DNA from: Lachnospiraceae bacterium AC2031
Lineage (GTDB): Bacteria > Bacillota > Clostridia > Lachnospirales > Lachnospiraceae
Assembly (NCBI GenBank): GCA_000687975.1
Contig: JIAB01000001.1
Coordinates: forward strand, 2,766,001 to 2,830,000
DNA: 64,000 bases
Direction: 5' to 3'
The position numbers and the translations under genes were made by a program. The stretch's first letter is position 1. Every line of letters starts with the position of its first letter. Under the pieces are notes generated by a model. It ran no database searches and was not told where the DNA came from. It saw nothing but the letters and a program-made list of their open reading frames with translations. This document shows, in pieces, positions 1-64,000 of the stretch.

Positions 1-2
1 GA

Positions 3-194
3 AGTTACATGAGCTTCACAACAACTACAACTGGAAAGTCAGTTAGACTGAAGGGTAAGCTTAAGGGACTTGATAATGTATATGTTGCAGGTCAGTGGAC
101 AAGCTCACCAGGTGGACTTCCAGTAGCAGTAACAAGCGGGAAGTTTGCAGTACAGCGCATTCTTAAGTCACAGAAAAGAGATATTAATATCTAA
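3..194 (+). CDS. C-terminus of an FAD-dependent phytoene-dehydrogenase-like oxidoreductase (5' truncated by window)
   Basis: The reading frame is open from the left edge, so only the last ~63 residues are present and the true start lies outside the window. The motif VYVAGQWTSSPGGLPVA followed by SGKFAVQRIL is the typical last FAD-contacting segment of the NAD(P)/FAD-dependent oxidoreductase (phytoene desaturase/amine oxidase) superfamily, in which a final Gly-rich strand and helix close over the flavin. The substrate cannot be told from this fragment. A palindromic repeat begins directly after the stop codon. The ATG at position 9 is an internal methionine, not a likely start. Confidence 0.7.
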   Translation, partial: SYMSFTTTTTGKSVRLKGKLKGLDNVYVAGQWTSSPGGLPVAVTSGKFAVQRILKSQKRDINI

Positions 195-222
195 GGTGCA
201 AGGGGGTCTGTCCCCACTGCAC
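195..222. repeat. GTGCA-type dispersed palindrome, copy 1
   Basis: It starts at the base after the preceding stop codon. GGTGCA and ACTGCAC ends flank the core GGGGGTCTGTCCCC. It is identical over 28 bases to the copy at 8400-8428 and related to those at 8366, 36414, 37879 and 38708. It can fold into a hairpin and also sits in the leader of the TetR gene. Confidence 0.85.
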
Positions 223-252
223 ACTTGCATGAAAATAAACAGGGGGATAAAA

Positions 253-822
253 ATGACAAGAAAAGAGCAGAAGGAAGAGAGAAGAAAGCAGATACTCATG
301 ACCGCACTGACGCTTTTTGTAGAGCGTGGGTATTACGAAACAAAAATCACAGATATAGCAAAAGCGGTTCCTATGAGTACAGGTCTTATGTTCCACTACT
401 TTGAGTCTAAGGAGGAGCTTCTCCTTGAACTTGTTAAAATGGGAGTAGAAGGAACTAAGAGTGTTGGGCAGGTGCCTGATATTCCTGCGGATCTTTATCT
501 TACTGGCTTCCTGAAGCAGCTGTTTTCTTATGCAAAAGAACAGCCATGGGTGTTCAACATGTTTGTTTTCATGGGACAGGTCAGAAGGGTTGGTATGCCG
601 GTTGAAGCAAGGAAGCTTGCGAAGTCTATTAATACAATCGAAACCACTGCAGAGCTTATCGAAAAAGGCCAGAAGGACGGCGTGTTCCGTGAGGGTAATC
701 CAAAACTGCTCTCCAGCTGTTTCTGGGCTGTGGTGCAAGGTATCATGGAGGAGATGGCATTAAATAAAGAGATGGAAGAGCCGGATCCGGAGTGGATTAT
801 TGCAATGCTAAAGAAAGGTTAA
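253..822 (+). CDS. TetR/AcrR family transcriptional regulator
   Basis: This is a 189-residue one-component DNA-binding regulator. The N-terminal segment (about residues 8-55) is a TetR helix-turn-helix: RRKQILMTALTLFVERGYYE, then TKITDIAKA, then STGLMFHYFESKEELLLELV. The rest is the helical ligand-binding and dimerisation domain, which is too variable to predict a ligand. The ATG at 253 is preceded by AGGGGG at good spacing; an upstream in-frame ATG at 145 would extend through the palindrome and the end of the previous gene and is unlikely. Only 3 bp separate the stop from the GH95 gene, so the two are probably co-transcribed and the regulator may respond to a sugar or metabolite linked to that enzyme (inference). 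Confidence 0.88.
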   Translation: MTRKEQKEERRKQILMTALTLFVERGYYETKITDIAKAVPMSTGLMFHYFESKEELLLELVKMGVEGTKSVGQVPDIPADLYLTGFLKQLFSYAKEQPWVFNMFVFMGQVRRVGMPVEARKLAKSINTIETTAELIEKGQKDGVFREGNPKLLSSCFWAVVQGIMEEMALNKEMEEPDPEWIIAMLKKG

Positions 823-825
823 AAG

Positions 826-2949
826 ATGGACATCAATAAGATATCATTTGATTCTCCTGCAAAGGACTGGAACGAGGCGCTGCCGATCGGAAATGGAAAG
901 CTTGGCGGTATGGTTTTCGGCAGTCCTTATATCGAGAGAATTCAGCTTAATGAAGATAGCATATGGTCCGGTGGACCTAGAGATAGAATAAATCCGTCAG
1001 CACTAAATAAGCTTCCTGAAATCAGGGAGCTTATCTTTAATGGCCATATTAAAGAGGCACAGGAACTGGCAACCTTTGCCCTTTCTGGAATTCCAGAGGA
1101 GGAGAGACATTACGAGCCTCTGGGAAATCTTTACATCGAATTTATGGGTCAGGAGACCGAGTATTCAGATTATAGTCGAGAACTTGATATAAGTAATGCA
1201 GTTGCTACAACCAGTCTTACTATGAACGGAGTGAAGTATACTCGTGAGGTAATAGCAAGCTACCCACAGAACGTTATTGCCATTCATCTGACAGCGGATA
1301 AACCTGGTTCACTTTCCTTCCATGCACATCTGGGCAGAGGTTTTGGTCCATGGGAAGAAGCTCCATATGAGCTGCTTACAATAAGAAGACAGAACTATAA
1401 CATTTATACCGATACAGTAAAGGTATGCCCTGGACTTATTCAACTTATGGAAGCGTCCACTGGAGGGGCAAATGGAATCTCCATGGCAGGTGCGTTTAAG
1501 ATAATTCCAACTGGTGGAACCCAGGAGGTGATCGGAAGCAGCATACTCATTCGTGATGCGGATGAGGCTACGATCCTTGTGGCTGCAGATACAGACTTTA
1601 GAGTTGAGAATCCTGCAGAGTCAGTACTCGCGAGACTAGATAAAGCGTCCAAGATGACCTGGGACGAAATAAAGGACGAACATGTCAGTGATTATAAATC
1701 ACTTTTTGATAGAGTAACCCTCGAAATAGAAGGTCAGGAAAAGGTGGTAAGATTCTTCCAGTTCGGAAGATATCTGCTCATAGCATCCTCAAGAGGTGAC
1801 TCTCTGCCTTCAAATCTGCAGGGTATCTGGAATCAGGATTATTCTCCTATGTGGGGAAGCAAATTTACTATTAATATAAATACAGAAATGAATTATTGGC
1901 CGGCAATGGTTACGAATCTTACCGAATGCCAGGAGCCCCTCATCACATTTGTCAGGAGACTCATGGAGAGCGGAAAGAAAACTGCTCGTGAGATGTATGG
2001 ATGCAATGGTTTTGTTGCTCATCATAATTCTGATATCTGGGCTGACACCTGTCCTCAGGATGTTTGTATCAGTTCTAGCTACTGGGTAATGGGCGGCGCA
2101 TGGCTTGCACTTCATATCTGGGAACAGTACCAGTTTACTCTTGATACGGATTTCCTCAGAGATAACTATGATGTGATGAGAGAAGCGGCTATCTTCGTAA
2201 TGGACTATCTTGTAGAAGATGGAGATTACCTTGTAACTTGTCCAACCCTTTCTCCAGAGAATACATATATACTGCCAAATGGAGAAAAAGGCGTTATGTG
2301 CAAGGGCGCAACCATGGATAACCAGATCATCCGTGAACTTCTTAATGCTTGTATCAGCGCTGAAGAAACTCTTGGTACAGCAGAAATAACTGCAAGAGCG
2401 AAAGAGGTTCTAGGTAAGATCAAGCCAGATTCTGTAGGAAAGTACGGCCAGGTAATGGAGTGGAACGAGGACTATGAGGAAGAAGAACCAGGACATAGAC
2501 ATATGTCACAGCTCTTTGGATTATATCCGGGTAGTACAATTAATAAGTCCACTCCGGAACTTTTTGATGCCGCAAAAAAAACGATAGAACGTCGTCTATC
2601 GTCTGGAGGTGGCCACTCCGGTTGGAGCAGGGCCTGGATAATCAATATGTATGCAAGACTTGGAGAGGGAGATAAAGCTTTAGAAAATATTGAAAAGCTG
2701 ATAGATGAACAGACTCTTCCAAATCTTTTTGATAACCATCCACCATTTCAGATAGATGGTAACTTTGGCTGTACAGCCGGCATTGCTGAAATGCTGGTGC
2801 AGAGCCACGAAGATAATATAGAAATACTTCCTGCTTTGCCCGAAGCCTGGAAGTCCGGAAGAGTTTCCGGACTCAGACTTAGGGGGGATAGGATAATTAA
2901 AACACTCGAATGGAAATGTGGCAAAGTAACCAAGTTAGAATACTGCTAA
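826..2949 (+). CDS. Glycoside hydrolase family 95 (alpha-L-fucosidase/galactosidase type)
   Basis: The 707-residue protein matches GH95 from end to end. It begins with the usual [18 protein letters not shown] segment and NEDSIWSGG, has NLQGIWN, then NINTEMNYW (N350 and N352), SPEN (E478), [26 protein letters not shown] and IDGNFG (D644). In the characterised Bifidobacterium GH95 fucosidase two Asn, one Glu and one Asp at these motifs form the inverting active site, and all appear kept. There is no signal peptide, so it probably acts in the cytoplasm on imported oligosaccharides. Slightly shorter than many GH95 enzymes. Alpha-L-galactosidase or xyloglucan-side-chain specificity is possible; the exact sugar is not determined. 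Its stop overlaps that of the convergent MATE gene. Confidence 0.93.
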
Positions 2950-4322
2950 TGCATAGCATGATGTATTTTAAACAGATCGGTTACTCTGATCATAATAGCC
3001 TTGGGAAGCAGAATCCTGATGAAGGCAACAACATTTATTATGAGAGCTCCGCACCATGCAGCGACTTCTGCATATGCAGCAGCTTTAAAGCCTATAATAC
3101 CTGAGAAAAGAGATATTACAGCTATTCTCAGAACCATTTCCAGAACTCCGGACCACATAGGTGGTACTGGATGTCCCATGGCCTGAACACCACTTCTGAT
3201 TACGAAGAGAAAGTCAACAGCAATGATGGATATACCGCATATTGGAAGGTATTCACAAACAAGACGTGTTGGAACCTCGCCGCTTATGAGTATACCTGCG
3301 AGGAACTTAGGGAATAGAACCATAACTCCTCCAAGAATTACGTATGCCACAAAAGATATGGTGAGACATACTCTGAGTCCTTTCATGATACGGTCATATT
3401 CCTTAGCACCGTAGTTCTGACTTGTGTAAGCACTCATTGCATTTCCTGCAGTAGAAGCAGGATTCATGAAGAGGTTCAGATACTTACTGCAGGCTGAATA
3501 TGCTGTAGTATAATCCGTACCCATCTCATTAATGTGATGCTGAACTACCATACATCCGATAGCGGTGATTGAGTTCATAAATGCCATTGGCAGACCGTTA
3601 CTGAAAAGGTCGATATAGATTTTCTTATCGTTCTTAAAATCAGAACGCTCCAGCTTTATCATTTCAATCTTGCTAAGAGCTCTGATACAGATGATTGATG
3701 ATACCAGCTGTGAAACAACTGTAGCTATGGCTGCACTTTCAACTCCCATACCAAGAACGAAGATGAAGAAAGAGTCAAGCCCAAGATTGATTATTGAAGA
3801 TACAATGATCGCTCTAAGTGGAGTCTTGCTGTCGCCCAGTGCACGTAGTGTGGCACCGCTTATGTTGTAGCAGATAGACATTGAGATTCCGCCGAATACG
3901 ATGTATCCATACTTAAGACAGTTATCCATGAGGGATGCATCAGTCTTCGTAAGTCTGAGTAGGAATGGAAGGGCAGTTGTACTAAAGGTTGTCAGAAGTA
4001 TTGCTAGGAATATTCCAAGCTGTATTGTTCCGGCAAGTCTGTGACGAAGCTGCTTAACATCCTTGGCTCCGAAGCTCTGTGCAATCAGTACGCCAAATCC
4101 GTTGGCAAGACCGAAGGAGAAGCCTACGATAAGGAAAAAGAGGGAACCCATATTTCCTACAGAGGCAAAGGCATCATCACCAAGACCTTTTCCTACGATC
4201 ATCATGTCTACAAAGTTATATATCTGCTGAAGCATACTAGTCAAAAGAAGTGACCAGTAGAAGTTCAGAATATGCTTTGTAGGATTTCCAGTTGTAAAGT
4301 CGATTACTTTCTTGTTGTTCAT
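2946..4322 (-). CDS. MATE family multidrug/Na+ antiporter
   Basis: A hydrophobic ~458-residue polytopic membrane protein with about twelve membrane segments in two related halves, as in MatE/NorM/DinF exporters. Recognisable features include an N-terminal [20 protein letters not shown] helix with FVDMMIVG (the common VDxxxVG motif), [21 protein letters not shown] and [15 protein letters not shown]. The family exports cationic drugs or metabolites using Na+ or H+ gradients. Start chosen at 4322 because AGGA lies six bases upstream; an in-frame ATG at 4346 without a clear ribosome site would add eight residues. Its last four bases overlap the end of the GH95 gene tail to tail, with no terminator between them. 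It lies downstream of the AraC gene on the same strand but a terminator separates them. Confidence 0.92.
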
Positions 4323-4431
4323 AATTTTTCCTGTGTCATGTCTCATTATTTTGTCAACTTAGAGAAATAAGAGAAGCCTTTATGATAATCTGGTCATTTT
4401 AATGTGGGGAGTATCAAAGTATCATACATAC

Positions 4432-4478
4432 GAAAAAATGAACCCACAAAGTTTCTCTTTTCACTTTGTGGATTCATT
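4432..4478 (-). terminator. Rho-independent terminator of the AraC gene
   Basis: Read on the minus strand, an AATGAATCCACAAAGT stem pairs with ACTTTGTGGGTTCATT, followed immediately by a run of six T. It lies about 40 bp past the AraC stop codon and isolates it from the MATE gene. Confidence 0.8.
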
Positions 4479-4516
4479 GTAAGACTATGCACTATTTAAA
4501 AACAGTTGATTATTGT

Positions 4517-5374
4517 TTAGTTTTGACCGTATTTTGTGGATGAGTGTAATTTTCTGTAGTCACGAGGACTGCAGCCTGTATACTCTCTAAAAGCTTTATT
4601 GAAGGTGGTTGTTGACTGGAAACCAGCCGAGAAAGCACAGTCTGTAATAGTGAGTGTTTCGTCAACCAGAAGGCTGATAACATTTTGAATTCGTATACCG
4701 GTCAGGTATGCAGGAAATGAGTTATCAGTATATTCCTTAAAGATTTTAGAGAAGTAGAAAGGACTAAGTCCTATTGCAGAAGCCACCTCCGATTCGGTGA
4801 TATTCTCTGTTGAATGCTCTCTGATAAAATGGCATGCACTGCGGATATAATCCCAAGTAGCGTCTGAAAAACGTCTCTCTCCAACGAACTCGCGGTGCTC
4901 CTGCATGACATGTTCGCCGATCAGAAGCAGTATGTTATAAACTGAGATCTTTATCTTAGTTTCAACAAAATATTGCTTATTTGTATATAGATCGGTAATG
5001 TCGGAAATCAGATCTGTAACTTTCTTCGCTAGTTCTGGTTCATTCTTTTTAGAGATGAGATGGAACTTACTAAGGAATCTTATACTTGTAGATATATCGG
5101 TATTGTTATCTATAAGCGTTGAAGAAAACTGCAACAGAGTGTATCCATCTTTTGGAGTATTTTCGATGGTGTGGAGTTCATTTGGCCATACTAAAAGAAT
5201 GTCTCCTGGTTCAGGATTAAACACCTCATCGCCGATCGTAAACTCACATCCTTTTTTTAGTATCTGCATAAACTCTGCTGAGTTATGCCAGTGAGTAGGA
5301 TAGGCGGTTGGAAGATCTTTACTGGCTAGTGCTACACCATGTATTTCTGAATAATTAATAATTTCTTTTTCCAT
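4517..5374 (-). CDS. AraC family transcriptional regulator with N-terminal cupin
   Basis: The 285-residue protein has an N-terminal cupin-like effector domain (THWHNSAEFMQIL, then the PGDILLVWPNELH strand pair) and a C-terminal double helix-turn-helix (about residues 180-280: VASAIGLSPFYFSKIFKEYT and TITDCAFSAGFQSTTTFNKAF, ending CSPRDYRKL). Such regulators usually sense a small sugar or metabolite and activate nearby transport or catabolic genes. The start has no recognisable ribosome binding site; TATTAT lies about seven bases before the ATG, which would fit a leaderless mRNA. Divergent from the membrane-protein gene at 5452 with a 77 bp spacer, so it may regulate that gene, itself, or the MATE gene downstream (inference). 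Confidence 0.9.
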   Translation of the reverse strand: MEKEIINYSEIHGVALASKDLPTAYPTHWHNSAEFMQILKKGCEFTIGDEVFNPEPGDILLVWPNELHTIENTPKDGYTLLQFSSTLIDNNTDISTSIRFLSKFHLISKKNEPELAKKVTDLISDITDLYTNKQYFVETKIKISVYNILLLIGEHVMQEHREFVGERRFSDATWDYIRSACHFIREHSTENITESEVASAIGLSPFYFSKIFKEYTDNSFPAYLTGIRIQNVISLLVDETLTITDCAFSAGFQSTTTFNKAFREYTGCSPRDYRKLHSSTKYGQN

Positions 5375-5451
5375 ACTAATATAATACCAAAAAGAAGTTA
5401 TTAAATCTAGAAAAGAAAAACTATTAAATGAAGGGAAATGAAAGAGAGAAT

Positions 5452-6540
5452 ATGAAGGATTTTAAAAAGAGTAAGGCCTGCACCATGATAATTTCGATAG
5501 TAGTCGGTCTGGTACTATCATTTGTCCTGATTTTTTCGGAATCAGTGAGTATCAAAAATGGACTGAAGGATTTCTTTAGTACATTTCGAGACAAATACAC
5601 TACATTTTTAAGAGTTGGTGTAAATGTATATCTTTCTGAAAGCGATGAGATTCAAAGTGCAGATATTGACAAGAGAGAAACTGTGCTTAAATTAAATGGC
5701 GGACCTCTTGAGGATGGGTATCAGCAGATGAGATGTTATGTATCGCTTGTGACATCTGGAATGAATTGTAATGATTTTAAAACCATAACTGGAAAACCTG
5801 CTATATCAGATGCGAATCTTTTATTTAACCAGGACGGTGAACTTATAGAGCTGGAGAATACCATGCTTCTTATTAGACAAGATCCTGATGGAAAATCAAC
5901 GATTGGAATGTTCTATACCTTTGATGACAGCTCTGTTATTAGTGAATTAGACAGATTACTTGGCGAGGAAAACTCTAATAGATATGATCTACTAATACAT
6001 ATAGAAGATGCATATCTTAAGGGGAATACTTTTGTTCCTGCTAGAGTAGAATATGTTGATAGGGATGATGAAGGAAAAACAGTTATTCCAATCTATACTC
6101 TGGATAAAGATAAGGACGCTATGGAGTCTGATGGCTATGAGTACTATGAGATAGATACCACATTTGAATGTGGAGATGTTTTTGGTGATGGTGATTACGT
6201 GACTTATGTTGGTTCGGTTGATGAAGAAGTAAAGGCAAGATCTAAAGAGATGCTTGATCAGGCACTGTTACGAAACAATGTGGACTCAGTAGTTTATGAG
6301 GATCATGGACCTTTCGAGGTTGAGTTCTTCAAGGTTACAGGATATTCAGCACCTGATGTAGATGAGACATATTATCTAGCATCATATGAAAGAGCTAATA
6401 CATTATATTATCTCAGGGTTGGAGATCATCTGCCTATGCCAGGACCATGGTTCCTGATCATCGCTTCGGTAGAGTTTGTACTGATAATGACATTTTCTCT
6501 CGTAGCAGGAAATATAGTTTATAAAAAGAGAAACAAATAG
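5452..6540 (+). CDS. Unrecognised bitopic membrane protein
   Basis: I do not recognise a family. The ~362-residue product has an N-terminal membrane segment (MIISIVVGLVLSFVLIF), a long acidic domain of about 290 residues presumably outside the cell, and a second C-terminal membrane helix (WFLIIASVEFVLIMTFSLVAG) ending in a basic KKRNK tail. Both ends should therefore be cytoplasmic. The middle is rich in Asp, Glu and Tyr and has only one or two Cys. Start taken at 5452 behind AAAGAGAG; an in-frame ATG at 5428 has no ribosome site. It is divergent from the AraC gene, which could control it. Confidence 0.75.
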   Translation: MKDFKKSKACTMIISIVVGLVLSFVLIFSESVSIKNGLKDFFSTFRDKYTTFLRVGVNVYLSESDEIQSADIDKRETVLKLNGGPLEDGYQQMRCYVSLVTSGMNCNDFKTITGKPAISDANLLFNQDGELIELENTMLLIRQDPDGKSTIGMFYTFDDSSVISELDRLLGEENSNRYDLLIHIEDAYLKGNTFVPARVEYVDRDDEGKTVIPIYTLDKDKDAMESDGYEYYEIDTTFECGDVFGDGDYVTYVGSVDEEVKARSKEMLDQALLRNNVDSVVYEDHGPFEVEFFKVTGYSAPDVDETYYLASYERANTLYYLRVGDHLPMPGPWFLIIASVEFVLIMTFSLVAGNIVYKKRNK

Positions 6541-6645
6541 TGAAAAACTAAGTAAATACTTAGAATAGTGTAGAATGTTAGGCTTAAATATGGTATCATC
6601 TAGGCTGATTTATTGTTTGTAAAATAAAAGGTTTTGGGTGATAAA

Positions 6646-7131
6646 ATGGCATATGAAAGCTTAAAAACTGTCGAAGATTCCAGAACGGAATGGATGAAAT
6701 GTATACAGTACGAAGATATTAATGGAAACGACCGACTTTTTGGTGGTCGCCTTATGAGCTGGATGGATGAGGTTGCCGGTATAGCAGCAACACGTCACTG
6801 CGGCGGATTTGTTACAACAGCAGCGGTAGATAATCTTCAGTTTAAGGCAGGATGTTTTCTTAACGATATCGTAGTAATAAGAGCAAAACTTACTCATGTT
6901 GGCCGCACATCTATGGAAGTAAGAGTAGATGTATATATCGAGGATAGAGAGAGCGGTATGAGAAAGGTTATCAACCGTGCATACTTTACTGAAGTGCAGG
7001 TTGACGAAGTAGGAAAGCCTGTACCACTTAGATACGGACTTCAGCTTGAAACTGAAGTTGAAAAGGCTGAGTGGGAAGGTGCTAAAAAGAGACTGGAGGT
7101 TCGACGTCAGCGAAGAGTTGAAGGTTTCTAA
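6646..7131 (+). CDS. Hotdog-fold acyl-CoA thioesterase
   Basis: A 161-residue hotdog-fold protein of the cytosolic acyl-CoA thioesterase (YciA/BACH) type. The segment NGNDRLFGGRLMSWMDEVAG holds the family's N-G-x-x-x-G-G-x-x-x-x-W-x-D/E pattern, with the Asp/Glu pair used in catalysis, followed by FVTTAAVDNLQFK and the RTSMEVRVDV strand. It probably hydrolyses acyl-CoA thioesters in the cytoplasm, as a homo-oligomer; substrate chain length cannot be read. The ATG at 6646 is preceded by a GGGTG sequence; a TTG at 6634 is an alternative four residues longer. It stands alone between an unrelated membrane protein and the Bax-inhibitor-like gene. Confidence 0.88.
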   Translation: MAYESLKTVEDSRTEWMKCIQYEDINGNDRLFGGRLMSWMDEVAGIAATRHCGGFVTTAAVDNLQFKAGCFLNDIVVIRAKLTHVGRTSMEVRVDVYIEDRESGMRKVINRAYFTEVQVDEVGKPVPLRYGLQLETEVEKAEWEGAKKRLEVRRQRRVEGF

Positions 7132-7179
7132 GTTATCCTTTAAGGAAATCTACTAGGAGAATTAATAAGGAGAAATCAT

Positions 7180-8364
7180 ATGGAATTAAAAAAAGGTCCA
7201 GTTGATAACAATCAGGTGTTTGATAATAGTTCGTATTATCAGTCAAATGATCCGTTTAGTTCTGCGGGTGGTTCACAGGGTTTTGGTCCTGATGGTTCAA
7301 GTGATTATTATAGTGAACAGGGTACCTATGACCCTTCGATGAATCCATTTAATCAGATAAATAATGATCAGCCAGTTAATCCTTATGTTCAGGCTGGTTA
7401 TGGAAGAGTAGATCTGAACGATGGCTACTACAATGAGGATGGAACAGAAAAAGTTGGCATAGATACTATGGGCATGATGGCTAAGACAGCTACTATGGGC
7501 GCTGGCCTTGGTGGTATGTTAGGAGATGCGAAAAGCGGTCTCAATCTTGGAGGAGATAGTGATGGTTATGATGGATACCATCATCATCGTCGCCATCATT
7601 ACTATGGACGCCGTTATGGATATGGTTATGGTTATGGATATCGACGGGGGCGTGCTTATGGACATAGTAGTGCAGCGGGAACTGGAGCAGCAGCTATGGT
7701 CAGTCCTGCATTTATGAATGAAGTGCTTGTGAGTTCATTTCTCTATATGTTTATCGCACTTCTTATTTCGGGAATATCGGCAGTTGTTGTCGCATCCAAT
7801 CCAAGCTTTTATATGACGATTATAGAACTGGGAAGATTTGGATTCTTCATGGTACTTATTGTTGAAATGCTGATTCTTTTTGCATGTACTATGGCGCTTA
7901 AGAGCGATAACTTCTGGCTATCGGCAACGTTATTCTTTACCTATGCATTGGTGAATGGAGTGGTATTTTCACTTATATTCCTTGTATTCCAGCTTACATC
8001 TATCGTTATGGTATTCTTTATGTCGTCAGTGGTTTTTGGTGTTATGGCATTCTACGGCGCGGCTACAAAGAAGGATCTTGCTGGATGGGGACCAATACTT
8101 TTTGCCAGTCTTATAGGTATCATTTTTGGTACAATAGTTAATTATCTTATAGGCAATACAATGGTTGATTATGTGATTACGGTTATTGGTGTAGTTGTAT
8201 TTTCAGCTTTTACAGCATACGATGTACAGAAGATTACAAAGATGTCACGAATGAACACAGGTCTATCTGCAAATGTCCTCGGTGTATACGGTGCTATGGA
8301 ACTTTATACTGACTTCGTAAACCTGTTCATCAGACTTTTACGTATCTTTGGCAAGAAGAAATAA
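7180..8364 (+). CDS. Bax inhibitor-1 (TMBIM/YccA) family membrane protein with long low-complexity N-terminus
   Basis: The 394-residue protein has two parts. Residues 1 to about 170 are low-complexity: Ser/Gln/Asn/Gly-rich, then a His/Arg/Tyr-rich stretch of HHRRHHYYGRR and GYGYGYGY. From about residue 180 to the end are six or seven membrane helices, with the family's closing signature AFTAYDVQKI and GAMELYTDFVNLFIRLLRI. Characterised TMBIM relatives (YetJ) are pH-dependent Ca2+ leak channels; a similar role is inferred. The start has a clear AGGAG. The His/Tyr-rich cytoplasmic tail is unusual for the family and could bind metal or RNA, or tune gating. A double palindromic repeat follows the stop. 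Confidence 0.9.
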   Translation: MELKKGPVDNNQVFDNSSYYQSNDPFSSAGGSQGFGPDGSSDYYSEQGTYDPSMNPFNQINNDQPVNPYVQAGYGRVDLNDGYYNEDGTEKVGIDTMGMMAKTATMGAGLGGMLGDAKSGLNLGGDSDGYDGYHHHRRHHYYGRRYGYGYGYGYRRGRAYGHSSAAGTGAAAMVSPAFMNEVLVSSFLYMFIALLISGISAVVVASNPSFYMTIIELGRFGFFMVLIVEMLILFACTMALKSDNFWLSATLFFTYALVNGVVFSLIFLVFQLTSIVMVFFMSSVVFGVMAFYGAATKKDLAGWGPILFASLIGIIFGTIVNYLIGNTMVDYVITVIGVVVFSAFTAYDVQKITKMSRMNTGLSANVLGVYGAMELYTDFVNLFIRLLRIFGKKK

Positions 8365-8365
8365 T

Positions 8366-8395
8366 GGTGCAGCGGGGACAGTCCCCTTTTGCACC
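8366..8395. repeat. GTGCA-type dispersed palindrome, copy 2
   Basis: GGTGCA and TTGCACC ends flank the core GGGGACAGTCCCC. It begins two bases after the stop codon of the Bax-inhibitor-like gene and probably also serves as an mRNA 3' hairpin. Confidence 0.85.
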
Positions 8396-8399
8396 GATA

Positions 8400-8428
8400 G
8401 GTGCAAGGGGGTCTGTCCCCACTGCACC
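8400..8428. repeat. GTGCA-type dispersed palindrome, copy 3
   Basis: GGTGCA and TGCACC ends flank the core GGGGGTCTGTCCCC. It follows copy 2 in tandem and matches copy 1 (195-222) over 28 bases. Confidence 0.85.
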
Positions 8429-8453
8429 AGGTTAGATATATATAACATTTTGG

Positions 8454-8482
8454 TTGTTTTATCTAGGTAATTAGGTTATAAT
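8454..8482 (+). promoter_or_regulatory. Candidate sigma-A promoter of the aldolase gene
   Basis: TTGTTT, a 17-base spacer and a perfect TATAAT lie about 65 bp before the aldolase start. Seen by eye only. Confidence 0.6.
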
Positions 8483-8548
8483 ACTCAGCGGTAAAATTAC
8501 TGTTCGTTTCCGAACTGTTAATAAATATTATAATACGGAGGTAACATC

Positions 8549-9412
8549 ATGTTAGTTTCAGCAAAAGAAATGCTTGAGAAGGCTGTTGCTGGTGGATATG
8601 CAGTAGCACAGTTCAACATCAACAATCTTGAGTGGACAAAGTCAATCCTGCTTGAGTGTGAGGAGCTTAAGACTCCTGTTATACTTGGAGTATCTGAGGG
8701 TGCTGGTAAGTATATGACTGGTTTCAAGACAGTTGCAGCTATGGTTAAGGCTATGGATGAGTCACTTGGAATTACAGTTCCAGTTGCACTTCACCTTGAT
8801 CACGGTTCATATGAAGGTGCTAAGGCTTGTATCGAAGCTGGTTTCACATCAATCATGTTTGATGGTTCTTCACTTCCAATTGACGAGAACATTGAGAAGA
8901 CAAAAGAGCTCGTAGCTATCTGCCGCGAGAAGGGTATCTCAATCGAAGCTGAGGTTGGTGGTATCGGTGGAGAAGAGGACGGCGTTTCATCACAGGGTGA
9001 GTGCGCAGATCCTGCAGAGTGCAAGATGATCAACGACCTTGGAGTAGATATGCTTGCATGTGGTATCGGTAACATCCACGGTAAGTATCCAGATAACTGG
9101 GAAGGACTTCAGTTCCAGGTACTTGAGGCTGTTAAGGCTGAGATCGGAAATACTCCACTTGTACTTCACGGTGGTTCAGGAATTCCTGATGAGCAGATCA
9201 AGAAGGCAATCTCTATGGGTGTTGCTAAGGTTAATGTTAATACAGAGTGTCAGCTTGTATTCGCGGCTGCAACACGTAAGTACATCGAGGAAGGCAAGGA
9301 TCAGCAGGGTAAGGGTTATGACCCACGTAAGCTTCTTGCTCCTGGTGCTCAGGCAATCAGAGATGAGGTTAAGGATCGTGTAGCTGTATTTGGTTCAGCA
9401 AACAAGGCTTAA
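8549..9412 (+). CDS. fba: Class II fructose-1,6-bisphosphate aldolase
   Basis: A 287-residue Zn-dependent aldolase of the FbaA/GatY type that cleaves fructose 1,6-bisphosphate to glyceraldehyde-3-phosphate and dihydroxyacetone phosphate in glycolysis, in the cytoplasm. Visible motifs: AVAQFNINNLEW at the N-terminus, VALHLDHGS with the zinc His and catalytic Asp, SIMFDGS, EAEVGGIGG with EDGV, GNIHGKYP and LVLHGGSGIP with further zinc His residues, and VNVNTE. Length is usual for the family. A very good GGAGG precedes the ATG, and it is a single-gene unit with its own promoter and terminator, as expected for a highly expressed glycolytic gene. Tagatose-bisphosphate aldolase is the only serious alternative. 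Confidence 0.95.
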   Translation: MLVSAKEMLEKAVAGGYAVAQFNINNLEWTKSILLECEELKTPVILGVSEGAGKYMTGFKTVAAMVKAMDESLGITVPVALHLDHGSYEGAKACIEAGFTSIMFDGSSLPIDENIEKTKELVAICREKGISIEAEVGGIGGEEDGVSSQGECADPAECKMINDLGVDMLACGIGNIHGKYPDNWEGLQFQVLEAVKAEIGNTPLVLHGGSGIPDEQIKKAISMGVAKVNVNTECQLVFAAATRKYIEEGKDQQGKGYDPRKLLAPGAQAIRDEVKDRVAVFGSANKA

Positions 9413-9438
9413 TCCGGTATAAAATACGTATAAAACCT

Positions 9439-9478
9439 GGAGTTGGTAGACATAAGTTCTGCCAACTCCATTTTTTTT
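9439..9478 (+). terminator. Rho-independent terminator of the aldolase gene
   Basis: GGAGTTGG pairs with CCAACTCC around a short loop, with a further AGA/TCT pairing inside, and is followed by eight T (ATTTTTTTTGC). Confidence 0.88.
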
Positions 9479-9494
9479 GCTTTTTTAGCCAACA

Positions 9495-9559
9495 TTTACA
9501 AAAAATAAGTCATTTTTTACAAAATAAGTATGTTCTTTTTGTGCGATATAGTATATAAT
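9495..9559 (+). promoter_or_regulatory. Promoter region with direct repeats before the tubulin-like gene
   Basis: A perfect TATAAT lies at 9554-9559 with only a weak -35 match. Upstream are two direct copies of TTTACAAAA(AA)TAAGT at 9495-9510 and 9516-9529, spaced 21 bp start to start, two helical turns, as an activator-binding site might be. Function is inferred. Confidence 0.4.
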
Positions 9560-9608
9560 GGAAACGATTTATGTTCTGAGGGAGAGAGAGGAACAAAAGG
9601 AGACAGTA

Positions 9609-12101
9609 ATGATTTTTCTTGAAACACAGAAGGAAGAATTCTCAAAGCTTAAAGAGGTAAGTATTTTTGGCCAGCAGGAAGGCGGAGAGAAGATAAACGG
9701 TGATCTTCTTGTAGTTGGTCTCGGAGGCGTTGGTGGTAAGGTTGTCACACAGCTTAAAGCAATGCTTAGAGATGAGATCAATTCAGAGGATAATATTCAC
9801 TACCTTTTGATAGATTCAAATATTCCAGAGATGGAAGAGACTATAAAAGCAAGTCGTGATGGCGATGGACTGAATGCCCTGGAGGTTCTCAGTATCTATC
9901 GTCCTAATCTAGAAGACATTATGGAAAAGGGTTACAACAATCAGCCAGTTCAGCAGACACTGGCTAGATGGATGTCCCCAGATTTCCCTAAACTTCATAT
10001 AGGAACAGAAGGTGCTCAGGGTAACCGACAGGTTGGTAGACTTATGTTCTCTAATGCGTATGAGGATATGAGAATCCTTCTCTTTGAGAAGCTTGAGGAT
10101 CTCTACTGTGATTCTGTTCATAAACGTCTGGATATCATTATTGTATCAAGCACATGCGGTGGTACAGGTAGTGGTATCCTTGCTGATGTTACTTACAATA
10201 TCAAGGGCTATGCTAAATCAAGAAGATGGGAGAATGTCAGAGTAGGTGGATGCCTGCTTATGCCAGATACCCTCTTTGCGAATAAGTCAATATATGAAGA
10301 TGATGAGCTGAGAACTCTGCTTCTTGCAAATGGTCAGGCAACCATGATGGAAGTTTCTGATTATATTCAGGCTGGATATGAAGGCAAGAGTTATGTGTTC
10401 GAAAGTACAAATCACAGACTTCAGATGTGCGATAATATCTTTGATAGCTGTATGCTTGTATCAGGAAAGAAGGACGATCAGGGTTATATCCCTGAGGGTG
10501 TAATCTTCAGTGACGTAGCATACTTTCTATATAAGCTTGCACATAATAAATATATTGATGATGCTGATGAGAATGGCCGTCGTAAACTGCTTCGTGATTC
10601 ATTCTTTGAAAGAAGCAAGCTTGGTTATTTCAAGGTTGTAAATGAAGCTGATTACAAGATCCCTATTAAAGAGATTGAGAATATCATCGAGAAGTCAGTC
10701 TTCCAGGAAGCATATTCAAGAATGAATAAGATGCCTGATATGGACGACAAGATGAAGTCAGATATTCAGAGAACATTTGGCGAGATGCGTCGCTTCCTTG
10801 AAGGACAGCCTGGCGAAGAGATAGATCTTTCCATAAATGGTCTCATTAAGACAGGACAGTATCCTGCACCTGCATATAAGGATATCAAGAAGCGTGTTGA
10901 CAGACTTAGTTCAGCACTTCCACAGGCTCTTGGTTCTGTGAAGGCAGATATTCCTATCTTAGTTAAGTCACTTCGTATCAAGATGTCACAGGCACTTGAT
11001 GCTAACATAGAGAAGTACATGGCAGAGTTTGGACCTATGATCACAATGAAGATCATTGGTGCTGCAGGAATTGGTGGTTGTGAGAAGGATTGCAACATGG
11101 TAGAAGAGGTTAAATCTCTTGAGGCTATGCTCAATCGTTATACACCATCAAATGATTTTGAGGGAATTAAGGATTCAATCCTTTCTATAGTAAAGAGACG
11201 TCTGTTTGCATTTCCTTCTGCAAAGCGTGAGACTGAAAAGGGTTATCATGAGGCGTGCATCAAGAGTGCACTTGCGCAGGAAAGAAATATGCTGATGTCT
11301 GAGCTTAATTCACAGGATGTATTCGGTGACATCATCAGACAACTTCGTCAGAGAGCTGAACAGCTTAGCGATACATTTAGTCAGTTCAATCAGGATCTGG
11401 TAAATGCAGTTGAAGACTTAGCTATAGAGGGACGTAGAATAGTAGACTTTACTCTTAATGATGCTAAGAGACATGAGTTCCTTCCTTCAGACTATGTGAC
11501 TGAAGAACGTATAGAACAGTTCAGACAGGGACTTATTAAGATGATGGTTAGCCATGAGGCTGATATAAATGGTGACAGACTTGTTCCAGTAAGTACAGAG
11601 ATGGAGCATATCTACAAGAATCTTCTTCTTGGACTTGGCGTATATCCAAATGAGAAGGTTATCGCAGCTGCATTTGCAGATAAACATCCTACTATGCAGG
11701 ATATGAATGCGATGTTCGTTTCATTTGACAGCGAAGTAAGACGTGGAGTCATGAAGACTGCTGCCAGAGCATTTGTATCAAGTGCTATGGAGAAGACAGC
11801 GAAGAAGAAACTTTGTCTCTTGAAAGATGGCTTTAAGGCAAAGGTTATGAGTCAGAAGTACATATCACTTCCAGATTCAATGCCTCATTTCTCTTCAGCT
11901 ATGAAGGAGATACTTACTGCTGAACCATATAACGAAGCACCAGAGTCCATTACAACAAATATCGGTGAGCAGGTTATCACAATGGATAACTTCTACTCAG
12001 GAGTTCGAATGAATATGCTTGAGTGTGCTACTGAGATGGAAACTGCCTATGGAATGGTAACTTCAAGCGGCTCATACATGGGCCTTCATACACACGCGTA
12101 A
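9609..12101 (+). CDS. Large tubulin/FtsZ-like GTPase (Tubulin_2-type)
   Basis: The 830-residue protein starts with a Rossmann-like strand and loop, LLVVGLGGVGGKVV (residues 33-46), and YLLIDSN. It has the tubulin/FtsZ phosphate-binding signature as STCGGTGSG (residues 181-189), close to the canonical GGGTGTG. That order and spacing match the bacterial tubulin-like family seen in actinobacteria and clostridia, whose members are far longer than FtsZ. The remaining ~500 residues are mostly helical and acidic/basic mixed, with no membrane segment, so it is probably cytoplasmic. GTP-dependent polymerisation is inferred, not shown. The start at 9609 has AAGGAG six bases upstream; an in-frame ATG at 9558 lies within the -10 region and is rejected. 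Followed by a hairpin and a new promoter, so it may be transcribed separately from the ABC genes. Confidence 0.85.
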   Translation: MIFLETQKEEFSKLKEVSIFGQQEGGEKINGDLLVVGLGGVGGKVVTQLKAMLRDEINSEDNIHYLLIDSNIPEMEETIKASRDGDGLNALEVLSIYRPNLEDIMEKGYNNQPVQQTLARWMSPDFPKLHIGTEGAQGNRQVGRLMFSNAYEDMRILLFEKLEDLYCDSVHKRLDIIIVSSTCGGTGSGILADVTYNIKGYAKSRRWENVRVGGCLLMPDTLFANKSIYEDDELRTLLLANGQATMMEVSDYIQAGYEGKSYVFESTNHRLQMCDNIFDSCMLVSGKKDDQGYIPEGVIFSDVAYFLYKLAHNKYIDDADENGRRKLLRDSFFERSKLGYFKVVNEADYKIPIKEIENIIEKSVFQEAYSRMNKMPDMDDKMKSDIQRTFGEMRRFLEGQPGEEIDLSINGLIKTGQYPAPAYKDIKKRVDRLSSALPQALGSVKADIPILVKSLRIKMSQALDANIEKYMAEFGPMITMKIIGAAGIGGCEKDCNMVEEVKSLEAMLNRYTPSNDFEGIKDSILSIVKRRLFAFPSAKRETEKGYHEACIKSALAQERNMLMSELNSQDVFGDIIRQLRQRAEQLSDTFSQFNQDLVNAVEDLAIEGRRIVDFTLNDAKRHEFLPSDYVTEERIEQFRQGLIKMMVSHEADINGDRLVPVSTEMEHIYKNLLLGLGVYPNEKVIAAAFADKHPTMQDMNAMFVSFDSEVRRGVMKTAARAFVSSAMEKTAKKKLCLLKDGFKAKVMSQKYISLPDSMPHFSSAMKEILTAEPYNEAPESITTNIGEQVITMDNFYSGVRMNMLECATEMETAYGMVTSSGSYMGLHTHA

Positions 12102-12106
12102 GTCAT

Positions 12107-12136
12107 GAGACAGGTATGCATTAGTGTATCTGTCTC
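12107..12136 (+). terminator. Hairpin after the tubulin-like gene, possible weak terminator
   Basis: GAGACAG pairs with CTGTCTC and the stem can extend inward, six bases past the stop codon. The following TTATTATG is only partly T-rich, so termination may be incomplete. Confidence 0.45.
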
Positions 12137-12148
12137 TTATTATGTTCA

Positions 12149-12177
12149 TTGCCTAGTATATGGGCTTATGGTATAAT
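12149..12177 (+). promoter_or_regulatory. Candidate promoter of the ABC/methyltransferase/radical SAM operon
   Basis: TTGCCT, a 17-base spacer and TATAAT lie 52 bp upstream of the first ABC exporter gene. Confidence 0.6.
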
Positions 12178-12229
12178 GTCTGATTAGTGTTTTGACATTT
12201 GTCAGACAAATAACTTTAAGGATTGATTG

Positions 12230-13864
12230 ATGAGGGACATTATTAAAATAACTAAAAAGTACTTTAAAAATCCTCTCTTTTATATTCTGGCACTTATATT
12301 TACTACATTTCAGGGAATCTCAGAGATTATTCTTCCAAGATATATGGGAGACATAGTCAATAAGGGTATAATGACTAGAAATCTGGATGTGGTATATAGC
12401 ATAGGGGCAAAGATGCTTATCTTCACTGTAATACTAGGAGTGAGCGGTTATCTGTCCTTTATTTTTAAAAATATAGCGGTTCTAAGATTCGGAAATGAGA
12501 CAAGAACGAAGCTTTATGATAAGGTAACGAAGCTGAACTATAAGACGGTTAAGGATATTGGCGGCGGCTCCGTTATTACCAGATTAACAGGGGATGTTGA
12601 GAAAGTAATCTCAGTTATTAAGGTTACTATAGATCTTATATATAAGCCACTTCTTTTGGCAGTAGGTGGTTTTATTATGATATTCCGTATAAACCTTAAT
12701 TTCGCATTTGTATTCTTAGCATTTATAATTATTCAGATTATTATCATATATATATTTATACATAAATCTGCTCCAATGTTTATGAAGGTACAGCTTAAGA
12801 TAGACGCAATCAATGCAAAGCTTCAGTCTGTACTTCGTAGTATGAGACTTATTAAGTCATCTACTACTGAGAGCTTCGAGGAAAGCTCCTTCGAGGGCAA
12901 GAATAAAGAACTGTATAGCAGCAATATATCGGTTCTTTCACTTATGAGCGCTCTTAATCCTATAGTAATGTTTATTATGAATATAACTATAGTAGTTATC
13001 GTTGTAATGATTGGATATCAGAGCAAGGATAATAGTACCACTATCGGAAATGTCATGATGTCCATTACTTATGCTGAGCAGATTCTTATGTCTATAATGA
13101 TCAGCTCAAATCTTGCTCGTACTATTTCAGAGATTTCGCCTTCACTTAAGAGACTTCTTGAGATAGATGAGGCTGAGCTTCCTGCAAATGGAACGAAGAG
13201 CCTTGAAAAGGTTGAGACTATTGAACTAAAGTCTGTAACCAAGTCTTATGTTGAGAATCGACCAGTTGTAGAAAACCTAAATCTTACACTTAAAAAGGGT
13301 GAGAGAATAGCTGTTGTAGGTGGAACGTCAGGTGGTAAGTCAACACTTGCTATGCTTGCGTCAGGTCTTACAGAAGCTACATCTGGTGAGGTTAAGGTAA
13401 ATGGTACACCAATTGCTGATTATGATAAGCAGACACTTCGTCAGCATATTGCAATTGTAGGTGCATATAATAACTCTATCTACAGTGGTACATATATAGA
13501 TAATATATCTCTCGGAAGAGATATTGATAGAGATGCAGTAGTGAAGGCTGCTAAGGCAGCTGAGATAGATGAGTTTATATCATCACTTGATTATGGTTAT
13601 GATTCACTGGCTTATTCCAGTGGAAATACTATATCCGGCGGACAGAGACAGCGTCTTATGATTGCAAGAGCCCTGGCCGCATCGCCAGATGTACTTATAC
13701 TTGATGACAGTACTTCTTCCCTTGACTATTCAACAGAGAAGAAGGTGCTGGATAATATAGCAAGAGAATATGCTGGTATAACACTCATACTTATTACTGA
13801 AAGGGCGGGTAGTGCTGCCAGCTGTGATAAGTCCTATACTTTGGAGAAAGGAGGACTTGTCTAA
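12230..13864 (+). CDS. ABC exporter subunit 1 (TMD-NBD fusion, degenerate Walker B/H-loop)
   Basis: A 544-residue type IV exporter half: six membrane helices (about residues 15-300) joined to a nucleotide-binding domain. In the latter, Walker A is GGTSGGKS (K370), the signature is the canonical SGGQ (469-472), Walker B ends D492-D493 instead of Asp-Glu, and the H-loop position is Glu524 (LITERAG) in place of His. This subunit therefore gives a good signature motif but a non-catalytic Walker B. The ATG at 12230 sits behind AAGGA; a TTG one codon earlier is possible. Its TAATG end overlaps the next gene by one base, so the two subunits are translationally coupled and should form a heterodimer. 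Confidence 0.93.
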   Translation: MRDIIKITKKYFKNPLFYILALIFTTFQGISEIILPRYMGDIVNKGIMTRNLDVVYSIGAKMLIFTVILGVSGYLSFIFKNIAVLRFGNETRTKLYDKVTKLNYKTVKDIGGGSVITRLTGDVEKVISVIKVTIDLIYKPLLLAVGGFIMIFRINLNFAFVFLAFIIIQIIIIYIFIHKSAPMFMKVQLKIDAINAKLQSVLRSMRLIKSSTTESFEESSFEGKNKELYSSNISVLSLMSALNPIVMFIMNITIVVIVVMIGYQSKDNSTTIGNVMMSITYAEQILMSIMISSNLARTISEISPSLKRLLEIDEAELPANGTKSLEKVETIELKSVTKSYVENRPVVENLNLTLKKGERIAVVGGTSGGKSTLAMLASGLTEATSGEVKVNGTPIADYDKQTLRQHIAIVGAYNNSIYSGTYIDNISLGRDIDRDAVVKAAKAAEIDEFISSLDYGYDSLAYSSGNTISGGQRQRLMIARALAASPDVLILDDSTSSLDYSTEKKVLDNIAREYAGITLILITERAGSAASCDKSYTLEKGGLV

Positions 13865-15675
13865 TGCCAACAGAAGCACCACCATTAGAGAAAAGAAGCC
13901 CAGAAGACACTCGTAAGATAATTGCGAGAATCTCGAAGTTTGTATTTAAATGGAAGAAGCAGTGCATCATTCTGATAGCAGCTATCCTCCTGACTATTGC
14001 CTGCCAGCTTATAGTACCTATACTTGTACAGAAGGCAATAAACTGTCTTATATATAGAACAGACAGTACATTTGTTCAGGACCTTACTAAAGTGGTTACA
14101 GCCTTAGTAATGGTATTTATCATGAACTCAATTATTGAATATGTAAAAAATGTCAGTGCTATGCAGCTTTCTGAGAACCTGAGTCTTGAAATGCGTCGTG
14201 ACCTTTTTGAAAGGGTGATACATGCACCTCTTTCATATCTTGATACACATAGTTATGGAGATATAATGAGCCGACTTACAAATGATTCTCAGAGGGTAAG
14301 TACAGTTGCACAGGTTCTTGAAGAGTTTATGTCGAAGATAATAGTCATCATAGGATGTGCTATCATCATGCTTTCGAAGAACTGGAAACTTGCACTTATC
14401 TCAATCGTTACGGCACTTGTTACGACTATCATCTCTGGTATCATTTCCGGAAAGATGAGAAATTACTTCATGAGACAGACTATGGCTCTTGGCTCAATGA
14501 ATGGTCATCTTGAAGAGTCGGTTAAGAACTTCCGTACTATGGAAACTTTTGGTATCGGCGATTATACAAGTAAGACTATGGCAAAGAAGAGTCAGGAATA
14601 TACAGACGTATGTATCAAGTCTAGTATGTTTAGTGCTATCATCAACCCTATCATGCTTGTTCTGGGAAATCTCAGTTTTATGATAACGGTTGTAGTCGGA
14701 GGACATTTTGCTATAGAAGATGTGATTACTATAGGTGTTCTTCAAGCAGTAATCATGTACTCGAAGCAGTTTATGGATTCTGTATATAGCTTCGGAAATG
14801 TTATGATTCAGACTCAAAGCTTTCTCGCAAGTGCAGAGAGAGTATTTGAACTTATTGATATGGATATAGAAGATACAGGAGAGAACTCTCGTCTTGTAAA
14901 GCAGGGCGAAGAAGAAAAACTCCTGGAAGGAGTTCCTGAAAGAGGAGTTGCTTATAAGGATGTAACTTTCTCGTATGATGGAACTAAGACAGTTGTTGAT
15001 GATATAACACTGTCTCTGGAAGGCGGAAAGACTGCAGCTCTCGTGGGAGCTACAGGAGCCGGCAAGACAACACTTACAAGTCTTCTTCTTAAGTTCTATG
15101 ATACCTACGAAGGTGATATCTTCGTAGATGGAGTAAACCTAAAGGACTATTCATTAGAAGAAACCAGAAATATGGTTACTGTAGTTCTGCAGGATTCAAA
15201 ACTTGTTGATGGTACTATTGCAGAAAATATTCTGTATGGTGCAACAGATAAGACTGAAGAAGACACTCTTCATTTAGCGGAGCGTATGGGGATACTTCCG
15301 CTTATTGAGAAACTTCCTGATGGAATGGATACTGTAACGTCTGATGATGATGAAACCATAAGCGAAGGAATGAGACAGATTATAGGTCTTGCCAGAGCGG
15401 TCATAAGAGAGCCTAGAATCCTTATAATGGACGAGGCGCTTAGCGCTGTGGATCCTTTGACAGAACAGATGGTGAGGAGTAATATATTCAGTATTGTACC
15501 AGATGCTACGATACTGGTTATTGCACACAGACTTAAGAGTACAGAAACAATTGATAAGATTATCGTAATGAAGGATGGTAATGTAGTCGAAGAAGGTTCA
15601 TTTGAAGAACTTATGGAGACAAGGGGAGAGTACCACAGACTATATACCAGTCAGCAGAGTGGTAATGAGATATAA
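13864..15675 (+). CDS. ABC exporter subunit 2 (TMD-NBD fusion, degenerate signature)
   Basis: A 603-residue exporter half with a ~35-residue N-terminal extension, six membrane helices and a C-terminal ATPase domain. Walker A is GATGAGKT (K401), Walker B ends MDEA with the catalytic Glu524, and the H-loop is AHRLKS with His555. The signature is SEGM (500-503) instead of SGGQ. This is the mirror image of subunit 1, so the pair would form one competent and one degenerate ATP site, as in BmrCD and TM287/288-type heterodimeric multidrug or peptide exporters. The cargo is unknown; association with a methyltransferase and a radical SAM gene suggests an exported modified small molecule or lipid (inference). 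Confidence 0.94.
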   Translation: MPTEAPPLEKRSPEDTRKIIARISKFVFKWKKQCIILIAAILLTIACQLIVPILVQKAINCLIYRTDSTFVQDLTKVVTALVMVFIMNSIIEYVKNVSAMQLSENLSLEMRRDLFERVIHAPLSYLDTHSYGDIMSRLTNDSQRVSTVAQVLEEFMSKIIVIIGCAIIMLSKNWKLALISIVTALVTTIISGIISGKMRNYFMRQTMALGSMNGHLEESVKNFRTMETFGIGDYTSKTMAKKSQEYTDVCIKSSMFSAIINPIMLVLGNLSFMITVVVGGHFAIEDVITIGVLQAVIMYSKQFMDSVYSFGNVMIQTQSFLASAERVFELIDMDIEDTGENSRLVKQGEEEKLLEGVPERGVAYKDVTFSYDGTKTVVDDITLSLEGGKTAALVGATGAGKTTLTSLLLKFYDTYEGDIFVDGVNLKDYSLEETRNMVTVVLQDSKLVDGTIAENILYGATDKTEEDTLHLAERMGILPLIEKLPDGMDTVTSDDDETISEGMRQIIGLARAVIREPRILIMDEALSAVDPLTEQMVRSNIFSIVPDATILVIAHRLKSTETIDKIIVMKDGNVVEEGSFEELMETRGEYHRLYTSQQSGNEI

Positions 15676-15694
15676 AAGGAAAGGATAAGGAAAA

Positions 15695-17911
15695 ATGGAA
15701 CAGGATAAAAATCCCGTAGTACTTAGGATTGAAGATCAGCAGTCACTGATCCACCTGGGAAGCCTGGACTCATTTGATATCACTGAAGGTGGTACAGATG
15801 CAGCCAAAGCAATCCTGAGTTATTTTGACAACGGAAAGAAGAAAGAGCTTGAGAAAGCAATCTCTATATATGAAGAGATTATTCCAAATGAAAACTTCGG
15901 TGGTGAATATACAGCACTTGAGTGGCTCTGTAGATTCTTTCTTGCACCTGAGCCAGCCCAGAAGGATCTTCTGGCACAGCCTTTTACTAAGGCTTTTTAT
16001 GAGATGATGTCTCAGGATGATTTCAAGAATCTGAAGCTTTATCTTCAGTATAAGTATCATATCAAGGAGTATGGCCCTGGAGATAACACTGAGATTAAGG
16101 CTCAGATGAGATTCCTGGAAGACTTCATTCTATTTAACAATCCTGACCGTGAACGTTGGGAGTCAACTCGTGAGAATCTGGAAAGATTTCCACTTGCTGA
16201 GGGTATGACTATCGCAGACGTTGGTTCTGGTCCAGGATACTATTCATTTAAGTTCGCAGATATTGTTGGGGATAATGGTAAGGTATATGCAATCGAGACC
16301 AACCCTAAGCATCTAGATTTCCTTCATGATTATATAAAGGAAAATGAGATAAATAACGTAGAAGTTGTTGAAAGCTCCTTCGAAGGTATAGGACTTTCTT
16401 CAGATGTACGTGTTGATGTAGTGTATGTTTGCTCTCTATTCCATAATGTTTATGCAGCATTTACAGATGGAGAAAGAGAAGAGTTTATCGGAAGTATCAG
16501 AACAGCACTTAATGATGGTGGACAGCTTATAGTTGTAGATAATGACCTTGTTACAGGACAGAATCTTCCATACCATGGACCATATATTAGTAAGGACCTG
16601 ATCATATCACAGCTTTACTACTATGGCTTTAAGCTAAAGGATGCATTCCAGTTTACTCCACAGAGATACGCTCTTGTATTTGATAAGGTTGAAGTACCAG
16701 CTGGTACTCCAGAAAAACCAGCATTAGCAGATAATGAGATATTTGTTGATTCAAATGTATCTCTTGCAAGATATAGAATTATCGGAACATCGACTTCAGG
16801 TTATACCGTAAGAGGTAAGAAACCTGGACGTAAGATGTACGAAGGAATCACCGAGAATGATGAGAAGAAGCTTCTTGAGGCTCGTGCAGGATTTGAAGAG
16901 CTCTGGCCTAAGGAGAGAATCGGTGATGATTATACAGCTCTTATGTGGTGTATAGATTACTTCCTTGCTGATGATGCAAAGCGTAAGGAAATGACTGAAG
17001 ATCCACTTGTAGAAATGTATGCTGATTTCTTCTGCGGAAATGATTTTGACAGAATAAAGCAGTATCTGAAGTATAAGTTCCATCTTGAGAAGCCAGATCC
17101 AGTAGATGCATCTATAGAAGCTTCATTTGACTATGATGGTAAGGACTTCTCCATAGGTACGATTAATAACTGGAATGAGTATCTGATATTCAACAATCCA
17201 TATCGTAAGTTATGGGAGAAGACAGATGAAATGTGTAAGTTCTTCGATATCAAAGAAGGAGAACATATTGCAGATATCGGCTGCGGTAGTGGTTTCTTCA
17301 CTTGGTACTTCTCAAAGCAGGTTGGACCCAAGGGTAAGGTTTATGCTACAGAGCTGAATAAGGATGCCATCAAGTATGTAGATGATCTCATCGAGAAGTA
17401 TGGCGTTAAGAATATTAAGACTATTGTTACTAAGATGAACAAGTCAGGTCTTAACAATAACAGTGTTGATACAATATTTATGTGTTCTATGTATCATGCT
17501 GCTTATATCACAGATATTGAGTTCGTTAAGGATTCATTTGTCGATACACTTCATAAAGCCCTGAAGCCGGGCGGTCGTATCATTATAGTAGATAACAATG
17601 TAACTGCACCTGGAGTTCCTTCATATTATGGACCAGGTATCAGTCCAGATCTACTGATACAGCAGCTTAAGTATTATGGTTTCAATCTCGTGGATAGATT
17701 TGAAATGATTCCGCAGAGATTTGCGTTGATCCTGGAAGAGGATCCAAATTACACAGGACCAAAGAATGGCGGAAAGGACGAATATGGAAGAGATAAAGAT
17801 ACAAAGCAGAAATCATCTCGAAGCAGGAAGCGCGGAAGGAGAAAGTCCGAGGATCCTATGCAGCACGAGGGGCAAGAGCCTGATATGTTCTATGATAGAA
17901 AAAAGAAGTAA
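15695..17911 (+). CDS. Tandem-duplicated SAM-dependent methyltransferase
   Basis: The 738-residue protein holds two copies of a ~350-residue unit. Each has an N-terminal helical part (YTALEWLCRFFLA versus YTALMWCIDYFLA, later LYLQYKYHI versus QYLKYKFHL), an ILFNNP or LIFNNP linker and a class I methyltransferase domain. Motif I is ADVGSGPGYYS near residue 170 in the first half and ADIGCGSGFFT near 525 in the second, each followed by GKVYAIE or GKVYATE. Both halves keep a VVDN/IVDN motif and the tail PQRYALV/PQRFALI, so both may bind SAM. The C-terminus is a basic tail (SRSRKRGRRK) that could contact nucleic acid or membrane. Substrate unknown. Good AAGGA ribosome site; 19 bp behind the exporter gene. 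Confidence 0.85.
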   Translation: MEQDKNPVVLRIEDQQSLIHLGSLDSFDITEGGTDAAKAILSYFDNGKKKELEKAISIYEEIIPNENFGGEYTALEWLCRFFLAPEPAQKDLLAQPFTKAFYEMMSQDDFKNLKLYLQYKYHIKEYGPGDNTEIKAQMRFLEDFILFNNPDRERWESTRENLERFPLAEGMTIADVGSGPGYYSFKFADIVGDNGKVYAIETNPKHLDFLHDYIKENEINNVEVVESSFEGIGLSSDVRVDVVYVCSLFHNVYAAFTDGEREEFIGSIRTALNDGGQLIVVDNDLVTGQNLPYHGPYISKDLIISQLYYYGFKLKDAFQFTPQRYALVFDKVEVPAGTPEKPALADNEIFVDSNVSLARYRIIGTSTSGYTVRGKKPGRKMYEGITENDEKKLLEARAGFEELWPKERIGDDYTALMWCIDYFLADDAKRKEMTEDPLVEMYADFFCGNDFDRIKQYLKYKFHLEKPDPVDASIEASFDYDGKDFSIGTINNWNEYLIFNNPYRKLWEKTDEMCKFFDIKEGEHIADIGCGSGFFTWYFSKQVGPKGKVYATELNKDAIKYVDDLIEKYGVKNIKTIVTKMNKSGLNNNSVDTIFMCSMYHAAYITDIEFVKDSFVDTLHKALKPGGRIIIVDNNVTAPGVPSYYGPGISPDLLIQQLKYYGFNLVDRFEMIPQRFALILEEDPNYTGPKNGGKDEYGRDKDTKQKSSRSRKRGRRKSEDPMQHEGQEPDMFYDRKKK

Positions 17912-18500
17912 TACAGGAGGTCAGGCAGAAGGTATAATTGCTGATATCAGTACCAAGAGCTTTACCAAGAGACCTGCACTTCAGTCGGGTCCACTTGTAT
18001 CTATCTTTAACTTCATGAACAATGCAGTGTTTGTTAATAACAAACCTGGAAATGTATATAAATGTGATGCAGCCTTTCTACTACTTGTAAAAAGTTCATT
18101 TAGATGGGTTGTATCTGGAACTTCAAGAGTTCTGTACTTCGCTAACAAGAAGCTAGTTGCTGAGTCAGAGAAGAAGGAGTTCCCAAGAGTAGGACTTCAA
18201 CCTACATATGAACCTGTGCTTAGTGACATCTATAAAGTTGAAAAGGGTGAGAATGCATTTTTCTTATGCAGCAAAGCTCTTACTGATGCAATCGGTTCTG
18301 AAGGAATCGAGAAGGCACTTCAGGATGCCACATCGCAGGATGACTGGATGAGACGTGTAGAAGAGATGGCAGGCGATACAGACTTCGCAGCTCAGGCTAT
18401 AATCCTGCCAGAACAGAGACGTGCACCTATACTTAGTATAGCGATCATCGCACTGCTCATCATTGCTATAATATTGTTAGTAATACTTATATTTAAATAA
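17892..18500 (+). CDS. Tail-anchored protein resembling a PP2C phosphatase without metal ligands
   Basis: A ~202-residue protein with a C-terminal membrane helix (residues ~178-201). The central part resembles the second half of PP2C phosphatases: SGTSRVLYF (76-84) where active enzymes have GDSRxY, and KGENAFFLCSKALTDAI (118-134) where they have GDxxLLCSDGLTD. The metal-binding Asp residues are thus Thr77 and Lys128, so catalysis looks unlikely and the protein may be a binding or scaffold module. This assignment is by eye and moderate. The start is uncertain: ATG 17892 overlaps the methyltransferase end by 20 bases; the longer frame from 17766 lies inside that gene; a strong AGGAGG at 17917 has no ATG after it. 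It lies 24 bp before the radical SAM gene. Confidence 0.6.
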   Translation: MIEKRSNTGGQAEGIIADISTKSFTKRPALQSGPLVSIFNFMNNAVFVNNKPGNVYKCDAAFLLLVKSSFRWVVSGTSRVLYFANKKLVAESEKKEFPRVGLQPTYEPVLSDIYKVEKGENAFFLCSKALTDAIGSEGIEKALQDATSQDDWMRRVEEMAGDTDFAAQAIILPEQRRAPILSIAIIALLIIAIILLVILIFK

Positions 18501-18524
18501 AATATCTAGGGGAGGATATTTAAA

Positions 18525-19967
18525 ATGATTTCAAAAGATGAAAGAGAGCTGCTATATAAGCATGCCGAAGAAAAGTTTGAGAAAGTTGCAGAACTTCAGA
18601 GATTAGGACTTATCTGCGATGATGGAGATTTTGTACCTACAGTACATTATCCACCTATTACAGAGTATCCTGATCAGGGACCAGAGTATCTTGATGATTA
18701 TGTATGGCCAGAAGATAACAAGATGGATATCTATGTTCATATTCCATTCTGTATCCAGCAGTGTACATATTGTCACTATCCTAACAAGGTTGGTCCATGT
18801 GACGATGAGAAGGAGAAGTATATTGGCTATCTTATAAGAGAAATGGATTTATTCCTTAATAAGTTTGGTAAGGAAAAGATTAGTCCACGTTCTATTCTTC
18901 TTGGTGGTGGTACACCAACCAACCTTCAGCCAAAGCTTCTTGATCACTTCCTTACAGAGTTTGATAAGCGTGTTGATTTCTCATCATGCAATCAGCACAA
19001 TGTAGACCTTGGCCCTAACTCAATCGTTGGACCAGACGGTACAGAGAAGATGCAGATTCTGAAGGATCACGGTATAACAAGACTTACAATCGGTCTTCAG
19101 TCACTTAATAATGACGTACTTAAGCTTATGAATCGTCCTCACGATGCACAGTGGGCTATCGATTCTGTATATAAGGCTCTTGAGTTTGGATTTGATGTAA
19201 ATATTGAGTTTATATTCGGTCATCCAGGTGAGACAATTGATAACTGGACAGATGTTATGGCACAGGCTATAGAGCTTCCTATGAATGAGATTCAGATCTA
19301 TCGTCTGAAGGTTCAGGCATATGGAGACAGACAGGGTGTTATTAATCGTCGTAAGAGAGGTTCAGGTATTGATGATATTCCTGACTTCAAGAACACTATG
19401 ATGATGAAGTCTATTGCTGAGGAAATGATGATGAATCATGGATTCAACGAGACACTTCGTAGAGTATTCTCTAAGGATAAGAAGATTTATTCACATTATG
19501 CATACAATCAGTGCTGTGCTCAGTTCGATCAGGTTGGTTTTGGTCTTTCTGGTTTCTCAAGCTACAGAGACAGATTCGATATCAATTCATACAACTTTGA
19601 TGAGTACTACAGCATGATCGATGAGGGAAGACTTCCTATCACACGTGCTTATAAGCATAGTACAGAGGAGAAGATTCGCCAGAAGATTGTTCTTCCTCTT
19701 AAGAACCAGTTTATTATCAAGAAGAGATTTGAGAAGAACTCTGGTGGTTATAATATCGATGACCTCTTCAAGAAGAAGAGAGCAGCTCTTACAGAGCATG
19801 GTCTTATTGAGGATACAGGTAACGATATCCGTCTTACAGATCTTGGACGTTTTGTAGCTGATGAGGTTTGTGAGTGCTTCAACTCAGACGAGCATAAGCC
19901 ATTCCCACGTGAGAGATATGCAGAAGGACCTCTTAATCCATACAATGATAATGAGATCTTTGATTAA
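18525..19967 (+). CDS. HemN-like radical SAM protein
   Basis: The 480-residue protein has the radical SAM cluster motif in HIPFCIQQCTYCHY (C76, C80, C83) and GGGTPT for SAM binding, then TRLTIGLQSLN and FDVNIEFIFGHPGET, all typical of the HemN/HemW/HutW group. The C-terminal domain has KKKRAALTEHGLIE and RLTDLGRFVADEV, the HemN C-terminal winged part. Relatives include anaerobic coproporphyrinogen III dehydrogenase, haem chaperone HemW, anaerobilin synthase and class C radical SAM methylases. The sequence does not decide among these; the unusual His-Tyr after the last Cys differs from the common Phe of HemN. Last gene of the exporter/methyltransferase operon. Strong AGGGGAGG ribosome site. 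Confidence 0.88.
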   Translation: MISKDERELLYKHAEEKFEKVAELQRLGLICDDGDFVPTVHYPPITEYPDQGPEYLDDYVWPEDNKMDIYVHIPFCIQQCTYCHYPNKVGPCDDEKEKYIGYLIREMDLFLNKFGKEKISPRSILLGGGTPTNLQPKLLDHFLTEFDKRVDFSSCNQHNVDLGPNSIVGPDGTEKMQILKDHGITRLTIGLQSLNNDVLKLMNRPHDAQWAIDSVYKALEFGFDVNIEFIFGHPGETIDNWTDVMAQAIELPMNEIQIYRLKVQAYGDRQGVINRRKRGSGIDDIPDFKNTMMMKSIAEEMMMNHGFNETLRRVFSKDKKIYSHYAYNQCCAQFDQVGFGLSGFSSYRDRFDINSYNFDEYYSMIDEGRLPITRAYKHSTEEKIRQKIVLPLKNQFIIKKRFEKNSGGYNIDDLFKKKRAALTEHGLIEDTGNDIRLTDLGRFVADEVCECFNSDEHKPFPRERYAEGPLNPYNDNEIFD

Positions 19968-19992
19968 TCTTTATAGAAATATAATAGTTTAG

Positions 19993-20123
19993 ACTATTCA
20001 AGGTAACCGGGAATACATTCGGAAAGTTGTGCTTTGCACCTTGTATTTCCGCTTCGCAGAAATCTTTCCTCATGCATTCTCGGTTTCTGTTTTATGCTCT
20101 TTTTATCGTTAACCTTGAATAGT
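19993..20123. repeat. Nested-hairpin intergenic element (possible MITE or structured RNA)
   Basis: The ends are a long inverted repeat, ACTATTCAAGGTAAC (19993-20007) and GTTAACCTTGAATAGT (20108-20123). Inside, AACCGGGAAT at 20005 pairs with ATTCTCGGTT ending at 20085, and a further hairpin CGGAAA...GTGC-TTT-GCAC...TTTCCG spans 20020-20051. No ORF is present. Two nested arms plus internal hairpins look more like a mobile or structured element than a simple terminator. Confidence 0.55.
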
Positions 20124-20154
20124 AATTCCACTCTTTGACACAATTTTGACATTT

Positions 20155-20361
20155 TTCTTACATTTGAAAGTGAGCTTTTTACACAGCATTCCAGTATATT
20201 TGGTATTGGATGGAAGGGTGTAACTTGGGTCGAGTACTATCCAGGTTTCGCCTTTCTGTGTGAAGAAGGTTGTGCGGACGGCACAGCTATGGGGTGAGGA
20301 CAGAGAACTCCCCTCTCTTGTCCTCACCAATAATTACTTCTTTATGAGGAGGATAGGAATT
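20155..20361 (+). promoter_or_regulatory. Structured leader upstream of the FtsX-type ABC operon
   Basis: No gene is seen here. The sequence shows TTACAC/GTGTAA pairing around 20175-20224, a GTGC-GGACG-GCAC hairpin near 20270-20284, and a perfect 10-bp stem GGTGAGGACA/TGTCCTCACC at 20293-20328 with a further AGA/TCT pair inside. The last lies 33 bp before the start codon without a T run, so it is more likely a leader or regulatory structure than a terminator. I do not recognise a riboswitch class. Confidence 0.4.
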
Positions 20362-20613
20362 ATGTCAGATAATGAAAAGAAGGAAAAGAAAAAAGGCGGA
20401 AAGGGCAAGGTTGCTGCAATCGTTGCCATTATAATAGTTGTTCTTGGACTCGTAGTATTCTTTGTTATGGGTGCTGTTAAGAGAAGTCATGAACGTCCAG
20501 GTGGCCCAGGACAGGGTGGCCCAGGTATGGGACCAGGACCTGGCGGTAGAGACGGCAGTTCAATTGAAAGCGTATATGATGTTGCTGCTGAAGATTTTTA
20601 TATCGCAGCTTAG
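20362..20613 (+). CDS. Short membrane-anchored protein, possible remnant of an RND/HlyD-type adaptor
   Basis: An 83-residue product: a Lys-rich cytoplasmic start, one membrane helix (VAAIVAIIIVVLGLVVFFVMG), then a Gly/Pro/Met-rich segment (GGPGQGGPGMGPGPGG) and the ending IESVYDVAAEDFYIAA. In clostridial FtsX/MacB-type systems the gene in this place usually encodes a MacA/HlyD-like adaptor that begins the same way (basic start, one helix, linker, then a strand with a V-x-V-x-x-V pattern). Here the frame stops there and only 73 bp separate it from the permease gene, so it is either a truncated adaptor or a genuine small partner. AGGAGG precedes the ATG. The similar GPGM-rich loop in the next gene argues for a working partnership. 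Confidence 0.6.
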   Translation: MSDNEKKEKKKGGKGKVAAIVAIIIVVLGLVVFFVMGAVKRSHERPGGPGQGGPGMGPGPGGRDGSSIESVYDVAAEDFYIAA

Positions 20614-20686
20614 CATATGAACAGCTAGTATCATAAATGTAACTAGGTAGGGTTTTATATCTAGAGGGAAAATAGGAGAAAAAGAT

Positions 20687-22411
20687 ATGTATATATTCAA
20701 AAATGCTTTTAAGAATATATCTAGATCACTGGGACGTAATATACTGATTGGTATAATCGTTACAGTAATAGCGGCTTCTTGCTGCGTTGCACTTTCTATA
20801 AGAAAGTCATCAGAGAATGCAAGAGAGTCGAATATGAAGAATCTGAATATTACAGCTCATATCAATGTAGATAGAGCATATGTTATGGAACAGATTCAAA
20901 ATAGCGGTGTAGATATGTCAGATAGATCTGCTATGCAGGAGGTTCTGAAGGAGGCATCAGGTTTATCACTTGATCAAATGCAGGAATATGCAAAGTCAGA
21001 ATATGTAAGCAATTTCTACTACACAAATATGCTTATTCTTGATGGTACTGATGATCTTCAGCCAATCGATCCTAATGCAGAGATTTCATCAGAGACAGAT
21101 GCTGATGAGGATTCTGAAGAAACAACTACAGAAGAAACTACAGAAGCTCAGCAACAGGGACCTGGAATGGGTCCAGATGGACAGCAGGGACCTGGCATGG
21201 AAGGTCAGGGTATGGATGGTCAGATGCAGGGACCAGGAATGCAACAGCAGCAGGATCCTGTAACAATGATGGCTAGCCAGGGTGATTTCAAGCTTACAGG
21301 TTATAGTGCTGATGCAGCTATGGAAGACTTCAATACTGGAGTTTCTACAATCAAGGAAGGTTCAATGTTCGATGAAGACACAGAAGATATGGTATGTGTT
21401 ATCTCATCAGAGCTTGCAACATATAACAATGTAAGTGTAGGTGATAAGATCACTCTTCACAATATAACAGACGAAGATGAAACATACGAACTTGAAGTTG
21501 TTGGTATTTATAAGAATAATGATTCTTCAAGTAGTATGTCTACAGGAAATGCAAATGATCCTGCTAATGAGATTCTTACTTCTTCTAAGGTAGTTGATAG
21601 CTTAGTTGCTGCATCTGAGGATTATGAGACAGCTACAGCTGGAGATGCTGAAGAAGAGGAAGAAGAGACTACTACAAATGGTATAGAGAGACAGGTTCTT
21701 TCAGCTACAATAACTGGTTCATATGTATTCGCTGATATGGATGGATATGACAACTTTGAGTCTTATCTTAAGGATCAGGAAGGCGACAAGTATGTACTTA
21801 CATCTAGTGATGTAGCTTCTTACGAAGCAAGCCTTGTTCCACTTGAGAATCTTAAGAGCTTTGCTACAGCATTTCTCTGGGTAATACTTGCAATCGGAGC
21901 AATCATCCTGGTAGTTCTCAATATGTTTAACATTCGTGAGAGAAAGTACGAGGTTGGTGTACTTACAGCAGTAGGTATGCATAAGGGTAAGGTTGCACTT
22001 CAGTTTATGCTTGAGATATTCATAGTTACAATCTTCTCTATCCTTATAGGTACAGGTATCGGAGCTGCTACATCAGTTCCTATTACAAATAAACTTCTTG
22101 AGTCTCAGGTACAGCAGCAAGAGTCTAGCTCAAACCAGACACAGTCTAACTTTGGTCGTCAACAGAGCGGACAGCAGGGTGGACAGCAAGGCGGTCCTGG
22201 AGGCCAGATGGGTGGCCAGGGAACATTCTCTAAGGGTGGAGATGTTACAGGCCCAGTAAATTACATTGATTCAGTAAGCTATGCGGTTGATGGAGTAGTA
22301 GTACTTCAGATGGTTGGAATCGGTATTCTTCTTTCAATCATTTCAAGTCTTATAGCAATAATCTTCATCATGAGATATCAGCCGCTGAAGATACTGACAG
22401 AGAGAGATTAA
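20687..22411 (+). CDS. FtsX/MacB-type ABC transporter permease
   Basis: A 574-residue protein with one N-terminal membrane helix, a large extracellular (MacB-like periplasmic-core) domain and three C-terminal helices (about 400-425, 440-470 and 535-560), the FtsX topology. NMFNIRERKYEVGVLTAVGM is the typical FtsX-family cytoplasmic motif and RYQPLKIL the typical C-terminus. Two low-complexity insertions are unusual: an acidic/Thr stretch plus GPGM/Q-rich repeats near residues 140-190, and a Gln/Gly-rich loop near 475-520. Such systems move lipoproteins, peptides or antibiotics by mechanotransmission rather than through a channel. 13 bp before its ATPase partner. Confidence 0.9.
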   Translation: MYIFKNAFKNISRSLGRNILIGIIVTVIAASCCVALSIRKSSENARESNMKNLNITAHINVDRAYVMEQIQNSGVDMSDRSAMQEVLKEASGLSLDQMQEYAKSEYVSNFYYTNMLILDGTDDLQPIDPNAEISSETDADEDSEETTTEETTEAQQQGPGMGPDGQQGPGMEGQGMDGQMQGPGMQQQQDPVTMMASQGDFKLTGYSADAAMEDFNTGVSTIKEGSMFDEDTEDMVCVISSELATYNNVSVGDKITLHNITDEDETYELEVVGIYKNNDSSSSMSTGNANDPANEILTSSKVVDSLVAASEDYETATAGDAEEEEEETTTNGIERQVLSATITGSYVFADMDGYDNFESYLKDQEGDKYVLTSSDVASYEASLVPLENLKSFATAFLWVILAIGAIILVVLNMFNIRERKYEVGVLTAVGMHKGKVALQFMLEIFIVTIFSILIGTGIGAATSVPITNKLLESQVQQQESSSNQTQSNFGRQQSGQQGGQQGGPGGQMGGQGTFSKGGDVTGPVNYIDSVSYAVDGVVVLQMVGIGILLSIISSLIAIIFIMRYQPLKILTERD

Positions 22412-22424
22412 GGAGGTAGGTAAG

Positions 22425-23126
22425 ATGAGCGTATTAGAACTAGATAAGATTTCATACACATACGATAAAAAGACCTACGTACTTAAGGATTTCTCCTGTA
22501 AGTTCGAGGCTGGTAAGGTATATGCAATAGTTGGTAAGTCTGGTGCAGGTAAGACAACACTTCTGTCACTTCTTGCAGGACTTGATAAGCTCTCAGATGG
22601 AAAGATCCTTTTCGAGGGCAAGGATATAACAAAGGTTGACAAGTACACATACAGAAGCAACGATGTTGGAGTTGTATTCCAGAGCTACAATCTGCTTCCT
22701 AAGTTTACAGCAAGAGAAAATGTTGAGCTTTCAATCGACCTTTCTAAGAAGAAGGTAAAGAATAAGAAAGAACTTGCACTTGAACTGCTTAAGAAGGTTG
22801 GTCTTTCAGAGGAAGAGGCTAATCGTAGAGTACTTAAGATATCTGGTGGACAGCAGCAGAGAGTTGCTATAGCAAGAGCTATTGCATATGAGCCAAAGGT
22901 TGTTCTCGCTGATGAGCCAACAGGAAACCTTGATCCTGAGAATCAGGATGCAATTATGGAGATTTTTAAGTCACTGGCACATAATGATAACAAGTGTGTT
23001 ATCATCGTTACTCACTCACAGGATGTTGCTGCTCAGGCTGATGAGGTTTATGAGCTTAAGCCTAACAAGACCAGCGCTAAATCTAAGAAGAAAAAGCAGG
23101 TTGAGGAAGAGGACGACGACGAATAA
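22425..23126 (+). CDS. ABC transporter ATP-binding protein (MacB/LolD type)
   Basis: The 233-residue ATPase has Walker A GKSGAGKTT, Q-loop VVFQSYNLLPKFTARENV, signature ISGGQQQRVAIARAI, Walker B VVLADEPTGNLD and H-loop VTHSQDVA. The DEPTGNLD block and the Q-loop followed by NLLP mark the MacB/LolD/FtsE-type family that works with FtsX-like permeases, here the gene just upstream. The C-terminus is a short charged tail (KSKKKKQVEEEDDDE) not needed for ATPase function and perhaps a soluble anchor. Good GGAGG start and a strong terminator afterwards close this operon. Confidence 0.95.
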   Translation: MSVLELDKISYTYDKKTYVLKDFSCKFEAGKVYAIVGKSGAGKTTLLSLLAGLDKLSDGKILFEGKDITKVDKYTYRSNDVGVVFQSYNLLPKFTARENVELSIDLSKKKVKNKKELALELLKKVGLSEEEANRRVLKISGGQQQRVAIARAIAYEPKVVLADEPTGNLDPENQDAIMEIFKSLAHNDNKCVIIVTHSQDVAAQADEVYELKPNKTSAKSKKKKQVEEEDDDE

Positions 23127-23167
23127 AGGTTAGTATAATTCTGAGCGTTAAGCAAAAGGATTATTTA

Positions 23168-23210
23168 GGCGGCATTACCACTTTGGTGGTGCCGTCTTCT
23201 TTTATTTTTT
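23168..23210 (+). terminator. Rho-independent terminator of the FtsX-type ABC operon
   Basis: GGCGGCATTACCAC pairs with GTGGTGCCGTC around TTTG, followed by TTCTTTTATTTTTT. Confidence 0.85.
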
Positions 23211-23336
23211 AGGGGGCGTTTCGATTACATTTTTCTTTTATATAAATATAAATTATGATAAAATATAGGTGTATGTGAAAAAGAGAAGGTTTCACAAAAT
23301 ACACGATACTGACTTACGAAAGGGGTTACGCGAAAG

Positions 23337-23594
23337 ATGGGAAAAGATGAAGTAAGACAGGAGCTGAGGGCTCTTGTAAATGAAGTTCTGCCGGAACTGG
23401 GCGAAGTTGATATGGACGTAGATATCACCAAAGAATATGGTATCAATTCGATATCTATCATCAAGCTTATAGTTGAAGCAGAAGGTAAGTTTGGCGTTAA
23501 GTTTACTGATTACGAGCTTGCGCTGGACGATTATCCAACATTTGGTGACCTTGCTGCAGTAATTAAAGAAAAAGTTGATAAGCTTGAGGACTAA
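23337..23594 (+). CDS. Acyl carrier protein-like protein
   Basis: An 85-residue acidic four-helix-type carrier. The motif DITKEYGINSISIIKLIVEAE has Ser38 where carrier proteins bear the 4'-phosphopantetheine, with Asn-Ser-Ile replacing the usual Asp-Ser-Leu. KFGVKFTDYE and the final YPTFGDLAAVIKEKV are also typical of ACP helix III and IV. It is not the fatty-acid ACP, since no fab genes are nearby. It lies 13 bp before a BtrH-like gene, suggesting it loads an acyl or aminoacyl group for that enzyme. Upstream AAAGGGG at 23319 acts as a distant ribosome site; start codon assignment is otherwise unambiguous. Confidence 0.82.
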   Translation: MGKDEVRQELRALVNEVLPELGEVDMDVDITKEYGINSISIIKLIVEAEGKFGVKFTDYELALDDYPTFGDLAAVIKEKVDKLED

Positions 23595-23607
23595 GGAGGG
23601 TGATATT

Positions 23608-24675
23608 ATGGCAAAGAAGAGACTTGTAGTAACGAGGAATCCACTGATCACTTCCTGGCAGTGGCATGCAACACTTTTTTCAATCCTCTCAGAGGATGAC
23701 AATGCAAAGAAATGGATCTTTAGCAATTACATTCAGCTAAGATGCTATAACATCGAAGAGATATTTACTGGTGATGAGATGCTTTTCATGGACATTATGC
23801 CTGGAAGCAGTTCCCTTAAGGAATGCCCATATCTCATTACATCTCTCATGACTAAGGAACAGATTGAAAGCTACTGTGGCGACATAGTAGATTTCATCAT
23901 CAAGACTATTGATCTTGGTGGTTATGTTTACGGCGTATTTGATGAAGCTAAGATACTGAGTGATGTTGACGCAGATGTAGATTATAAGTTCCCTCACGAG
24001 CTTTTCATATATGGTTATGATCTTGAGGGAGAAGGCTTCTATTGTGGAGACTTCACATTCAAGGATAAGTATGCTCATAACAAGCTGACCTTTGAGGAGG
24101 TTAGAAAGGGCTACGATGTAATCTCTGCTTCTGAAGATCATATGTTTAAGGATGACTACAAGGGAACCAGAGGTCTCTATGTTATCTTTAAGAATACAGA
24201 TACATGCTACTATGAGCTTGATACAACACTTATCAGAGATACACTTCGTGAGTACCTCAACTCACAGGATACAAAGAATCATTTCCGTATGATGAGAAAC
24301 AGATTCCATGATACAACCTTTGGAGTAGAGGTTTATGATGTGGCTCTTGAAAGAGTAATGAAGCAGATGAAGGCTGCTGAGCCTGACTTCGATATCAGAG
24401 CTCTCCATGTAATGTATGATCATAAGGTACTTATGCTTGAAAGAATCAAATACCTTATGGCTAACGGATATCTGAATTATGATGCTGATCTTATTAGCAA
24501 TTACGAGGAAGTAGTTAAGAATATGCTGGCTGCTCGAAACCTGCTTATTAAGATATCGATCAATGAAGAAGTTGCGGAGGCTGTAAGATTTAAGGACTAC
24601 TTCCGAATCGCAAAAGAGAAGGAGGTAGCTGTCCTCCTGGAAGTGCTCTCGAGACTGGATCAGAGAGCAAAATAA
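23608..24675 (+). CDS. BtrH-like N-terminal domain protein (putative acyltransferase)
   Basis: A 355-residue protein. Its first half resembles the BtrH_N domain: NPLITSWQWHATLFSIL at residues 11-27, where family members carry a Cys or His in this helix, and FPHELFIYGYDLEGEGFYCGDF near 132-153, matching the common H-x-x-L-I-x-GYD-x-x-x-x-x-F-x-x-x-D pattern. The second half is helical, with no recognised domain. In butirosin biosynthesis BtrH transfers an acyl group from the ACP BtrI to an aminoglycoside, using a papain-like/C39-like fold; the ACP gene next door supports a comparable ACP-dependent acyl transfer here. The acceptor is unknown. GGAGGG before ATG 23608; a frame from 23575 overlaps the ACP gene and is rejected. 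Confidence 0.7.
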   Translation: MAKKRLVVTRNPLITSWQWHATLFSILSEDDNAKKWIFSNYIQLRCYNIEEIFTGDEMLFMDIMPGSSSLKECPYLITSLMTKEQIESYCGDIVDFIIKTIDLGGYVYGVFDEAKILSDVDADVDYKFPHELFIYGYDLEGEGFYCGDFTFKDKYAHNKLTFEEVRKGYDVISASEDHMFKDDYKGTRGLYVIFKNTDTCYYELDTTLIRDTLREYLNSQDTKNHFRMMRNRFHDTTFGVEVYDVALERVMKQMKAAEPDFDIRALHVMYDHKVLMLERIKYLMANGYLNYDADLISNYEEVVKNMLAARNLLIKISINEEVAEAVRFKDYFRIAKEKEVAVLLEVLSRLDQRAK

Positions 24676-24680
24676 GTTGA

Positions 24681-24720
24681 AAAAAGGATCATCTGGTGAA
24701 TGCCGGATGATTCTTTTTTT
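24681..24720 (+). terminator. Rho-independent terminator of the ACP/BtrH pair
   Basis: GATCATCTGG pairs with CCGGATGATT around GTGAATG, then TTCTTTTTTT. It closes the two-gene unit five bases past the stop. Confidence 0.87.
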
Positions 24721-24931
24721 GACTAGGGTTATATAGGTCTAATTAGAGTTTGTTATACCTTATAAAGATTAGTAAAATAGCCATTTTTCGCTGTTCACAT
24801 GGGTTTCATTTTGTGTTATCATTGTTTCTAGCTTTTTGCGTCTTTTTGTTATGCATTTTATATGCAAAATGGCGTATACAGGGCCTTGGTCAAGACCCTT
24901 ATAAAGAAATAAATCTAGGAGGAATCACGAA
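24721..24931 (+). promoter_or_regulatory. Leader of the pyruvate:ferredoxin oxidoreductase gene
   Basis: No gene is seen. The AT-rich stretch holds two imperfect palindromes, ATGCATTTTATATGCAAAAT (24851-24870) and AGGGCCTTGGTCAAGACCCT (24880-24899), the second about 32 bp before the start codon. These could be operator sites or leader hairpins; no confident -35/-10 pair was assigned. Confidence 0.35.
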
Positions 24932-27900
24932 ATGGCAAGATTCAAAAAGACCATGGATGGTAACGAAGCTGCAGCTCATGCATCGTATATCTTTACTGAC
25001 TGCGCAGCTATCTATCCTATCACACCATCATCACCTATGGCTGAGCATACTGATGAGTGGGCAACAGCCGGAAGAAAGAACATCTTCGGCAACACAGTTA
25101 AAATCTTAGAGATGGAATCTGAGGCAGGAGCTGCTGGTACAGTACACGGCTCACTTGTTGCAGGTGCCATGACATCTACTTACACAGCTTCTCAGGGACT
25201 TCTTCTTATGATCCCTAACCTTTACAAGGTTGCTGGTGAGAGACTTCCAGGTGTATTCAACGTATCTGCTCGTTGCGTTGCATCACACGCTCTTAACATC
25301 TTCGGTGATCACTCAGACGTTTACGCTTGTCGTCAGACAGGTTGTGCAATGCTCTGTGAGTCATCTGTTCAGGAAGTAATGGACCTTACACCTGTTGCTT
25401 ATATGGCAGCACTTGAGGGAAGACTTCCATTCATCAACTTCTTCGATGGTTTCCGTACATCACACGAGATTCAGAAGATCGATTGCTGGTCAAATGAAGA
25501 CTTCGAAGATATTTTCCCATATGATGCACTTGATAAGTTTAGAGCTGAGGCTCTTAATCCTAATCATCCATGCGAGAAGGGATCTGCTCAGAACCCTGAC
25601 GTATTCTTCCAGACAAGAGAGGCTTGCAACCCAGCTTATGATGAGATGCCAGCTATCGTTGAGAAGTACATGGATAAGATCAATGCTAAGCTTGGTACAG
25701 ATTACAAGCTCTTCAATTACTATGGAGCACCAGATGCAGAGAAGGTTATCGTTGCTATGGGTTCTGTATGTGATACTATCGAGGAGACAATCGACTACCT
25801 TACAGCTAAGGGCGAGAAGGTTGGTGTTGTAAAGGTTCGTCTTTACAGACCATTCGTTAACGATAAGTTCATCGCTGCTATTCCTAAGACAGCTAAGCAG
25901 CTCATCGTTCTTGATAGAACAAAGGAGCCAGGATCAATCGCTGAGCCACTTGCTCTCGATGTTATGGCTGCTGTTCGTGGAACAGAGTTCAAGGATACTC
26001 CTATCACAAGAGGTCGTTACGGACTTGGTTCTAAGGATACAACTCCTTCAGAGATCGTTGCTGCATTCAACAATACAGAGAAGGAAGAGTTCACTCTTTC
26101 AATCTTCGATGATGTTACAAATCTTTCACTTGATTCAGGCGAGGCTCTTGTTACAACTCCAGAGGGAACAGTTTGCTGTAAGTTCTGGGGACTTGGTGCT
26201 GACGGTACTGTTGGTGCTAACAAGAACTCTATCAAGATCATTGGTGATAACACAGATAAGTATGTTCAGGCTTACTTCGATTATGACTCAAAGAAGTCTG
26301 GTGGTATAACAATGTCACACCTTAGATTTGGTGACAAGCCAATCAAGTCAACATACCTCATTCACAAGGCTAACTTCGTAGCTTGCCACAATGCAGCTTA
26401 CGTAAGAAAGTACAGAATGGTTGAGGAGCTCGTTGATGGTGGTACATTCCTTCTTAACTGCCCATGGACAGGAGAGGAGCTTGATAAGCACCTTCCAGGA
26501 CAGGTAAAGAAGTACATCGCTGATCACAATATCAACTTCTACACAATCGATGGTGTAAAGCTTGGTATCGAGTCAGGTATGGGTCCTACACGTATCAATA
26601 CTATCCTTCAGTCAGCATTCTTCACACTTACAGGAATCATTCCTGAGGATGAGGCTATAGAGCACATGAAGGCTGCTGCTAAGAAGTCATATGGTATGAA
26701 GGGTGATGATATCGTTCAGATGAACTGGAACGCTATCGACCTTGGTGCTAAGGGCTTTGTAAAGGTTGATGTTCCTGCTGATTGGACAAATGGAGTAGAT
26801 GAGGGTCTTGATTACCCAGCTGCTACAACAGGTACAAAGGAACAGCAGGATTTCGTAAATGACGTTCAGATCAAGGTTTCAGCTCAGGAAGGTAACACAA
26901 TTCCTGTTTCTGTAGTTGCTAGATACATGGATGGTTCTACACCTTCAGGTACAGCAGCATACGAGAAGAGAGGTGTTTCCGTATCAGTTCCTGTTTGGAC
27001 ACCAGACAAGTGTGTAGAGTGTGGTCTCTGCTCATATGTATGTCCTCATGCAGCTATCAGAACAGTAGCTCTTACAGATGCTGAGGTTGCTGCAGCTCCA
27101 GCTGGATTCCAGTCAAAGGATGTTACAGGAATGCCAGAGTACAAGTTCAACATCGCAGTTTCAACTATGGACTGTCTTGGATGTGGATCATGTACAAACG
27201 TATGTCCTACAAAGTCTATTGAGATGAAGCCACTTGATGATGCTCTTAAGGCTCAGCAGAACCTGTTCGACTATGCTATCTCAGTTCCTGATAAGGAAGA
27301 GGTTATCGCTAAGTTTGGTGCTGCTTCAGTTAAGGGTTCACAGTTCAGACAGCCACTGCTTGAGTTCTCAGGCGCTTGTGCTGGTTGTGGTGAGACACCT
27401 TACGCTAAGCTTATTACACAGCTCTTCGGTGACAGAATGTACATCTCTAACGCAACAGGATGTTCATCAATCTGGGGTAACTCTTCACCTTCAACACCTT
27501 ATACAGTAAATAAGGAAGGTAAGGGACCAGCTTGGGATAACTCACTGTTCGAGGATAACGCAGAGTTTGGTTTCGGTATGTATCTTGCTCAGAAGACACT
27601 TCGTGAGAGCCTTTCAGCTAAGGTTAAGGCTGTAGCTGAGACAAATGCAGACGTTAAGGCTGCTGCTGACAAGTTCTTCGAGACATATGATAGTACAGAT
27701 GAGAACACAGCTGCTGCAGACGCTCTTGTAGCTGCACTTGAGAAGGTTGACAGCGCAGATGCTAAGGCAGTTGTTAAGGATAAAGATTTCCTTGCTAAGA
27801 AGTCACAGTGGATCTTCGGTGGTGACGGATGGGCATACGATATCGGTTTCGGTGGAGTTGACCACGTACTCGCTTCTGGAGAGGATGTAAACATCTTCGT

Positions 27901-28456
27901 ATTCAATACAGAGGTTTACTCTAACACAGGTGGACAGTCTTCAAAGGCTACTCCTACAGGTGCTGTTGCACAGTTCGCTGCAGGTGGTAAGGAGATCAAG
28001 CAGAAGGATCTTGCAGCTATCGCAATGAGCTATGGTTATGTATATGTTGCTCAGGTTTCTATGGGTGCTAATTACAACCAGCTTATCAAGGCTATCAAGG
28101 AAGCTGAAAGCTATCATGGTCCATCACTCATCATCGCTTACGCTCCATGTATCAACCACAGAATCCGTGTTGGTATGAGCAAGGCTATGGCTGAGGAGAA
28201 GAAGGCAGTTGATGCTGGATATTGGAACCTGTTCAGATTCAATCCTGAAGCTGATAAGAAGTTCACTCTTGATTCTAAGGCTGCTACAGTTCCTTATCAG
28301 GAGTTCCTCGCTGGAGAGGCTCGTTACACAGCACTTCAGAAGGTTAACAAGGATAAGGCTGATAAGCTCTTCGCTATGGCTGAAGAGAACTCTAAGAAGA
28401 GATTCGCTCACCTTCAGGGTCTCGTAGATCTCTACGATGGAACAAAGGCTGAGTAA
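24932..28456 (+). CDS. nifJ: Pyruvate:ferredoxin (flavodoxin) oxidoreductase
   Basis: The 1174-residue single-chain enzyme oxidises pyruvate with CoA to acetyl-CoA, CO2 and reduced ferredoxin, the central pyruvate step in anaerobic fermenters, in the cytoplasm. Domain order is complete: N-terminal pyrimidine-binding domain (EAAAHASYIFTDCAAIYPIT), the transketolase C-like domain, the gamma domain, a ferredoxin domain with CVECGLCSYVCP and CLGCGSCTNVCPTK for two 4Fe-4S clusters, then the thiamine-diphosphate domain with CAGCGETPY, a distal cluster region and GDGWAYDIGFGG plus NTEVYSNTGGQ. Length is typical. AGGAGG start. The codon use is more biased than in neighbouring genes, as expected for high expression. 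Flanked by terminators, so monocistronic. Confidence 0.97.
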   Translation: MARFKKTMDGNEAAAHASYIFTDCAAIYPITPSSPMAEHTDEWATAGRKNIFGNTVKILEMESEAGAAGTVHGSLVAGAMTSTYTASQGLLLMIPNLYKVAGERLPGVFNVSARCVASHALNIFGDHSDVYACRQTGCAMLCESSVQEVMDLTPVAYMAALEGRLPFINFFDGFRTSHEIQKIDCWSNEDFEDIFPYDALDKFRAEALNPNHPCEKGSAQNPDVFFQTREACNPAYDEMPAIVEKYMDKINAKLGTDYKLFNYYGAPDAEKVIVAMGSVCDTIEETIDYLTAKGEKVGVVKVRLYRPFVNDKFIAAIPKTAKQLIVLDRTKEPGSIAEPLALDVMAAVRGTEFKDTPITRGRYGLGSKDTTPSEIVAAFNNTEKEEFTLSIFDDVTNLSLDSGEALVTTPEGTVCCKFWGLGADGTVGANKNSIKIIGDNTDKYVQAYFDYDSKKSGGITMSHLRFGDKPIKSTYLIHKANFVACHNAAYVRKYRMVEELVDGGTFLLNCPWTGEELDKHLPGQVKKYIADHNINFYTIDGVKLGIESGMGPTRINTILQSAFFTLTGIIPEDEAIEHMKAAAKKSYGMKGDDIVQMNWNAIDLGAKGFVKVDVPADWTNGVDEGLDYPAATTGTKEQQDFVNDVQIKVSAQEGNTIPVSVVARYMDGSTPSGTAAYEKRGVSVSVPVWTPDKCVECGLCSYVCPHAAIRTVALTDAEVAAAPAGFQSKDVTGMPEYKFNIAVSTMDCLGCGSCTNVCPTKSIEMKPLDDALKAQQNLFDYAISVPDKEEVIAKFGAASVKGSQFRQPLLEFSGACAGCGETPYAKLITQLFGDRMYISNATGCSSIWGNSSPSTPYTVNKEGKGPAWDNSLFEDNAEFGFGMYLAQKTLRESLSAKVKAVAETNADVKAAADKFFETYDSTDENTAAADALVAALEKVDSADAKAVVKDKDFLAKKSQWIFGGDGWAYDIGFGGVDHVLASGEDVNIFVFNTEVYSNTGGQSSKATPTGAVAQFAAGGKEIKQKDLAAIAMSYGYVYVAQVSMGANYNQLIKAIKEAESYHGPSLIIAYAPCINHRIRVGMSKAMAEEKKAVDAGYWNLFRFNPEADKKFTLDSKAATVPYQEFLAGEARYTALQKVNKDKADKLFAMAEENSKKRFAHLQGLVDLYDGTKAE

Positions 28457-28487
28457 TCCTAGCTTAAAGCTTAATACAGTTTTTAGA

Positions 28488-28520
28488 TGCCCTTGGGAGA
28501 AATCCCAAGGGCATTTTTAT
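28488..28520 (+). terminator. Rho-independent terminator of nifJ
   Basis: TGCCCTTGGGA and TCCCAAGGGCA form a perfect 11-bp stem around GAAA, followed by TTTTTAT. The strongest terminator in the window. Confidence 0.95.
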
Positions 28521-28614
28521 TTATATTCACAAATGAATAAATACCTCTTTTCTATAAAGCAACAATTTGAGATAATGTGTTATAGTGAAGAAGAAACATT
28601 GGGAGGACATCCAT

Positions 28615-29232
28615 ATGAATATATCAGCATTTATTAAAAGGACGGCTGCCATAGTACTGATGCTGGTAACTCTTATGTCAGTTGCTGCTTGTGGCGCAGC
28701 TAAAGATAATGCAAAGGATAACAAAAAGTATGCAACTGATTATAATCTTGAGTTAAAGAAATCAAAGGCAGTTAAGGATAATTGGCAAATATGGAAGAGA
28801 GAAGAAAATGGTGTAGTCATGCTTCAGATTACGAAGGGTTCAAGTTACGCAGAAGAACCAAGAGATTATCTACTGTTCTGGGTATTTGATTCAGAAAAAC
28901 AGGCAAAAAAGAAATATCAAACCCTTTATAATAAATGTAAAGATTATAATAATGGCAGTAAATGGGAAGAGGGTGATGACTGGTTTGTATCCGAAGAGCC
29001 TGATGTATGTGATGCATTTATAACTTGGATGATCTGTCGTGAAGGTAATGTGATAATAGAAGCAGATCTTGATTTCTCGGGTGCTTGGTCTGATAGCTAT
29101 GTTGAAGAGACAACTGGGACGCCAACCGAAGCGACAACAGAAGAAAAATTCGATAAATCAACACTTAAGGATTATGTGATTGATAATAGATCAGAACTTA
29201 AGGATTTTGTATTAAATGAAATTCTTCAATAA
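28615..29232 (+). CDS. Unrecognised lipoprotein
   Basis: A 205-residue product with a lipoprotein signal peptide: basic start, hydrophobic core AAIVLMLVTLMSVAA and lipobox ending in Cys (VAAC, Cys26). The mature part is hydrophilic, rich in Lys, Asp and aromatic residues (WQIWKREENG, LLFWVFDSEKQAKKKYQ, KWEEGDDWFVSEEPDVCDAFITW), and ends with a Thr/Glu linker and a short helical tail. No domain recognised; it presumably sits on the outer face of the membrane. GGGAGG ribosome site. It is probably alone or weakly coupled to the aldo/keto reductase 49 bp downstream. Confidence 0.8.
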   Translation: MNISAFIKRTAAIVLMLVTLMSVAACGAAKDNAKDNKKYATDYNLELKKSKAVKDNWQIWKREENGVVMLQITKGSSYAEEPRDYLLFWVFDSEKQAKKKYQTLYNKCKDYNNGSKWEEGDDWFVSEEPDVCDAFITWMICREGNVIIEADLDFSGAWSDSYVEETTGTPTEATTEEKFDKSTLKDYVIDNRSELKDFVLNEILQ

Positions 29233-29281
29233 ATATGATTATGAGGTAAAACGTAAGGTTATTGTATAGGAGGTATTGGCT

Positions 29282-30475
29282 ATGCAATATAGAAAAGATA
29301 AACATGGAAATGATCTGTCGATCCTTGGATATGGATGTATGCGATTTACCAAGAAGGGTAATTCCATAGATCTGGATAAGGCAGAGAAAGAGATTATGGC
29401 TGCTTTTAAAGCGGGCGTTAATTACTATGATACGGCGTATATTTATCCTGGAAGTGAAGTGGCTGTTGGAGAAATCTTTGAGAAAAATGGAATCAGAGAT
29501 AAGGTTAATATCGCAACCAAACTGCCACAGTATCTCATTAAGAACAGCAAAGGTCTGGATAAATATTTTGAAGAAGAATTATCCAGGCTTCGTACTGATT
29601 ACGTAGATTATTATCTCATGCATCATCTTACCGATGTTGGTGTATGGGAGAAGCTTAAGGGTGCTGGAATAGAGCAGTGGATAAAAGAGAAAAAAGAAGC
29701 AGGAAAGATCCGTAATATCGGTTTCTCCTATCATGGAAACAGTGATAACTTTATTAAGATACTTAATGATTATGACTGGGACTTCTGTCAGATTCAGTAT
29801 AACTATCTGGATGAGGTTACACAGGCCGGTGTGGCCGGCGTAAAGGCTGCTGCTGAGAAGGGTATTCCTATAGTTATAATGGAGCCTCTAAGAGGCGGTA
29901 AGCTTGTAAATATGCTTCCTGATAAGGCGAAGAAGATAATTGCAGGAAGTGAGCGTGGCTGGACTCCTGCTGAGTGGGCTTTCAGATGGCTCTGGAATCA
30001 GCCTGAGATAACTGTGGTACTTTCAGGTATGAATTCTCTTGAGATGGTAGATGAGAACTGTAAGACCGCCAGTGAGATGGAAGCAGGAACCTTTACAGAT
30101 GCTGATTTTGAATTACTGGAAAATGTAAAGAAGGCCATTCAAGAAAATGAGAAGGTGGGATGTACTGGCTGCAGATACTGTATGCCTTGTCCTAAGGGTG
30201 TAGATATACCAGGTACATTTGCTGCCTATAACACAATGTATACAGAGGGAAAGAGTGCAGGAAGGTTCCAATATGCACAGGCTGTAGGACTTTCCGAAGA
30301 GCCTCCATTTGCCTCCCAGTGCGTTGGCTGTGGAAAGTGTGAGATGCATTGCCCACAGAGTATCCCGATCAGAGAGAAGCTTAAAGAGGCTGATAAGGCT
30401 CTCAGGCCGCTGGGCTATAAGATCGGCATTAATATTGCCCGCAAATATTTATTTAGAAATAAAAAGAAGAAGTAA
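29282..30475 (+). CDS. Aldo/keto reductase with C-terminal 4Fe-4S domain
   Basis: The 397-residue protein begins with a TIM-barrel aldo/keto reductase: GYGCMRF, AGVNYYDTAYIYPGSE (catalytic Asp and Tyr), then NIATKLP with the catalytic Lys, YYLMHHL with the His, and IRNIGFSYHG. Residues ~290-370 carry an added ferredoxin-like domain: CTGCRYCMPCPKGVDIP and CVGCGKCEMHCPQSIPI, eight Cys for two 4Fe-4S clusters (the first in a C-x2-C-x2-C-x3-C spacing). This architecture is common in clostridia and suggests electron transfer linking ferredoxin to NAD(P)H and a carbonyl substrate (inference). AGGAGG eight bases before ATG 29282; TTG at 29276 is a poorer start. Confidence 0.93.
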   Translation: MQYRKDKHGNDLSILGYGCMRFTKKGNSIDLDKAEKEIMAAFKAGVNYYDTAYIYPGSEVAVGEIFEKNGIRDKVNIATKLPQYLIKNSKGLDKYFEEELSRLRTDYVDYYLMHHLTDVGVWEKLKGAGIEQWIKEKKEAGKIRNIGFSYHGNSDNFIKILNDYDWDFCQIQYNYLDEVTQAGVAGVKAAAEKGIPIVIMEPLRGGKLVNMLPDKAKKIIAGSERGWTPAEWAFRWLWNQPEITVVLSGMNSLEMVDENCKTASEMEAGTFTDADFELLENVKKAIQENEKVGCTGCRYCMPCPKGVDIPGTFAAYNTMYTEGKSAGRFQYAQAVGLSEEPPFASQCVGCGKCEMHCPQSIPIREKLKEADKALRPLGYKIGINIARKYLFRNKKKK

Positions 30476-30493
30476 TAAAAGAGAGGTTAATAG

Positions 30494-31573
30494 ATGAGAT
30501 ATCCAAAGTTCTTAACAAAAGGGGGAACTATAGGTTATATCGCTCCTTCCTTTGGATGCGCTATAGAGCCGTATAGTACAAGATTTGAAAATGCACGTAA
30601 GATATTTAAAGAGATGGGTTATAAAGAAAAGCTGGGACCAAATTGTTTCGCGTCCAGTGGTATAGGTATCAGCAATAGTCCTGATAAATGCGGAGATGAG
30701 CTGAATAAAGCCATGACTGATTCAGAGATAGACGCTATTATCACCTGTGGTGGTGGTGAGCTTATGTGTGAGGTTGTGCCATATATCGATTTTGATCTGA
30801 TAGCAAAGAGTGAACCTAAGTGGTATATGGGCTACTCTGATAATACCAACTTTACATTCTTATCGACCATACTTGCAGATACAGCTGCTATATATGGTCC
30901 TTGTGCTCCTGCCTTTGGAAGGGTGCCATGGCATGAGTCAAATGAAGATGCGATAAAGCTGCTTACTGGAGAAATCACAGAGGTTAGAGGTTATGATCTC
31001 TGGGAGATGGAGGGACATCAGCCAGAGGTGGACGAGGATACTCCTGAGGAAGAAATCCCAGAAGTTGATCCACTGCTTCCATATAATACAACTGAGAAAG
31101 TAGTATATCGCTACTATCAAAAGGATACAGATATAGAGACTACAAAGAAGGCTGAGATGTCTGGACGTCTTATAGGTGGATGTGTAGATATCCTTCTGGT
31201 TCAGCTTGGTACCAGATTTGATAAGGTGGATGAATTCCTTGAACGTTATAAGGAAGATGGCTTTATCTGGTTCCTGGAGTGCTGTGATCTGGATATGCTT
31301 TCTATAAGAAGAGCATTCTATACCATGAGAGAGGCTGGTTGGTTCAAATATGCCAAGGGCTTCCTTATTGGTAGGCCACTTCATTATGGTGAGGACGCTA
31401 TGGGCGTTGATCAGTATAATGCAGTCACCGATATGATCGGTGAGCTGGGAGTACCTATCGTGATGGATCTTGACATCGGACATAAGCCTCCAATGATGCC
31501 GATAATTTCGGGTGCGTATGCCGACGTTAAGTGCACGGGAGATGACATTTTAATAAAATATGATTTTAAATAA
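30494..31573 (+). CDS. S66-family LD-carboxypeptidase / MccF-like peptidase
   Basis: A 359-residue S66 peptidase. The N-terminus GGTIGYIAPSFG and GLU/ASP-rich surface are typical; WYMGYSDNTNF carries the nucleophile Ser in the family's GYSDxT motif, WFLECCD the Glu, and GRPLHYGED the His of the Ser-Glu-His triad. Family roles are cleavage of tetrapeptide cell-wall precursors at the L-Lys/mDAP-D-Ala bond in recycling (LdcA) and immunity to microcin C (MccF). The acidic insertion EDTPEEEIPEVDP near 178-190 and its proteobacterial-unlike length favour the MccF-like branch common in Firmicutes. No signal peptide, so cytoplasmic. 18 bp after the aldo/keto reductase. Confidence 0.9.
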   Translation: MRYPKFLTKGGTIGYIAPSFGCAIEPYSTRFENARKIFKEMGYKEKLGPNCFASSGIGISNSPDKCGDELNKAMTDSEIDAIITCGGGELMCEVVPYIDFDLIAKSEPKWYMGYSDNTNFTFLSTILADTAAIYGPCAPAFGRVPWHESNEDAIKLLTGEITEVRGYDLWEMEGHQPEVDEDTPEEEIPEVDPLLPYNTTEKVVYRYYQKDTDIETTKKAEMSGRLIGGCVDILLVQLGTRFDKVDEFLERYKEDGFIWFLECCDLDMLSIRRAFYTMREAGWFKYAKGFLIGRPLHYGEDAMGVDQYNAVTDMIGELGVPIVMDLDIGHKPPMMPIISGAYADVKCTGDDILIKYDFK

Positions 31574-31788
31574 AACATGAAATGGACATAATCCGGACAT
31601 ATAAAAAACATAGAGAAAACACGTGAAAGCCGCATAAACAGTGGCTTCACAGAATGTTCATGGTAAAAGGTACGATTTGTATAAAAATAGTCGTATTTGT
31701 GAAAACATTAATTTTTTTCTTAAGTTACATTTATGCCAACAAATTTACAGACGTTGGTTTTGTATAAAACTTAGGAAAGGAGATTACC

Positions 31789-32661
31789 ATGAATAATTCA
31801 CAGATTATCGAAAGACTATATGAAGCTTGTGCAACTGAGAAAGGACTTCTTGCAATTGTTAAGATGGACAACCTTATAATGTTTAAGGATGCTTATGGAA
31901 CTGATGCGATGGAGCGCTTCCAGAAAGAGTGTCTCGAGATAATAGATAGTTCCACTGGCACAAATGATATCAAGGGATGTCTTGGAACAGATGAGTTTGT
32001 AATCTTCTATAAGGATATGCATGATAAGACAGAAATTCAGAATATCCGTTCGTATCTTGAGGAGAAGGTCAGCGAGCTTGCTACTCAGTATGCCAGCGAT
32101 ACAATAGACACATCTGTAGATATTTCAGTTGGAGCTGTAATGGTTCCTGAGCAGGGAACAAATTATGAGGACCTTTTTGATAAGGCGGACAGAGCACTTG
32201 ATAATAGTAACGTGAACAACAATGTTGTGTTCTATGATTTCAGTGATGTAAAACCTGATTCAAAAGACGGTGCTATGTGGGTTGATAACACTCAGTACAA
32301 CACTGTACATAAGTTCCTCGATAACTATATTCAGACTTATAAAAATCCAGCCTGTGAGCTTATGATCAGTCTTAAGGCGAAGGATGATTCTTTACCAGGA
32401 AAAGAGTACGACAGACTGCTCGACATCATGGGCGGTGCTGTAAAGATGGCTCTTCGAAAGAGCGACGTAATGACAAGGAAGGGAAGTATGTTATATATTT
32501 TGCTTCCAGAGATGACACAACAGCATACTATCAGCGTTGTAAATCGAATCAAAAACAGACTATACAGTATGGATCTTGAAGACACCATAAGCATAAGCAT
32601 TGATTCACAGATGATAGGACCAGAGCGCGAGTATCCAGCCTGGCTAAAAGCGGTTATCTAG
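31789..32661 (+). CDS. Tandem GGDEF-type protein (first domain near-canonical, second degenerate)
   Basis: A 290-residue soluble protein. The first half (1-155) is a GGDEF domain: VKMDNLIMFKDAYG, GCLGTDEFVIF with GTDEF at 66-70 in place of GGDEF, DISVGAVMVP and LFDKADRALDNSN. The second half (~165-275) keeps the fold pattern (ELMISLKAKD, RKSDVMTRKGSMLYILLP, then TISVVNRIKNRLY) but its signature is destroyed. Diguanylate cyclase activity is uncertain because of the Thr; a c-di-GMP or GTP-binding sensory role is possible. No sensor or membrane segment. AAAGGAG before ATG. 22 bp upstream of an AraC-type gene. Confidence 0.75.
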   Translation: MNNSQIIERLYEACATEKGLLAIVKMDNLIMFKDAYGTDAMERFQKECLEIIDSSTGTNDIKGCLGTDEFVIFYKDMHDKTEIQNIRSYLEEKVSELATQYASDTIDTSVDISVGAVMVPEQGTNYEDLFDKADRALDNSNVNNNVVFYDFSDVKPDSKDGAMWVDNTQYNTVHKFLDNYIQTYKNPACELMISLKAKDDSLPGKEYDRLLDIMGGAVKMALRKSDVMTRKGSMLYILLPEMTQQHTISVVNRIKNRLYSMDLEDTISISIDSQMIGPEREYPAWLKAVI

Positions 32662-32683
32662 TTGTAAGAGGGGGTCAGTAGTA

Positions 32684-33427
32684 ATGGATACTAACAGTAC
32701 GTTGAACTACAGGCTTTATTTGCAGCGCCAGGAAGAGTTCATAAGAGATGATTTCCATGCTGAATTCAGGCAGTACAACCGAATTAAGAATGGAGAGGTT
32801 GAAGCGGCAAGAGAAAGGTTCAAGATAGCAAGACACAAGTTTGCGGATCTTAGAGGAACCCTTTCAGATAATCCTGTCCACAACATGATATATCATCTTG
32901 TGGTTGCAGCGGCAGTTATAAGTCGTATGTGCATAGACGGTGGAATGGAACGTGATATGGCATATACACTTACAGATATCTATATAAAGCGAGCTGATGA
33001 GGCGGAGACAGAAGAGGAGGTTCTTGACCTTATGGCAGATATGCAGGTTGACTTTGCAACACGCATGAGAGACCTAAAGAAGGTAAATGCCATCTCCAAG
33101 CATATCCGTCGAAGCATCGATTATATCTATGACAACCTTCAGACCCAGATCTCGGTAAATGATCTGGCAGAGAGAGAAGGGCTTAGTGCTGGTTATTTCT
33201 CCAGACTGTTTATGAAGGAAGTGGGAATGAATGTTAATCAGTTTATTAATGAGACCAAGATCCAGACGGCTCAGAATATGCTGAGATATTCTGAATTCTC
33301 GATTCTTGATATATCTGTATCGCTTAGCTTTTCATCCCAGAGCGCATTTTCCACCATCTTCAAGAAGGTGACTGGTATGACTCCGAAGGCTTATCGCGAT
33401 ACATATTATAGCGTACATATGACCTAA
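32684..33427 (+). CDS. AraC-type regulator with helical N-terminal domain
   Basis: The 247-residue protein has a C-terminal AraC/XylS double helix-turn-helix (residues ~145-245: ISVNDLAEREGLSAGYFSRL and ILDISVSLSFSSQSAFSTIF, ending MTPKAYRDTYY). The N-terminal ~130 residues are helical without a cupin (EEFIRDDFHAEFRQYNRIKNG and AAVISRMCIDGGMERDMAY), so the ligand, if any, differs from sugar-type regulators. It is close behind the GGDEF gene and before the HD-GYP gene, so it may control or respond to this signalling group (inference). GGGGG ribosome site, 9 bases before the ATG. Confidence 0.9.
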   Translation: MDTNSTLNYRLYLQRQEEFIRDDFHAEFRQYNRIKNGEVEAARERFKIARHKFADLRGTLSDNPVHNMIYHLVVAAAVISRMCIDGGMERDMAYTLTDIYIKRADEAETEEEVLDLMADMQVDFATRMRDLKKVNAISKHIRRSIDYIYDNLQTQISVNDLAEREGLSAGYFSRLFMKEVGMNVNQFINETKIQTAQNMLRYSEFSILDISVSLSFSSQSAFSTIFKKVTGMTPKAYRDTYYSVHMT

Positions 33428-33464
33428 ACGGATAAAGTTAACAATATAGTTTACATAACATTAA

Positions 33465-33497
33465 TGAGTCAAAGTGGCTTTGAGCCCAATTGACTCA
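33465..33497. repeat. 33-bp TGAGTC palindrome, copy A (likely terminator)
   Basis: TGAGTC and GACTCA ends, with inner GGCTTTGAGCC, spaced by 5 bases on each side. It is followed by TTTTTTT, so it acts as terminator after the AraC-type gene. The same pattern occurs twice at 54906-54975. Confidence 0.8.
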
Positions 33498-33576
33498 TTT
33501 TTTTGCGTGCAATTAAGGGTAAATGTGATAAAATATTTAGTAGGGGTTTAAAACTATAGATGGAGAGGGATTATAG

Positions 33577-35364
33577 TTGGTAGCACTTTACTACGAAGTC
33601 ATTTTTGGCATATCATTTCTTCTGACGGTTATTTACGTTATGATCTGGCGAAAGCATTTTGATCTTAATATAACTGTCATCTTCATATTGGTTCCTATAG
33701 TTAATCTGGGCTATTATCTTTATGCAAATTCTGCAGATAAATATGCTGCTATGAATGCATATAAGATCATATATATAGGCAGTTGTTTCCTGCCTTTCTT
33801 TGTTACGATGTGCGTACTGAATCTCTGTGAGATAGAGGTTCCAAGGCCACTTCGTTTCTTTGCATTTCTTATTAACACCACACTCTACGTATTTGTTCTC
33901 ACTGTTGGAAAGACACCATACTTCCTGAAGAGTCTGACGGTACATCACAATGTTTTCGGTACCGAGATCAAGAAGGAGTATGGTCCTGTTCATACAGCAT
34001 TTCTCGTTGTTATCATTCTTTATGTGGCTATTGAGATAGTTGCCATCGTCTATTCTAGTATCAGAAAAAGCCAGATCTCCAATACGATCCTTAGACGTCT
34101 GTTTTTTCCGGTTATTGTAACACTGCTTGGATATTTAGGTAATAAGCTTATAGGAACTAAGATTGAGGTAGTTCCTTTCACTTATATATTTGCGCAGATA
34201 ATGTATATAAGTATCGCTCGTCGGATGAGTCTCTATAAGGTCAGCGATATGGTGGTTGATTCCATGGTACAGACTGGTGAGACAGGATTTATATCCATAG
34301 ATTTTGATCATCATTATCTGGGTTCAAATGAGACTGCTCGCGAAATTCTGCCGGGGCTGGTTGATCTAAGTATCGACCAGGATATAACCCGTGTTCCTTG
34401 GATGGAGAATACGGTAGGACATTGGATACACCATTTTGAAGAGGATGAAACAAAGACCCATCTTTATGTTAAAAAGGACAAGATAGAAAAAGTATATAAG
34501 ACAGGACAGGAAAAGCTCGATGATGTAACTGGAGTAGAGGAGAGCGACTACACTTATATAGTCCGCACTCAGTATCTCTATGAAGGTAACAGGAAGATCG
34601 GTTATCAGATATTCCTTACTGATGATACCAAGAATCAGAAGTATGTTGCACTTCTGGATAAATATAAGACTGAGCTTGAAGCTGAGGTGAAGCAGAAGAC
34701 CCAGCATATAGTTGAGATGCACGATAATCTGATCCTTAGTATGGCTACCATGGTTGAAAGTCGCGATAATTCTACAGGTGGACATATCAAGAGAACCAGT
34801 GAATGTGTTCGTATCATTATTGGCGAAATGAGAGCAGATGCAGAATCTCCATTTGCCGACAGACTCACTGATGAGTTCTGTGAGGATATCATAAAGGCTG
34901 CACCTATGCATGATCTGGGAAAGGTTGCAGTAGATGACAAGATACTTAGAAAGCCAGGACGCTTTACTGATGAAGAATATGAAATTATGAAGACTCATGC
35001 GGCTGAGGGCGCTCGTATAGTACATGAGATACTTAAGGACACTGATAATGAGTCATTTAAGATAGTGGCAGAAAATGTGGCTCATTACCATCATGAAAGA
35101 ATGGATGGTTCGGGCTACCCAGAACACCTTGAAGGTGATAAAATACCCCTTGAAGCCCGGATCATGGCAATAGCTGATGTATATGATGCGCTGGTAAGTA
35201 AGCGTGTCTATAAAGAGAGCATGTCGTTTGAACAGGCTGATAAAATAATGATGGAGAGCATGGGCAAGCACTTTGATAAGCAGCTTGAAAAGTACTATAT
35301 CAGCGCGAGACCTAAGCTTGAAGCTTATTACACTTCTCTTGGTGAGCAAACCAACGCTGAGTAA
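33577..35364 (+). CDS. 7TM-sensor HD-GYP protein (c-di-GMP phosphodiesterase type)
   Basis: A 595-residue membrane signalling protein. Residues 1-210 form about seven membrane helices like the N-terminal 7TM region of histidine kinases; ~215-365 is a PAS-like segment; ~370-400 a coiled linker (YKTELEAEVKQKTQHIVEMHDNL); ~395-580 the HD-GYP domain with STGGHIKRTSE, MHDLGK (H445, D446), HHERMDGSGYP and ADVYDAL. The metal-binding HD and the GYP loop are intact, so hydrolysis of c-di-GMP or a related dinucleotide is predicted. The start is TTG at 33577, behind GGAGAGGGA; the next ATG would remove the first helix. 149 bp after the AraC-type gene with a terminator between. Confidence 0.9.
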   Translation: MVALYYEVIFGISFLLTVIYVMIWRKHFDLNITVIFILVPIVNLGYYLYANSADKYAAMNAYKIIYIGSCFLPFFVTMCVLNLCEIEVPRPLRFFAFLINTTLYVFVLTVGKTPYFLKSLTVHHNVFGTEIKKEYGPVHTAFLVVIILYVAIEIVAIVYSSIRKSQISNTILRRLFFPVIVTLLGYLGNKLIGTKIEVVPFTYIFAQIMYISIARRMSLYKVSDMVVDSMVQTGETGFISIDFDHHYLGSNETAREILPGLVDLSIDQDITRVPWMENTVGHWIHHFEEDETKTHLYVKKDKIEKVYKTGQEKLDDVTGVEESDYTYIVRTQYLYEGNRKIGYQIFLTDDTKNQKYVALLDKYKTELEAEVKQKTQHIVEMHDNLILSMATMVESRDNSTGGHIKRTSECVRIIIGEMRADAESPFADRLTDEFCEDIIKAAPMHDLGKVAVDDKILRKPGRFTDEEYEIMKTHAAEGARIVHEILKDTDNESFKIVAENVAHYHHERMDGSGYPEHLEGDKIPLEARIMAIADVYDALVSKRVYKESMSFEQADKIMMESMGKHFDKQLEKYYISARPKLEAYYTSLGEQTNAE

Positions 35365-35400
35365 GCAGCTAACTAAGAAAAGATTTTACGAGGAAAGATT

Positions 35401-36381
35401 ATGAAAGCAGTATATTTAGAGGAAGGGGCAGTGAACAGAGGTGATCTGTCACTTGATCCTATAACATCACTTATTGAAACAACCGTTTATAGAAATACAA
35501 CAGAAGAGAATAAGTTCGAACATATCGGGGATGCAGAAGTGGTCTTCGATAACAAGGTGATTTTTGATGCGAAGACATTTGACCAGTTACCTAATCTAAA
35601 GTATATCGGTGTATGTGCTACAGGATACAACGTAATCGATCTTGACGCAGCTCGTGCCCACGGTGTTACGGTGACAAATGTGCCTGCGTACAGTACGGAG
35701 TCGGTGGCACAGCTTACCTGGGGATTCATCCTTGAACTGGCTGGAAGCATCAGCAAGCATAGTGACAGTGTTCATGCAGGTGACTGGGTACTCAGCGAGA
35801 CCTTCTGTTACTGGCTGAGTCCTGTTATGGAACTGGCAGGTAAGACTATCGGTATTGTGGGATACGGAAATATAGGTAAGCGAGTAGCAGAGATTGCCCG
35901 CGCCTTTAAGATGAATGTGCTTGTCTATACAGCCCATCCAGAGAATTATAAGGGAGACGAGGTGATCGATGCATCTGGTGTATCGAATCTGAGGTTCGTA
36001 TCTCTTGATAAGATATGGAGTGATTCGGATATAATATCCCTTCACTGTCCGATGAATGCATCTACAGAGAAGATGATCTGCAAAGAGAATATTGCCAAGA
36101 TGAAGGATGGCGTCTTTATCATCAATGTATCTCGTGGCGGTCTTGTAAACGAGAAGGACCTGGCGGATGCGCTGAGAAGTGGTAAGGTTGCAGGAGCGGC
36201 TGCAGATGTAGTCACTGTGGAGCCTATGAAGGTCGATAATCCGCTTCTTACAGCTCCAAACATATGTATTACCCCTCATCTTGCCTGGGCCAGCGTAGAG
36301 GCTCGTACGCGCCTTATACAGGTGGTGGCAGATAATCTTAAGGCGTACTTCGATGGTACTCCTCAGAATGTTGTCAGTTAA
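35401..36381 (+). CDS. D-2-hydroxyacid dehydrogenase (glycerate/phosphoglycerate dehydrogenase-like)
   Basis: The 326-residue protein fits NAD-dependent D-isomer-specific 2-hydroxyacid dehydrogenases: the two-domain fold with GKTIGIVGYGNIGKRVAEIA (dinucleotide motif), then FIINVSRGGLVNEKDL (catalytic Arg), AADVVTVEPM (Glu) and CITPHLAWAS (His). The N-terminal DNKVIFDAKTFDQLPNLKYIGVC and ATGYNVIDLDAARAHGVTVTN are very like hydroxypyruvate/glycerate reductases, the most likely activity. Its C-terminal residues and length support that. GAGGAAAG precedes the ATG. Single gene, ending 32 bp before a palindrome that may terminate it. Confidence 0.92.
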   Translation: MKAVYLEEGAVNRGDLSLDPITSLIETTVYRNTTEENKFEHIGDAEVVFDNKVIFDAKTFDQLPNLKYIGVCATGYNVIDLDAARAHGVTVTNVPAYSTESVAQLTWGFILELAGSISKHSDSVHAGDWVLSETFCYWLSPVMELAGKTIGIVGYGNIGKRVAEIARAFKMNVLVYTAHPENYKGDEVIDASGVSNLRFVSLDKIWSDSDIISLHCPMNASTEKMICKENIAKMKDGVFIINVSRGGLVNEKDLADALRSGKVAGAAADVVTVEPMKVDNPLLTAPNICITPHLAWASVEARTRLIQVVADNLKAYFDGTPQNVVS

Positions 36382-36413
36382 AAAATTTAGAAGATAAATA
36401 ATTCATTACTAAT

Positions 36414-36441
36414 GGTGCAGTGGGGTCTGTCCCCGCTGCAC
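36414..36441. repeat. GTGCA-type dispersed palindrome, copy 4
   Basis: GGTGCAG and CTGCAC ends flank GGGGTCTGTCCCC, followed by TTTTTT. It is the left edge of the duplicated cassette unit and a likely terminator for the dehydrogenase gene. Confidence 0.85.
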
Positions 36442-36516
36442 TTTTTTGTGCAAAAAATGTTGTCGTAAGCAGTGTTAGACTTTCAATTGTAAAGAACAAA
36501 ACGGAGGTAGTTAAAT

Positions 36517-36804
36517 ATGAAACATATATATAAAGAAAATTTAGTATACAGCATTCTTGGATTGGTAGCGCTTCCTTTAGTACTTTTGTATGTAGTGCGT
36601 TTTATATTAATTGGTGGATTTATTTTTATCAGAGAAAAAGTAAATGAAGTGACAGGTAAAGAGGAGAAGAAAACGGATGGGGATAAGGATCGCGATTTTG
36701 TTTTATGGTGGATCTTTGGACCTTTTATCTTTCTTGATGATATCTGTGACAAAATATCGGGTTTGAAGGATAAGGTATTTAAAAAGAAAAATAAAAAGAA
36801 GTGA
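36517..36804 (+). CDS. Small membrane protein, paralogue A
   Basis: A 95-residue product with an N-terminal membrane helix (YSILGLVALPLVLLYVVRFILIGGFIF), a charged stretch (EKVNEVTGKEEKKTDGDKDRD), then an amphipathic or membrane segment (WWIFGPFIFLDDICDKISGLKDKV) and a Lys-rich tail. Unrecognised family. It is homologous to the 95-residue protein at 37985, sharing VTGK, a W-x-IF-x-PF segment and the GLKDKV ending. The leader before it, including a TTTTTTGTGCAAAAAA palindrome and GGAGGTAGTTAAATATG, is nearly identical to that before the second copy. Probable accessory gene whose partners are the next two genes. Confidence 0.75.
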   Translation: MKHIYKENLVYSILGLVALPLVLLYVVRFILIGGFIFIREKVNEVTGKEEKKTDGDKDRDFVLWWIFGPFIFLDDICDKISGLKDKVFKKKNKKK

Positions 36805-36890
36805 TTAATTAAACACAACATGAAACTACAAAATGAGTTATAATGTCCTTATAGCCAATAAGATGTTTTGTGTTGGAGGTAAGATTTGAT

Positions 36891-37466
36891 ATGGGGGCAA
36901 TAACAAATCAGAAAACTAGAAAGAATGGAAGACTTTCAAGGTTTGCTTGTATATTATTCAGTGCAGTACTTTGCTTAACGATACTTGGTGGATGTTCAGG
37001 GAATGGCATTGATGTAACTGAAACGAAAGGGAAAAAGCAAGCGGATTATGATGTAAAAGAGGTAAGGTGTGTATACAATTTTGGTGATCAAGACGGAGCA
37101 GAACTGGATGTCTTTAGATCCGACGGTACCTTGACTTGTTATACCATCTCTCCTTATTCGGATTCGGGCGTTGATCTTTTTACTTGTGAGATACCTCCAG
37201 ATGATAAATGTAATATCAAGGAATCTAAGCTGGAAGATGATGAATGGGATAACATCGTTAATGCAGTAAAGGATAACAAATTTGTTGATCTGCCAGAGGA
37301 ACTTCCTGAAGTAGGAGCGCAAGATGGTTCTACCTGTTACATAGAGGTTGAAACCTCGGAGGGAAGCTTTAGATCAGGCGGATATTGTGCAGGAAATGGA
37401 AGCGGTAAAAAGCACAAACGTTTTTACGGCGTGAAGAGTGTCTTGATGGAAATTATTAGAAAATGA
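36891..37466 (+). CDS. Unrecognised lipoprotein of the palindrome-bounded island
   Basis: A 191-residue protein with a basic start, hydrophobic signal and lipobox LGGC (lipidated Cys ~35). The mature part is hydrophilic with a Cys pair near the end (STCYIEVETSEGSFRSGGYC) and repeated acidic patches (EDDEWDNIVNAVKDN). No family recognised. ATG at 36891 with GGAGG eleven bases upstream; earlier in-frame TTG at 36870 is less likely. It follows the membrane protein by 86 bp and precedes a small acidic protein by 14 bp, so lipoprotein and acidic protein are probably one transcript. Confidence 0.75.
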   Translation: MGAITNQKTRKNGRLSRFACILFSAVLCLTILGGCSGNGIDVTETKGKKQADYDVKEVRCVYNFGDQDGAELDVFRSDGTLTCYTISPYSDSGVDLFTCEIPPDDKCNIKESKLEDDEWDNIVNAVKDNKFVDLPEELPEVGAQDGSTCYIEVETSEGSFRSGGYCAGNGSGKKHKRFYGVKSVLMEIIRK

Positions 37467-37480
37467 GAGGATAGCAGAAA

Positions 37481-37864
37481 ATGGAAGAATCAAATAAAAC
37501 TGAGGATATAGTTAATTATTTTGGAAAATGCGTTATAGAGGAGGTATATGATCCTGCATTATATGGAGTGAATCGAGTTATTGATCTGACAACGAAGAAT
37601 CCAATAGATCAAAAGAATTATTCTGTATTTTCAAGTTTTACTGAGGAACAAAAAGAAAAGCTTAAAGAGTTAATGAAAACTACTACAGTTGATATAATAT
37701 ATCGCTTTTTGGAAATGATTGAAGAACATGACGAGGAGTTTAAAGTCGTCATTGAAAATGGATCCGAATCTTATAGTCTGACTGATATAAGTGAAAAAAT
37801 GGGAAGTGAAATTGCAGATATTGAAGATGAAGAAGGCTGGATTAATCAGTTTTCAAAACTCTAG
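37481..37864 (+). CDS. Small acidic soluble protein, unrecognised (possibly immunity-like)
   Basis: A 127-residue Glu/Asp-rich soluble protein without signal peptide or membrane helix. Features: an N-terminal IVNYFGKCVIEEVYDPALYG, then TTKNPIDQKNYSVF and a helical, very acidic second half (EQKEKLKELMKT, EMIEEHDEEFKVVIENGSES). The size, charge and cassette-like setting between duplicated units are like polymorphic-toxin immunity proteins, but this is only a guess and no toxin gene is present. AGGA ten bases before the ATG. A palindromic repeat lies 15 bp past the stop. Confidence 0.7.
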   Translation: MEESNKTEDIVNYFGKCVIEEVYDPALYGVNRVIDLTTKNPIDQKNYSVFSSFTEEQKEKLKELMKTTTVDIIYRFLEMIEEHDEEFKVVIENGSESYSLTDISEKMGSEIADIEDEEGWINQFSKL

Positions 37865-37878
37865 TTCACAGCTTAGAT

Positions 37879-37907
37879 GGTGCAGTGGGGACAGACCCCG
37901 CTGCACC
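37879..37907. repeat. GTGCA-type dispersed palindrome, copy 5
   Basis: A near-perfect 29-bp inverted repeat: GGTGCAG, core GGGGACAGACCCC and CTGCACC, followed by ATTTTTTT. It borders the second cassette unit. Confidence 0.88.
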
Positions 37908-37984
37908 ATTTTTTTGTGCAAAAAATGTTGTAGGTAACAATGTTAGACTTTTAATTGTAAAGAACAAAACGGAGGTAGTTAAAT

Positions 37985-38272
37985 ATGAAAGATTCAAAAA
38001 AGTTCTCTTTAGTAAATATTATATATGGGGTTGTAGCAGAATTCGTTGTACTTCATATATTATTAGCTTGTAAATTCAGTGAGTTAATGGATCCTGTCTG
38101 GGGCTTTTTAGAGAAAGTGACAGGAAAAGATAAGGAAAGTGAGCGTATAAATATGTTTTTGTGGGGCATATTTTGGCCTTTTTTTATCAGTGTTTATATC
38201 GCTGAAAAAATAACGGGTTTGAAGGATAAAGTAACTAAAAATAAAAAGAAGAAATTGAAAAAGGACAAGTAA
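37985..38272 (+). CDS. Small membrane protein, paralogue B
   Basis: A 95-residue paralogue of the protein at 36517: N-terminal membrane helix (IIYGVVAEFVVLHILLACKF), then FLEKVTGKDKESE, MFLWGIFWPFFISVYIAEKI and GLKDKVTKNKKKK. Its leader from 37880 onward matches that of copy A, including TTGTGCAAAAAATGTTG, AATTGTAAAGAACAAAACGG and AGGTAGTTAAATATGAA. Function unknown. It is followed three bases later by a soluble gene, so the pair is likely co-translated. The duplication must be old enough for the coding parts to diverge more than the leaders, which points to selection on the leader or recent recombination there. Confidence 0.75.
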   Translation: MKDSKKFSLVNIIYGVVAEFVVLHILLACKFSELMDPVWGFLEKVTGKDKESERINMFLWGIFWPFFISVYIAEKITGLKDKVTKNKKKKLKKDK

Positions 38273-38274
38273 TA

Positions 38275-38700
38275 ATGGATTATATGGACAATATCATAGT
38301 AAGTAAGATTTGGGAAGATGAGACAATATTTGAACTACAGATAGAAGTGTATTCACAATATGTAAAAGCTTATCAATCTTGTTATTTTGACGGGGAGTTG
38401 CTGAATAAACTTTCAACTTTCCTGACTAACTTTTGCAGGTTAGATAATCCTGTAACATATTTCGAGTCGGGCCCTAAAACCGGAAAATACACGCCAGCAT
38501 TTTCATTGGAATTAGGTACTGATAGACAGGGACATGTGACAATTGATGTTGATCTTGAGGTATGTGATGTTGATGATCGTTCACACCGATGTCAGTGTAA
38601 TGTGATGTGTGAATTGGGCTCTTTGGAAAATTTTGGAAAGAGAATAGCAAAGCTTACTGATGGTGAAGTAGGAACGCAAGTTGCCTTGTATGAGACATGA
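38275..38700 (+). CDS. Small soluble protein, unrecognised (cassette partner)
   Basis: A 141-residue soluble, acidic protein, with a mixed strand/helix look: IIVSKIWEDETIFELQIEVYS, then LLNKLSTFLTNFCRL, SGPKTGKYTPAFSLELG, HVTIDVDLEVCDVDD and SHRCQCNVMCEL with several Cys. No family recognised; immunity-like or metal-binding are possible but unsupported. The ATG follows the previous stop by two bases, with AAGGA upstream. It ends eight bases before a palindromic repeat that separates it from the convergent serine hydrolase gene. Confidence 0.7.
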   Translation: MDYMDNIIVSKIWEDETIFELQIEVYSQYVKAYQSCYFDGELLNKLSTFLTNFCRLDNPVTYFESGPKTGKYTPAFSLELGTDRQGHVTIDVDLEVCDVDDRSHRCQCNVMCELGSLENFGKRIAKLTDGEVGTQVALYET

Positions 38701-38707
38701 GACAGAA

Positions 38708-38735
38708 GGTGCAGTGGGGACAGACCCCGCTGCAC
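38708..38735. repeat. GTGCA-type dispersed palindrome, copy 6
   Basis: GGTGCAG and CTGCAC ends flank GGGGACAGACCCC. It lies between two convergent genes, eight bases from one stop and 15 from the other, and could terminate both. Confidence 0.85.
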
Positions 38736-38749
38736 TTATACATTTTATT

Positions 38750-40387
38750 TTAGTTCGTCTTCTCATATATATTATTCAATTCCACCGTCAGTGGATCCAG
38801 TGAATTCAGATCTGAAGGCATATCGGTAATTATCGATATGATGTATGGCGCACCGTTATCTGGATAGATTATTCCACCATCGGTGGTGGCGCGGTATTTA
38901 CCTTCACAGATCCATCCAGCCTTAGACTCTGTACGATATCCAAGAGACTTAGTATTATCGGAAGTAGCAGATTCTTTATCCTGACTGTATGTTCCAAGTG
39001 TAGTATAGATTGATCCGGCAATCGGAGTAGTGTACCAGTCGCGGATCTGCATGCCGACTTCATCGGTGTTGAAGAAGTAGTAGTTATGAACCCAGAGCTT
39101 GGCGAGATTGATAGAGCTGAGCTGTGGGTAGTGATAGATAGAGACGTCACGGCTTACATGGGATGCTTCACACCAATCGCCGAAGAACTCTCGTCCGTAG
39201 TTCTTTCTGGTATTGCTGTAGATTTTGTTGTCAGAGTCACGAACGATAGCAATAAGTGAGTTTGAATTATTATCAATCATCTCAGGCTTATAGTTTACAA
39301 GGGAAGCGACATATGGTCCCTTGATACAGCTTGCAGAGTATACAGTCTTATCGTAGTTATAGGCGATGCCCTGTCCGTTATAAAGGTTTATCATTACGAA
39401 ACCACAGGTTCTGCAGTTTGGCATATCCTCTATAATAGTATTTAGTTTATTGATATCAGAAGAGTCTGGAATATAGCCGCCAATGCCGACTATCGCAGGC
39501 TCTTCTGTGTTTGTGTTAGAGTAGTTTCCGCCCTCCATAGTCTGGAGTTCGTCCAGCTGTGAGAGGATAAAGTCTTCAGTTACCAGCTTTCCGTTAGTAG
39601 CAAATGTATAATAACTACCATTTACTTTTGTGGCTCCAGTAGCTGCTACACCTTCGGAGTCGTAGTAGTATCTGTCACCAGAGATATTTAGCCATCCTAT
39701 CTTTGGAATTCCGTTCTCGTCAAGGTTGTATAGCTTATCATCGATGGTTACTTCGCCAGAAGCCAGGGTTCCATCTTGGTTTACATAAAACTTTTCACCT
39801 TTTGAATTTGTCTGCCAGCCGTCCAGAAGTTTTCCTTCACTATCGAATACAAATGTAGTGGCTTCAGGAAGCTTTTCGCCATTGAAGCTCTCTTCGAGAG
39901 AAACCTTGCCAGATTGCATTTCACCCTTAGTATTAAAGTAATACTTACTGCCATCTATTTCCTGCCAGCCTGTGAGAAGAGTGTGGTCCTCGGTAACATA
40001 TTCGCGGTGCACATCCTTCTTGTCGATAGAATCATCATTTATCTCGCTGTGGTTATCTATATCCACCCAGCCTGTCTCCAGAACACCAGAATCTGAGAAC
40101 ATATATGGAGTGCCGCTGATTTCCTGCAGTCCTGTGACAGCATATTCATCTGCGCCGAAGTAGTACCAGGATCCATCCAGAGAAAGCCATTCGCTTGCTG
40201 CATATTCCTCGTTGGATTTGATATATTTCTTTTTATTATAGTCTTCAGGGGATTCGCCATATTCCCAGGTGTTAGGTTCCTTCTTCAGGAAATTTAGATA
40301 ATAAAACTGGACAGCCCAGGAAGAGGCTGCCACGAGAATAAATATCAAGAATAAAACTAATACACTTTTTCTAAGTGTTCCCTTCAT
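38750..40387 (-). CDS. Membrane-anchored serine hydrolase (beta-lactamase/PBP-like) with cell-wall-binding repeats
   Basis: A 545-residue protein. An N-terminal membrane helix (LVLFLIFILVAASSW) anchors it outside. Residues ~60-270 hold about seven aromatic/Gly cell-wall (choline/glucan-type) binding repeats, such as WLSLDGSWYYFGADEYAVTG, GWQEIDGSKYYFNTKGEM and GWLNISGDRYYYDSEG. The C-terminal part (from ~320) resembles a class A beta-lactamase fold: SASCIKGPYV has an SxxK motif (S353, K356) and SKAGW near 497 fits the KTG strand. It may act on peptidoglycan peptides, or be an inactive relative; the SDN-type middle motif was not clearly seen. Convergent with the small-gene island; divergent from the condensin operon. 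Confidence 0.85.
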   Translation of the reverse strand: MKGTLRKSVLVLFLIFILVAASSWAVQFYYLNFLKKEPNTWEYGESPEDYNKKKYIKSNEEYAASEWLSLDGSWYYFGADEYAVTGLQEISGTPYMFSDSGVLETGWVDIDNHSEINDDSIDKKDVHREYVTEDHTLLTGWQEIDGSKYYFNTKGEMQSGKVSLEESFNGEKLPEATTFVFDSEGKLLDGWQTNSKGEKFYVNQDGTLASGEVTIDDKLYNLDENGIPKIGWLNISGDRYYYDSEGVAATGATKVNGSYYTFATNGKLVTEDFILSQLDELQTMEGGNYSNTNTEEPAIVGIGGYIPDSSDINKLNTIIEDMPNCRTCGFVMINLYNGQGIAYNYDKTVYSASCIKGPYVASLVNYKPEMIDNNSNSLIAIVRDSDNKIYSNTRKNYGREFFGDWCEASHVSRDVSIYHYPQLSSINLAKLWVHNYYFFNTDEVGMQIRDWYTTPIAGSIYTTLGTYSQDKESATSDNTKSLGYRTESKAGWICEGKYRATTDGGIIYPDNGAPYIISIITDMPSDLNSLDPLTVELNNIYEKTN

Positions 40388-40698
40388 AAATATATAACCT
40401 GCTTAGAATTTAATAAAACTATCCACTAATCTATACTTATACAGAAAAAAAATCAACGTTTTCTTTTGAAATATACACCAGGTTTACATAACTTTAGCAT
40501 CATTATCTATAGATATCGCAATATATGGATATTTTTCGGCAATTTTGTGCTAAGAATTGTGAGTATATTTGTTTGAATTAGAAGGGATTTGTGATACAAT
40601 ACACTATGGTTTTCTATGTGGTGCTGATTTCACTAAGTAGAGACCTTATGGCACAAGATTTTGTGCGATGTAAGAAGATTTATGAAAGTAAGTGCAGT
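40388..40698. promoter_or_regulatory. Divergent promoter region between serine hydrolase and condensin operon
   Basis: AT-rich, with no gene supported. On the plus strand TTGAAT (40573-40578), 16 bases and TACAAT (40595-40600) form a reasonable promoter for the condensin genes. In-frame GTG 40591 would lie inside this -10, so translation probably starts downstream. The sequence past the promoter up to 40698 is probably leader or the first codons. Confidence 0.5.
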
Positions 40699-42249
40699 AT
40701 GGCGAGCAAATATACACTAACAGATGACATTATAAAGAATCATACCGAGCGTATACTTAATCTGCGCAAATTCTACCCTTTCTTCACACTGGCCGAGGGA
40801 ACCTTCAGTCAGTATAAGGAAGGGGTTTTCAGGTTTCTGGATATGGGTTATATCACCCTCGCCGTGCTGAGATATTTTATTAATGAGAACAGCTTCAACG
40901 ACAGCCCTGTAACCTATAGCGGCTACAGCGAGTTCTGCAGGGAAATGTTATCTCGCGATTTCGACGTTACAAGAGAACGTTTCGCGAAGGATGAGATTGA
41001 CGAACTGATCCGTTACATCTTCGATAAGATGAGGAATTATGGAAAGGCATTTGAGTTTGATTTCTATGATCCAGCAGAGAGAAAGCAGAAGGTGGCACGT
41101 GTCAGACTGATTGACAGTACTGTTCGTGAGAATGAAGTTGTTTATACCATTACCGAGGATGGAATCGAGTTCTACCTTACTACGAAAGAGGTAAGAGATG
41201 AGAGCCGTATCAACATGGATCAGATCCTTCTTGAGAAACTGATCAAGTCTGAGAACTTCCGCGGTAGTATCGATGTAATAGAGAGAATAAATATAGAGGT
41301 TAAGGCTCTTGAAAAGTATAGAGAAGAGGTAGTGGAACTTCTTCTCTCAGATGTACATGAGGGAGCTAAGGCTGTAGACGAATATGTGGAGCGTACGTCT
41401 GTATGGTTTGCGGAGGAGAGAAAGTCTTTCGCAAGGAACAGAGAACTCGTCGATAAAGCAGTGGCGAGGCTTACATTTGGCTCCGATGCAGGTGATTCTA
41501 AGACAGCAAGAGATATCACAAGACTTCAGACTATGCTGAAGCAGACTATAGAGAATCACAGTAATCTGATCGCAGCGACGGCTGAGCTGTCACGCTTCTC
41601 GGATGAGATGATCCGTCGAAGCCGTGTAAGAAGTCTGAGAGCGTCCTTTGATTATGAGAGTGCGCTGAATCGTATGGTGGCTGAGGACTGTCCTCAGTGT
41701 CTGGCTGAGTTTATCGAGCCGCTGCTTCTTCCAAAGCGTCATAAGTCGCTGGCCATAAGTACCATCGACAACATAGTTCTTCAGAGGACGGCAGAGTCAC
41801 TGAAGGGTGAGGAGCGTAAGGAACTTAAGGCTGATCTTAACTTTAAGTATGATGATGAACTTCTAAATGAAAGCGTTTCCATGAACTTTGCGAAGCTCTT
41901 TAAGGAGCTTCTGGGAAGACTCCAGAGATGGGACAGAGTAACCCTGAAGGAGTATGGAGCAATCCTCGAGGTGAAGTTCGGAATGGATATATATAGGAAC
42001 CGTGACTACTATGCATTTCTTACTCATCTGGCTGGCAAGGACAGCTACAGTGTGAAGGAGATAACTGAGAATTCAGAGACATTCCTGGAAGAAATGGTAG
42101 TGTCAGGGATGACTGAGGATGAACTGGAGAGCTTCCAGGATATGGCATTTAAGATTGAGTTCGGAAATGATCTGGTAAAGATGAAGCTGGATCAGGGAAG
42201 TACGGAAGAGATTGCCGAGATAACGGATATGACATTTATCAAGATGTGA
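40699..42249 (+). CDS. MukF/JetA-like kleisin subunit of a condensin-like complex
   Basis: A ~516-residue soluble, helical protein preceding MukE-like and MukB-like genes, and by that position and its own look the kleisin. The N-terminal region (KFYPFFTLAEGTFSQYKEGVFRFLDMGYI and YSGYSEFCREML) resembles winged-helix domains of MukF/JetA-type proteins; the middle has a helical ATP-independent bundle (YREEVVELLLSDVHEGAKAV); the C-terminus is acidic. No motif is decisive. Start is uncertain: ATG 40699 is chosen because the 40591 GTG overlaps the promoter and 40648 has a weak ribosome site; the longest frame would begin at 40591. Seven bases before the next gene. Confidence 0.78.
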   Translation: MASKYTLTDDIIKNHTERILNLRKFYPFFTLAEGTFSQYKEGVFRFLDMGYITLAVLRYFINENSFNDSPVTYSGYSEFCREMLSRDFDVTRERFAKDEIDELIRYIFDKMRNYGKAFEFDFYDPAERKQKVARVRLIDSTVRENEVVYTITEDGIEFYLTTKEVRDESRINMDQILLEKLIKSENFRGSIDVIERINIEVKALEKYREEVVELLLSDVHEGAKAVDEYVERTSVWFAEERKSFARNRELVDKAVARLTFGSDAGDSKTARDITRLQTMLKQTIENHSNLIAATAELSRFSDEMIRRSRVRSLRASFDYESALNRMVAEDCPQCLAEFIEPLLLPKRHKSLAISTIDNIVLQRTAESLKGEERKELKADLNFKYDDELLNESVSMNFAKLFKELLGRLQRWDRVTLKEYGAILEVKFGMDIYRNRDYYAFLTHLAGKDSYSVKEITENSETFLEEMVVSGMTEDELESFQDMAFKIEFGNDLVKMKLDQGSTEEIAEITDMTFIKM

Positions 42250-42256
42250 GGGGAAA

Positions 42257-42991
42257 ATGGAAAAAGGTTTTGAAAAAGCTTTGGAAATATACAGTGTGCT
42301 TGCAACTGGTCAGTCCATATCCGCTAAGGATAAGGAGACAGCGGAGCTATATAACAGCTTTTACTCAGACTCTGAGGTATACGACGCTGTGACTGCACTT
42401 CTGAAGAAGCTGAATCTGAAGCTGTATGAATATAATGAATCAATCTTTGTTACTGCAGGAGCTGGTAACAAGGTCTTTGGATATACCAACGATGATCTGA
42501 AGAGAATGCTGGGTCTCAGACTGAATAAGGAACTTTATCTTGTTTACTTTATTGTATATGAGGCGCTGCTTCAGTTTTATAAGACATCGGATACCTATCA
42601 GGTTAAGGACTATATCAGACTGGATGAGCTGATCGAGGTTGTGGGTAAAGAGCTTGGACGTATCAGCAGTGATACATCGGTCTATACTCAGGACGATGTG
42701 AACGACAGCTCCTTTAAGGCGGTGGCCCTTCTTTGGGATGGACTTCCACCTATGATCTCTGAGGATAAGGACAGGAACAAGGCTTCCCGTGGTTCTAGAT
42801 ATGGATTTGCAAAGCTTACTGCGAATCTGATGAATCAGGAGGGAATCTTTACAGTAGTTGATGACAGACTGTATCCAACAGATAGATTTCATGCGATAGT
42901 TGAGAATTATTTTGAAGAGAGTGGCAGCAGTATCATGGCGAGACTTGAAGAGATTAAGAATAAGCCTGCTGATACTGAGGAGGGTGAATAG
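42257..42991 (+). CDS. MukE/JetB-like subunit of a condensin-like complex
   Basis: A 244-residue soluble protein in the MukE (JetB) position. It has an N-terminal helical part (ALEIYSVLATGQSISAKDKE), a winged-helix-like central region (FVTAGAGNKVFGYTNDDLKRML then ELYLVYFIVYEALLQFY) and a C-terminal second winged-helix-like part (RYGFAKLTANLMNQEGIFTVVDDRLYPTDRF, split by helices). MukE-type subunits bridge the kleisin to the SMC ATPase and DNA. The following ATG directly abuts this stop codon (TAGATG), so translation is coupled. GGGG ribosome site. No other annotation fits better. Confidence 0.8.
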   Translation: MEKGFEKALEIYSVLATGQSISAKDKETAELYNSFYSDSEVYDAVTALLKKLNLKLYEYNESIFVTAGAGNKVFGYTNDDLKRMLGLRLNKELYLVYFIVYEALLQFYKTSDTYQVKDYIRLDELIEVVGKELGRISSDTSVYTQDDVNDSSFKAVALLWDGLPPMISEDKDRNKASRGSRYGFAKLTANLMNQEGIFTVVDDRLYPTDRFHAIVENYFEESGSSIMARLEEIKNKPADTEEGE

Positions 42992-45900
42992 ATGCCTAGT
43001 ATCAACCGAATCAGAGTAAATAACGTAAAGTACAACTTTGGTACTCAGGGGTACGATGATTTCTCCATGAGAATGTACGGACGTAACACACTCTACGACC
43101 TGGCAAATGGTGGTGGTAAGAGTGTTCTTATGCTGCTTCTTATGCAGAATCTGATACCTAACTGTACACTGGATGACAAGCAGCCTATAGAGAAGCTGTT
43201 CCGTGATCCAAGCAATACAGTTATTCATAGTCTTATTGAGTGGAAGCTGGATGCCTGTGATATCAAGGAAGGCATGAGATATATGACTACAGGCTTTGCT
43301 GCGAGAAAGGCTGCGACTATGGAGACTGAAGGTGAAGAGGACTCCAGCCAGACAGCTCAGATCGAGTACTTTAACTACGTTATCTTCTATAGAGATTACA
43401 ATAAAAATGATATCATCAACCTTCCTCTTGTGAAGGACAACGAGCATATATCCTATAAGGCGCTCAGGAATTATCTCCATGATCTTTCCCGTAATGATAA
43501 GAATCTGTTGGTTTATATCTTTGACCGTAAGGGTGAGTATCAGAGATTTATTGCTGACTATGGACTTTATGAAAGTCACTGGGAGATCGTCAGAGGTATC
43601 AACAGAACTGAGGGTCATGTAAGAACTTACTTTGAGTCAAATTATAAGACTACACGCCGAGTTATCGAGGATCTCCTTATAGAAGAGATTATCGAGAAGG
43701 CTTATATGACAAAGACTGAGCGTGAGACAGGAAAGACAGAGAATACTGTGTCACTGCTTATGACTATTCAGGAAGAACTGAAGAGTCTTGCTGAGAAGAA
43801 GAAGGGTATTCAGACCTATGACCATGAGCAGGAGCTGGTTAAGCTTCTTGTGGATAGAATAGATTCCTTTATGGAGCTTTATAGTGAGCAGGAGGAGACT
43901 GCAAAGGCTGCAGGTCAGATCCTTGTTACTCTCAATAAAGAGAAGGAAGGAAGAGAGGCTAGACTTGAGTCTCTTAACACTCGTGTTGCCGAGGCTGAGG
44001 AACGTCTGAAGGATACCAAGGAGCTTGTTGAGATCCTGAAGATCTACCGTGACATAGAAGAGTTAGAGAAAAGAAATGAACTGATCGATGAGAAGGAAGC
44101 TACAGAGAAGAAGTTATCTGCTGATATGGAGCTTCAGGATCAGTCCTATAGATATAGATCAGCTATTCAGTCATACCTTACCCTTAAAAAGGCTAAGAGT
44201 GAACTGGATGTTCTTGTGAATGAAAAGAAGGATATGCCTAAGGGGGCATCCGATATTTATACAGTAGTTGCTAATATCAGAGACAGAATGGATACTAAGC
44301 TGGTTCAGCTTGAAGAAAAGAAGAAGCCTGTTTCTGAGAAGATTGACGCATTAAATGAAGAGCTGGCTAGTCTTGCTAAGAGCAAGGCTGAGGCAGAGAC
44401 TGAGGTTGCAGTTTTAGATAGCCGTCTTGAATATATGGAGAAGGATATCGAATCTGAAAATGCAAGCCTAAATGCTATGCAGGATGATGTTGACTATGCA
44501 CTTCTTATTGATCCTGCTGGTGCTATTAGAGAACGTTCAAAGCTTCTCAGTGATAGCGAGGATGCTTCAGTGTCACTTAGAAAGAGTCTTGAAGAGATGG
44601 AATACGAGAAGGGTGAATATCAGACTCGTATTGAGGAAGTTACTGATAGACTTCGCGAACTGGAGCTGGAAGAGAAGGCTCTTGAGAAGAAGGCTGAGGA
44701 ATATAGAGAATGTAAGGATAAGTTTAAGTCTTTATGTTCTATATATGCAGATGATGTTAAGGCATCTCCTGAGGATGTGGAGAGAAGACTTACAGACAGA
44801 CTCAGCGATACAGTGATAAATGTATATGAACTTGGAAATATTCTTAAGAAGCTTGAGGATAGAGAAAGAGATATCCGTGAGGGTAAGCTTATAGAAGAGT
44901 CTGAAGGTGTAAAGAAGGTAATGGACTACCTCTTTACAAGACAGGGTAGAAGCTCTATGCATGGTATGGATTACCTGGCTGCACTTCCGGAGGAAAAGCG
45001 AGAGGCGCTTCTAATGAAGGCGCCTGGAATAGCATTTGGCGTTGTAGTTGAGAATCTTTCTGAACTGCTGGAAGATCCAGGACTTATGGAGCTTGGACTT
45101 AATGAGGAAATATTCCTTTATGATAAGAGTCTGCTGAATGAAACATCTATCCTTCTTGGGGACGGTGTTGAGGCGGTGCGCCCTGCTAGAGAGTTCTTTA
45201 TTGATCCGAAGTTTATGGACCAGAAGCTGAGACTTCTGGGAGCGGATCTTGATAATAGACAGGAGGAGCTCAGAAATAGTGAGGTGATCCTGGAGACGCT
45301 GAGAGAGGATCTGGATTTTGTTAAGCTGTTCCGTGAGAAGGGACTTCTGTATGCCGAGGCTGAGTATGCTGAGGCAAAGGAAAAGAGTAAAGAAAGATCT
45401 ATGGAGCTGACTAAGCTTAGAGAGAAGCTGAGTACTCTTGAGCGCCGAATTAATGAGACAGAGGGTGAGCTTCTTGATACGGAAAATGCTATCAAGAGAT
45501 ATCATGCTGAACTGATCAGCCTTAATAACGTGGTTTCACTTCAGGACCGTATATCACAGCTGAGTGCTGCAAAGGACCGCCTTAAGAAGGAAAAAAAGGA
45601 ACTGCAGGGCAGGATTGAGCAGGTGGTATCAGCTACCAGAACGAAAGAGCTTAGTCTTCTCGAGTCAAATGCTGAGATAGAGAGTATTGAAAAGGAGAAG
45701 CTGAGCCTCGAGCATAGATGGGAAAATAAGTACGTTGTTTACTACAACGAGACTACTGCATATCCAAGACTGGAAATGGAAGAGAACGAGCTGGAACGTG
45801 CTTTTGAAGTAGCTCTTGGTGGAGTGTCTGAAAGCAGAATGGCTATGGAAAAGGAGAAGCTTCTTCAGGATACACTTGCCAGCACGATAGAGCGTGAGAC

Positions 45901-47398
45901 TAAGGCTATAGAAAAGCTGGGAGTTGATATATCACTTCTTGTCGAAACAGATAAGAAGGAAGGACTTAGTGCAGCAAGCGAAGAAGTTCTTGATGCTATG
46001 AAGTCTGAGCTTGAGAGACTCCGCAGTGAGAGACTTAGTATCGAAAAAGAACTAAGTACTATAAGAACAGAGAAGGCCAGAGTTGAAGGTAGTATTGAGT
46101 ATGCTAGAGAACGTCTTGGCCAGGAGTTTGGTGAGGCAGCTCTCGTAAGACTTTCTGAAACAAAGGATATTCAGGACAGCCAGAAACTTCTTGAAGATAC
46201 AATACTTATAAATAAGCAGCAGAGACAGGAACTTGATAAGGTAAGGGCTGAGCTTAAGACTGCTGAGGGACAGGCTAGAGGAAACGATGACCTGATCCGT
46301 CTTGCTACAAGAATTGTAGAGGCAAATGCAATCGAGATTTCAGGTCTTGAACCGCTTGAAAGTTCTGATGGACTTGATGATAAGTTTGATGGATATATTT
46401 CAAGATACGACAAGTTATCTAAGGATATAGACAGAGCCAAGGCAGATATGCTGAAGGTTAAGATGAGCGTTTATGAGACTCTCAGCAATATGGGAGTAAA
46501 TGAGCTTGCTATGTCCATAAGGGATGATGTTGTTATCCCAGAAAATAAGGTGGAGGCTGAGAAGCTGCTATCTCGACTGGGTGATGTTATCAGTATCATT
46601 TCCCTTGAGAGAGACAGAGTTGAGAAGACTCTTGTCAGCATGCAGCAGCTTAAGGACAGTTTCGTAGATCAGTGTGTAGAGCGTTGTCTGGATGTTCGTT
46701 CTGAACTGGATAAGCTGACAAAGCTTTCTGAGATTTCTATGGGCGACACTAAGGTTCAGATGATACGACTTACGATTCCTTATGTGAAGGATGAGTTCAT
46801 TAAGGATCGTATGTCTGATTATATCGATCAGATAGTTGAAGAGGTTGATAAGAAGGAAAGCGATGCAGAGAGACAGAGATTCCTTGGCAGCAGTCTTGCT
46901 ATGAAGAAGCTGTTCTCAGTCATCGTTACTGATATGTCCAAGATCAAGCTTCTTCTGTATAAGCGTGAGAGGATTAAGGAGCAGAGCCGTTATCTCAGAT
47001 ACGAAGAGGCGGTTGGTAGTACAGGTCAGTCCCAGGGTATCTACATACAGTTCCTGATTTCGATAATCAATTATATTGCTGGTATGTACGCAGTTGCGGA
47101 CAGCACCACCAGGTCGAAAACCTTATTTATTGATAACCCATTTGGAGCGGCAAAGGATATCTATATCTGGGAGCCAATCTTTACGCTGCTGGCTGAGAAC
47201 TCATGTCAGCTGATAGTTCCTGCCAGAGGAGCAACGCCTGAGATTACAGGACGCTTCGATATTAACTACGTGCTGGGACAGCAGATGACTGGTGACAGAA
47301 CTACAACAGTTGTTGTGAACTACAGCAGTAAGACTAAGGGCGAGGAACTCGAATACCGCGACCTTGATTATCAGCAGCAGACATTTGACTTTATATAG
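42992..47398 (+). CDS. MukB/JetC-like SMC ATPase of a condensin-like complex
   Basis: The 1468-residue protein has an N-terminal ATPase segment with Walker A LANGGGKSVLM (K43, S44), a very long coiled coil (about residues 280-650 and 780-1180, with a globular hinge-like part near 640-770), and a C-terminal segment with a signature-like GSTGQSQGIYIQFL near 1345 and Walker B LFIDNPF (D1381, then N1382 where classical SMC/Rad50 proteins have Glu). MukB, MksB and JetC share this plan. It probably forms a DNA-loop-extruding ATPase with the two preceding gene products, protecting against plasmids or structuring the chromosome. No toprim nuclease (JetD) gene is next to it. Confidence 0.88.
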   Translation: MPSINRIRVNNVKYNFGTQGYDDFSMRMYGRNTLYDLANGGGKSVLMLLLMQNLIPNCTLDDKQPIEKLFRDPSNTVIHSLIEWKLDACDIKEGMRYMTTGFAARKAATMETEGEEDSSQTAQIEYFNYVIFYRDYNKNDIINLPLVKDNEHISYKALRNYLHDLSRNDKNLLVYIFDRKGEYQRFIADYGLYESHWEIVRGINRTEGHVRTYFESNYKTTRRVIEDLLIEEIIEKAYMTKTERETGKTENTVSLLMTIQEELKSLAEKKKGIQTYDHEQELVKLLVDRIDSFMELYSEQEETAKAAGQILVTLNKEKEGREARLESLNTRVAEAEERLKDTKELVEILKIYRDIEELEKRNELIDEKEATEKKLSADMELQDQSYRYRSAIQSYLTLKKAKSELDVLVNEKKDMPKGASDIYTVVANIRDRMDTKLVQLEEKKKPVSEKIDALNEELASLAKSKAEAETEVAVLDSRLEYMEKDIESENASLNAMQDDVDYALLIDPAGAIRERSKLLSDSEDASVSLRKSLEEMEYEKGEYQTRIEEVTDRLRELELEEKALEKKAEEYRECKDKFKSLCSIYADDVKASPEDVERRLTDRLSDTVINVYELGNILKKLEDRERDIREGKLIEESEGVKKVMDYLFTRQGRSSMHGMDYLAALPEEKREALLMKAPGIAFGVVVENLSELLEDPGLMELGLNEEIFLYDKSLLNETSILLGDGVEAVRPAREFFIDPKFMDQKLRLLGADLDNRQEELRNSEVILETLREDLDFVKLFREKGLLYAEAEYAEAKEKSKERSMELTKLREKLSTLERRINETEGELLDTENAIKRYHAELISLNNVVSLQDRISQLSAAKDRLKKEKKELQGRIEQVVSATRTKELSLLESNAEIESIEKEKLSLEHRWENKYVVYYNETTAYPRLEMEENELERAFEVALGGVSESRMAMEKEKLLQDTLASTIERETKAIEKLGVDISLLVETDKKEGLSAASEEVLDAMKSELERLRSERLSIEKELSTIRTEKARVEGSIEYARERLGQEFGEAALVRLSETKDIQDSQKLLEDTILINKQQRQELDKVRAELKTAEGQARGNDDLIRLATRIVEANAIEISGLEPLESSDGLDDKFDGYISRYDKLSKDIDRAKADMLKVKMSVYETLSNMGVNELAMSIRDDVVIPENKVEAEKLLSRLGDVISIISLERDRVEKTLVSMQQLKDSFVDQCVERCLDVRSELDKLTKLSEISMGDTKVQMIRLTIPYVKDEFIKDRMSDYIDQIVEEVDKKESDAERQRFLGSSLAMKKLFSVIVTDMSKIKLLLYKRERIKEQSRYLRYEEAVGSTGQSQGIYIQFLISIINYIAGMYAVADSTTRSKTLFIDNPFGAAKDIYIWEPIFTLLAENSCQLIVPARGATPEITGRFDINYVLGQQMTGDRTTTVVVNYSSKTKGEELEYRDLDYQQQTFDFI

Positions 47399-47441
47399 AG
47401 TTATATAGGACATCTTCGTTAAAGGAATAATAAGACAATAA

Positions 47442-48302
47442 ATGTATAAGATAGAAAGCAAAAATATACTCACTCCTCAGAATGGACTGAATATATATCG
47501 TGGAAGGACAGAAGACTGCATATTACTTACTGAGATACCTGGGGGTGACTCCATGGATATCGGAGTTAAGACAGATGCGGCAGATCAGCTGGACTCGGTT
47601 CTTAAGTCCAGAAGGAGTAAGAGTATAATACTTATGGGTAATCTTGGTGACCCATATAATAAATATGAGGAAGAGTACTGCCTCACAAGAAAGTGTCTTA
47701 AGGTTATAGAGAATAATGACTACGGAGTTGTGATAACAACCAAGCAGTCTAGGATCTTACGTGATCTGGATATACTGACTGGAATCGCAAGCAAGACTAA
47801 ATGTGCGGTGGAAATCAGTATCCCAACCCTTGATGAAAAGAAGCTTAAAAAGATCGAGGGTGAAGAGGTTATATCTATTAAGGAAAGGCTTGAACTGATC
47901 GAGACTCTTAGAGGGGCTGGGATCAGTATTCTTATACAGCTGTCGCCGGTGATCCCATTTGTCAATGACTACGAAGTTATGGAGATTCTGGAGACACTTG
48001 CAAAGTATGATATACTAGGAGTTGACCTTGCTGACCTGAGACTTGCAATAAAGAAGTCGGTGAGAGATTTCTTCTATATGGAATATAAAAAGAGATTTCC
48101 AAAGGAATATAAAGAATTCGCAGAAGAGTATTCTGGTGAACCTGGAGAGCTTACTCCAAGGGATTACAAGAAGCTTCTGAAGGAAAGTCAGGAGTTCTGC
48201 GAGGAGCGGGGAATCATCTCAAGTAGTAGCAGAATTAAGTCGTGGAAGCGACAGTATGAAAATAAAACTGAAGGCGAACAGCTTTCATTAGAATTATTCT
48301 AG
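47442..48302 (+). CDS. Spore photoproduct lyase-like protein with degenerate radical SAM site
   Basis: A 286-residue protein matching SplB-type radical SAM proteins in order: NGLNIYRGRTEDCILLTE (where active homologues have NPYRGC-x3-C-x2-C), DIGVKTDAADQLDSVL, then ILMGNLGDPYNKYEEEYCLT (family GxxTDPYQPxE), TRKCLKVIE, VVITTKQSRILRDLDILT and GISILIQLSPVIPFVND. Of three cluster cysteines only Cys26 remains; the first is Arg22 and the third Leu29, so a normal 4Fe-4S/SAM site is absent. The function must differ from lesion repair and may be DNA binding or structural. 43 bp after the SMC gene, and 12 bp before the malic enzyme gene, so it is probably in the condensin transcript. Weak ribosome site. 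Confidence 0.72.
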   Translation: MYKIESKNILTPQNGLNIYRGRTEDCILLTEIPGGDSMDIGVKTDAADQLDSVLKSRRSKSIILMGNLGDPYNKYEEEYCLTRKCLKVIENNDYGVVITTKQSRILRDLDILTGIASKTKCAVEISIPTLDEKKLKKIEGEEVISIKERLELIETLRGAGISILIQLSPVIPFVNDYEVMEILETLAKYDILGVDLADLRLAIKKSVRDFFYMEYKKRFPKEYKEFAEEYSGEPGELTPRDYKKLLKESQEFCEERGIISSSSRIKSWKRQYENKTEGEQLSLELF

Positions 48303-48314
48303 GAGGAAAAGAAT

Positions 48315-49487
48315 ATGGATTACAATGCAGCAAGTTTAAAGATGCACGAGGAAGCAGGTGGAAAGCTTGAGGTTGCACTCAAGGTTCCTGTAGAAACAAA
48401 GGATGATCTGTCAACAGCTTATACCCCAGGTGTTGCAGAGCCATGTAGAAAGATCGCTGAGAACCCAGACGATGCTTACAAGTACACACTTAAGCAGAAC
48501 ACAGTTGCCGTTGTTTCAGATGGTACAGCAGTTCTTGGTCTTGGTGATATCGGACCTCTTGCAGCTATCCCTGTTATGGAAGGAAAGTCAGTTCTCTTCA
48601 AGAGATTCGGAAATGTAGATGCATTCCCAATCTGTATCGATACAAAGGATACTGAGGAGATCATCGAGACAGTTAAGAGACTTGCACCATCATTTGGTGG
48701 TATCAACCTTGAGGATATCTCAGCTCCAAGATGCTTCGAGATCGAGGCTAGACTTAAGGAAGAACTTGATATCCCTGTATTCCATGATGATCAGCATGGT
48801 ACAGCTATCGTTGTTGCAGCAGGTCTTACAAATGCACTTAAGCTTATCGGAAAGAAATGGGAAGACTGCAGCGCAGTTATCAGCGGCGCTGGTTCAGCAG
48901 GTATCTCAATCTGCAAGCTTCTTCAGAGCTTTGGTCTTGGAAATGTTGTATTAGTAGATAGTAAGGGGGCACTTGTTGATGGTGATCCTAGACTTAATGC
49001 AGCTAAGCAGGAGATTGCAGCTGTTACTAATAAGAATAAAGAGTCAGGAAGTCTTGCAGAGGTTCTTAAGGGTAAGGATATCTTTATCGGTGTTTCTGCA
49101 CCTGGACTTGTTACTGCAGAGATGGTTAAGACTATGGCCAGCGATCCTATCGTATTCGCTATGGCTAATCCTACACCAGAGATCATGCCAGATGAGGCAA
49201 AGGAAGGTGGCGCTAGAATAGTTGCTACTGGTCGTTCAGACTTCCCTAACCAGATCAATAACGTTCTTGTATTCCCTGGTATCTTCAGAGGTGCACTTGA
49301 TGCAAGAGCTACAGCTATTACAGAGCCAATGAAGGAAGCTGCTGCAAGAGCTATCGCATCTATCGTTACAGATGACGAGCTTACAGAAGATTACATCATT
49401 CCAGATGCATTTAATGAGAACGTTGCAAAAGTTGTTGCAAAGGCTGTTGCTGATGAGGCACGCCGTTCAGGAATCGCTAGACAGTAA
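48315..49487 (+). CDS. NAD(P)-dependent malic enzyme
   Basis: The 390-residue protein is a bacterial small-type malic enzyme that decarboxylates malate to pyruvate. Motifs: STAYTPGVAEPCRKI at the N-terminus, VVSDGTAVLGLGDIGPLAA, FGGINLEDISAPRCFEIE, PVFHDDQHGTAIVVAAGL, the nucleotide-binding VISGAGSAGISICKLL, and VFAMANPTPEI with FPNQINN. All catalytic Tyr, Lys and metal Glu/Asp residues in these blocks appear kept. Cytoplasmic, metabolic neighbour of the citrate synthase and nifJ genes in pyruvate/C4 metabolism. AGGAGG ribosome site. It may read through from the SplB-like gene 12 bp upstream, though codon use suggests its own strong expression. Confidence 0.95.
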   Translation: MDYNAASLKMHEEAGGKLEVALKVPVETKDDLSTAYTPGVAEPCRKIAENPDDAYKYTLKQNTVAVVSDGTAVLGLGDIGPLAAIPVMEGKSVLFKRFGNVDAFPICIDTKDTEEIIETVKRLAPSFGGINLEDISAPRCFEIEARLKEELDIPVFHDDQHGTAIVVAAGLTNALKLIGKKWEDCSAVISGAGSAGISICKLLQSFGLGNVVLVDSKGALVDGDPRLNAAKQEIAAVTNKNKESGSLAEVLKGKDIFIGVSAPGLVTAEMVKTMASDPIVFAMANPTPEIMPDEAKEGGARIVATGRSDFPNQINNVLVFPGIFRGALDARATAITEPMKEAAARAIASIVTDDELTEDYIIPDAFNENVAKVVAKAVADEARRSGIARQ

Positions 49488-49525
49488 GTAGTATTTTAAT
49501 ACTAAGTAAATAAGAAGGAAAATGT

Positions 49526-51556
49526 ATGTCGTACGAATTATATGAGAAAGCTAGAAAGCTAGGGGCTAAGGCTTATAAAAAAGCTGTGTCCGCAGGCCAA
49601 TATCCATACCTGCCTGTTCTGGATGATATTATCGAAAAGGATAGTATCGTAAACGAGATGAACCTTGGACTTATGGATATCCCTCTTTCCAGAATAGTTG
49701 GAACAAGCAATGCTGGTAGAACCCAGGCCTTTGCGTCGAACTTCATGCCACTTATGAGAAATGGCTCGGAGTTCTCAAGCAAATGGTCTATGCTTTCGGA
49801 TGCTCATGTTAGCGAAGGTATCAGAGATGCCATCAAGGTGTACGAGTATCTGAATTATTACTATGTAGTTGAGGGCAATAAGAGAGTCAGCGTCCTTAAG
49901 TTCTTTGGCGCTGATTCAATACCTGCTTTTGTAACTCGTAAGGTACCTAAGCTTACAGATGATGAGCTTATCAAGGTTTACTATGAGTATATGGATTTCT
50001 ACAAGAAGACAGGCGTTAATTATATTCGTTTCAAGCATGAGGGTGAGTATAAGCGTCTGATGGAACAGGTTAAGATTGCTCCAAAGCATGGCGGCCAGTA
50101 TGAGGAACATGAAACCATGTCAGAAATGATAAATGCAAATGACACGGTAGACGGAGTAAGTTCCGCAGTTAGAACTGACCTTACGAAGATATGGAGTGAC
50201 GATACGCTTCTCGAACTTAAAGCGGCATATAAGAGATTTGAAAAAGCCTACCGAGCTAAGGGTGGAGTGAATCTTGAGGACGTAAGTACTGGAGATGCAT
50301 TTCTTGCCTTTATTGAGGTGAAGGGCTTTGATGAAGTATGTGATATGAGCCTGGACGAGATCCAGGCTGGAATCGCAGCTATGTGGGAAGAGTTCCTCGT
50401 AATAAATGAGAAGTATGAGGTAGAGGTTTCACTGACTCCTCCTGAGGAGAAGAAGAATGTGCTTACTTCGATACTTGCACCGAACTATTCGGCAGCAAAA
50501 CCGCTGAAGATTGCATTTATCTATGATGGCGATCCTTCAGAATCTGACTGGAGATATTCTCACGAGCTGGGACGTAATTATATAAAAGAAGTGTATGGCG
50601 AAAAGCTGGTTGCACTGAAGATAACTGGTGCCAGCACTGAAGAAGAGATAATAAAGGCTATCGACGACCTGGTTGAAAACCACGGCGTTGAGATGATCTT
50701 TACACTGAATGCGCAGGCGGTAAATGCCAGCCTTAAGTGCGCGATCAAGTATCCGGATGTTAAGATACTTAACTGCTCACTTAATACTTCGCATAGATAT
50801 ATCAGAACCTTCGATGCCCGTCTTTACGAGGCAAAGTTCCTTTCGGGTATGATCGCTGGTTCGCTTACAAAGACAGACAAGATTGGATATATTGCTGATT
50901 ATCCGATCTACGGCGTTATAGCCAATATTAATGCATTTGCTCTTGGAGCACGCATTGTAAATCCAAATGTAAAGGTTTATCTGGACTGGACTTCTTTGAG
51001 GAAGCCTGGAGAGATTTCGGATATTTATGAATCCATACGCGAAAAGGGTATAGATATCGTGTCCGATCAGGATATGATCACACCTAGCCGCGCTTCCAGA
51101 AAGTTTGGTCTTTACAGACTGACTTCAAATGGTCCGGAAAACTTAACTATGAGCGTCTACAACTGGGGCAAGCTCTATGAGAGAATCATCAATCTTGTTA
51201 TGCAGGGCGCATATTCAAGTGCTGATGCTGATAGTGAGAGTAAGCCTATCAATTATTGGTGGGGACTTTCTGCAGGAGTGGTTGACATAATTGTTTCTGA
51301 GAAGGTGCCTGTTGATACAAGACGTCTTGTTAATTTGATTAAAACACTCATTATGGAAGAGAGATTCTCTCCATTTTGGGGTGAGATCCGTGCTCAGGAC
51401 GGAAGTCTTAAGAGTGAAGAGGGCGTGGAAATGGATGTTGATGACATCATCAAGATGGACTGGCTCGTGGAAAATGTCATCGGAGATATTCCATCTATAG
51501 ACGAGCTGGATGAATCAGCTAGAGAACTTGTGGAGATGAAGGGTGTATTATCATGA
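49526..51556 (+). CDS. Cytoplasmic ParB-like/BMP-domain fusion protein
   Basis: A 676-residue protein without signal peptide. Residues ~28-140 resemble a ParB/sulfiredoxin-like domain: LPVLDDIIEKD, IPLSRIVGTSNAGR and YYVVEGNKRVSVLKFFGA (EGNKR at 116-120 in place of the ParB GERR box), then VTRKVP. A helical linker (~145-320) follows. Residues ~325-640 are a BMP/PnrA-type nucleoside-binding bilobal domain (LKIAFIYDGDP, EMIFTLNAQAVNASL, IGYIADYPIYGVIANINAFALGAR, WGLSAGVVDIIVSE), normally an exported substrate-binding lipoprotein. The combination in the cytoplasm suggests a ligand-regulated DNA- or nucleotide-handling factor (inference). Its TATCATGA end overlaps the metallophosphoesterase start by four bases. 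Confidence 0.78.
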   Translation: MSYELYEKARKLGAKAYKKAVSAGQYPYLPVLDDIIEKDSIVNEMNLGLMDIPLSRIVGTSNAGRTQAFASNFMPLMRNGSEFSSKWSMLSDAHVSEGIRDAIKVYEYLNYYYVVEGNKRVSVLKFFGADSIPAFVTRKVPKLTDDELIKVYYEYMDFYKKTGVNYIRFKHEGEYKRLMEQVKIAPKHGGQYEEHETMSEMINANDTVDGVSSAVRTDLTKIWSDDTLLELKAAYKRFEKAYRAKGGVNLEDVSTGDAFLAFIEVKGFDEVCDMSLDEIQAGIAAMWEEFLVINEKYEVEVSLTPPEEKKNVLTSILAPNYSAAKPLKIAFIYDGDPSESDWRYSHELGRNYIKEVYGEKLVALKITGASTEEEIIKAIDDLVENHGVEMIFTLNAQAVNASLKCAIKYPDVKILNCSLNTSHRYIRTFDARLYEAKFLSGMIAGSLTKTDKIGYIADYPIYGVIANINAFALGARIVNPNVKVYLDWTSLRKPGEISDIYESIREKGIDIVSDQDMITPSRASRKFGLYRLTSNGPENLTMSVYNWGKLYERIINLVMQGAYSSADADSESKPINYWWGLSAGVVDIIVSEKVPVDTRRLVNLIKTLIMEERFSPFWGEIRAQDGSLKSEEGVEMDVDDIIKMDWLVENVIGDIPSIDELDESARELVEMKGVLS

Positions 51557-52143
51557 AGATTCTCGCGCTGGCAGATGTAGAGTCACGATATCTGTGGGAT
51601 TTTTTTGAGAAAACTAAATTAGATGGCATAGACCTGATCCTTTCGGCTGGTGATCTTGCACCACAGTATCTGGAGTTTCTGGCAACCTATTCCAAGGTTC
51701 CGATTCTCTATGTGCACGGTAATCATGATGGCTGTTACAACGATACTCCTCCTGGAGGATGTATCTGTGTGGATGGGGATATCTATGAGTATCAGGGCCT
51801 CAGGATTATGGGGCTGGGCGGAAGCATGTGTTATAATTATAGTGGTTTTCAGTACACGGACCGCCAGATGACTCAGAGGTATCTTAAGATGAAACCGAAG
51901 CTTTGGAGAAAGAAGGGAGTAGATATCCTACTCACTCATAGTCCGGCAAAGGGTTTCAATGATGGTAAGGATATGCCACATATGGGCTTTAGCTGCTTTA
52001 ATACTATTATAGAAAAGTATGAGCCAAAGCTTTTCGTTCATGGACATGTTCATATGACCTATGGACGTGACTTTAAGCGTGAGTCCATGTATAATAATAC
52101 CAGAGTGATTAATGCCTTTGAGAGGCACATTATAGAACTATAG
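51553..52143 (+). CDS. Calcineurin-like metallophosphoesterase
   Basis: The 196-residue protein has the family motifs in order: MKILALADVES (D8, with Glu10 in place of the usual His), SAGDLAP, VHGNHDG, LLTHSPAKG and VHGHVHMTYG. These bind two metal ions in phosphodiesterases of the YfcE/MJ0936 group. Substrate unknown; the family contains cyclic-nucleotide and phosphodiester hydrolases. It overlaps the ParB-like/BMP fusion by ATGA, so the two are translationally coupled and probably act on one signal or metabolite. Cytoplasmic. The His-to-Glu change at the first metal position could alter metal preference. Confidence 0.9.
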   Translation: MKILALADVESRYLWDFFEKTKLDGIDLILSAGDLAPQYLEFLATYSKVPILYVHGNHDGCYNDTPPGGCICVDGDIYEYQGLRIMGLGGSMCYNYSGFQYTDRQMTQRYLKMKPKLWRKKGVDILLTHSPAKGFNDGKDMPHMGFSCFNTIIEKYEPKLFVHGHVHMTYGRDFKRESMYNNTRVINAFERHIIEL

Positions 52144-52186
52144 ACATCCTGAGTTTAGTTAGGAATTTTACTTAGAAAGAAAGAAG

Positions 52187-53554
52187 ATGAATATAGAAGC
52201 GTTTGAAAAATTTAAAGAGAATGAAGAGTATTACACAAAAATGTGTGATATCGCAGGAAGGATAGATCAGGGTCTTTATACCAAGTACGATGTAAAACGT
52301 GGACTCAGAGATTCAGACGGTCGAGGCGTTCTGACAGGACTTACAGAAATCTCAGATGTATCTGGTTTCAGAGTAGATGAAAAGGGCGTACGTACTCCAA
52401 TTCCTGGCGAGCTTTATTTCCAGGGGTATGATGTAAAGAAGCTGGTTGAGGGCTTCAGAGGTTCTAAGCACGGATTCGAGGAGACCACATTTCTCCTTCT
52501 CTTTGGTAAGCTTCCAACAGAGAAAGAGCTTGCGGATTTCATGGAGATAATCAGTGCCTTCAGACCACTTCCTGAGAATTTCAATCGCGATGTGATAATG
52601 AAGGCTCCAAGCAGAAATATCATGAATTGTCTGGAGAGATGTGTGCTTACACTTTATTCCTACGATGATAATCCTGATGATATCAGCGTATCTCACGTGC
52701 TGGCACAGTCACTTAGTCTGATAGCAAGATTCCCAGTTATCGCTGCATATGGATATCAGAGCTATCGTCATAAGTTCCATGACTCCAGTCTTATCATTCA
52801 TAGACCAAAGCCAGAGCTTTCAACAGCAGAGAATATTCTGCGACTTCTTAGATCAGATCCTTCATTTACTGAGCTGGAAGCGCAGGTGCTTGATATATGT
52901 CTGGTGCTTCATGCGGAGCATGGTGGTGGTAACAACTCAACATTTACAACACACGTTATCACAACAACTGGAACAGATACTTATTCAACGGTGGCAGGTT
53001 CTCTTGGATCTCTTAAGGGACCAAGACACGGTGGCGCTAACCACAAGGTTCAGCAGATGATCGCGGACCTGAAGGCAAATGTCACGAACACCGAAAGTGA
53101 TACCGAAGTTAAAGCGTACCTTTCAAAGATACTTAAGAAAGAGGCTTTTGATAGAATGGGTCTCATCTATGGTATGGGTCACGCTATATATACACTCTCT
53201 GATCCTAGAGCAGAGGTGCTTAAAGAATATGCTAGACGACTTTCAGAAGCCGAGGGGTACTCACAGGAGTTTGCGCTTTATGAAAGAGTTGAGCGTATCG
53301 CTAAGGAACTTATTACAAAGAACAGAGATGTACATAAACCAGTCTGTGCAAATGTGGATTTCTACAGCGGTTTCGTATATTCAGTTCTGAAGATTCCTGT
53401 AGAACTTTTTACTCCGATGTTTGCTATCGCACGTATTGCAGGATGGTCAGCTCACAGAATAGAAGAGCTTGCCAACAAGGGTAAGATCATTCGTCCTGCT
53501 TATAAGTATGTGGGAGAACATCGTGAATATCTTCCAATCGAAGATAGAAAGTAA
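52187..53554 (+). CDS. Citrate synthase
   Basis: The 455-residue protein has the citrate synthase core: GRGVLTGLTEISDVSGF then GELYFQGYDVKKLVEG, FEETTFLLLFGKLPT, LHAEHGGGNNSTFTTHV (catalytic His), SLKGPRHGGANHKVQQM (second His), YGMGHAIYTLSDPR and NVDFYSGFVYS (catalytic Asp). It joins acetyl-CoA and oxaloacetate in the cytoplasm; 2-methylcitrate synthase activity cannot be excluded. The N-terminal ~65 residues before the usual start are longer than in the standard type I enzyme and seem to be shared by clostridial forms. GAAAGAAAG before ATG. Probably gives carbon for glutamate synthesis in an organism with an incomplete TCA cycle. Confidence 0.93.
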   Translation: MNIEAFEKFKENEEYYTKMCDIAGRIDQGLYTKYDVKRGLRDSDGRGVLTGLTEISDVSGFRVDEKGVRTPIPGELYFQGYDVKKLVEGFRGSKHGFEETTFLLLFGKLPTEKELADFMEIISAFRPLPENFNRDVIMKAPSRNIMNCLERCVLTLYSYDDNPDDISVSHVLAQSLSLIARFPVIAAYGYQSYRHKFHDSSLIIHRPKPELSTAENILRLLRSDPSFTELEAQVLDICLVLHAEHGGGNNSTFTTHVITTTGTDTYSTVAGSLGSLKGPRHGGANHKVQQMIADLKANVTNTESDTEVKAYLSKILKKEAFDRMGLIYGMGHAIYTLSDPRAEVLKEYARRLSEAEGYSQEFALYERVERIAKELITKNRDVHKPVCANVDFYSGFVYSVLKIPVELFTPMFAIARIAGWSAHRIEELANKGKIIRPAYKYVGEHREYLPIEDRK

Positions 53555-53600
53555 TTTGGGTTAGTTAACGGGGTAGCAAAAAAAACGAGGAGGTATCTAT

Positions 53601-54905
53601 ATGTTTTGTACGAAGTGTGGCAAGAGTATAGCGAATGGATCTCTTTTCTGTGAGTATTGTGGAAGTCCGATCGGTCAGGTTGGCCAGCCGGCACCACCAC
53701 CTCAGCAGATGCAATATAACAACTCGCAGGCAAATCAGCAGATGCAGCCACAGATGCAGCAGAATGTTCAGCCTGCAGCTCAGAGAGGGGCAAATTACAG
53801 CCAGCCACCTAAAAAGGGCGGAAAGGGACCACTTGTGGCAGTCCTTTCTATATGTGGCGCGGTAATTATCATTTCTCTTGGAGTGCTTTTCTTCTTTATT
53901 ATGAAGAACAGAGGCAGCGGCAAGGTTGTTGAACTTGATATGAGCAAGTATGTTAAGGTTGAGTTCAATGGCTACAATGGTATCGGAACAGCAAATGTGA
54001 CTTTCGACCAGGATGCCTTCTATGATGAATATGCCGACGATATAAAATTTGGCAAAGATAAACCAAGAGATGCTGACGAATATTATGATGCGGCTGAGTA
54101 CATTCTTTATGGATGTGTCAGCGGTACTCTTGATAGAACGACTGGTCTTAGCAACGGCGAGACTATCAATTATATCTGGGATGTAGATACCAAGAGCATT
54201 GAGGAATATACAAATGTTATTCTCACTTATGATGATATTCCATTTGTAGTTAAGGATCTTATTGCTGTTGGTACAACAGATGTCTTCCAGTATGTGGACG
54301 TTACATTTGACGGTAGAGATGGTAAGGGTAAAGTTACTATCACAACTACCAGCGGAACACCAGTTGAGAACTGGACTTTCGTTGCGGATAAGATGGACAA
54401 CCTCAGTAATGGAGATACAATCCTGGTTTCTGCAACTGATGATGGAACACTCATCGATACCTTTGTTGCTGATACAGGTATGGCGCCAGTTTCAATCACT
54501 CGCGAATATACTGTTAGTGGTCTTACAGAAGATACAGCAATAAATGATGATAACGACGATGATGATGATGACGATGCAGATACACCTGCTGATACAGGCT
54601 CAAGCACTGGTCCATCAACAACCACGACTACAACAGGTGGATATGACGGAATGGTAATTCCTGACAGTGATACACGTACACTCACTGATGCAGATGTACG
54701 TCGAATGACTCAGGATCAGATTCAGACAGCGATAAATGAAATCTATGCAAGACATGGATATAAGTTCAAGGATCAAGGAATCTACAACTACTTCAGTCAG
54801 TTCGACTGGTATAAGCCAGTAACAACAGATCAGGCTGATGCAAAGAGACAGTTCAACTCAACAGAGAACTACAACGTAGAGCTTCTCCAGAAGTACCGTG
54901 ACTAA
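53601..54905 (+). CDS. Zinc-ribbon, membrane-anchored protein with C-terminal YARHG domain
   Basis: The 434-residue protein has an N-terminal zinc ribbon (FCTKCGKSIANGSLFCEYCG, four Cys), a Gln/Pro/Asn-rich linker, one membrane helix (GPLVAVLSICGAVIIISLGVLFFFI), an extracellular part with two repeated strands (VEFNGYNGIGTANVTFD and VTFDGRDGKGKVTITT, like repeats), an acidic DDDD/Thr linker near 315-345, and a final YARHG domain (NEIYARHGYKFKDQGIYNYF). YARHG modules are thought to work at the cell surface. So a cytoplasmic zinc ribbon is linked through the membrane to an outside sensor or binder; function unknown. AGGAGG start. It is followed by the TGAGTC palindromes. Confidence 0.88.
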   Translation: MFCTKCGKSIANGSLFCEYCGSPIGQVGQPAPPPQQMQYNNSQANQQMQPQMQQNVQPAAQRGANYSQPPKKGGKGPLVAVLSICGAVIIISLGVLFFFIMKNRGSGKVVELDMSKYVKVEFNGYNGIGTANVTFDQDAFYDEYADDIKFGKDKPRDADEYYDAAEYILYGCVSGTLDRTTGLSNGETINYIWDVDTKSIEEYTNVILTYDDIPFVVKDLIAVGTTDVFQYVDVTFDGRDGKGKVTITTTSGTPVENWTFVADKMDNLSNGDTILVSATDDGTLIDTFVADTGMAPVSITREYTVSGLTEDTAINDDNDDDDDDDADTPADTGSSTGPSTTTTTTGGYDGMVIPDSDTRTLTDADVRRMTQDQIQTAINEIYARHGYKFKDQGIYNYFSQFDWYKPVTTDQADAKRQFNSTENYNVELLQKYRD

Positions 54906-54938
54906 TGAGTCACTTCAGCTCTGAGCCGATCCGACTCA
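54906..54938. repeat. 33-bp TGAGTC palindrome, copy B
   Basis: TGAGTC and GACTCA ends with inner AGCTCTGAGCC, in the same 6-5-11-5-6 layout as copy A at 33465. It begins directly after the YARHG gene's stop codon. Confidence 0.8.
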
Positions 54939-54942
54939 AAAA

Positions 54943-54975
54943 TGAGTCGATTTGGCTCAGAGCCATTTTGACTCA
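54943..54975. repeat. 33-bp TGAGTC palindrome, copy C (likely terminator)
   Basis: TGAGTC and GACTCA ends with inner GGCTCAGAGCC, four bases after copy B. It is followed by TTTTT and can end transcription after the YARHG gene; copies B and C can also pair with each other as one larger hairpin. Confidence 0.8.
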
Positions 54976-54993
54976 TTTTTATTAAATGGAATT

Positions 54994-55938
54994 ATGAGAG
55001 ATATGTTTAGACGAATAACTTCATATCTACTGGTTGTCTTGTTGGTGTTTGCACTAGCGGGCTGTGGTAGTTCGTCTTCTGATAGTGAAACAGATACTCA
55101 AGCTCGTCGCGATGACTGGGGCGAGACTACAGAAGTTACTGAAGAGAAGACTACTGAAAAAAAGACAACGGAAGAGAAGACCACTGAGGCGACCACTGCT
55201 CAGGCTACGGTGACAGATTCATCAGATGCGTCTGATGCTTCAGACGATGAGGATGATAATCAACCATCCAACTCAGATACTTCGAACGGTGAATCAACCA
55301 AGAGTACCGGTGGCAAGTTGATCGTTCTTGATCCGGGCCACTCCAACATAGTGACAGGAAATACGGAACCACTTGGTCCTGGTTCAGGCGAAATGAAAGC
55401 GGCCGACTCAACTGGTACTCACGGAACAACTAGCGGTCTGTCAGAGATAGAACTGAACTTTCAGGTGGCAACCCAGCTGAAGGCAGAGTTGGAAGCAAGA
55501 GGCTATACAGTTCTCATGACTCGCTACGATAATGATACAGCGATATCCTGCAGTGAGAGAGCTCAGGTTGCAAATAACGCTGGGGCAGACGCCTTTATCA
55601 GAATCCACGCAGATGGTTCGGAAAGCTCATCCAGTAGTGGCGCTATGGCAATATGCATTACACCATCGAATCCATACACAGCATCAACCTACAGTGAAAG
55701 TAGAAAGCTTTCGGATGCAGTGCTGAATGCCTACGTTGCATCCACTGGTTTTTCCAGCAGAGGTGTGTGGGAAACAGATACAATGACAGGAAATAACTGG
55801 AGCGAGGTTCCATGTACCCTTATTGAAATGGGATTCATGACCAACCCTAACGAAGACAGCCTTATGGCTGATCCTTCATTCCAGCAAAAGATCGTAACAG
55901 GTATCGCCAACGGTATAGACAACTATTTTGCAAATTAA
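54994..55938 (+). CDS. N-acetylmuramoyl-L-alanine amidase lipoprotein (Amidase_3)
   Basis: A 314-residue protein with a lipoprotein signal (ITSYLLVVLLVFALAGC, Cys at about 24), a Thr/Glu/Asp/Ser-rich spacer (~25-125) and a C-terminal Amidase_3 domain. Zinc and catalytic residues are visible: VLDPGHSN (His), SEIELNFQ (Glu), IRIHADGS (His), and TLIEMGFMTNPNED (Glu). It should cleave the lactoyl-L-Ala bond in peptidoglycan at the cell surface, used in cell separation or wall remodelling. Start at 54994; an earlier in-frame start at 54952 would lie in the palindrome. A short G-rich palindrome follows the stop. Confidence 0.92.
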   Translation: MRDMFRRITSYLLVVLLVFALAGCGSSSSDSETDTQARRDDWGETTEVTEEKTTEKKTTEEKTTEATTAQATVTDSSDASDASDDEDDNQPSNSDTSNGESTKSTGGKLIVLDPGHSNIVTGNTEPLGPGSGEMKAADSTGTHGTTSGLSEIELNFQVATQLKAELEARGYTVLMTRYDNDTAISCSERAQVANNAGADAFIRIHADGSESSSSSGAMAICITPSNPYTASTYSESRKLSDAVLNAYVASTGFSSRGVWETDTMTGNNWSEVPCTLIEMGFMTNPNEDSLMADPSFQQKIVTGIANGIDNYFAN

Positions 55939-55940
55939 AC

Positions 55941-55969
55941 CAGCCTGTGGGGATGGTTCTCAGTGGCTG
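55941..55969. repeat. CAGCC...GGCTG palindrome with GGGGATGGTTCT core
   Basis: The ends CAGCC and GGCTG are complementary, with further mostly G-U and A-T pairing inside. It lies two bases after the amidase stop codon, the same position as the GTGCA palindromes, and its GGGGA(T/C)GGTTCTC core is like degenerate repeats common in clostridia. Confidence 0.5.
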
Positions 55970-55991
55970 ATTTTACGGAAGGGAATAAATT

Positions 55992-56897
55992 ATGATATTA
56001 GCAGACAGATGGAAAGATTATGAGGTGCTTGATTGCACCGATGGAGAAAAGCTTGAGAGATGGGGTAAGTATATACTACTTAGACCAGATCCTCAGGTAA
56101 TATGGAGCACAAAACATGTTTCAAAGGAGTGGAAGTCTCTGAATGGCCATTATCACAGAAGTAGTCGTGGTGGCGGTGAATGGGAATTCTTCGATCTGCC
56201 AGAAGAGTGGCAAGTTGAGTACCACTTACCTAGCGAAGGCATAACGGGTTCCGATAAGATGACATTTAACTTGAAGCCTTTCTCATTCAAGCATACAGGT
56301 ATCTTTCCTGAGCAGGCTGCAAACTGGGATTATATCTTCGAAACCATAAAGGAGAGAATCGCCGAGAAGCCTGACAGTGAGGTGAAGGCACTTAACCTTT
56401 TTGCTTATACAGGCGGTGCTACACTTGCAGCGGCTATGGCGGGAGCTAAGGTAACTCACGTGGATGCATCTAAGGGAATGACAGGCTGGGCAAAGGAAAA
56501 TGCTAAGTCTTCAGGTCTGGAAGAAGCACCTATCAGATGGCTCATCGATGACTGCATCAAGTTTGTAGAGCGTGAGATAAGACGTGGCAACAAGTACCAG
56601 GTCATCATCATGGATCCACCTTCATATGGTCGTGGACCTAAGGGTGAGATGTGGAAAATGGAAGATAACATCTTCGAACTGATCAAGCTCACTAGTCAGA
56701 TCCTTGCAGATGACGCGATCATCTATCTTATAAACATGTACACAACCGGACTTTCACCAGCGGTACTTAATTACATGATCGGTGAAACTGTAATAAAAGA
56801 GCATGGCGGTGAAGTGACATCGGAGGATATCGGACTTCCTGTTCGTGATACGGGTCTGATCCTTCCATGTGGTTCAACTGCTAGATGGACAAAATAG
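55992..56897 (+). CDS. Class I SAM-dependent methyltransferase (RlmI/RlmK-like, rRNA type)
   Basis: The 301-residue protein has AEWRN-terminal parts and a Rossmann core: LNLFAYTGGATLAAAMAGA (motif I), HVDASKGMTGWAKENA, and IIMDPPSYGRGPKG, the DPPSY/F signature of the RlmI/RlmKL and YccW-like m5C/m2G rRNA methyltransferases. The usual N-terminal PUA domain is missing; the first ~130 residues instead hold a shorter beta-rich part with WSTKHVSKEWKSLNG and YHRSSRGGGEWEFFDLPEEW. Target base unknown. GGAAGGG precedes the ATG. Single gene with a terminator 14 bp downstream. Confidence 0.9.
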   Translation: MILADRWKDYEVLDCTDGEKLERWGKYILLRPDPQVIWSTKHVSKEWKSLNGHYHRSSRGGGEWEFFDLPEEWQVEYHLPSEGITGSDKMTFNLKPFSFKHTGIFPEQAANWDYIFETIKERIAEKPDSEVKALNLFAYTGGATLAAAMAGAKVTHVDASKGMTGWAKENAKSSGLEEAPIRWLIDDCIKFVEREIRRGNKYQVIIMDPPSYGRGPKGEMWKMEDNIFELIKLTSQILADDAIIYLINMYTTGLSPAVLNYMIGETVIKEHGGEVTSEDIGLPVRDTGLILPCGSTARWTK

Positions 56898-56910
56898 TTT
56901 ACATAATATC

Positions 56911-56946
56911 AAGAGCCTTTGATATAAAAATCAATGGCTCTTTTTT
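56911..56946 (+). terminator. Rho-independent terminator of the rRNA-type methyltransferase gene
   Basis: AAGAGCC pairs with GGCTCTT, with inner TTGAT/ATCAA pairing, followed by TTTTTT. Confidence 0.88.
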
Positions 56947-57047
56947 AGTGTTATATAACTTTTAATATATTGTGTGAGTGCTATATAAAGGTTATAATAG
57001 AAAGGTAAAAAATGATAAAAAAGCGTCAAAATTTCTTGAAAAAAGTG

Positions 57048-57076
57048 TTGACATATATACCACATTAGTGTAATGT
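57048..57076 (+). promoter_or_regulatory. Candidate sigma-A promoter of the FecR/surface/cyclase operon
   Basis: A perfect TTGACA, a 17-base spacer and TAATGT lie 50 bp before the FecR gene. Confidence 0.65.
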
Positions 57077-57125
57077 AGAAAGGTGACTTTGTTGCCGAAA
57101 TATTTAGCACAAAGGGTGAAATGGT

Positions 57126-58028
57126 ATGGGTAAAAAGAAAGTTGTGATCATAGTTTCAGGGATCGCGCTGGTAGCTGTAATAGCTCTAGTATTATTCCTT
57201 ACGGTCTTTAAGAAAGACGCATACCGAATCCTGAAAGTCTTTGAGTTCGCTGGAAAAGGTAGCGTCACAAGACAAGATATTGGCGACATTGAGCCATACA
57301 GCAACATGGTTCTCGAAACAGGAGATACAGTCGCTCTCGATGAGGGAGAGATGGTACTTCTTGCTGACGAGGACAAGTACATACATCTAGAAGAAGGCAC
57401 AGAGCTCGTTCTTAATGCGGCTGGTAGCAGTGAATCAAGCAAAACTACTATCGAGCTGAAGAGTGGTGCTATCACTAACGATATTCAGAATAAACTTTCT
57501 GAAGGTTCTTACTACGAGGTTAATACACCAAATTCAACAATGTCCGTTCGCGGCACAATCTTCCGTGTAGAAGTTTACGAAGAAAATGGAATAAAGTATA
57601 CAAGAGTTTCTGTATTTGAAGGAAAAGTTGCATCTCGTCTCGTATATAAAAATGGAGACGTAGCTGATAACGAAGTAAGCATCGAAAAAGGTAAAGAGGT
57701 TCTTATCTATGAGGACGATAAGACTGTAGACTATGTGTCTCCTCCAAAGGATATCGATTACTCAGATCTTCCAGATTCAGTTAAGGAGATTCTTAAAAAT
57801 GCCTTAGAGGATGGTCGTGATCTTGATGTCACTAAGGAAGAACTTGAAAAATACTTAAGCAGTGTAGTAACAGTAACATTTACTTACAATGGAAAAGTAT
57901 TTGGTACTCAGACTATCTCTAGAGGATCCAAGGCGACAGAACCAACACTTGCTCCAGCGGCAAGTGGAAGCTGGGATTGGGATTTCTCTAAACCAGTTAA
58001 CTCAGATACAACGATAGAATGGAAGTAA
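57126..58028 (+). CDS. FecR-domain membrane protein
   Basis: The 300-residue protein has an N-terminal membrane helix (VVIIVSGIALVAVIALVLFL) and an extracellular FecR domain: VFEFAGKGSVTR, ALDEGEMVLLADEDKYIHLEE, VLNAAG and the typical SYYEVNTPNSTMSVRGTIFRVEV block. The C-terminal ~60 residues (VVTVTFTYNGKVFGTQTISRG, then WDWDFSKPV) look like an InlB/Flg_new-type B-repeat. FecR domains in other bacteria relay surface signals; with no sigma factor here, a structural or sensory role for the next surface protein is more likely (inference). Thirteen bases before that gene. GGGTGAAATGGT precedes the ATG at 57126. Confidence 0.85.
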   Translation: MGKKKVVIIVSGIALVAVIALVLFLTVFKKDAYRILKVFEFAGKGSVTRQDIGDIEPYSNMVLETGDTVALDEGEMVLLADEDKYIHLEEGTELVLNAAGSSESSKTTIELKSGAITNDIQNKLSEGSYYEVNTPNSTMSVRGTIFRVEVYEENGIKYTRVSVFEGKVASRLVYKNGDVADNEVSIEKGKEVLIYEDDKTVDYVSPPKDIDYSDLPDSVKEILKNALEDGRDLDVTKEELEKYLSSVVTVTFTYNGKVFGTQTISRGSKATEPTLAPAASGSWDWDFSKPVNSDTTIEWK

Positions 58029-58041
58029 GGAGGGCGTGAAT

Positions 58042-61000
58042 ATGAAGATTAGTAGTATAAAAAAATCACATAGAATAATAAGCGTTCTGCTTGCATTTAC
58101 TATGGTGATAGGTGGAACCGTTTGTGAAAAGACGTCGACAGATGTTTTTGCAGCCGAGCCATCTGGATATGCATTAGTTATGGATGTAGATGATGGTTAT
58201 TCATTTGCTGAATATAATCCTGGTGAAACATGTACCGTAGTATTAAATGGTACAACCATTAGTTATATCAAATATATTGAACCAAACGCTGATAATCCTG
58301 ACGGTGGATATGAGAATGCTACAATAACAGGCTTTTCTGGTAAAAACATATATCTTGGACCGGGAGCAACATTAGTACAGGAAGGGTCTTCAGATGTTGG
58401 CGTTACAATCAATGATGATTCAGCTACGCTTTATGTAGAAAGTACTTCAAGTACAAATAAAGTAGAAATTACAAATAATGTTGGTGACGTTGTTATAAAT
58501 GGATTTTGTCAGGGTAATCTGGCAAATAATTATGGTGACGTGATTATAAATGGTTCTCATTCAGGTAATCTTCAGAATGGTTATGATTTAGAAAATGGAA
58601 CTGGAGCAACATGCATTATTAATGGAAGTAATAATGGCTCTATAGAAAATAATTCAAGTCTTACAATTAGTGCTTCTGCTTCGGTTACAATTCCAGCAGG
58701 TGGAATTTATACAAATTACGCGAAGATTACCACATCTACTTTTGATGGAGATCAATATGGGGATCGCTTTCAAAATTATGGAACTATACATGCTGATAAT
58801 ATTACATTAGCAAAAGATATGGTATATGATCCTGATAAAGCCACCTATGAGGCTTCAAATACATTCAAAACTAAGATTAATATATATAGTGCTTCAGCTT
58901 ATGGTTCGAGTATTGGACATGTTAAAGCTCAGCCTGATACAGTTCTGTCGTATGAAGGAGCATCTGGCGGAGAAATGTCAATGTTTTACTTGACAGTTGG
59001 TTCAACGGTAAATAAAGAGATTTATATCGGCTCTTATGATGATCCTATGACTGCAAGCTATATAATAAAAGATGTACCTGACATAGATTGGGTGGGAGAT
59101 TTTCCAAGTCCTGTTTTTTATGGAACTGATTATGATGTGACGAATAATGTAAGCTGCGATTCGGATGGTGCGATTACAATAACTTATAGTGATATGTATG
59201 GCGATTATCAGTCTCCAGCCACAAGCGTAAAACCAACTGAGGTTGGTGAACATAGAGTGGTGGTAAGCGTAGCGGAAACTGATACATATAGGGATGTGGA
59301 TGAGTATGGACTAAAGGACTATTGGATAAGATATCTTACAGAAGATTATGACGAGACCATGGGTGCTTCTCTTGAAGCAGATCTCATAAACGATGGTGGA
59401 TATTATTACACAAACAAGCCTTATAAGCTGGTAGCAAATAGTGGATTCCAAGTATCGTTCTATTCTTTCTCACCAGATGAACCAAACTCTGAGTTTGCGG
59501 ATACATACACGGTTAAGAAAGATGGATACTATAACGGAACTATGGCAGCACTTCGTCGTAAGAGTGATAATGCAACTTCTGATTATTACTTTATAGATTC
59601 GAGTGCTATATATCTTGATCAGAAAGCTCCTGAGGTAGATGCAGCGTCAGTTGTTGATCAGGATGGCAACACTCCGGCAACAGCTGTTGAAGATGGAGCG
59701 GAGATTCATGCTTCAAAACTTGAGTTTGATATCAAGGATGTTTGGGGCAGTAGTGAAACTATTTATTATACAGCTCTTAATTCAGTAACTGTTAACGGCG
59801 AGAGTGTAGATGTTGATTGGGATACCAATTCTGCTCACGTTGTTCTTTCTACACCTAAGGCTAGAAAGACATACAACATAGTTGCAAAAGATAAGGTTGG
59901 AAATGTAAATGATTTCTCAGTTACTATAGAGAATCTTGATAAGGCTGAGACTTCCGTATCCATGCCAGATGCATACTATGGAGCAGTGCTTCCACTTCCT
60001 ACAGTAACTACAAACTCTGATCAGAGCGCAGAGAATTATGAGTACCTTTACAAGAAGAAAGGTGCTTCCGATGATGCTTATTCAACCGTAAAGCCAACTG
60101 CAATTGGCGATTATACAGTAAAGGTAAATGTGCCATATTCTTATAACTATTCTGCATCTTCAGCAGAAAGTGATTTCAGCATAGGTTACCTTCCAGCACC
60201 TGAGATTCCTTATACGATCCTCGGCGCGGCTGGTAATAATGGATATTACAAGAGCGATGTTACAATCGTTGCACCTGATGATTACACCATATCATCTTCA
60301 ATAGATGATGAAAGCTTCAGCGAGTCTGTAGCATATAGCAGCAGTCTTAAGTCTGTATATCTTAAGAGAAAAGCAGACGGCGCCCGCACAAATGCTGTTG
60401 AGATTCCATCTATCTTAGTAGATAAGGATGCTCCTGCATTTTCAGAGCTTGCTATGGATCAGGAGGGGGTAGCTCATACACTTGCTGACGGACTAGGAGT
60501 ACATACAACAGGTCTTGGCTTTAGCGTAAGCGATGCAAATCTTACTTCTGTAACTGTAAATGGCGAAGCTGTTGAAATAGCTGATGGAAAGAGTGAAGTG
60601 GTTCTTACTATAGATCCAGGTGCTAAGAAGACATTTAACGTTGTAGCAGAAGATATAGCAGGTAACGTTTCATCTGTTTCTGTAACTCTAAATGGTATGC
60701 CAGCCGATACAACTGAAGAAGCAACTGATAAGGCAGAGCCAACCCTTACAGTTACTCTTGATGACCAGTACTACGGAGTTAATTATGATCCAACTGCTTC
60801 CACAGATTCTAACGGAGCAGAAGGAATCACATTTAGCTTTAGAAAAGATGTTGAAGGAAGTTCTTACGAGGACGTGAAGCCAGTTGAGCCTGGCGACTAT
60901 GTTGTAAAGGCAATCCTTCCTGAGACAGATCATTTCCAGGGTAAAGAGGTTGAGAAGAAGTTCTCTATCTCATATCTTCCAGCACCAACTGATGCTTATT

Positions 61001-61647
61001 CACTTTCTGGTACAGAAGGAAAGAATGATTACTATACTACAGATGTTGAGCTTGTTGCTAAGGATGGCTACAAGATTTCTAACAGACTGAATGGTGCTTA
61101 TGATACAAGTGTTACATACACTGAAGGTATGGGATATGTTTATCTGAAGCGTAATTCAGATAACGCAAAGACTACAGCTATTAAGATCAGCCAGGAGATT
61201 AAGGTTGATAAGGTAAAGCCAGCCCTTGGTACTTTCGGTAAGGATCAGGATGGTAAGGTTGTTGATCTTACTTCTTCATTCTACGCTGACACAGTAACAT
61301 TTAGCATCTATGATGAGCACCTTGATACAGTATATCTTGATGATACAGAGATTACTGTTAAGGATGGAACTGCTTCGATCACAATTGATGCTGAGGGTGG
61401 TAAGAAGGGATGTACAGTTACTGCAACTGATGAGGCAGGAAATGTATATGGCCTTAGAATCACTATGATGGCAAGCTGGATGTTTACAAATGTAGTTCCA
61501 GTAGGTAGTGTTCAGCTGGAAACTGGAAATGCATATAAGTTTGGTTCAGGCCATTATAAGGTAAACAGTGATTCAACACTTTATAACGGTGGCGGAAGCT
61601 TCTATGTATTAAAGTCTGGAAAGTTCGAGATCGTAAGCGTAGATTAA
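58042..61647 (+). CDS. Large secreted surface protein with repeated Ig-like/bacterial-adhesin-type domains
   Basis: The ~1201-residue protein has a signal peptide (IISVLLAFTMVIGG, then CEKTS and ...VFAAEP, a likely signal-peptidase site). Residues ~30-330 are Asn/Gly/Ser-rich with degenerate beta-helix-like repeats (NNVGDVVINGFCQGN, NNYGDVIINGSHSGN). Three Ig-like units of ~175 residues follow, the last two clearly homologous: LPAPEIPYTILGAAGNNGYY and LPAPTDAYSLSGTEGKNDYY, with YLKRKADGA/YLKRNSDNA, VDKDAP/VDKVKP and AEDIAGNV/ATDEAGNV. No LPxTG or other anchor was seen at the C-terminus. It is probably exposed outside the cell, perhaps as an adhesin. AAGGAGGG before ATG 58042; GTG 58036 is unlikely. 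Confidence 0.85.
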   Translation: MKISSIKKSHRIISVLLAFTMVIGGTVCEKTSTDVFAAEPSGYALVMDVDDGYSFAEYNPGETCTVVLNGTTISYIKYIEPNADNPDGGYENATITGFSGKNIYLGPGATLVQEGSSDVGVTINDDSATLYVESTSSTNKVEITNNVGDVVINGFCQGNLANNYGDVIINGSHSGNLQNGYDLENGTGATCIINGSNNGSIENNSSLTISASASVTIPAGGIYTNYAKITTSTFDGDQYGDRFQNYGTIHADNITLAKDMVYDPDKATYEASNTFKTKINIYSASAYGSSIGHVKAQPDTVLSYEGASGGEMSMFYLTVGSTVNKEIYIGSYDDPMTASYIIKDVPDIDWVGDFPSPVFYGTDYDVTNNVSCDSDGAITITYSDMYGDYQSPATSVKPTEVGEHRVVVSVAETDTYRDVDEYGLKDYWIRYLTEDYDETMGASLEADLINDGGYYYTNKPYKLVANSGFQVSFYSFSPDEPNSEFADTYTVKKDGYYNGTMAALRRKSDNATSDYYFIDSSAIYLDQKAPEVDAASVVDQDGNTPATAVEDGAEIHASKLEFDIKDVWGSSETIYYTALNSVTVNGESVDVDWDTNSAHVVLSTPKARKTYNIVAKDKVGNVNDFSVTIENLDKAETSVSMPDAYYGAVLPLPTVTTNSDQSAENYEYLYKKKGASDDAYSTVKPTAIGDYTVKVNVPYSYNYSASSAESDFSIGYLPAPEIPYTILGAAGNNGYYKSDVTIVAPDDYTISSSIDDESFSESVAYSSSLKSVYLKRKADGARTNAVEIPSILVDKDAPAFSELAMDQEGVAHTLADGLGVHTTGLGFSVSDANLTSVTVNGEAVEIADGKSEVVLTIDPGAKKTFNVVAEDIAGNVSSVSVTLNGMPADTTEEATDKAEPTLTVTLDDQYYGVNYDPTASTDSNGAEGITFSFRKDVEGSSYEDVKPVEPGDYVVKAILPETDHFQGKEVEKKFSISYLPAPTDAYSLSGTEGKNDYYTTDVELVAKDGYKISNRLNGAYDTSVTYTEGMGYVYLKRNSDNAKTTAIKISQEIKVDKVKPALGTFGKDQDGKVVDLTSSFYADTVTFSIYDEHLDTVYLDDTEITVKDGTASITIDAEGGKKGCTVTATDEAGNVYGLRITMMASWMFTNVVPVGSVQLETGNAYKFGSGHYKVNSDSTLYNGGGSFYVLKSGKFEIVSVD

Positions 61648-61686
61648 TATATTTGTTAATATAGAAGAAAACTTGTGGGGCGGTAT

Positions 61687-63489
61687 ATGGAACAAAAAAA
61701 GAAAAGTAACCTGGTGGTGTTTTTTGAGACACTGGTTGTGGGACTGCTGATATTTGTTTTGATATTTACTAATAGTCTCAGCTTCCTGGACTTGGTTGCT
61801 CGTGATAAGCTGTATCAGATACCTCGAGGTATCGACAGCAAGATCAAAATCATCGGAATAGATGAGAAGACTATGTCAGAACTGGGACCAATTCAAACCT
61901 GGTCCCGTTCTAACTATGCCGAATTATTAAATAAGTTGAATGAAAATGAAGATTCGAAGCCTATGGTAGTAGGCTTCGATATTCAATTTTCTGGGAATGT
62001 TGATGACGCTGATGCAGAGTTTGTTGAGGCGGCTAAGAAGAGCGGAAATGTGGTCATCGTAAATCATCTTATTTACGGAAAGAGACTGGAACCAAATGAG
62101 CAGGGACTGCTGGTGACTCCTGTTACTGATGTTGAAGAGCCTTATGATGAGCTGAGAGAAGTTTGCTCTATCGGATTCAGTAATGTGTCCCAGGATTCAG
62201 ATGGAACAGTACGAAGGATCATTCCTGTTGAGAAGTTTAACGGAACTGATCAGAAGATGTTCTCCAGTATCCTGTATGAAAAGTATTGTGAGTATTCAGG
62301 TACGACTCCTAACACGGTTCCTACTGATAAGTATGGCCGTTCTAATATCAACTATTCTGGTCGCCCAGGTGATTATGAATATATCTCAATGATCGACGTG
62401 CTAAATGGCACGATAGACACCAGAGCATTTAAGGACAGTATAGTTCTGGTTGGTGCCTACGCTCCAGGAATGCAGGATAGCTTTAAGGCTCCTACAAGTG
62501 GAAGCCAGCAGATGTACGGAGTAGAGATCCATGCAAATATTCTTCAGTCCTATATTCAGGGACGATTCTCTGTAAATGGTGACAGATTGGTTTACATAAT
62601 TCTTGTTGTAATTATCGCCATGCTGCTCCATTTCCTTTTTAGAAAACTGAGACCATGGATGTCTCTGATCATTCTACTTGTTACTATTGGTGCTGAGGTA
62701 GGAATACTCATGGCTATCAATAACAGTGGCCGCACCTATAGTATCATATACCTTCCGGTTGTATTAGTTCTTTCATATGTATACTCACTTGCTATGAATT
62801 ATATTCAGGAGAAAGCAAGAAAGAAGAAAGTGCTGAATGCATTCAAGAAGTATGTTGCCCCTGAGATCATTGATGAGATTTCAAAGAGTGGAGATTTCCA
62901 GATCAAGCTTGGTGGGGAGAATCGTGATATTGCAGTTCTGTTCGTAGATATCCGAGGATTCACAACTATGTCTGAGGTACTTGAACCAGAACAGGTTGTA
63001 GAAATCCTGAATGAGTATCTGTCGCTTACAACAAAGTCCATCTTTGATAACTCAGGAACATTGGATAAGTTCGTTGGCGACGCAACGATGGCAGTCTTTA
63101 ATTCTCCATTTGATCTTCCTGACTATGAGTTCAAAGCAGTATGTGCTGCTATGGATATCGTAAATGGAGGTAAGGCTCTTGAGAAGACTCTCATGGAGAA
63201 GTACGGAAGAACAGTTGGTTTTGGTGTAGGTGTCAATGTTGGCCCTGCAGTCGTTGGAAATATCGGCTGTGAGTTCAGAATGGACTTTACAGCTATTGGT
63301 GATACAGTAAATACAGCAGCCCGTCTTGAGGCAAATGCCAAGAAGGGCCAGGTGCTTATAAGCGATGTTCTTTACGAGCGCGTAAAGGATAGAGTAGAAG
63401 TGAAGGATATTGGTGAGATACCACTTAAAGGAAAGAGTAAGGGTGTATTTGTATATGAGGTAACGGAGGTGCATAGAGATAATGCTTAA
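61687..63489 (+). CDS. CHASE2-domain adenylate/guanylate cyclase
   Basis: The 600-residue protein has an N-terminal membrane helix (LVVGLLIFVLIFTNSLSFL), an extracellular CHASE2 sensor (~35-290: IKIIGIDEKTMSELGP, VVGFDIQFS, FKDSIVLVGAYAPGMQDSF and YGVEIHANILQS), three further helices (~295-375) and a class III nucleotide cyclase (~405-590). In the last, FVDIRGFTTMSE and FVGDATMAVFNSP carry the two metal Asp, and IGDTVNTAARLEANAKKGQ the nucleotide part. So extracellular input may set cAMP or cGMP. Substrate specificity residues were not resolved. GGGGCGG before ATG 61687. It overlaps the next gene by eight bases. Confidence 0.92.
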   Translation: MEQKKKSNLVVFFETLVVGLLIFVLIFTNSLSFLDLVARDKLYQIPRGIDSKIKIIGIDEKTMSELGPIQTWSRSNYAELLNKLNENEDSKPMVVGFDIQFSGNVDDADAEFVEAAKKSGNVVIVNHLIYGKRLEPNEQGLLVTPVTDVEEPYDELREVCSIGFSNVSQDSDGTVRRIIPVEKFNGTDQKMFSSILYEKYCEYSGTTPNTVPTDKYGRSNINYSGRPGDYEYISMIDVLNGTIDTRAFKDSIVLVGAYAPGMQDSFKAPTSGSQQMYGVEIHANILQSYIQGRFSVNGDRLVYIILVVIIAMLLHFLFRKLRPWMSLIILLVTIGAEVGILMAINNSGRTYSIIYLPVVLVLSYVYSLAMNYIQEKARKKKVLNAFKKYVAPEIIDEISKSGDFQIKLGGENRDIAVLFVDIRGFTTMSEVLEPEQVVEILNEYLSLTTKSIFDNSGTLDKFVGDATMAVFNSPFDLPDYEFKAVCAAMDIVNGGKALEKTLMEKYGRTVGFGVGVNVGPAVVGNIGCEFRMDFTAIGDTVNTAARLEANAKKGQVLISDVLYERVKDRVEVKDIGEIPLKGKSKGVFVYEVTEVHRDNA

Positions 63490-64000
63490 ATTTTTTGGAC
63501 GTGGTGCAGGTTTCTCAGATGAACATAATGGAGCATATTTTACACAGGGGGATAAGCTGATACTTTTGGATTGTCCGCTGGTGACATTTAACAAGCTGAA
63601 GAAGTTCGATTTTAAATCAAATGAGATCATCATAGCGATTACTCATACCCACAGTGATCATGTGGGAGGCCTCGCTCTTACAATTCATTATGCCACATTT
63701 ATATGGAAGGTTCCTGTGACTGTAATCGCTCCTTCAGAAGAAGTGATGGCAGACCTGGCATATGTGCTTGAAAATCTTGATGGCTGCAACAAGGAAACAT
63801 ATCGTCTTATTACAGCTACCGAATATATATACGAATGTAGTTTACATAATTCAGATGAATCGGATGAAGTGTGCTGGCTGAAGGCAGTAATCCCTACGAC
63901 TCATGTAAAAGAGCTGGAAGGCAAATGCTTCGGATATAATCTAGTAATAGAAGAAAAAAATGTAATCTACACTGGAGATACCAGTACGCTGGAAACTTTT
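63482..64000 (+). CDS. Metallo-beta-lactamase-fold hydrolase (3' truncated by window)
   Basis: The frame is open to the window end (173 codons). ATG 63482 overlaps the cyclase stop (ATGCTTAA), with GGAGG upstream. The motif THTHSDHVGG (HxHxDH zinc site) is present near residue 55, with LILLDCPLV before and NVIYTGDTST after, as in MBL-fold hydrolases of the RNase Z/phosphodiesterase-like group. As the gene is coupled to a nucleotide cyclase, a cyclic-nucleotide phosphodiesterase role is conceivable but unproved. The rest is outside the window. Confidence 0.85.
   Translation, partial: MLKFFGRGAGFSDEHNGAYFTQGDKLILLDCPLVTFNKLKKFDFKSNEIIIAITHTHSDHVGGLALTIHYATFIWKVPVTVIAPSEEVMADLAYVLENLDGCNKETYRLITATEYIYECSLHNSDESDEVCWLKAVIPTTHVKELEGKCFGYNLVIEEKNVIYTGDTSTLETF

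Follow-up and report, generated by a model that had tools for sequence, protein, structure and literature searches.

A three-gene operon of the Wadjet kind in Lachnospiraceae bacterium AC2031 raises two questions: what such a complex does without the nuclease JetD, and whether the degenerate SplB-like protein encoded behind it stands in JetD's place, as an earlier note on this DNA had supposed. The window analysed here is a stretch of 64,000 nucleotides, of which positions 40699-48302 encode JetA, JetB and JetC of Wadjet type III and a 286-aa protein, here called S.

JetABC and the absence of JetD

All four genes lie on the plus strand. JetA3 (kleisin-like, 516 aa; 40699..42249) matches PADLOC PDLC00560 with 595.5 bits over residues 1-515, JetB3 (MukE/KITE-like, DUF6063, 244 aa; 42257..42991) matches PDLC00571 with 283 bits as well as PF19539, and JetC3 (SMC ATPase, 1468 aa; 42992..47398) matches PDLC00581 with 1494 bits over 1-1468. 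All three type III subunits were thus retrieved with full-length matches. The adjoining gene (47442..48302) encodes S, a degenerate radical-SAM protein with a spore photoproduct lyase (SPL) fold, which confirms the reading of the locus as kleisin-, MukE- and SMC-like genes followed by a SplB-like gene. The Walker A region of JetC, NGGGKS (43106..43123, plus strand; YDLANGGGKSVLML), is identical in 28 S-linked rows, and the Walker A, GQSQG and DNPFG motifs differ hardly at all between members without JetD and two members that have it. With ATPase motifs kept in JetC, a kleisin, a KITE protein and no nuclease gene, the make-up is MksBEF-like. The dN/dS of JetABC is 0.03-0.06 and, together with the kept ATPase motifs, rules out a decaying remnant. 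A promoter and terminator scan returned 15 promoter-like sites against 18.7 expected and seven terminator-like sites against 5.0 expected, with no terminator-like site in the gap between jetC and S or in that between S and the malic enzyme gene.

JetD is the DNA-cutting subunit of Wadjet according to the accessible part of PMC10586767, so the cutting subunit is missing here. That the locus has no JetD, as first noted from the sequence, was borne out and extends to the genome. Neither the Pfam profile JetD_C (PF09983) nor a JetD3 profile retrieved a match in the AC2031 genome (G000), which speaks against a JetD hidden elsewhere in it, and these profile searches leave the absence of JetD well supported. 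The JetD3 profile was run on 24 genomes. It was strong in all six JetD3 controls (G342, G039, G309 and G398, which had supplied rows of the profile, and G551 and G485, which had not); among the 18 others, 13 gave no match and five a weak one (G457, G002 and G010 at E 5e-7 to 5e-4, G512 at E 0.04 and G325 at E 0.19).

JetC of this kind was detected in 50 out of 397 Lachnospiraceae genomes, belonging to 41 genera. JetD was found at none of the 46 of these loci that could be tested (1.2 kb or more of sequence available upstream of JetA), and the same search retrieved JetD_C near all five low-scoring JetC loci (174-190 bits). In a JetC tree, built by a quick method with a midpoint root and without JetC proteins shorter than 1300 aa (L069, L070, L073, L170 and L206), a JetD-less group of 75 rows includes 48 of the 50 family members (39 genera), and its sister pair, G039 and G342, keeps JetD (SH-aLRT 97-99). 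The AC2031 genus forms one clade. By profile, JetD is absent as well from L164 (G152) and L170 (G184), two loci that the group does not include or whose JetC was too short to be placed. Among the 50, G502 (L207) lies apart from the group, and no jetA is visible on its contig. A single, dated loss of JetD is likely.

Twenty of the 50 family JetC loci lie directly downstream of recR, with dnaX-ybaB-recR visible in 19. Across 20 loci, JetC distances track those of dnaX (r 0.68) and recR (r 0.63), so the inheritance of JetC looks vertical. On plasmids, JetC gave one weak match covering 15% of the query. ScpA, a part of Smc-ScpAB, was present alongside JetABC in 22/22 genomes tested.

Sequence and linkage of S

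S has the fold of spore photoproduct lyase, with an SPL-like barrel. Its iron-sulfur loop (47496..47531, plus strand; YRGRTEDCILLT) is degenerate by alignment, the canonical paralogue reading YRGCTHGCIYCD. The CxxxCxxC motif was found in 0/45 copies of S tested in the genus, in agreement with the earlier description of the protein as degenerate. It is kept in 19/19 other copies: 16/16 canonical copies elsewhere (12 from the genus, a subset of the second copies there, and four from other families) and 3/3 JetC-adjacent copies in other genera. The truncated G031 copy (L095) was left out of the cysteine and tail counts, and S in L067 and L057 was placed by tblastn coordinates. By its lost cluster cysteines, S is a pseudoenzyme. 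The PA0069 and Rv2578c NCBIfam models match S partially (115.6 bits against a curated cut-off of 360 and 83.1 against 430); photo_TT_lyase (TIGR04070) is absent among the matches up to E 0.01, and the canonical paralogue itself scores 19.7 bits for it against a cut-off of 400. Sequence profiles retrieved no relative of S in the PDB. The absence of internal stops in matches and a dN/dS of 0.042-0.049 at high dS (1.9-2.6, with synonymous sites near saturation) exclude a recent pseudogene.

The C-terminus of S ends in QLSLELF (48279..48299, plus strand), a predicted motif resembling the beta-clamp consensus QL(S/D)LF given in the available text of PMC9690074. The tail glutamine is kept in 45/45 degenerate rows and in at least 94% of 19 canonical rows. 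A loose clamp-like motif was found in 36/45 degenerate and 15/16 canonical copies versus 9/577 background ORFs; the tight form Q[LM][SDT][LIF]F occurs in 17/45 degenerate copies, and the AC2031 tail has the loose form only. The tail is a low-confidence part of the structural model, and the loose motif is missing in 9/41 JetC-linked genus copies and in 2/3 adjacent copies with intact cysteines. The 41 adjacent copies comprise those of 28 genus genomes and 13 from a further set of 52 loci. As the canonical paralogue carries a similar tail, the tail need not serve JetABC. A linker motif, Y-x-N-[KRHQ]-[TQ]-x-G-x-Q, was found in 45/45 degenerate and 3/3 intact adjacent copies, in one of two uncertain copies (L133 and L143) and in 0/16 distant copies.

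S is encoded next to JetC in 28/28 genus genomes whose contig permits the test, which rules out chance adjacency within the genus and makes the SplB-like gene a conserved fourth gene there. Across Lachnospiraceae, where the earlier note had proposed a test of co-occurrence, the pairing did not hold to the same extent: in the 50 family genomes carrying this JetC, S is its neighbour in only 5. Gene X, encoding a large TPR/AAA-like protein, lies near jetC in 36 of the 50. JetD loss therefore looks older and wider than the pairing with S, judged from the sequences, and the earlier idea that S replaced JetD is not upheld. The JetC-S gap is -1 to 60 nt in 21/26 genus loci measured by ORF and 10-26 nt in three genera with intact-cysteine S. 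Since JetC-adjacent S keeps CxxxCxxC in those three genera, the degenerate state arose after the pairing. In an S tree with a midpoint root and long branches, degenerate JetC-linked copies fall in two places; we do not claim a single loss of the cysteines on its basis.

Possible roles of JetABC and S

The best reading of these sequence data is that JetABC is a domesticated, non-cutting accessory condensin, and that in this genus S may serve, without catalysis, as an adaptor to DNA or to the sliding clamp. On this view JetABC, having lost JetD, would work on the chromosome next to Smc-ScpAB, as a second SMC complex that does not cut. In this genus the operon ends in S, an SPL-like radical-SAM relative without cluster cysteines, and the conserved barrel of S may recognise its target, either DNA or a partner. 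The C-terminal tail of S, Q[LM]-x-[hydrophobic], may attach it to the sliding clamp DnaN, which would tie loop extrusion by JetABC to DNA that is newly replicated or damaged. We infer a chromosomal function of JetABC and physical contact between S and JetABC; we likewise infer binding of S to DnaN, from the tail motif. We hold the combination of a Wadjet-derived, non-cutting condensin with S as its non-catalytic adaptor tentatively, at somewhat less than even confidence. A broader version, in which the JetD-less JetABC of Lachnospiraceae, once a plasmid cutter, extrudes loops on the chromosome as a replisome-coupled condensin and is recruited to the sliding clamp by a fourth protein, S or X, appears unlikely: S (C-terminal G-x-Q[LM]) and X are unrelated neighbours that share a similar short Q[LM] motif, which in X lies in the linker and takes the form I-x-GQ[LM][SDT][LI] (18/37 X by pattern), and of the 37 X loci 20 follow recR, 19 of these with dnaX, the gene of the clamp loader, visible.

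JetABC may equally be a JetD-less accessory condensin to which S is a mere syntenic neighbour, the product of an SPL-like gene that has long sat between jetC and the malic enzyme gene and has become a pseudoenzyme with its own role, and to this too we give a little under an even chance. S is kept in place without JetABC in 4/37 genus genomes (G008, G012, G023 and, on a short contig, G003), with a dN/dS of 0.032 at dS 2.07 for one pair, two other pairs being saturated; such purifying selection without JetABC implies some JetABC-independent role. The malic enzyme gene and a Bmp-like gene are nearly as syntenic in the genus as S, which is also the gene beside JetC in so few family genomes. However, the 28/28 adjacency holds while S identity falls to 33%. 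JetC and S are separated by a short gap at most loci; the S-malic gap, by contrast, ranges from 2 to 373 nt within the genus and up to 1006 nt beyond it, and other genes can sit in it. The mirror correlation of S and JetC given malic and bmp, 0.60, also equals that of JetA and JetC, 0.60, in the 11 of 31 loci where each of the six genes was labelled and of sufficient length. Against a strict partnership of S and JetC, partial correlations exist for S-bmp (0.37) and JetC-bmp (0.43) too.

Three further readings fare worse. S as a lesion-sensing loader, along the lines of the earlier note, would find thymine dimers or other damage with its barrel and bring JetABC there. This would suit the SPL fold match, the 23 canonical columns with at least 90% conservation and the linkage of sister JetABC loci to recR, and the fold would allow S to bind DNA or recognise lesions. 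We consider this loader improbable nonetheless, as the matched NCBIfam models name no substrate and the acidic pI of 5.3 gives no hint of non-specific DNA binding. That S, as conserved downstream partner in the fourth-gene place, is an effector instead of JetD, a re-purposed barrel acting on JetABC-looped DNA, is about as improbable: family profile searches with S gave no nuclease or toprim match, S has lost the cluster site, the absence of JetD extends well beyond loci that pair JetC with S, and S outlives JetABC in one lineage. We give least credence, and very little, to a JetABC that remains a defence system by borrowing a nuclease in trans, for example the JetD of another Wadjet. A JetD_C protein is encoded on a contig other than that of JetC in 13/50 family genomes, and JetD_C exceeds the cut-off elsewhere in 4/37 genus genomes (G002, where it is type I, G010, G012 and G035), but the AC2031 genome has no JetD, 37/50 family genomes have no JetD_C elsewhere, and vertical inheritance among housekeeping neighbours is unlike a defence island.

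Relation to known systems

The accessory-condensin reading suggests the conversion of a plasmid-destroying defence system into a machine for the care of the chromosome. The locus bears on how SMC complexes move between these two roles, and labelling such loci as Wadjet defence may mislead. The excerpts returned by our literature search described no system that pairs a JetABC-like condensin with a SplB-like protein, in agreement with what the earlier note had stated. JetA3, JetB3 and JetC3 match the models of Wadjet type III (JetABCD) full length, but JetD, present in that system, was found here neither at the locus nor in the genome. Like the MksBEF and MukBEF condensins, JetABC is, in make-up only, a three-subunit kleisin-KITE-SMC complex without a nuclease; what sets it apart is its place on the type III branch, within a Lachnospiraceae group that lacks JetD, its neighbour S or X and the dnaX-ybaB-recR linkage of sister lineages. 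JetD loss has been suggested for Pseudomonas MksBEF in the accessible part of PMC10586767, and the JetD-less JetABC of Lachnospiraceae would be a second such case, with JetD-bearing sisters and motifs kept.

S shares its fold with the PA0069, Rv2578c and SPL radical-SAM proteins and matches the PA0069 and Rv2578c NCBIfam models partially, but lacks the cluster cysteines and scores far below the curated cut-offs (115.6 bits against 360). Beside the operon it forms an enzyme-to-pseudoenzyme series, with intact-cysteine copies in three genera and cysteine-less ones in this genus. The available text of PMC6374313 describes CrfC of E. coli as a dynamin-like chromosome-partition factor with a clamp-binding motif, and the localisation of CrfC and MukB as regulated basically independently. 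S, whose tail is a candidate clamp motif, may resemble CrfC in this respect. If S or X does tie JetABC to the sliding clamp, this would be a counterpart, in bacteria, of SMC loading that is coupled to replication.

Degenerate S copies beside jetC

S, a 286-aa degenerate radical-SAM protein with the spore photoproduct lyase (SPL) fold, was encoded directly 3' of jetC in all 28 genus genomes whose contig extends beyond jetC (contig ends excluded G013, G018 and G031). A strong JetC match was found in 31 of the 37 genus genomes, being absent in G003, G008, G009, G012, G023 and G030, among which G009 and G030 are 75% and 85% complete, respectively. S was retained in four of these six. In G008, G012 and G023, malic enzyme lies 3' of S, the same arrangement as in the window, and in G003 S sits on a 4.5 kb contig with different neighbours. 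Upstream of jetA, the window encodes a choline-binding-repeat protein (38750-40387, minus strand), which has a beta-lactamase-like match slightly below the cut-off and relatives close to jetA at several genus loci. Two 95-aa proteins (36517-36804 and 37985-38272), alike by eye, are both hydrophobic at the N-terminus and lysine-rich in the tail and retrieved no Pfam match.

Judged from its sequence, S is a pseudoenzyme that has lost its cluster cysteines. The cluster loop, YRGCTHGCIYCD in the canonical paralogue, aligns with YRGRTEDCILLT in the window S. The CxxxCxxC motif was present in none of the 41 JetC-linked genus copies and none of the four solitary copies (S without JetABC), in contrast to all 16 canonical copies sited elsewhere and all three JetC-adjacent copies of other genera (loci L159, L181 and L191); one of two copies of uncertain class contained it. 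The degenerate rows have lost 16 of the 85 columns conserved in 19 canonical and intact rows, eight at the cluster loop and directly after it; they retain 23 at 90% or above, including G-x-x-x-DPY, D108, D110 and the C-terminal Gln. S is not decaying: its dN/dS against two close relatives was low (0.049 and 0.042) and similar to that of JetC against the same relatives (0.064 and 0.055), these ratios for S being rough because dS was 1.9 and 2.6.

A C-terminal linker, common to all 45 degenerate and all three intact JetC-adjacent copies and found in none of the 16 distant copies, marks the degenerate and intact JetC-adjacent proteins as one group. The intact copies in three other genera thus provide a series from cysteine-bearing to cysteine-less S beside jetC. 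In those genera, the search (E up to 1e-8) found no close SPL-like gene other than the JetC-adjacent copy; the cysteine-less S of G008 and G023 was likewise the only close copy found. Relatives of S also occur on the phage-labelled, unannotated human-faeces contigs MT838272.1 (33% identity) and MT835833.1 (26%).

The bacterial beta-clamp binding motif is described as a C-terminal QL(S/D)LF, with variation possible (PMC9690074, as far as consulted). The window S ends in QLSLELF, and its relatives in QLSLF, QMTLF, QLSFF, QMTFDF and similar sequences. A loose clamp-like pattern was detected in 32/41 linked, 4/4 solitary, 1/3 intact adjacent and 15/16 canonical copies, against a background of 9 out of 577 ORFs; a tight pattern was detected in 17/41, 0/4, 1/3 and 15/16, respectively. 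The tail Gln is invariant across degenerate copies, and the tail is where the S structure model has its lowest confidence. We regard the tail as clamp-like in the sense of motif resemblance only.

JetC and JetD across Lachnospiraceae

JetC scored at least 990 bits in 50 of 397 Lachnospiraceae genomes, spanning 41 genera. No JetD was retrieved by profile at the 46 of these 50 family loci with at least 1.2 kb 5' of JetA, and 13 of the 50 genomes had a JetD_C match on another contig. Five further JetC loci, scoring 174-190 bits, belong to other branches; in each of them JetD_C lies no more than a few kb from JetC, and JetD is immediately 5' of JetA in four fetched ones (L208, L209, L210 and L168, from G398). 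Over all loci examined with at least 1.2 kb 5' of JetA, JetD was present at 12 out of 78.

The window's own genome gave no match with either Pfam JetD_C or a JetD3 profile (A3) built from ten JetD3 proteins. This profile matched strongly in all six controls, which are genomes carrying JetD-bearing loci; four had contributed rows to the profile and two (G551 and G485) had not. Among 17 other genomes with JetD-less JetABC, 12 gave no match and five a weak (G457, G002, G010) or marginal (G512, G325) one; the G002 match is part of a distinct type I Wadjet (JetB1, JetC1 and JetD1, L080:487-5606). Besides G002, the genus genomes G010, G012 and G035 have JetD_C matches above the cut-off. In G010 (L079:4583-6883), a 1071-aa ORF precedes a JetD_C protein, and the cysteine-bearing SPL-like gene comes about 110 bases after the latter, an arrangement not found where JetD_C occurs in G002, G012 and G035.

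In a quick-method, midpoint-rooted tree of 89 JetC proteins, whose deeper forks are unsure owing to long branches, 75 JetD-less rows formed one group (support 99). It holds 48 of the 50 family JetC proteins, G502 falling outside and G520 being too short for the tree. The JetD-less loci of G152 and G184 were likewise outside the group or too short. Its sister is the JetD-bearing pair G039 and G342 (joint support 97). The simplest reading of these sequences is that JetD was lost at the base of the 75-row group. JetC ATPase motifs are nearly identical between JetD-less proteins and two JetD-bearing ones.

Linkage to recR and protein X

JetD-less jetABC lies 3' of recR, with zero to three ORFs between, at 20 of the 50 family loci (for example, L151, L153, L154 and L171), or at 21 loci counting L152 from the order sample. 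dnaX and ybaB were visible at all of them except L194, where the fetched stretch contains only ybaB-recR. At 20 such loci, JetC distances track those of dnaX (r 0.68) and recR (r 0.63), with 0.46 between recR and dnaX and none of 500 permutations reaching as high; inheritance therefore looks mainly vertical.

In other Lachnospiraceae genera, the usual gene 3' of jetC encodes a large protein, X (for example, L151:12797-15883), with a TPR-like N-terminus, a long acidic linker and a weak SpoVK/CbbX-like AAA match at the C-terminus. Of the 60 loci L151-L210, 37 encode X (36 of them family loci), and in 30 of the 37 it was the next same-strand gene 3' of jetC. The linker carries an I-x-G-Q-[LM]-[SDT]-[LI]-like motif (IEGQ[LM][ST][LI]-like) in 18 of 37 copies, one out of register. 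A Pfam scan of two X copies gave no match above the cut-off.

Possible roles of JetABC and S

ScpA was found in all 22 genomes tested, and JetABC, where present, is therefore a second condensin there. In Wadjet, JetABC senses shape and size and JetD cuts, according to the consulted part of a review (PMC10586767); without JetD, JetABC may fold DNA or move along it with no cutting.

Whether S acts as an adaptor of JetABC or is a bystander is about equally weighted. A link is favoured by the short jetC-S gap, the 28/28 adjacency and a mirror correlation of 0.60 between S and JetC (11 loci), which is like that of true subunits; S and the neighbouring bmp also reached 0.37. An obligatory link is disfavoured because S survives under selection without JetABC (dN/dS of the solitary lineage 0.032 for one pair, two pairs being saturated), because 45 of the 50 family genomes have no S beside jetC (in one of the 45, G520, the contig stops inside jetC) and because malic enzyme is nearly as syntenic as S.

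In the open-access PMC literature, as far as consulted, neither a JetD-less type III Wadjet of Lachnospiraceae nor any radical-SAM partner of Wadjet was found described. For Pseudomonas MksBEF, the part of the review consulted (PMC10586767) suggests a history of the same kind, namely loss of JetD.
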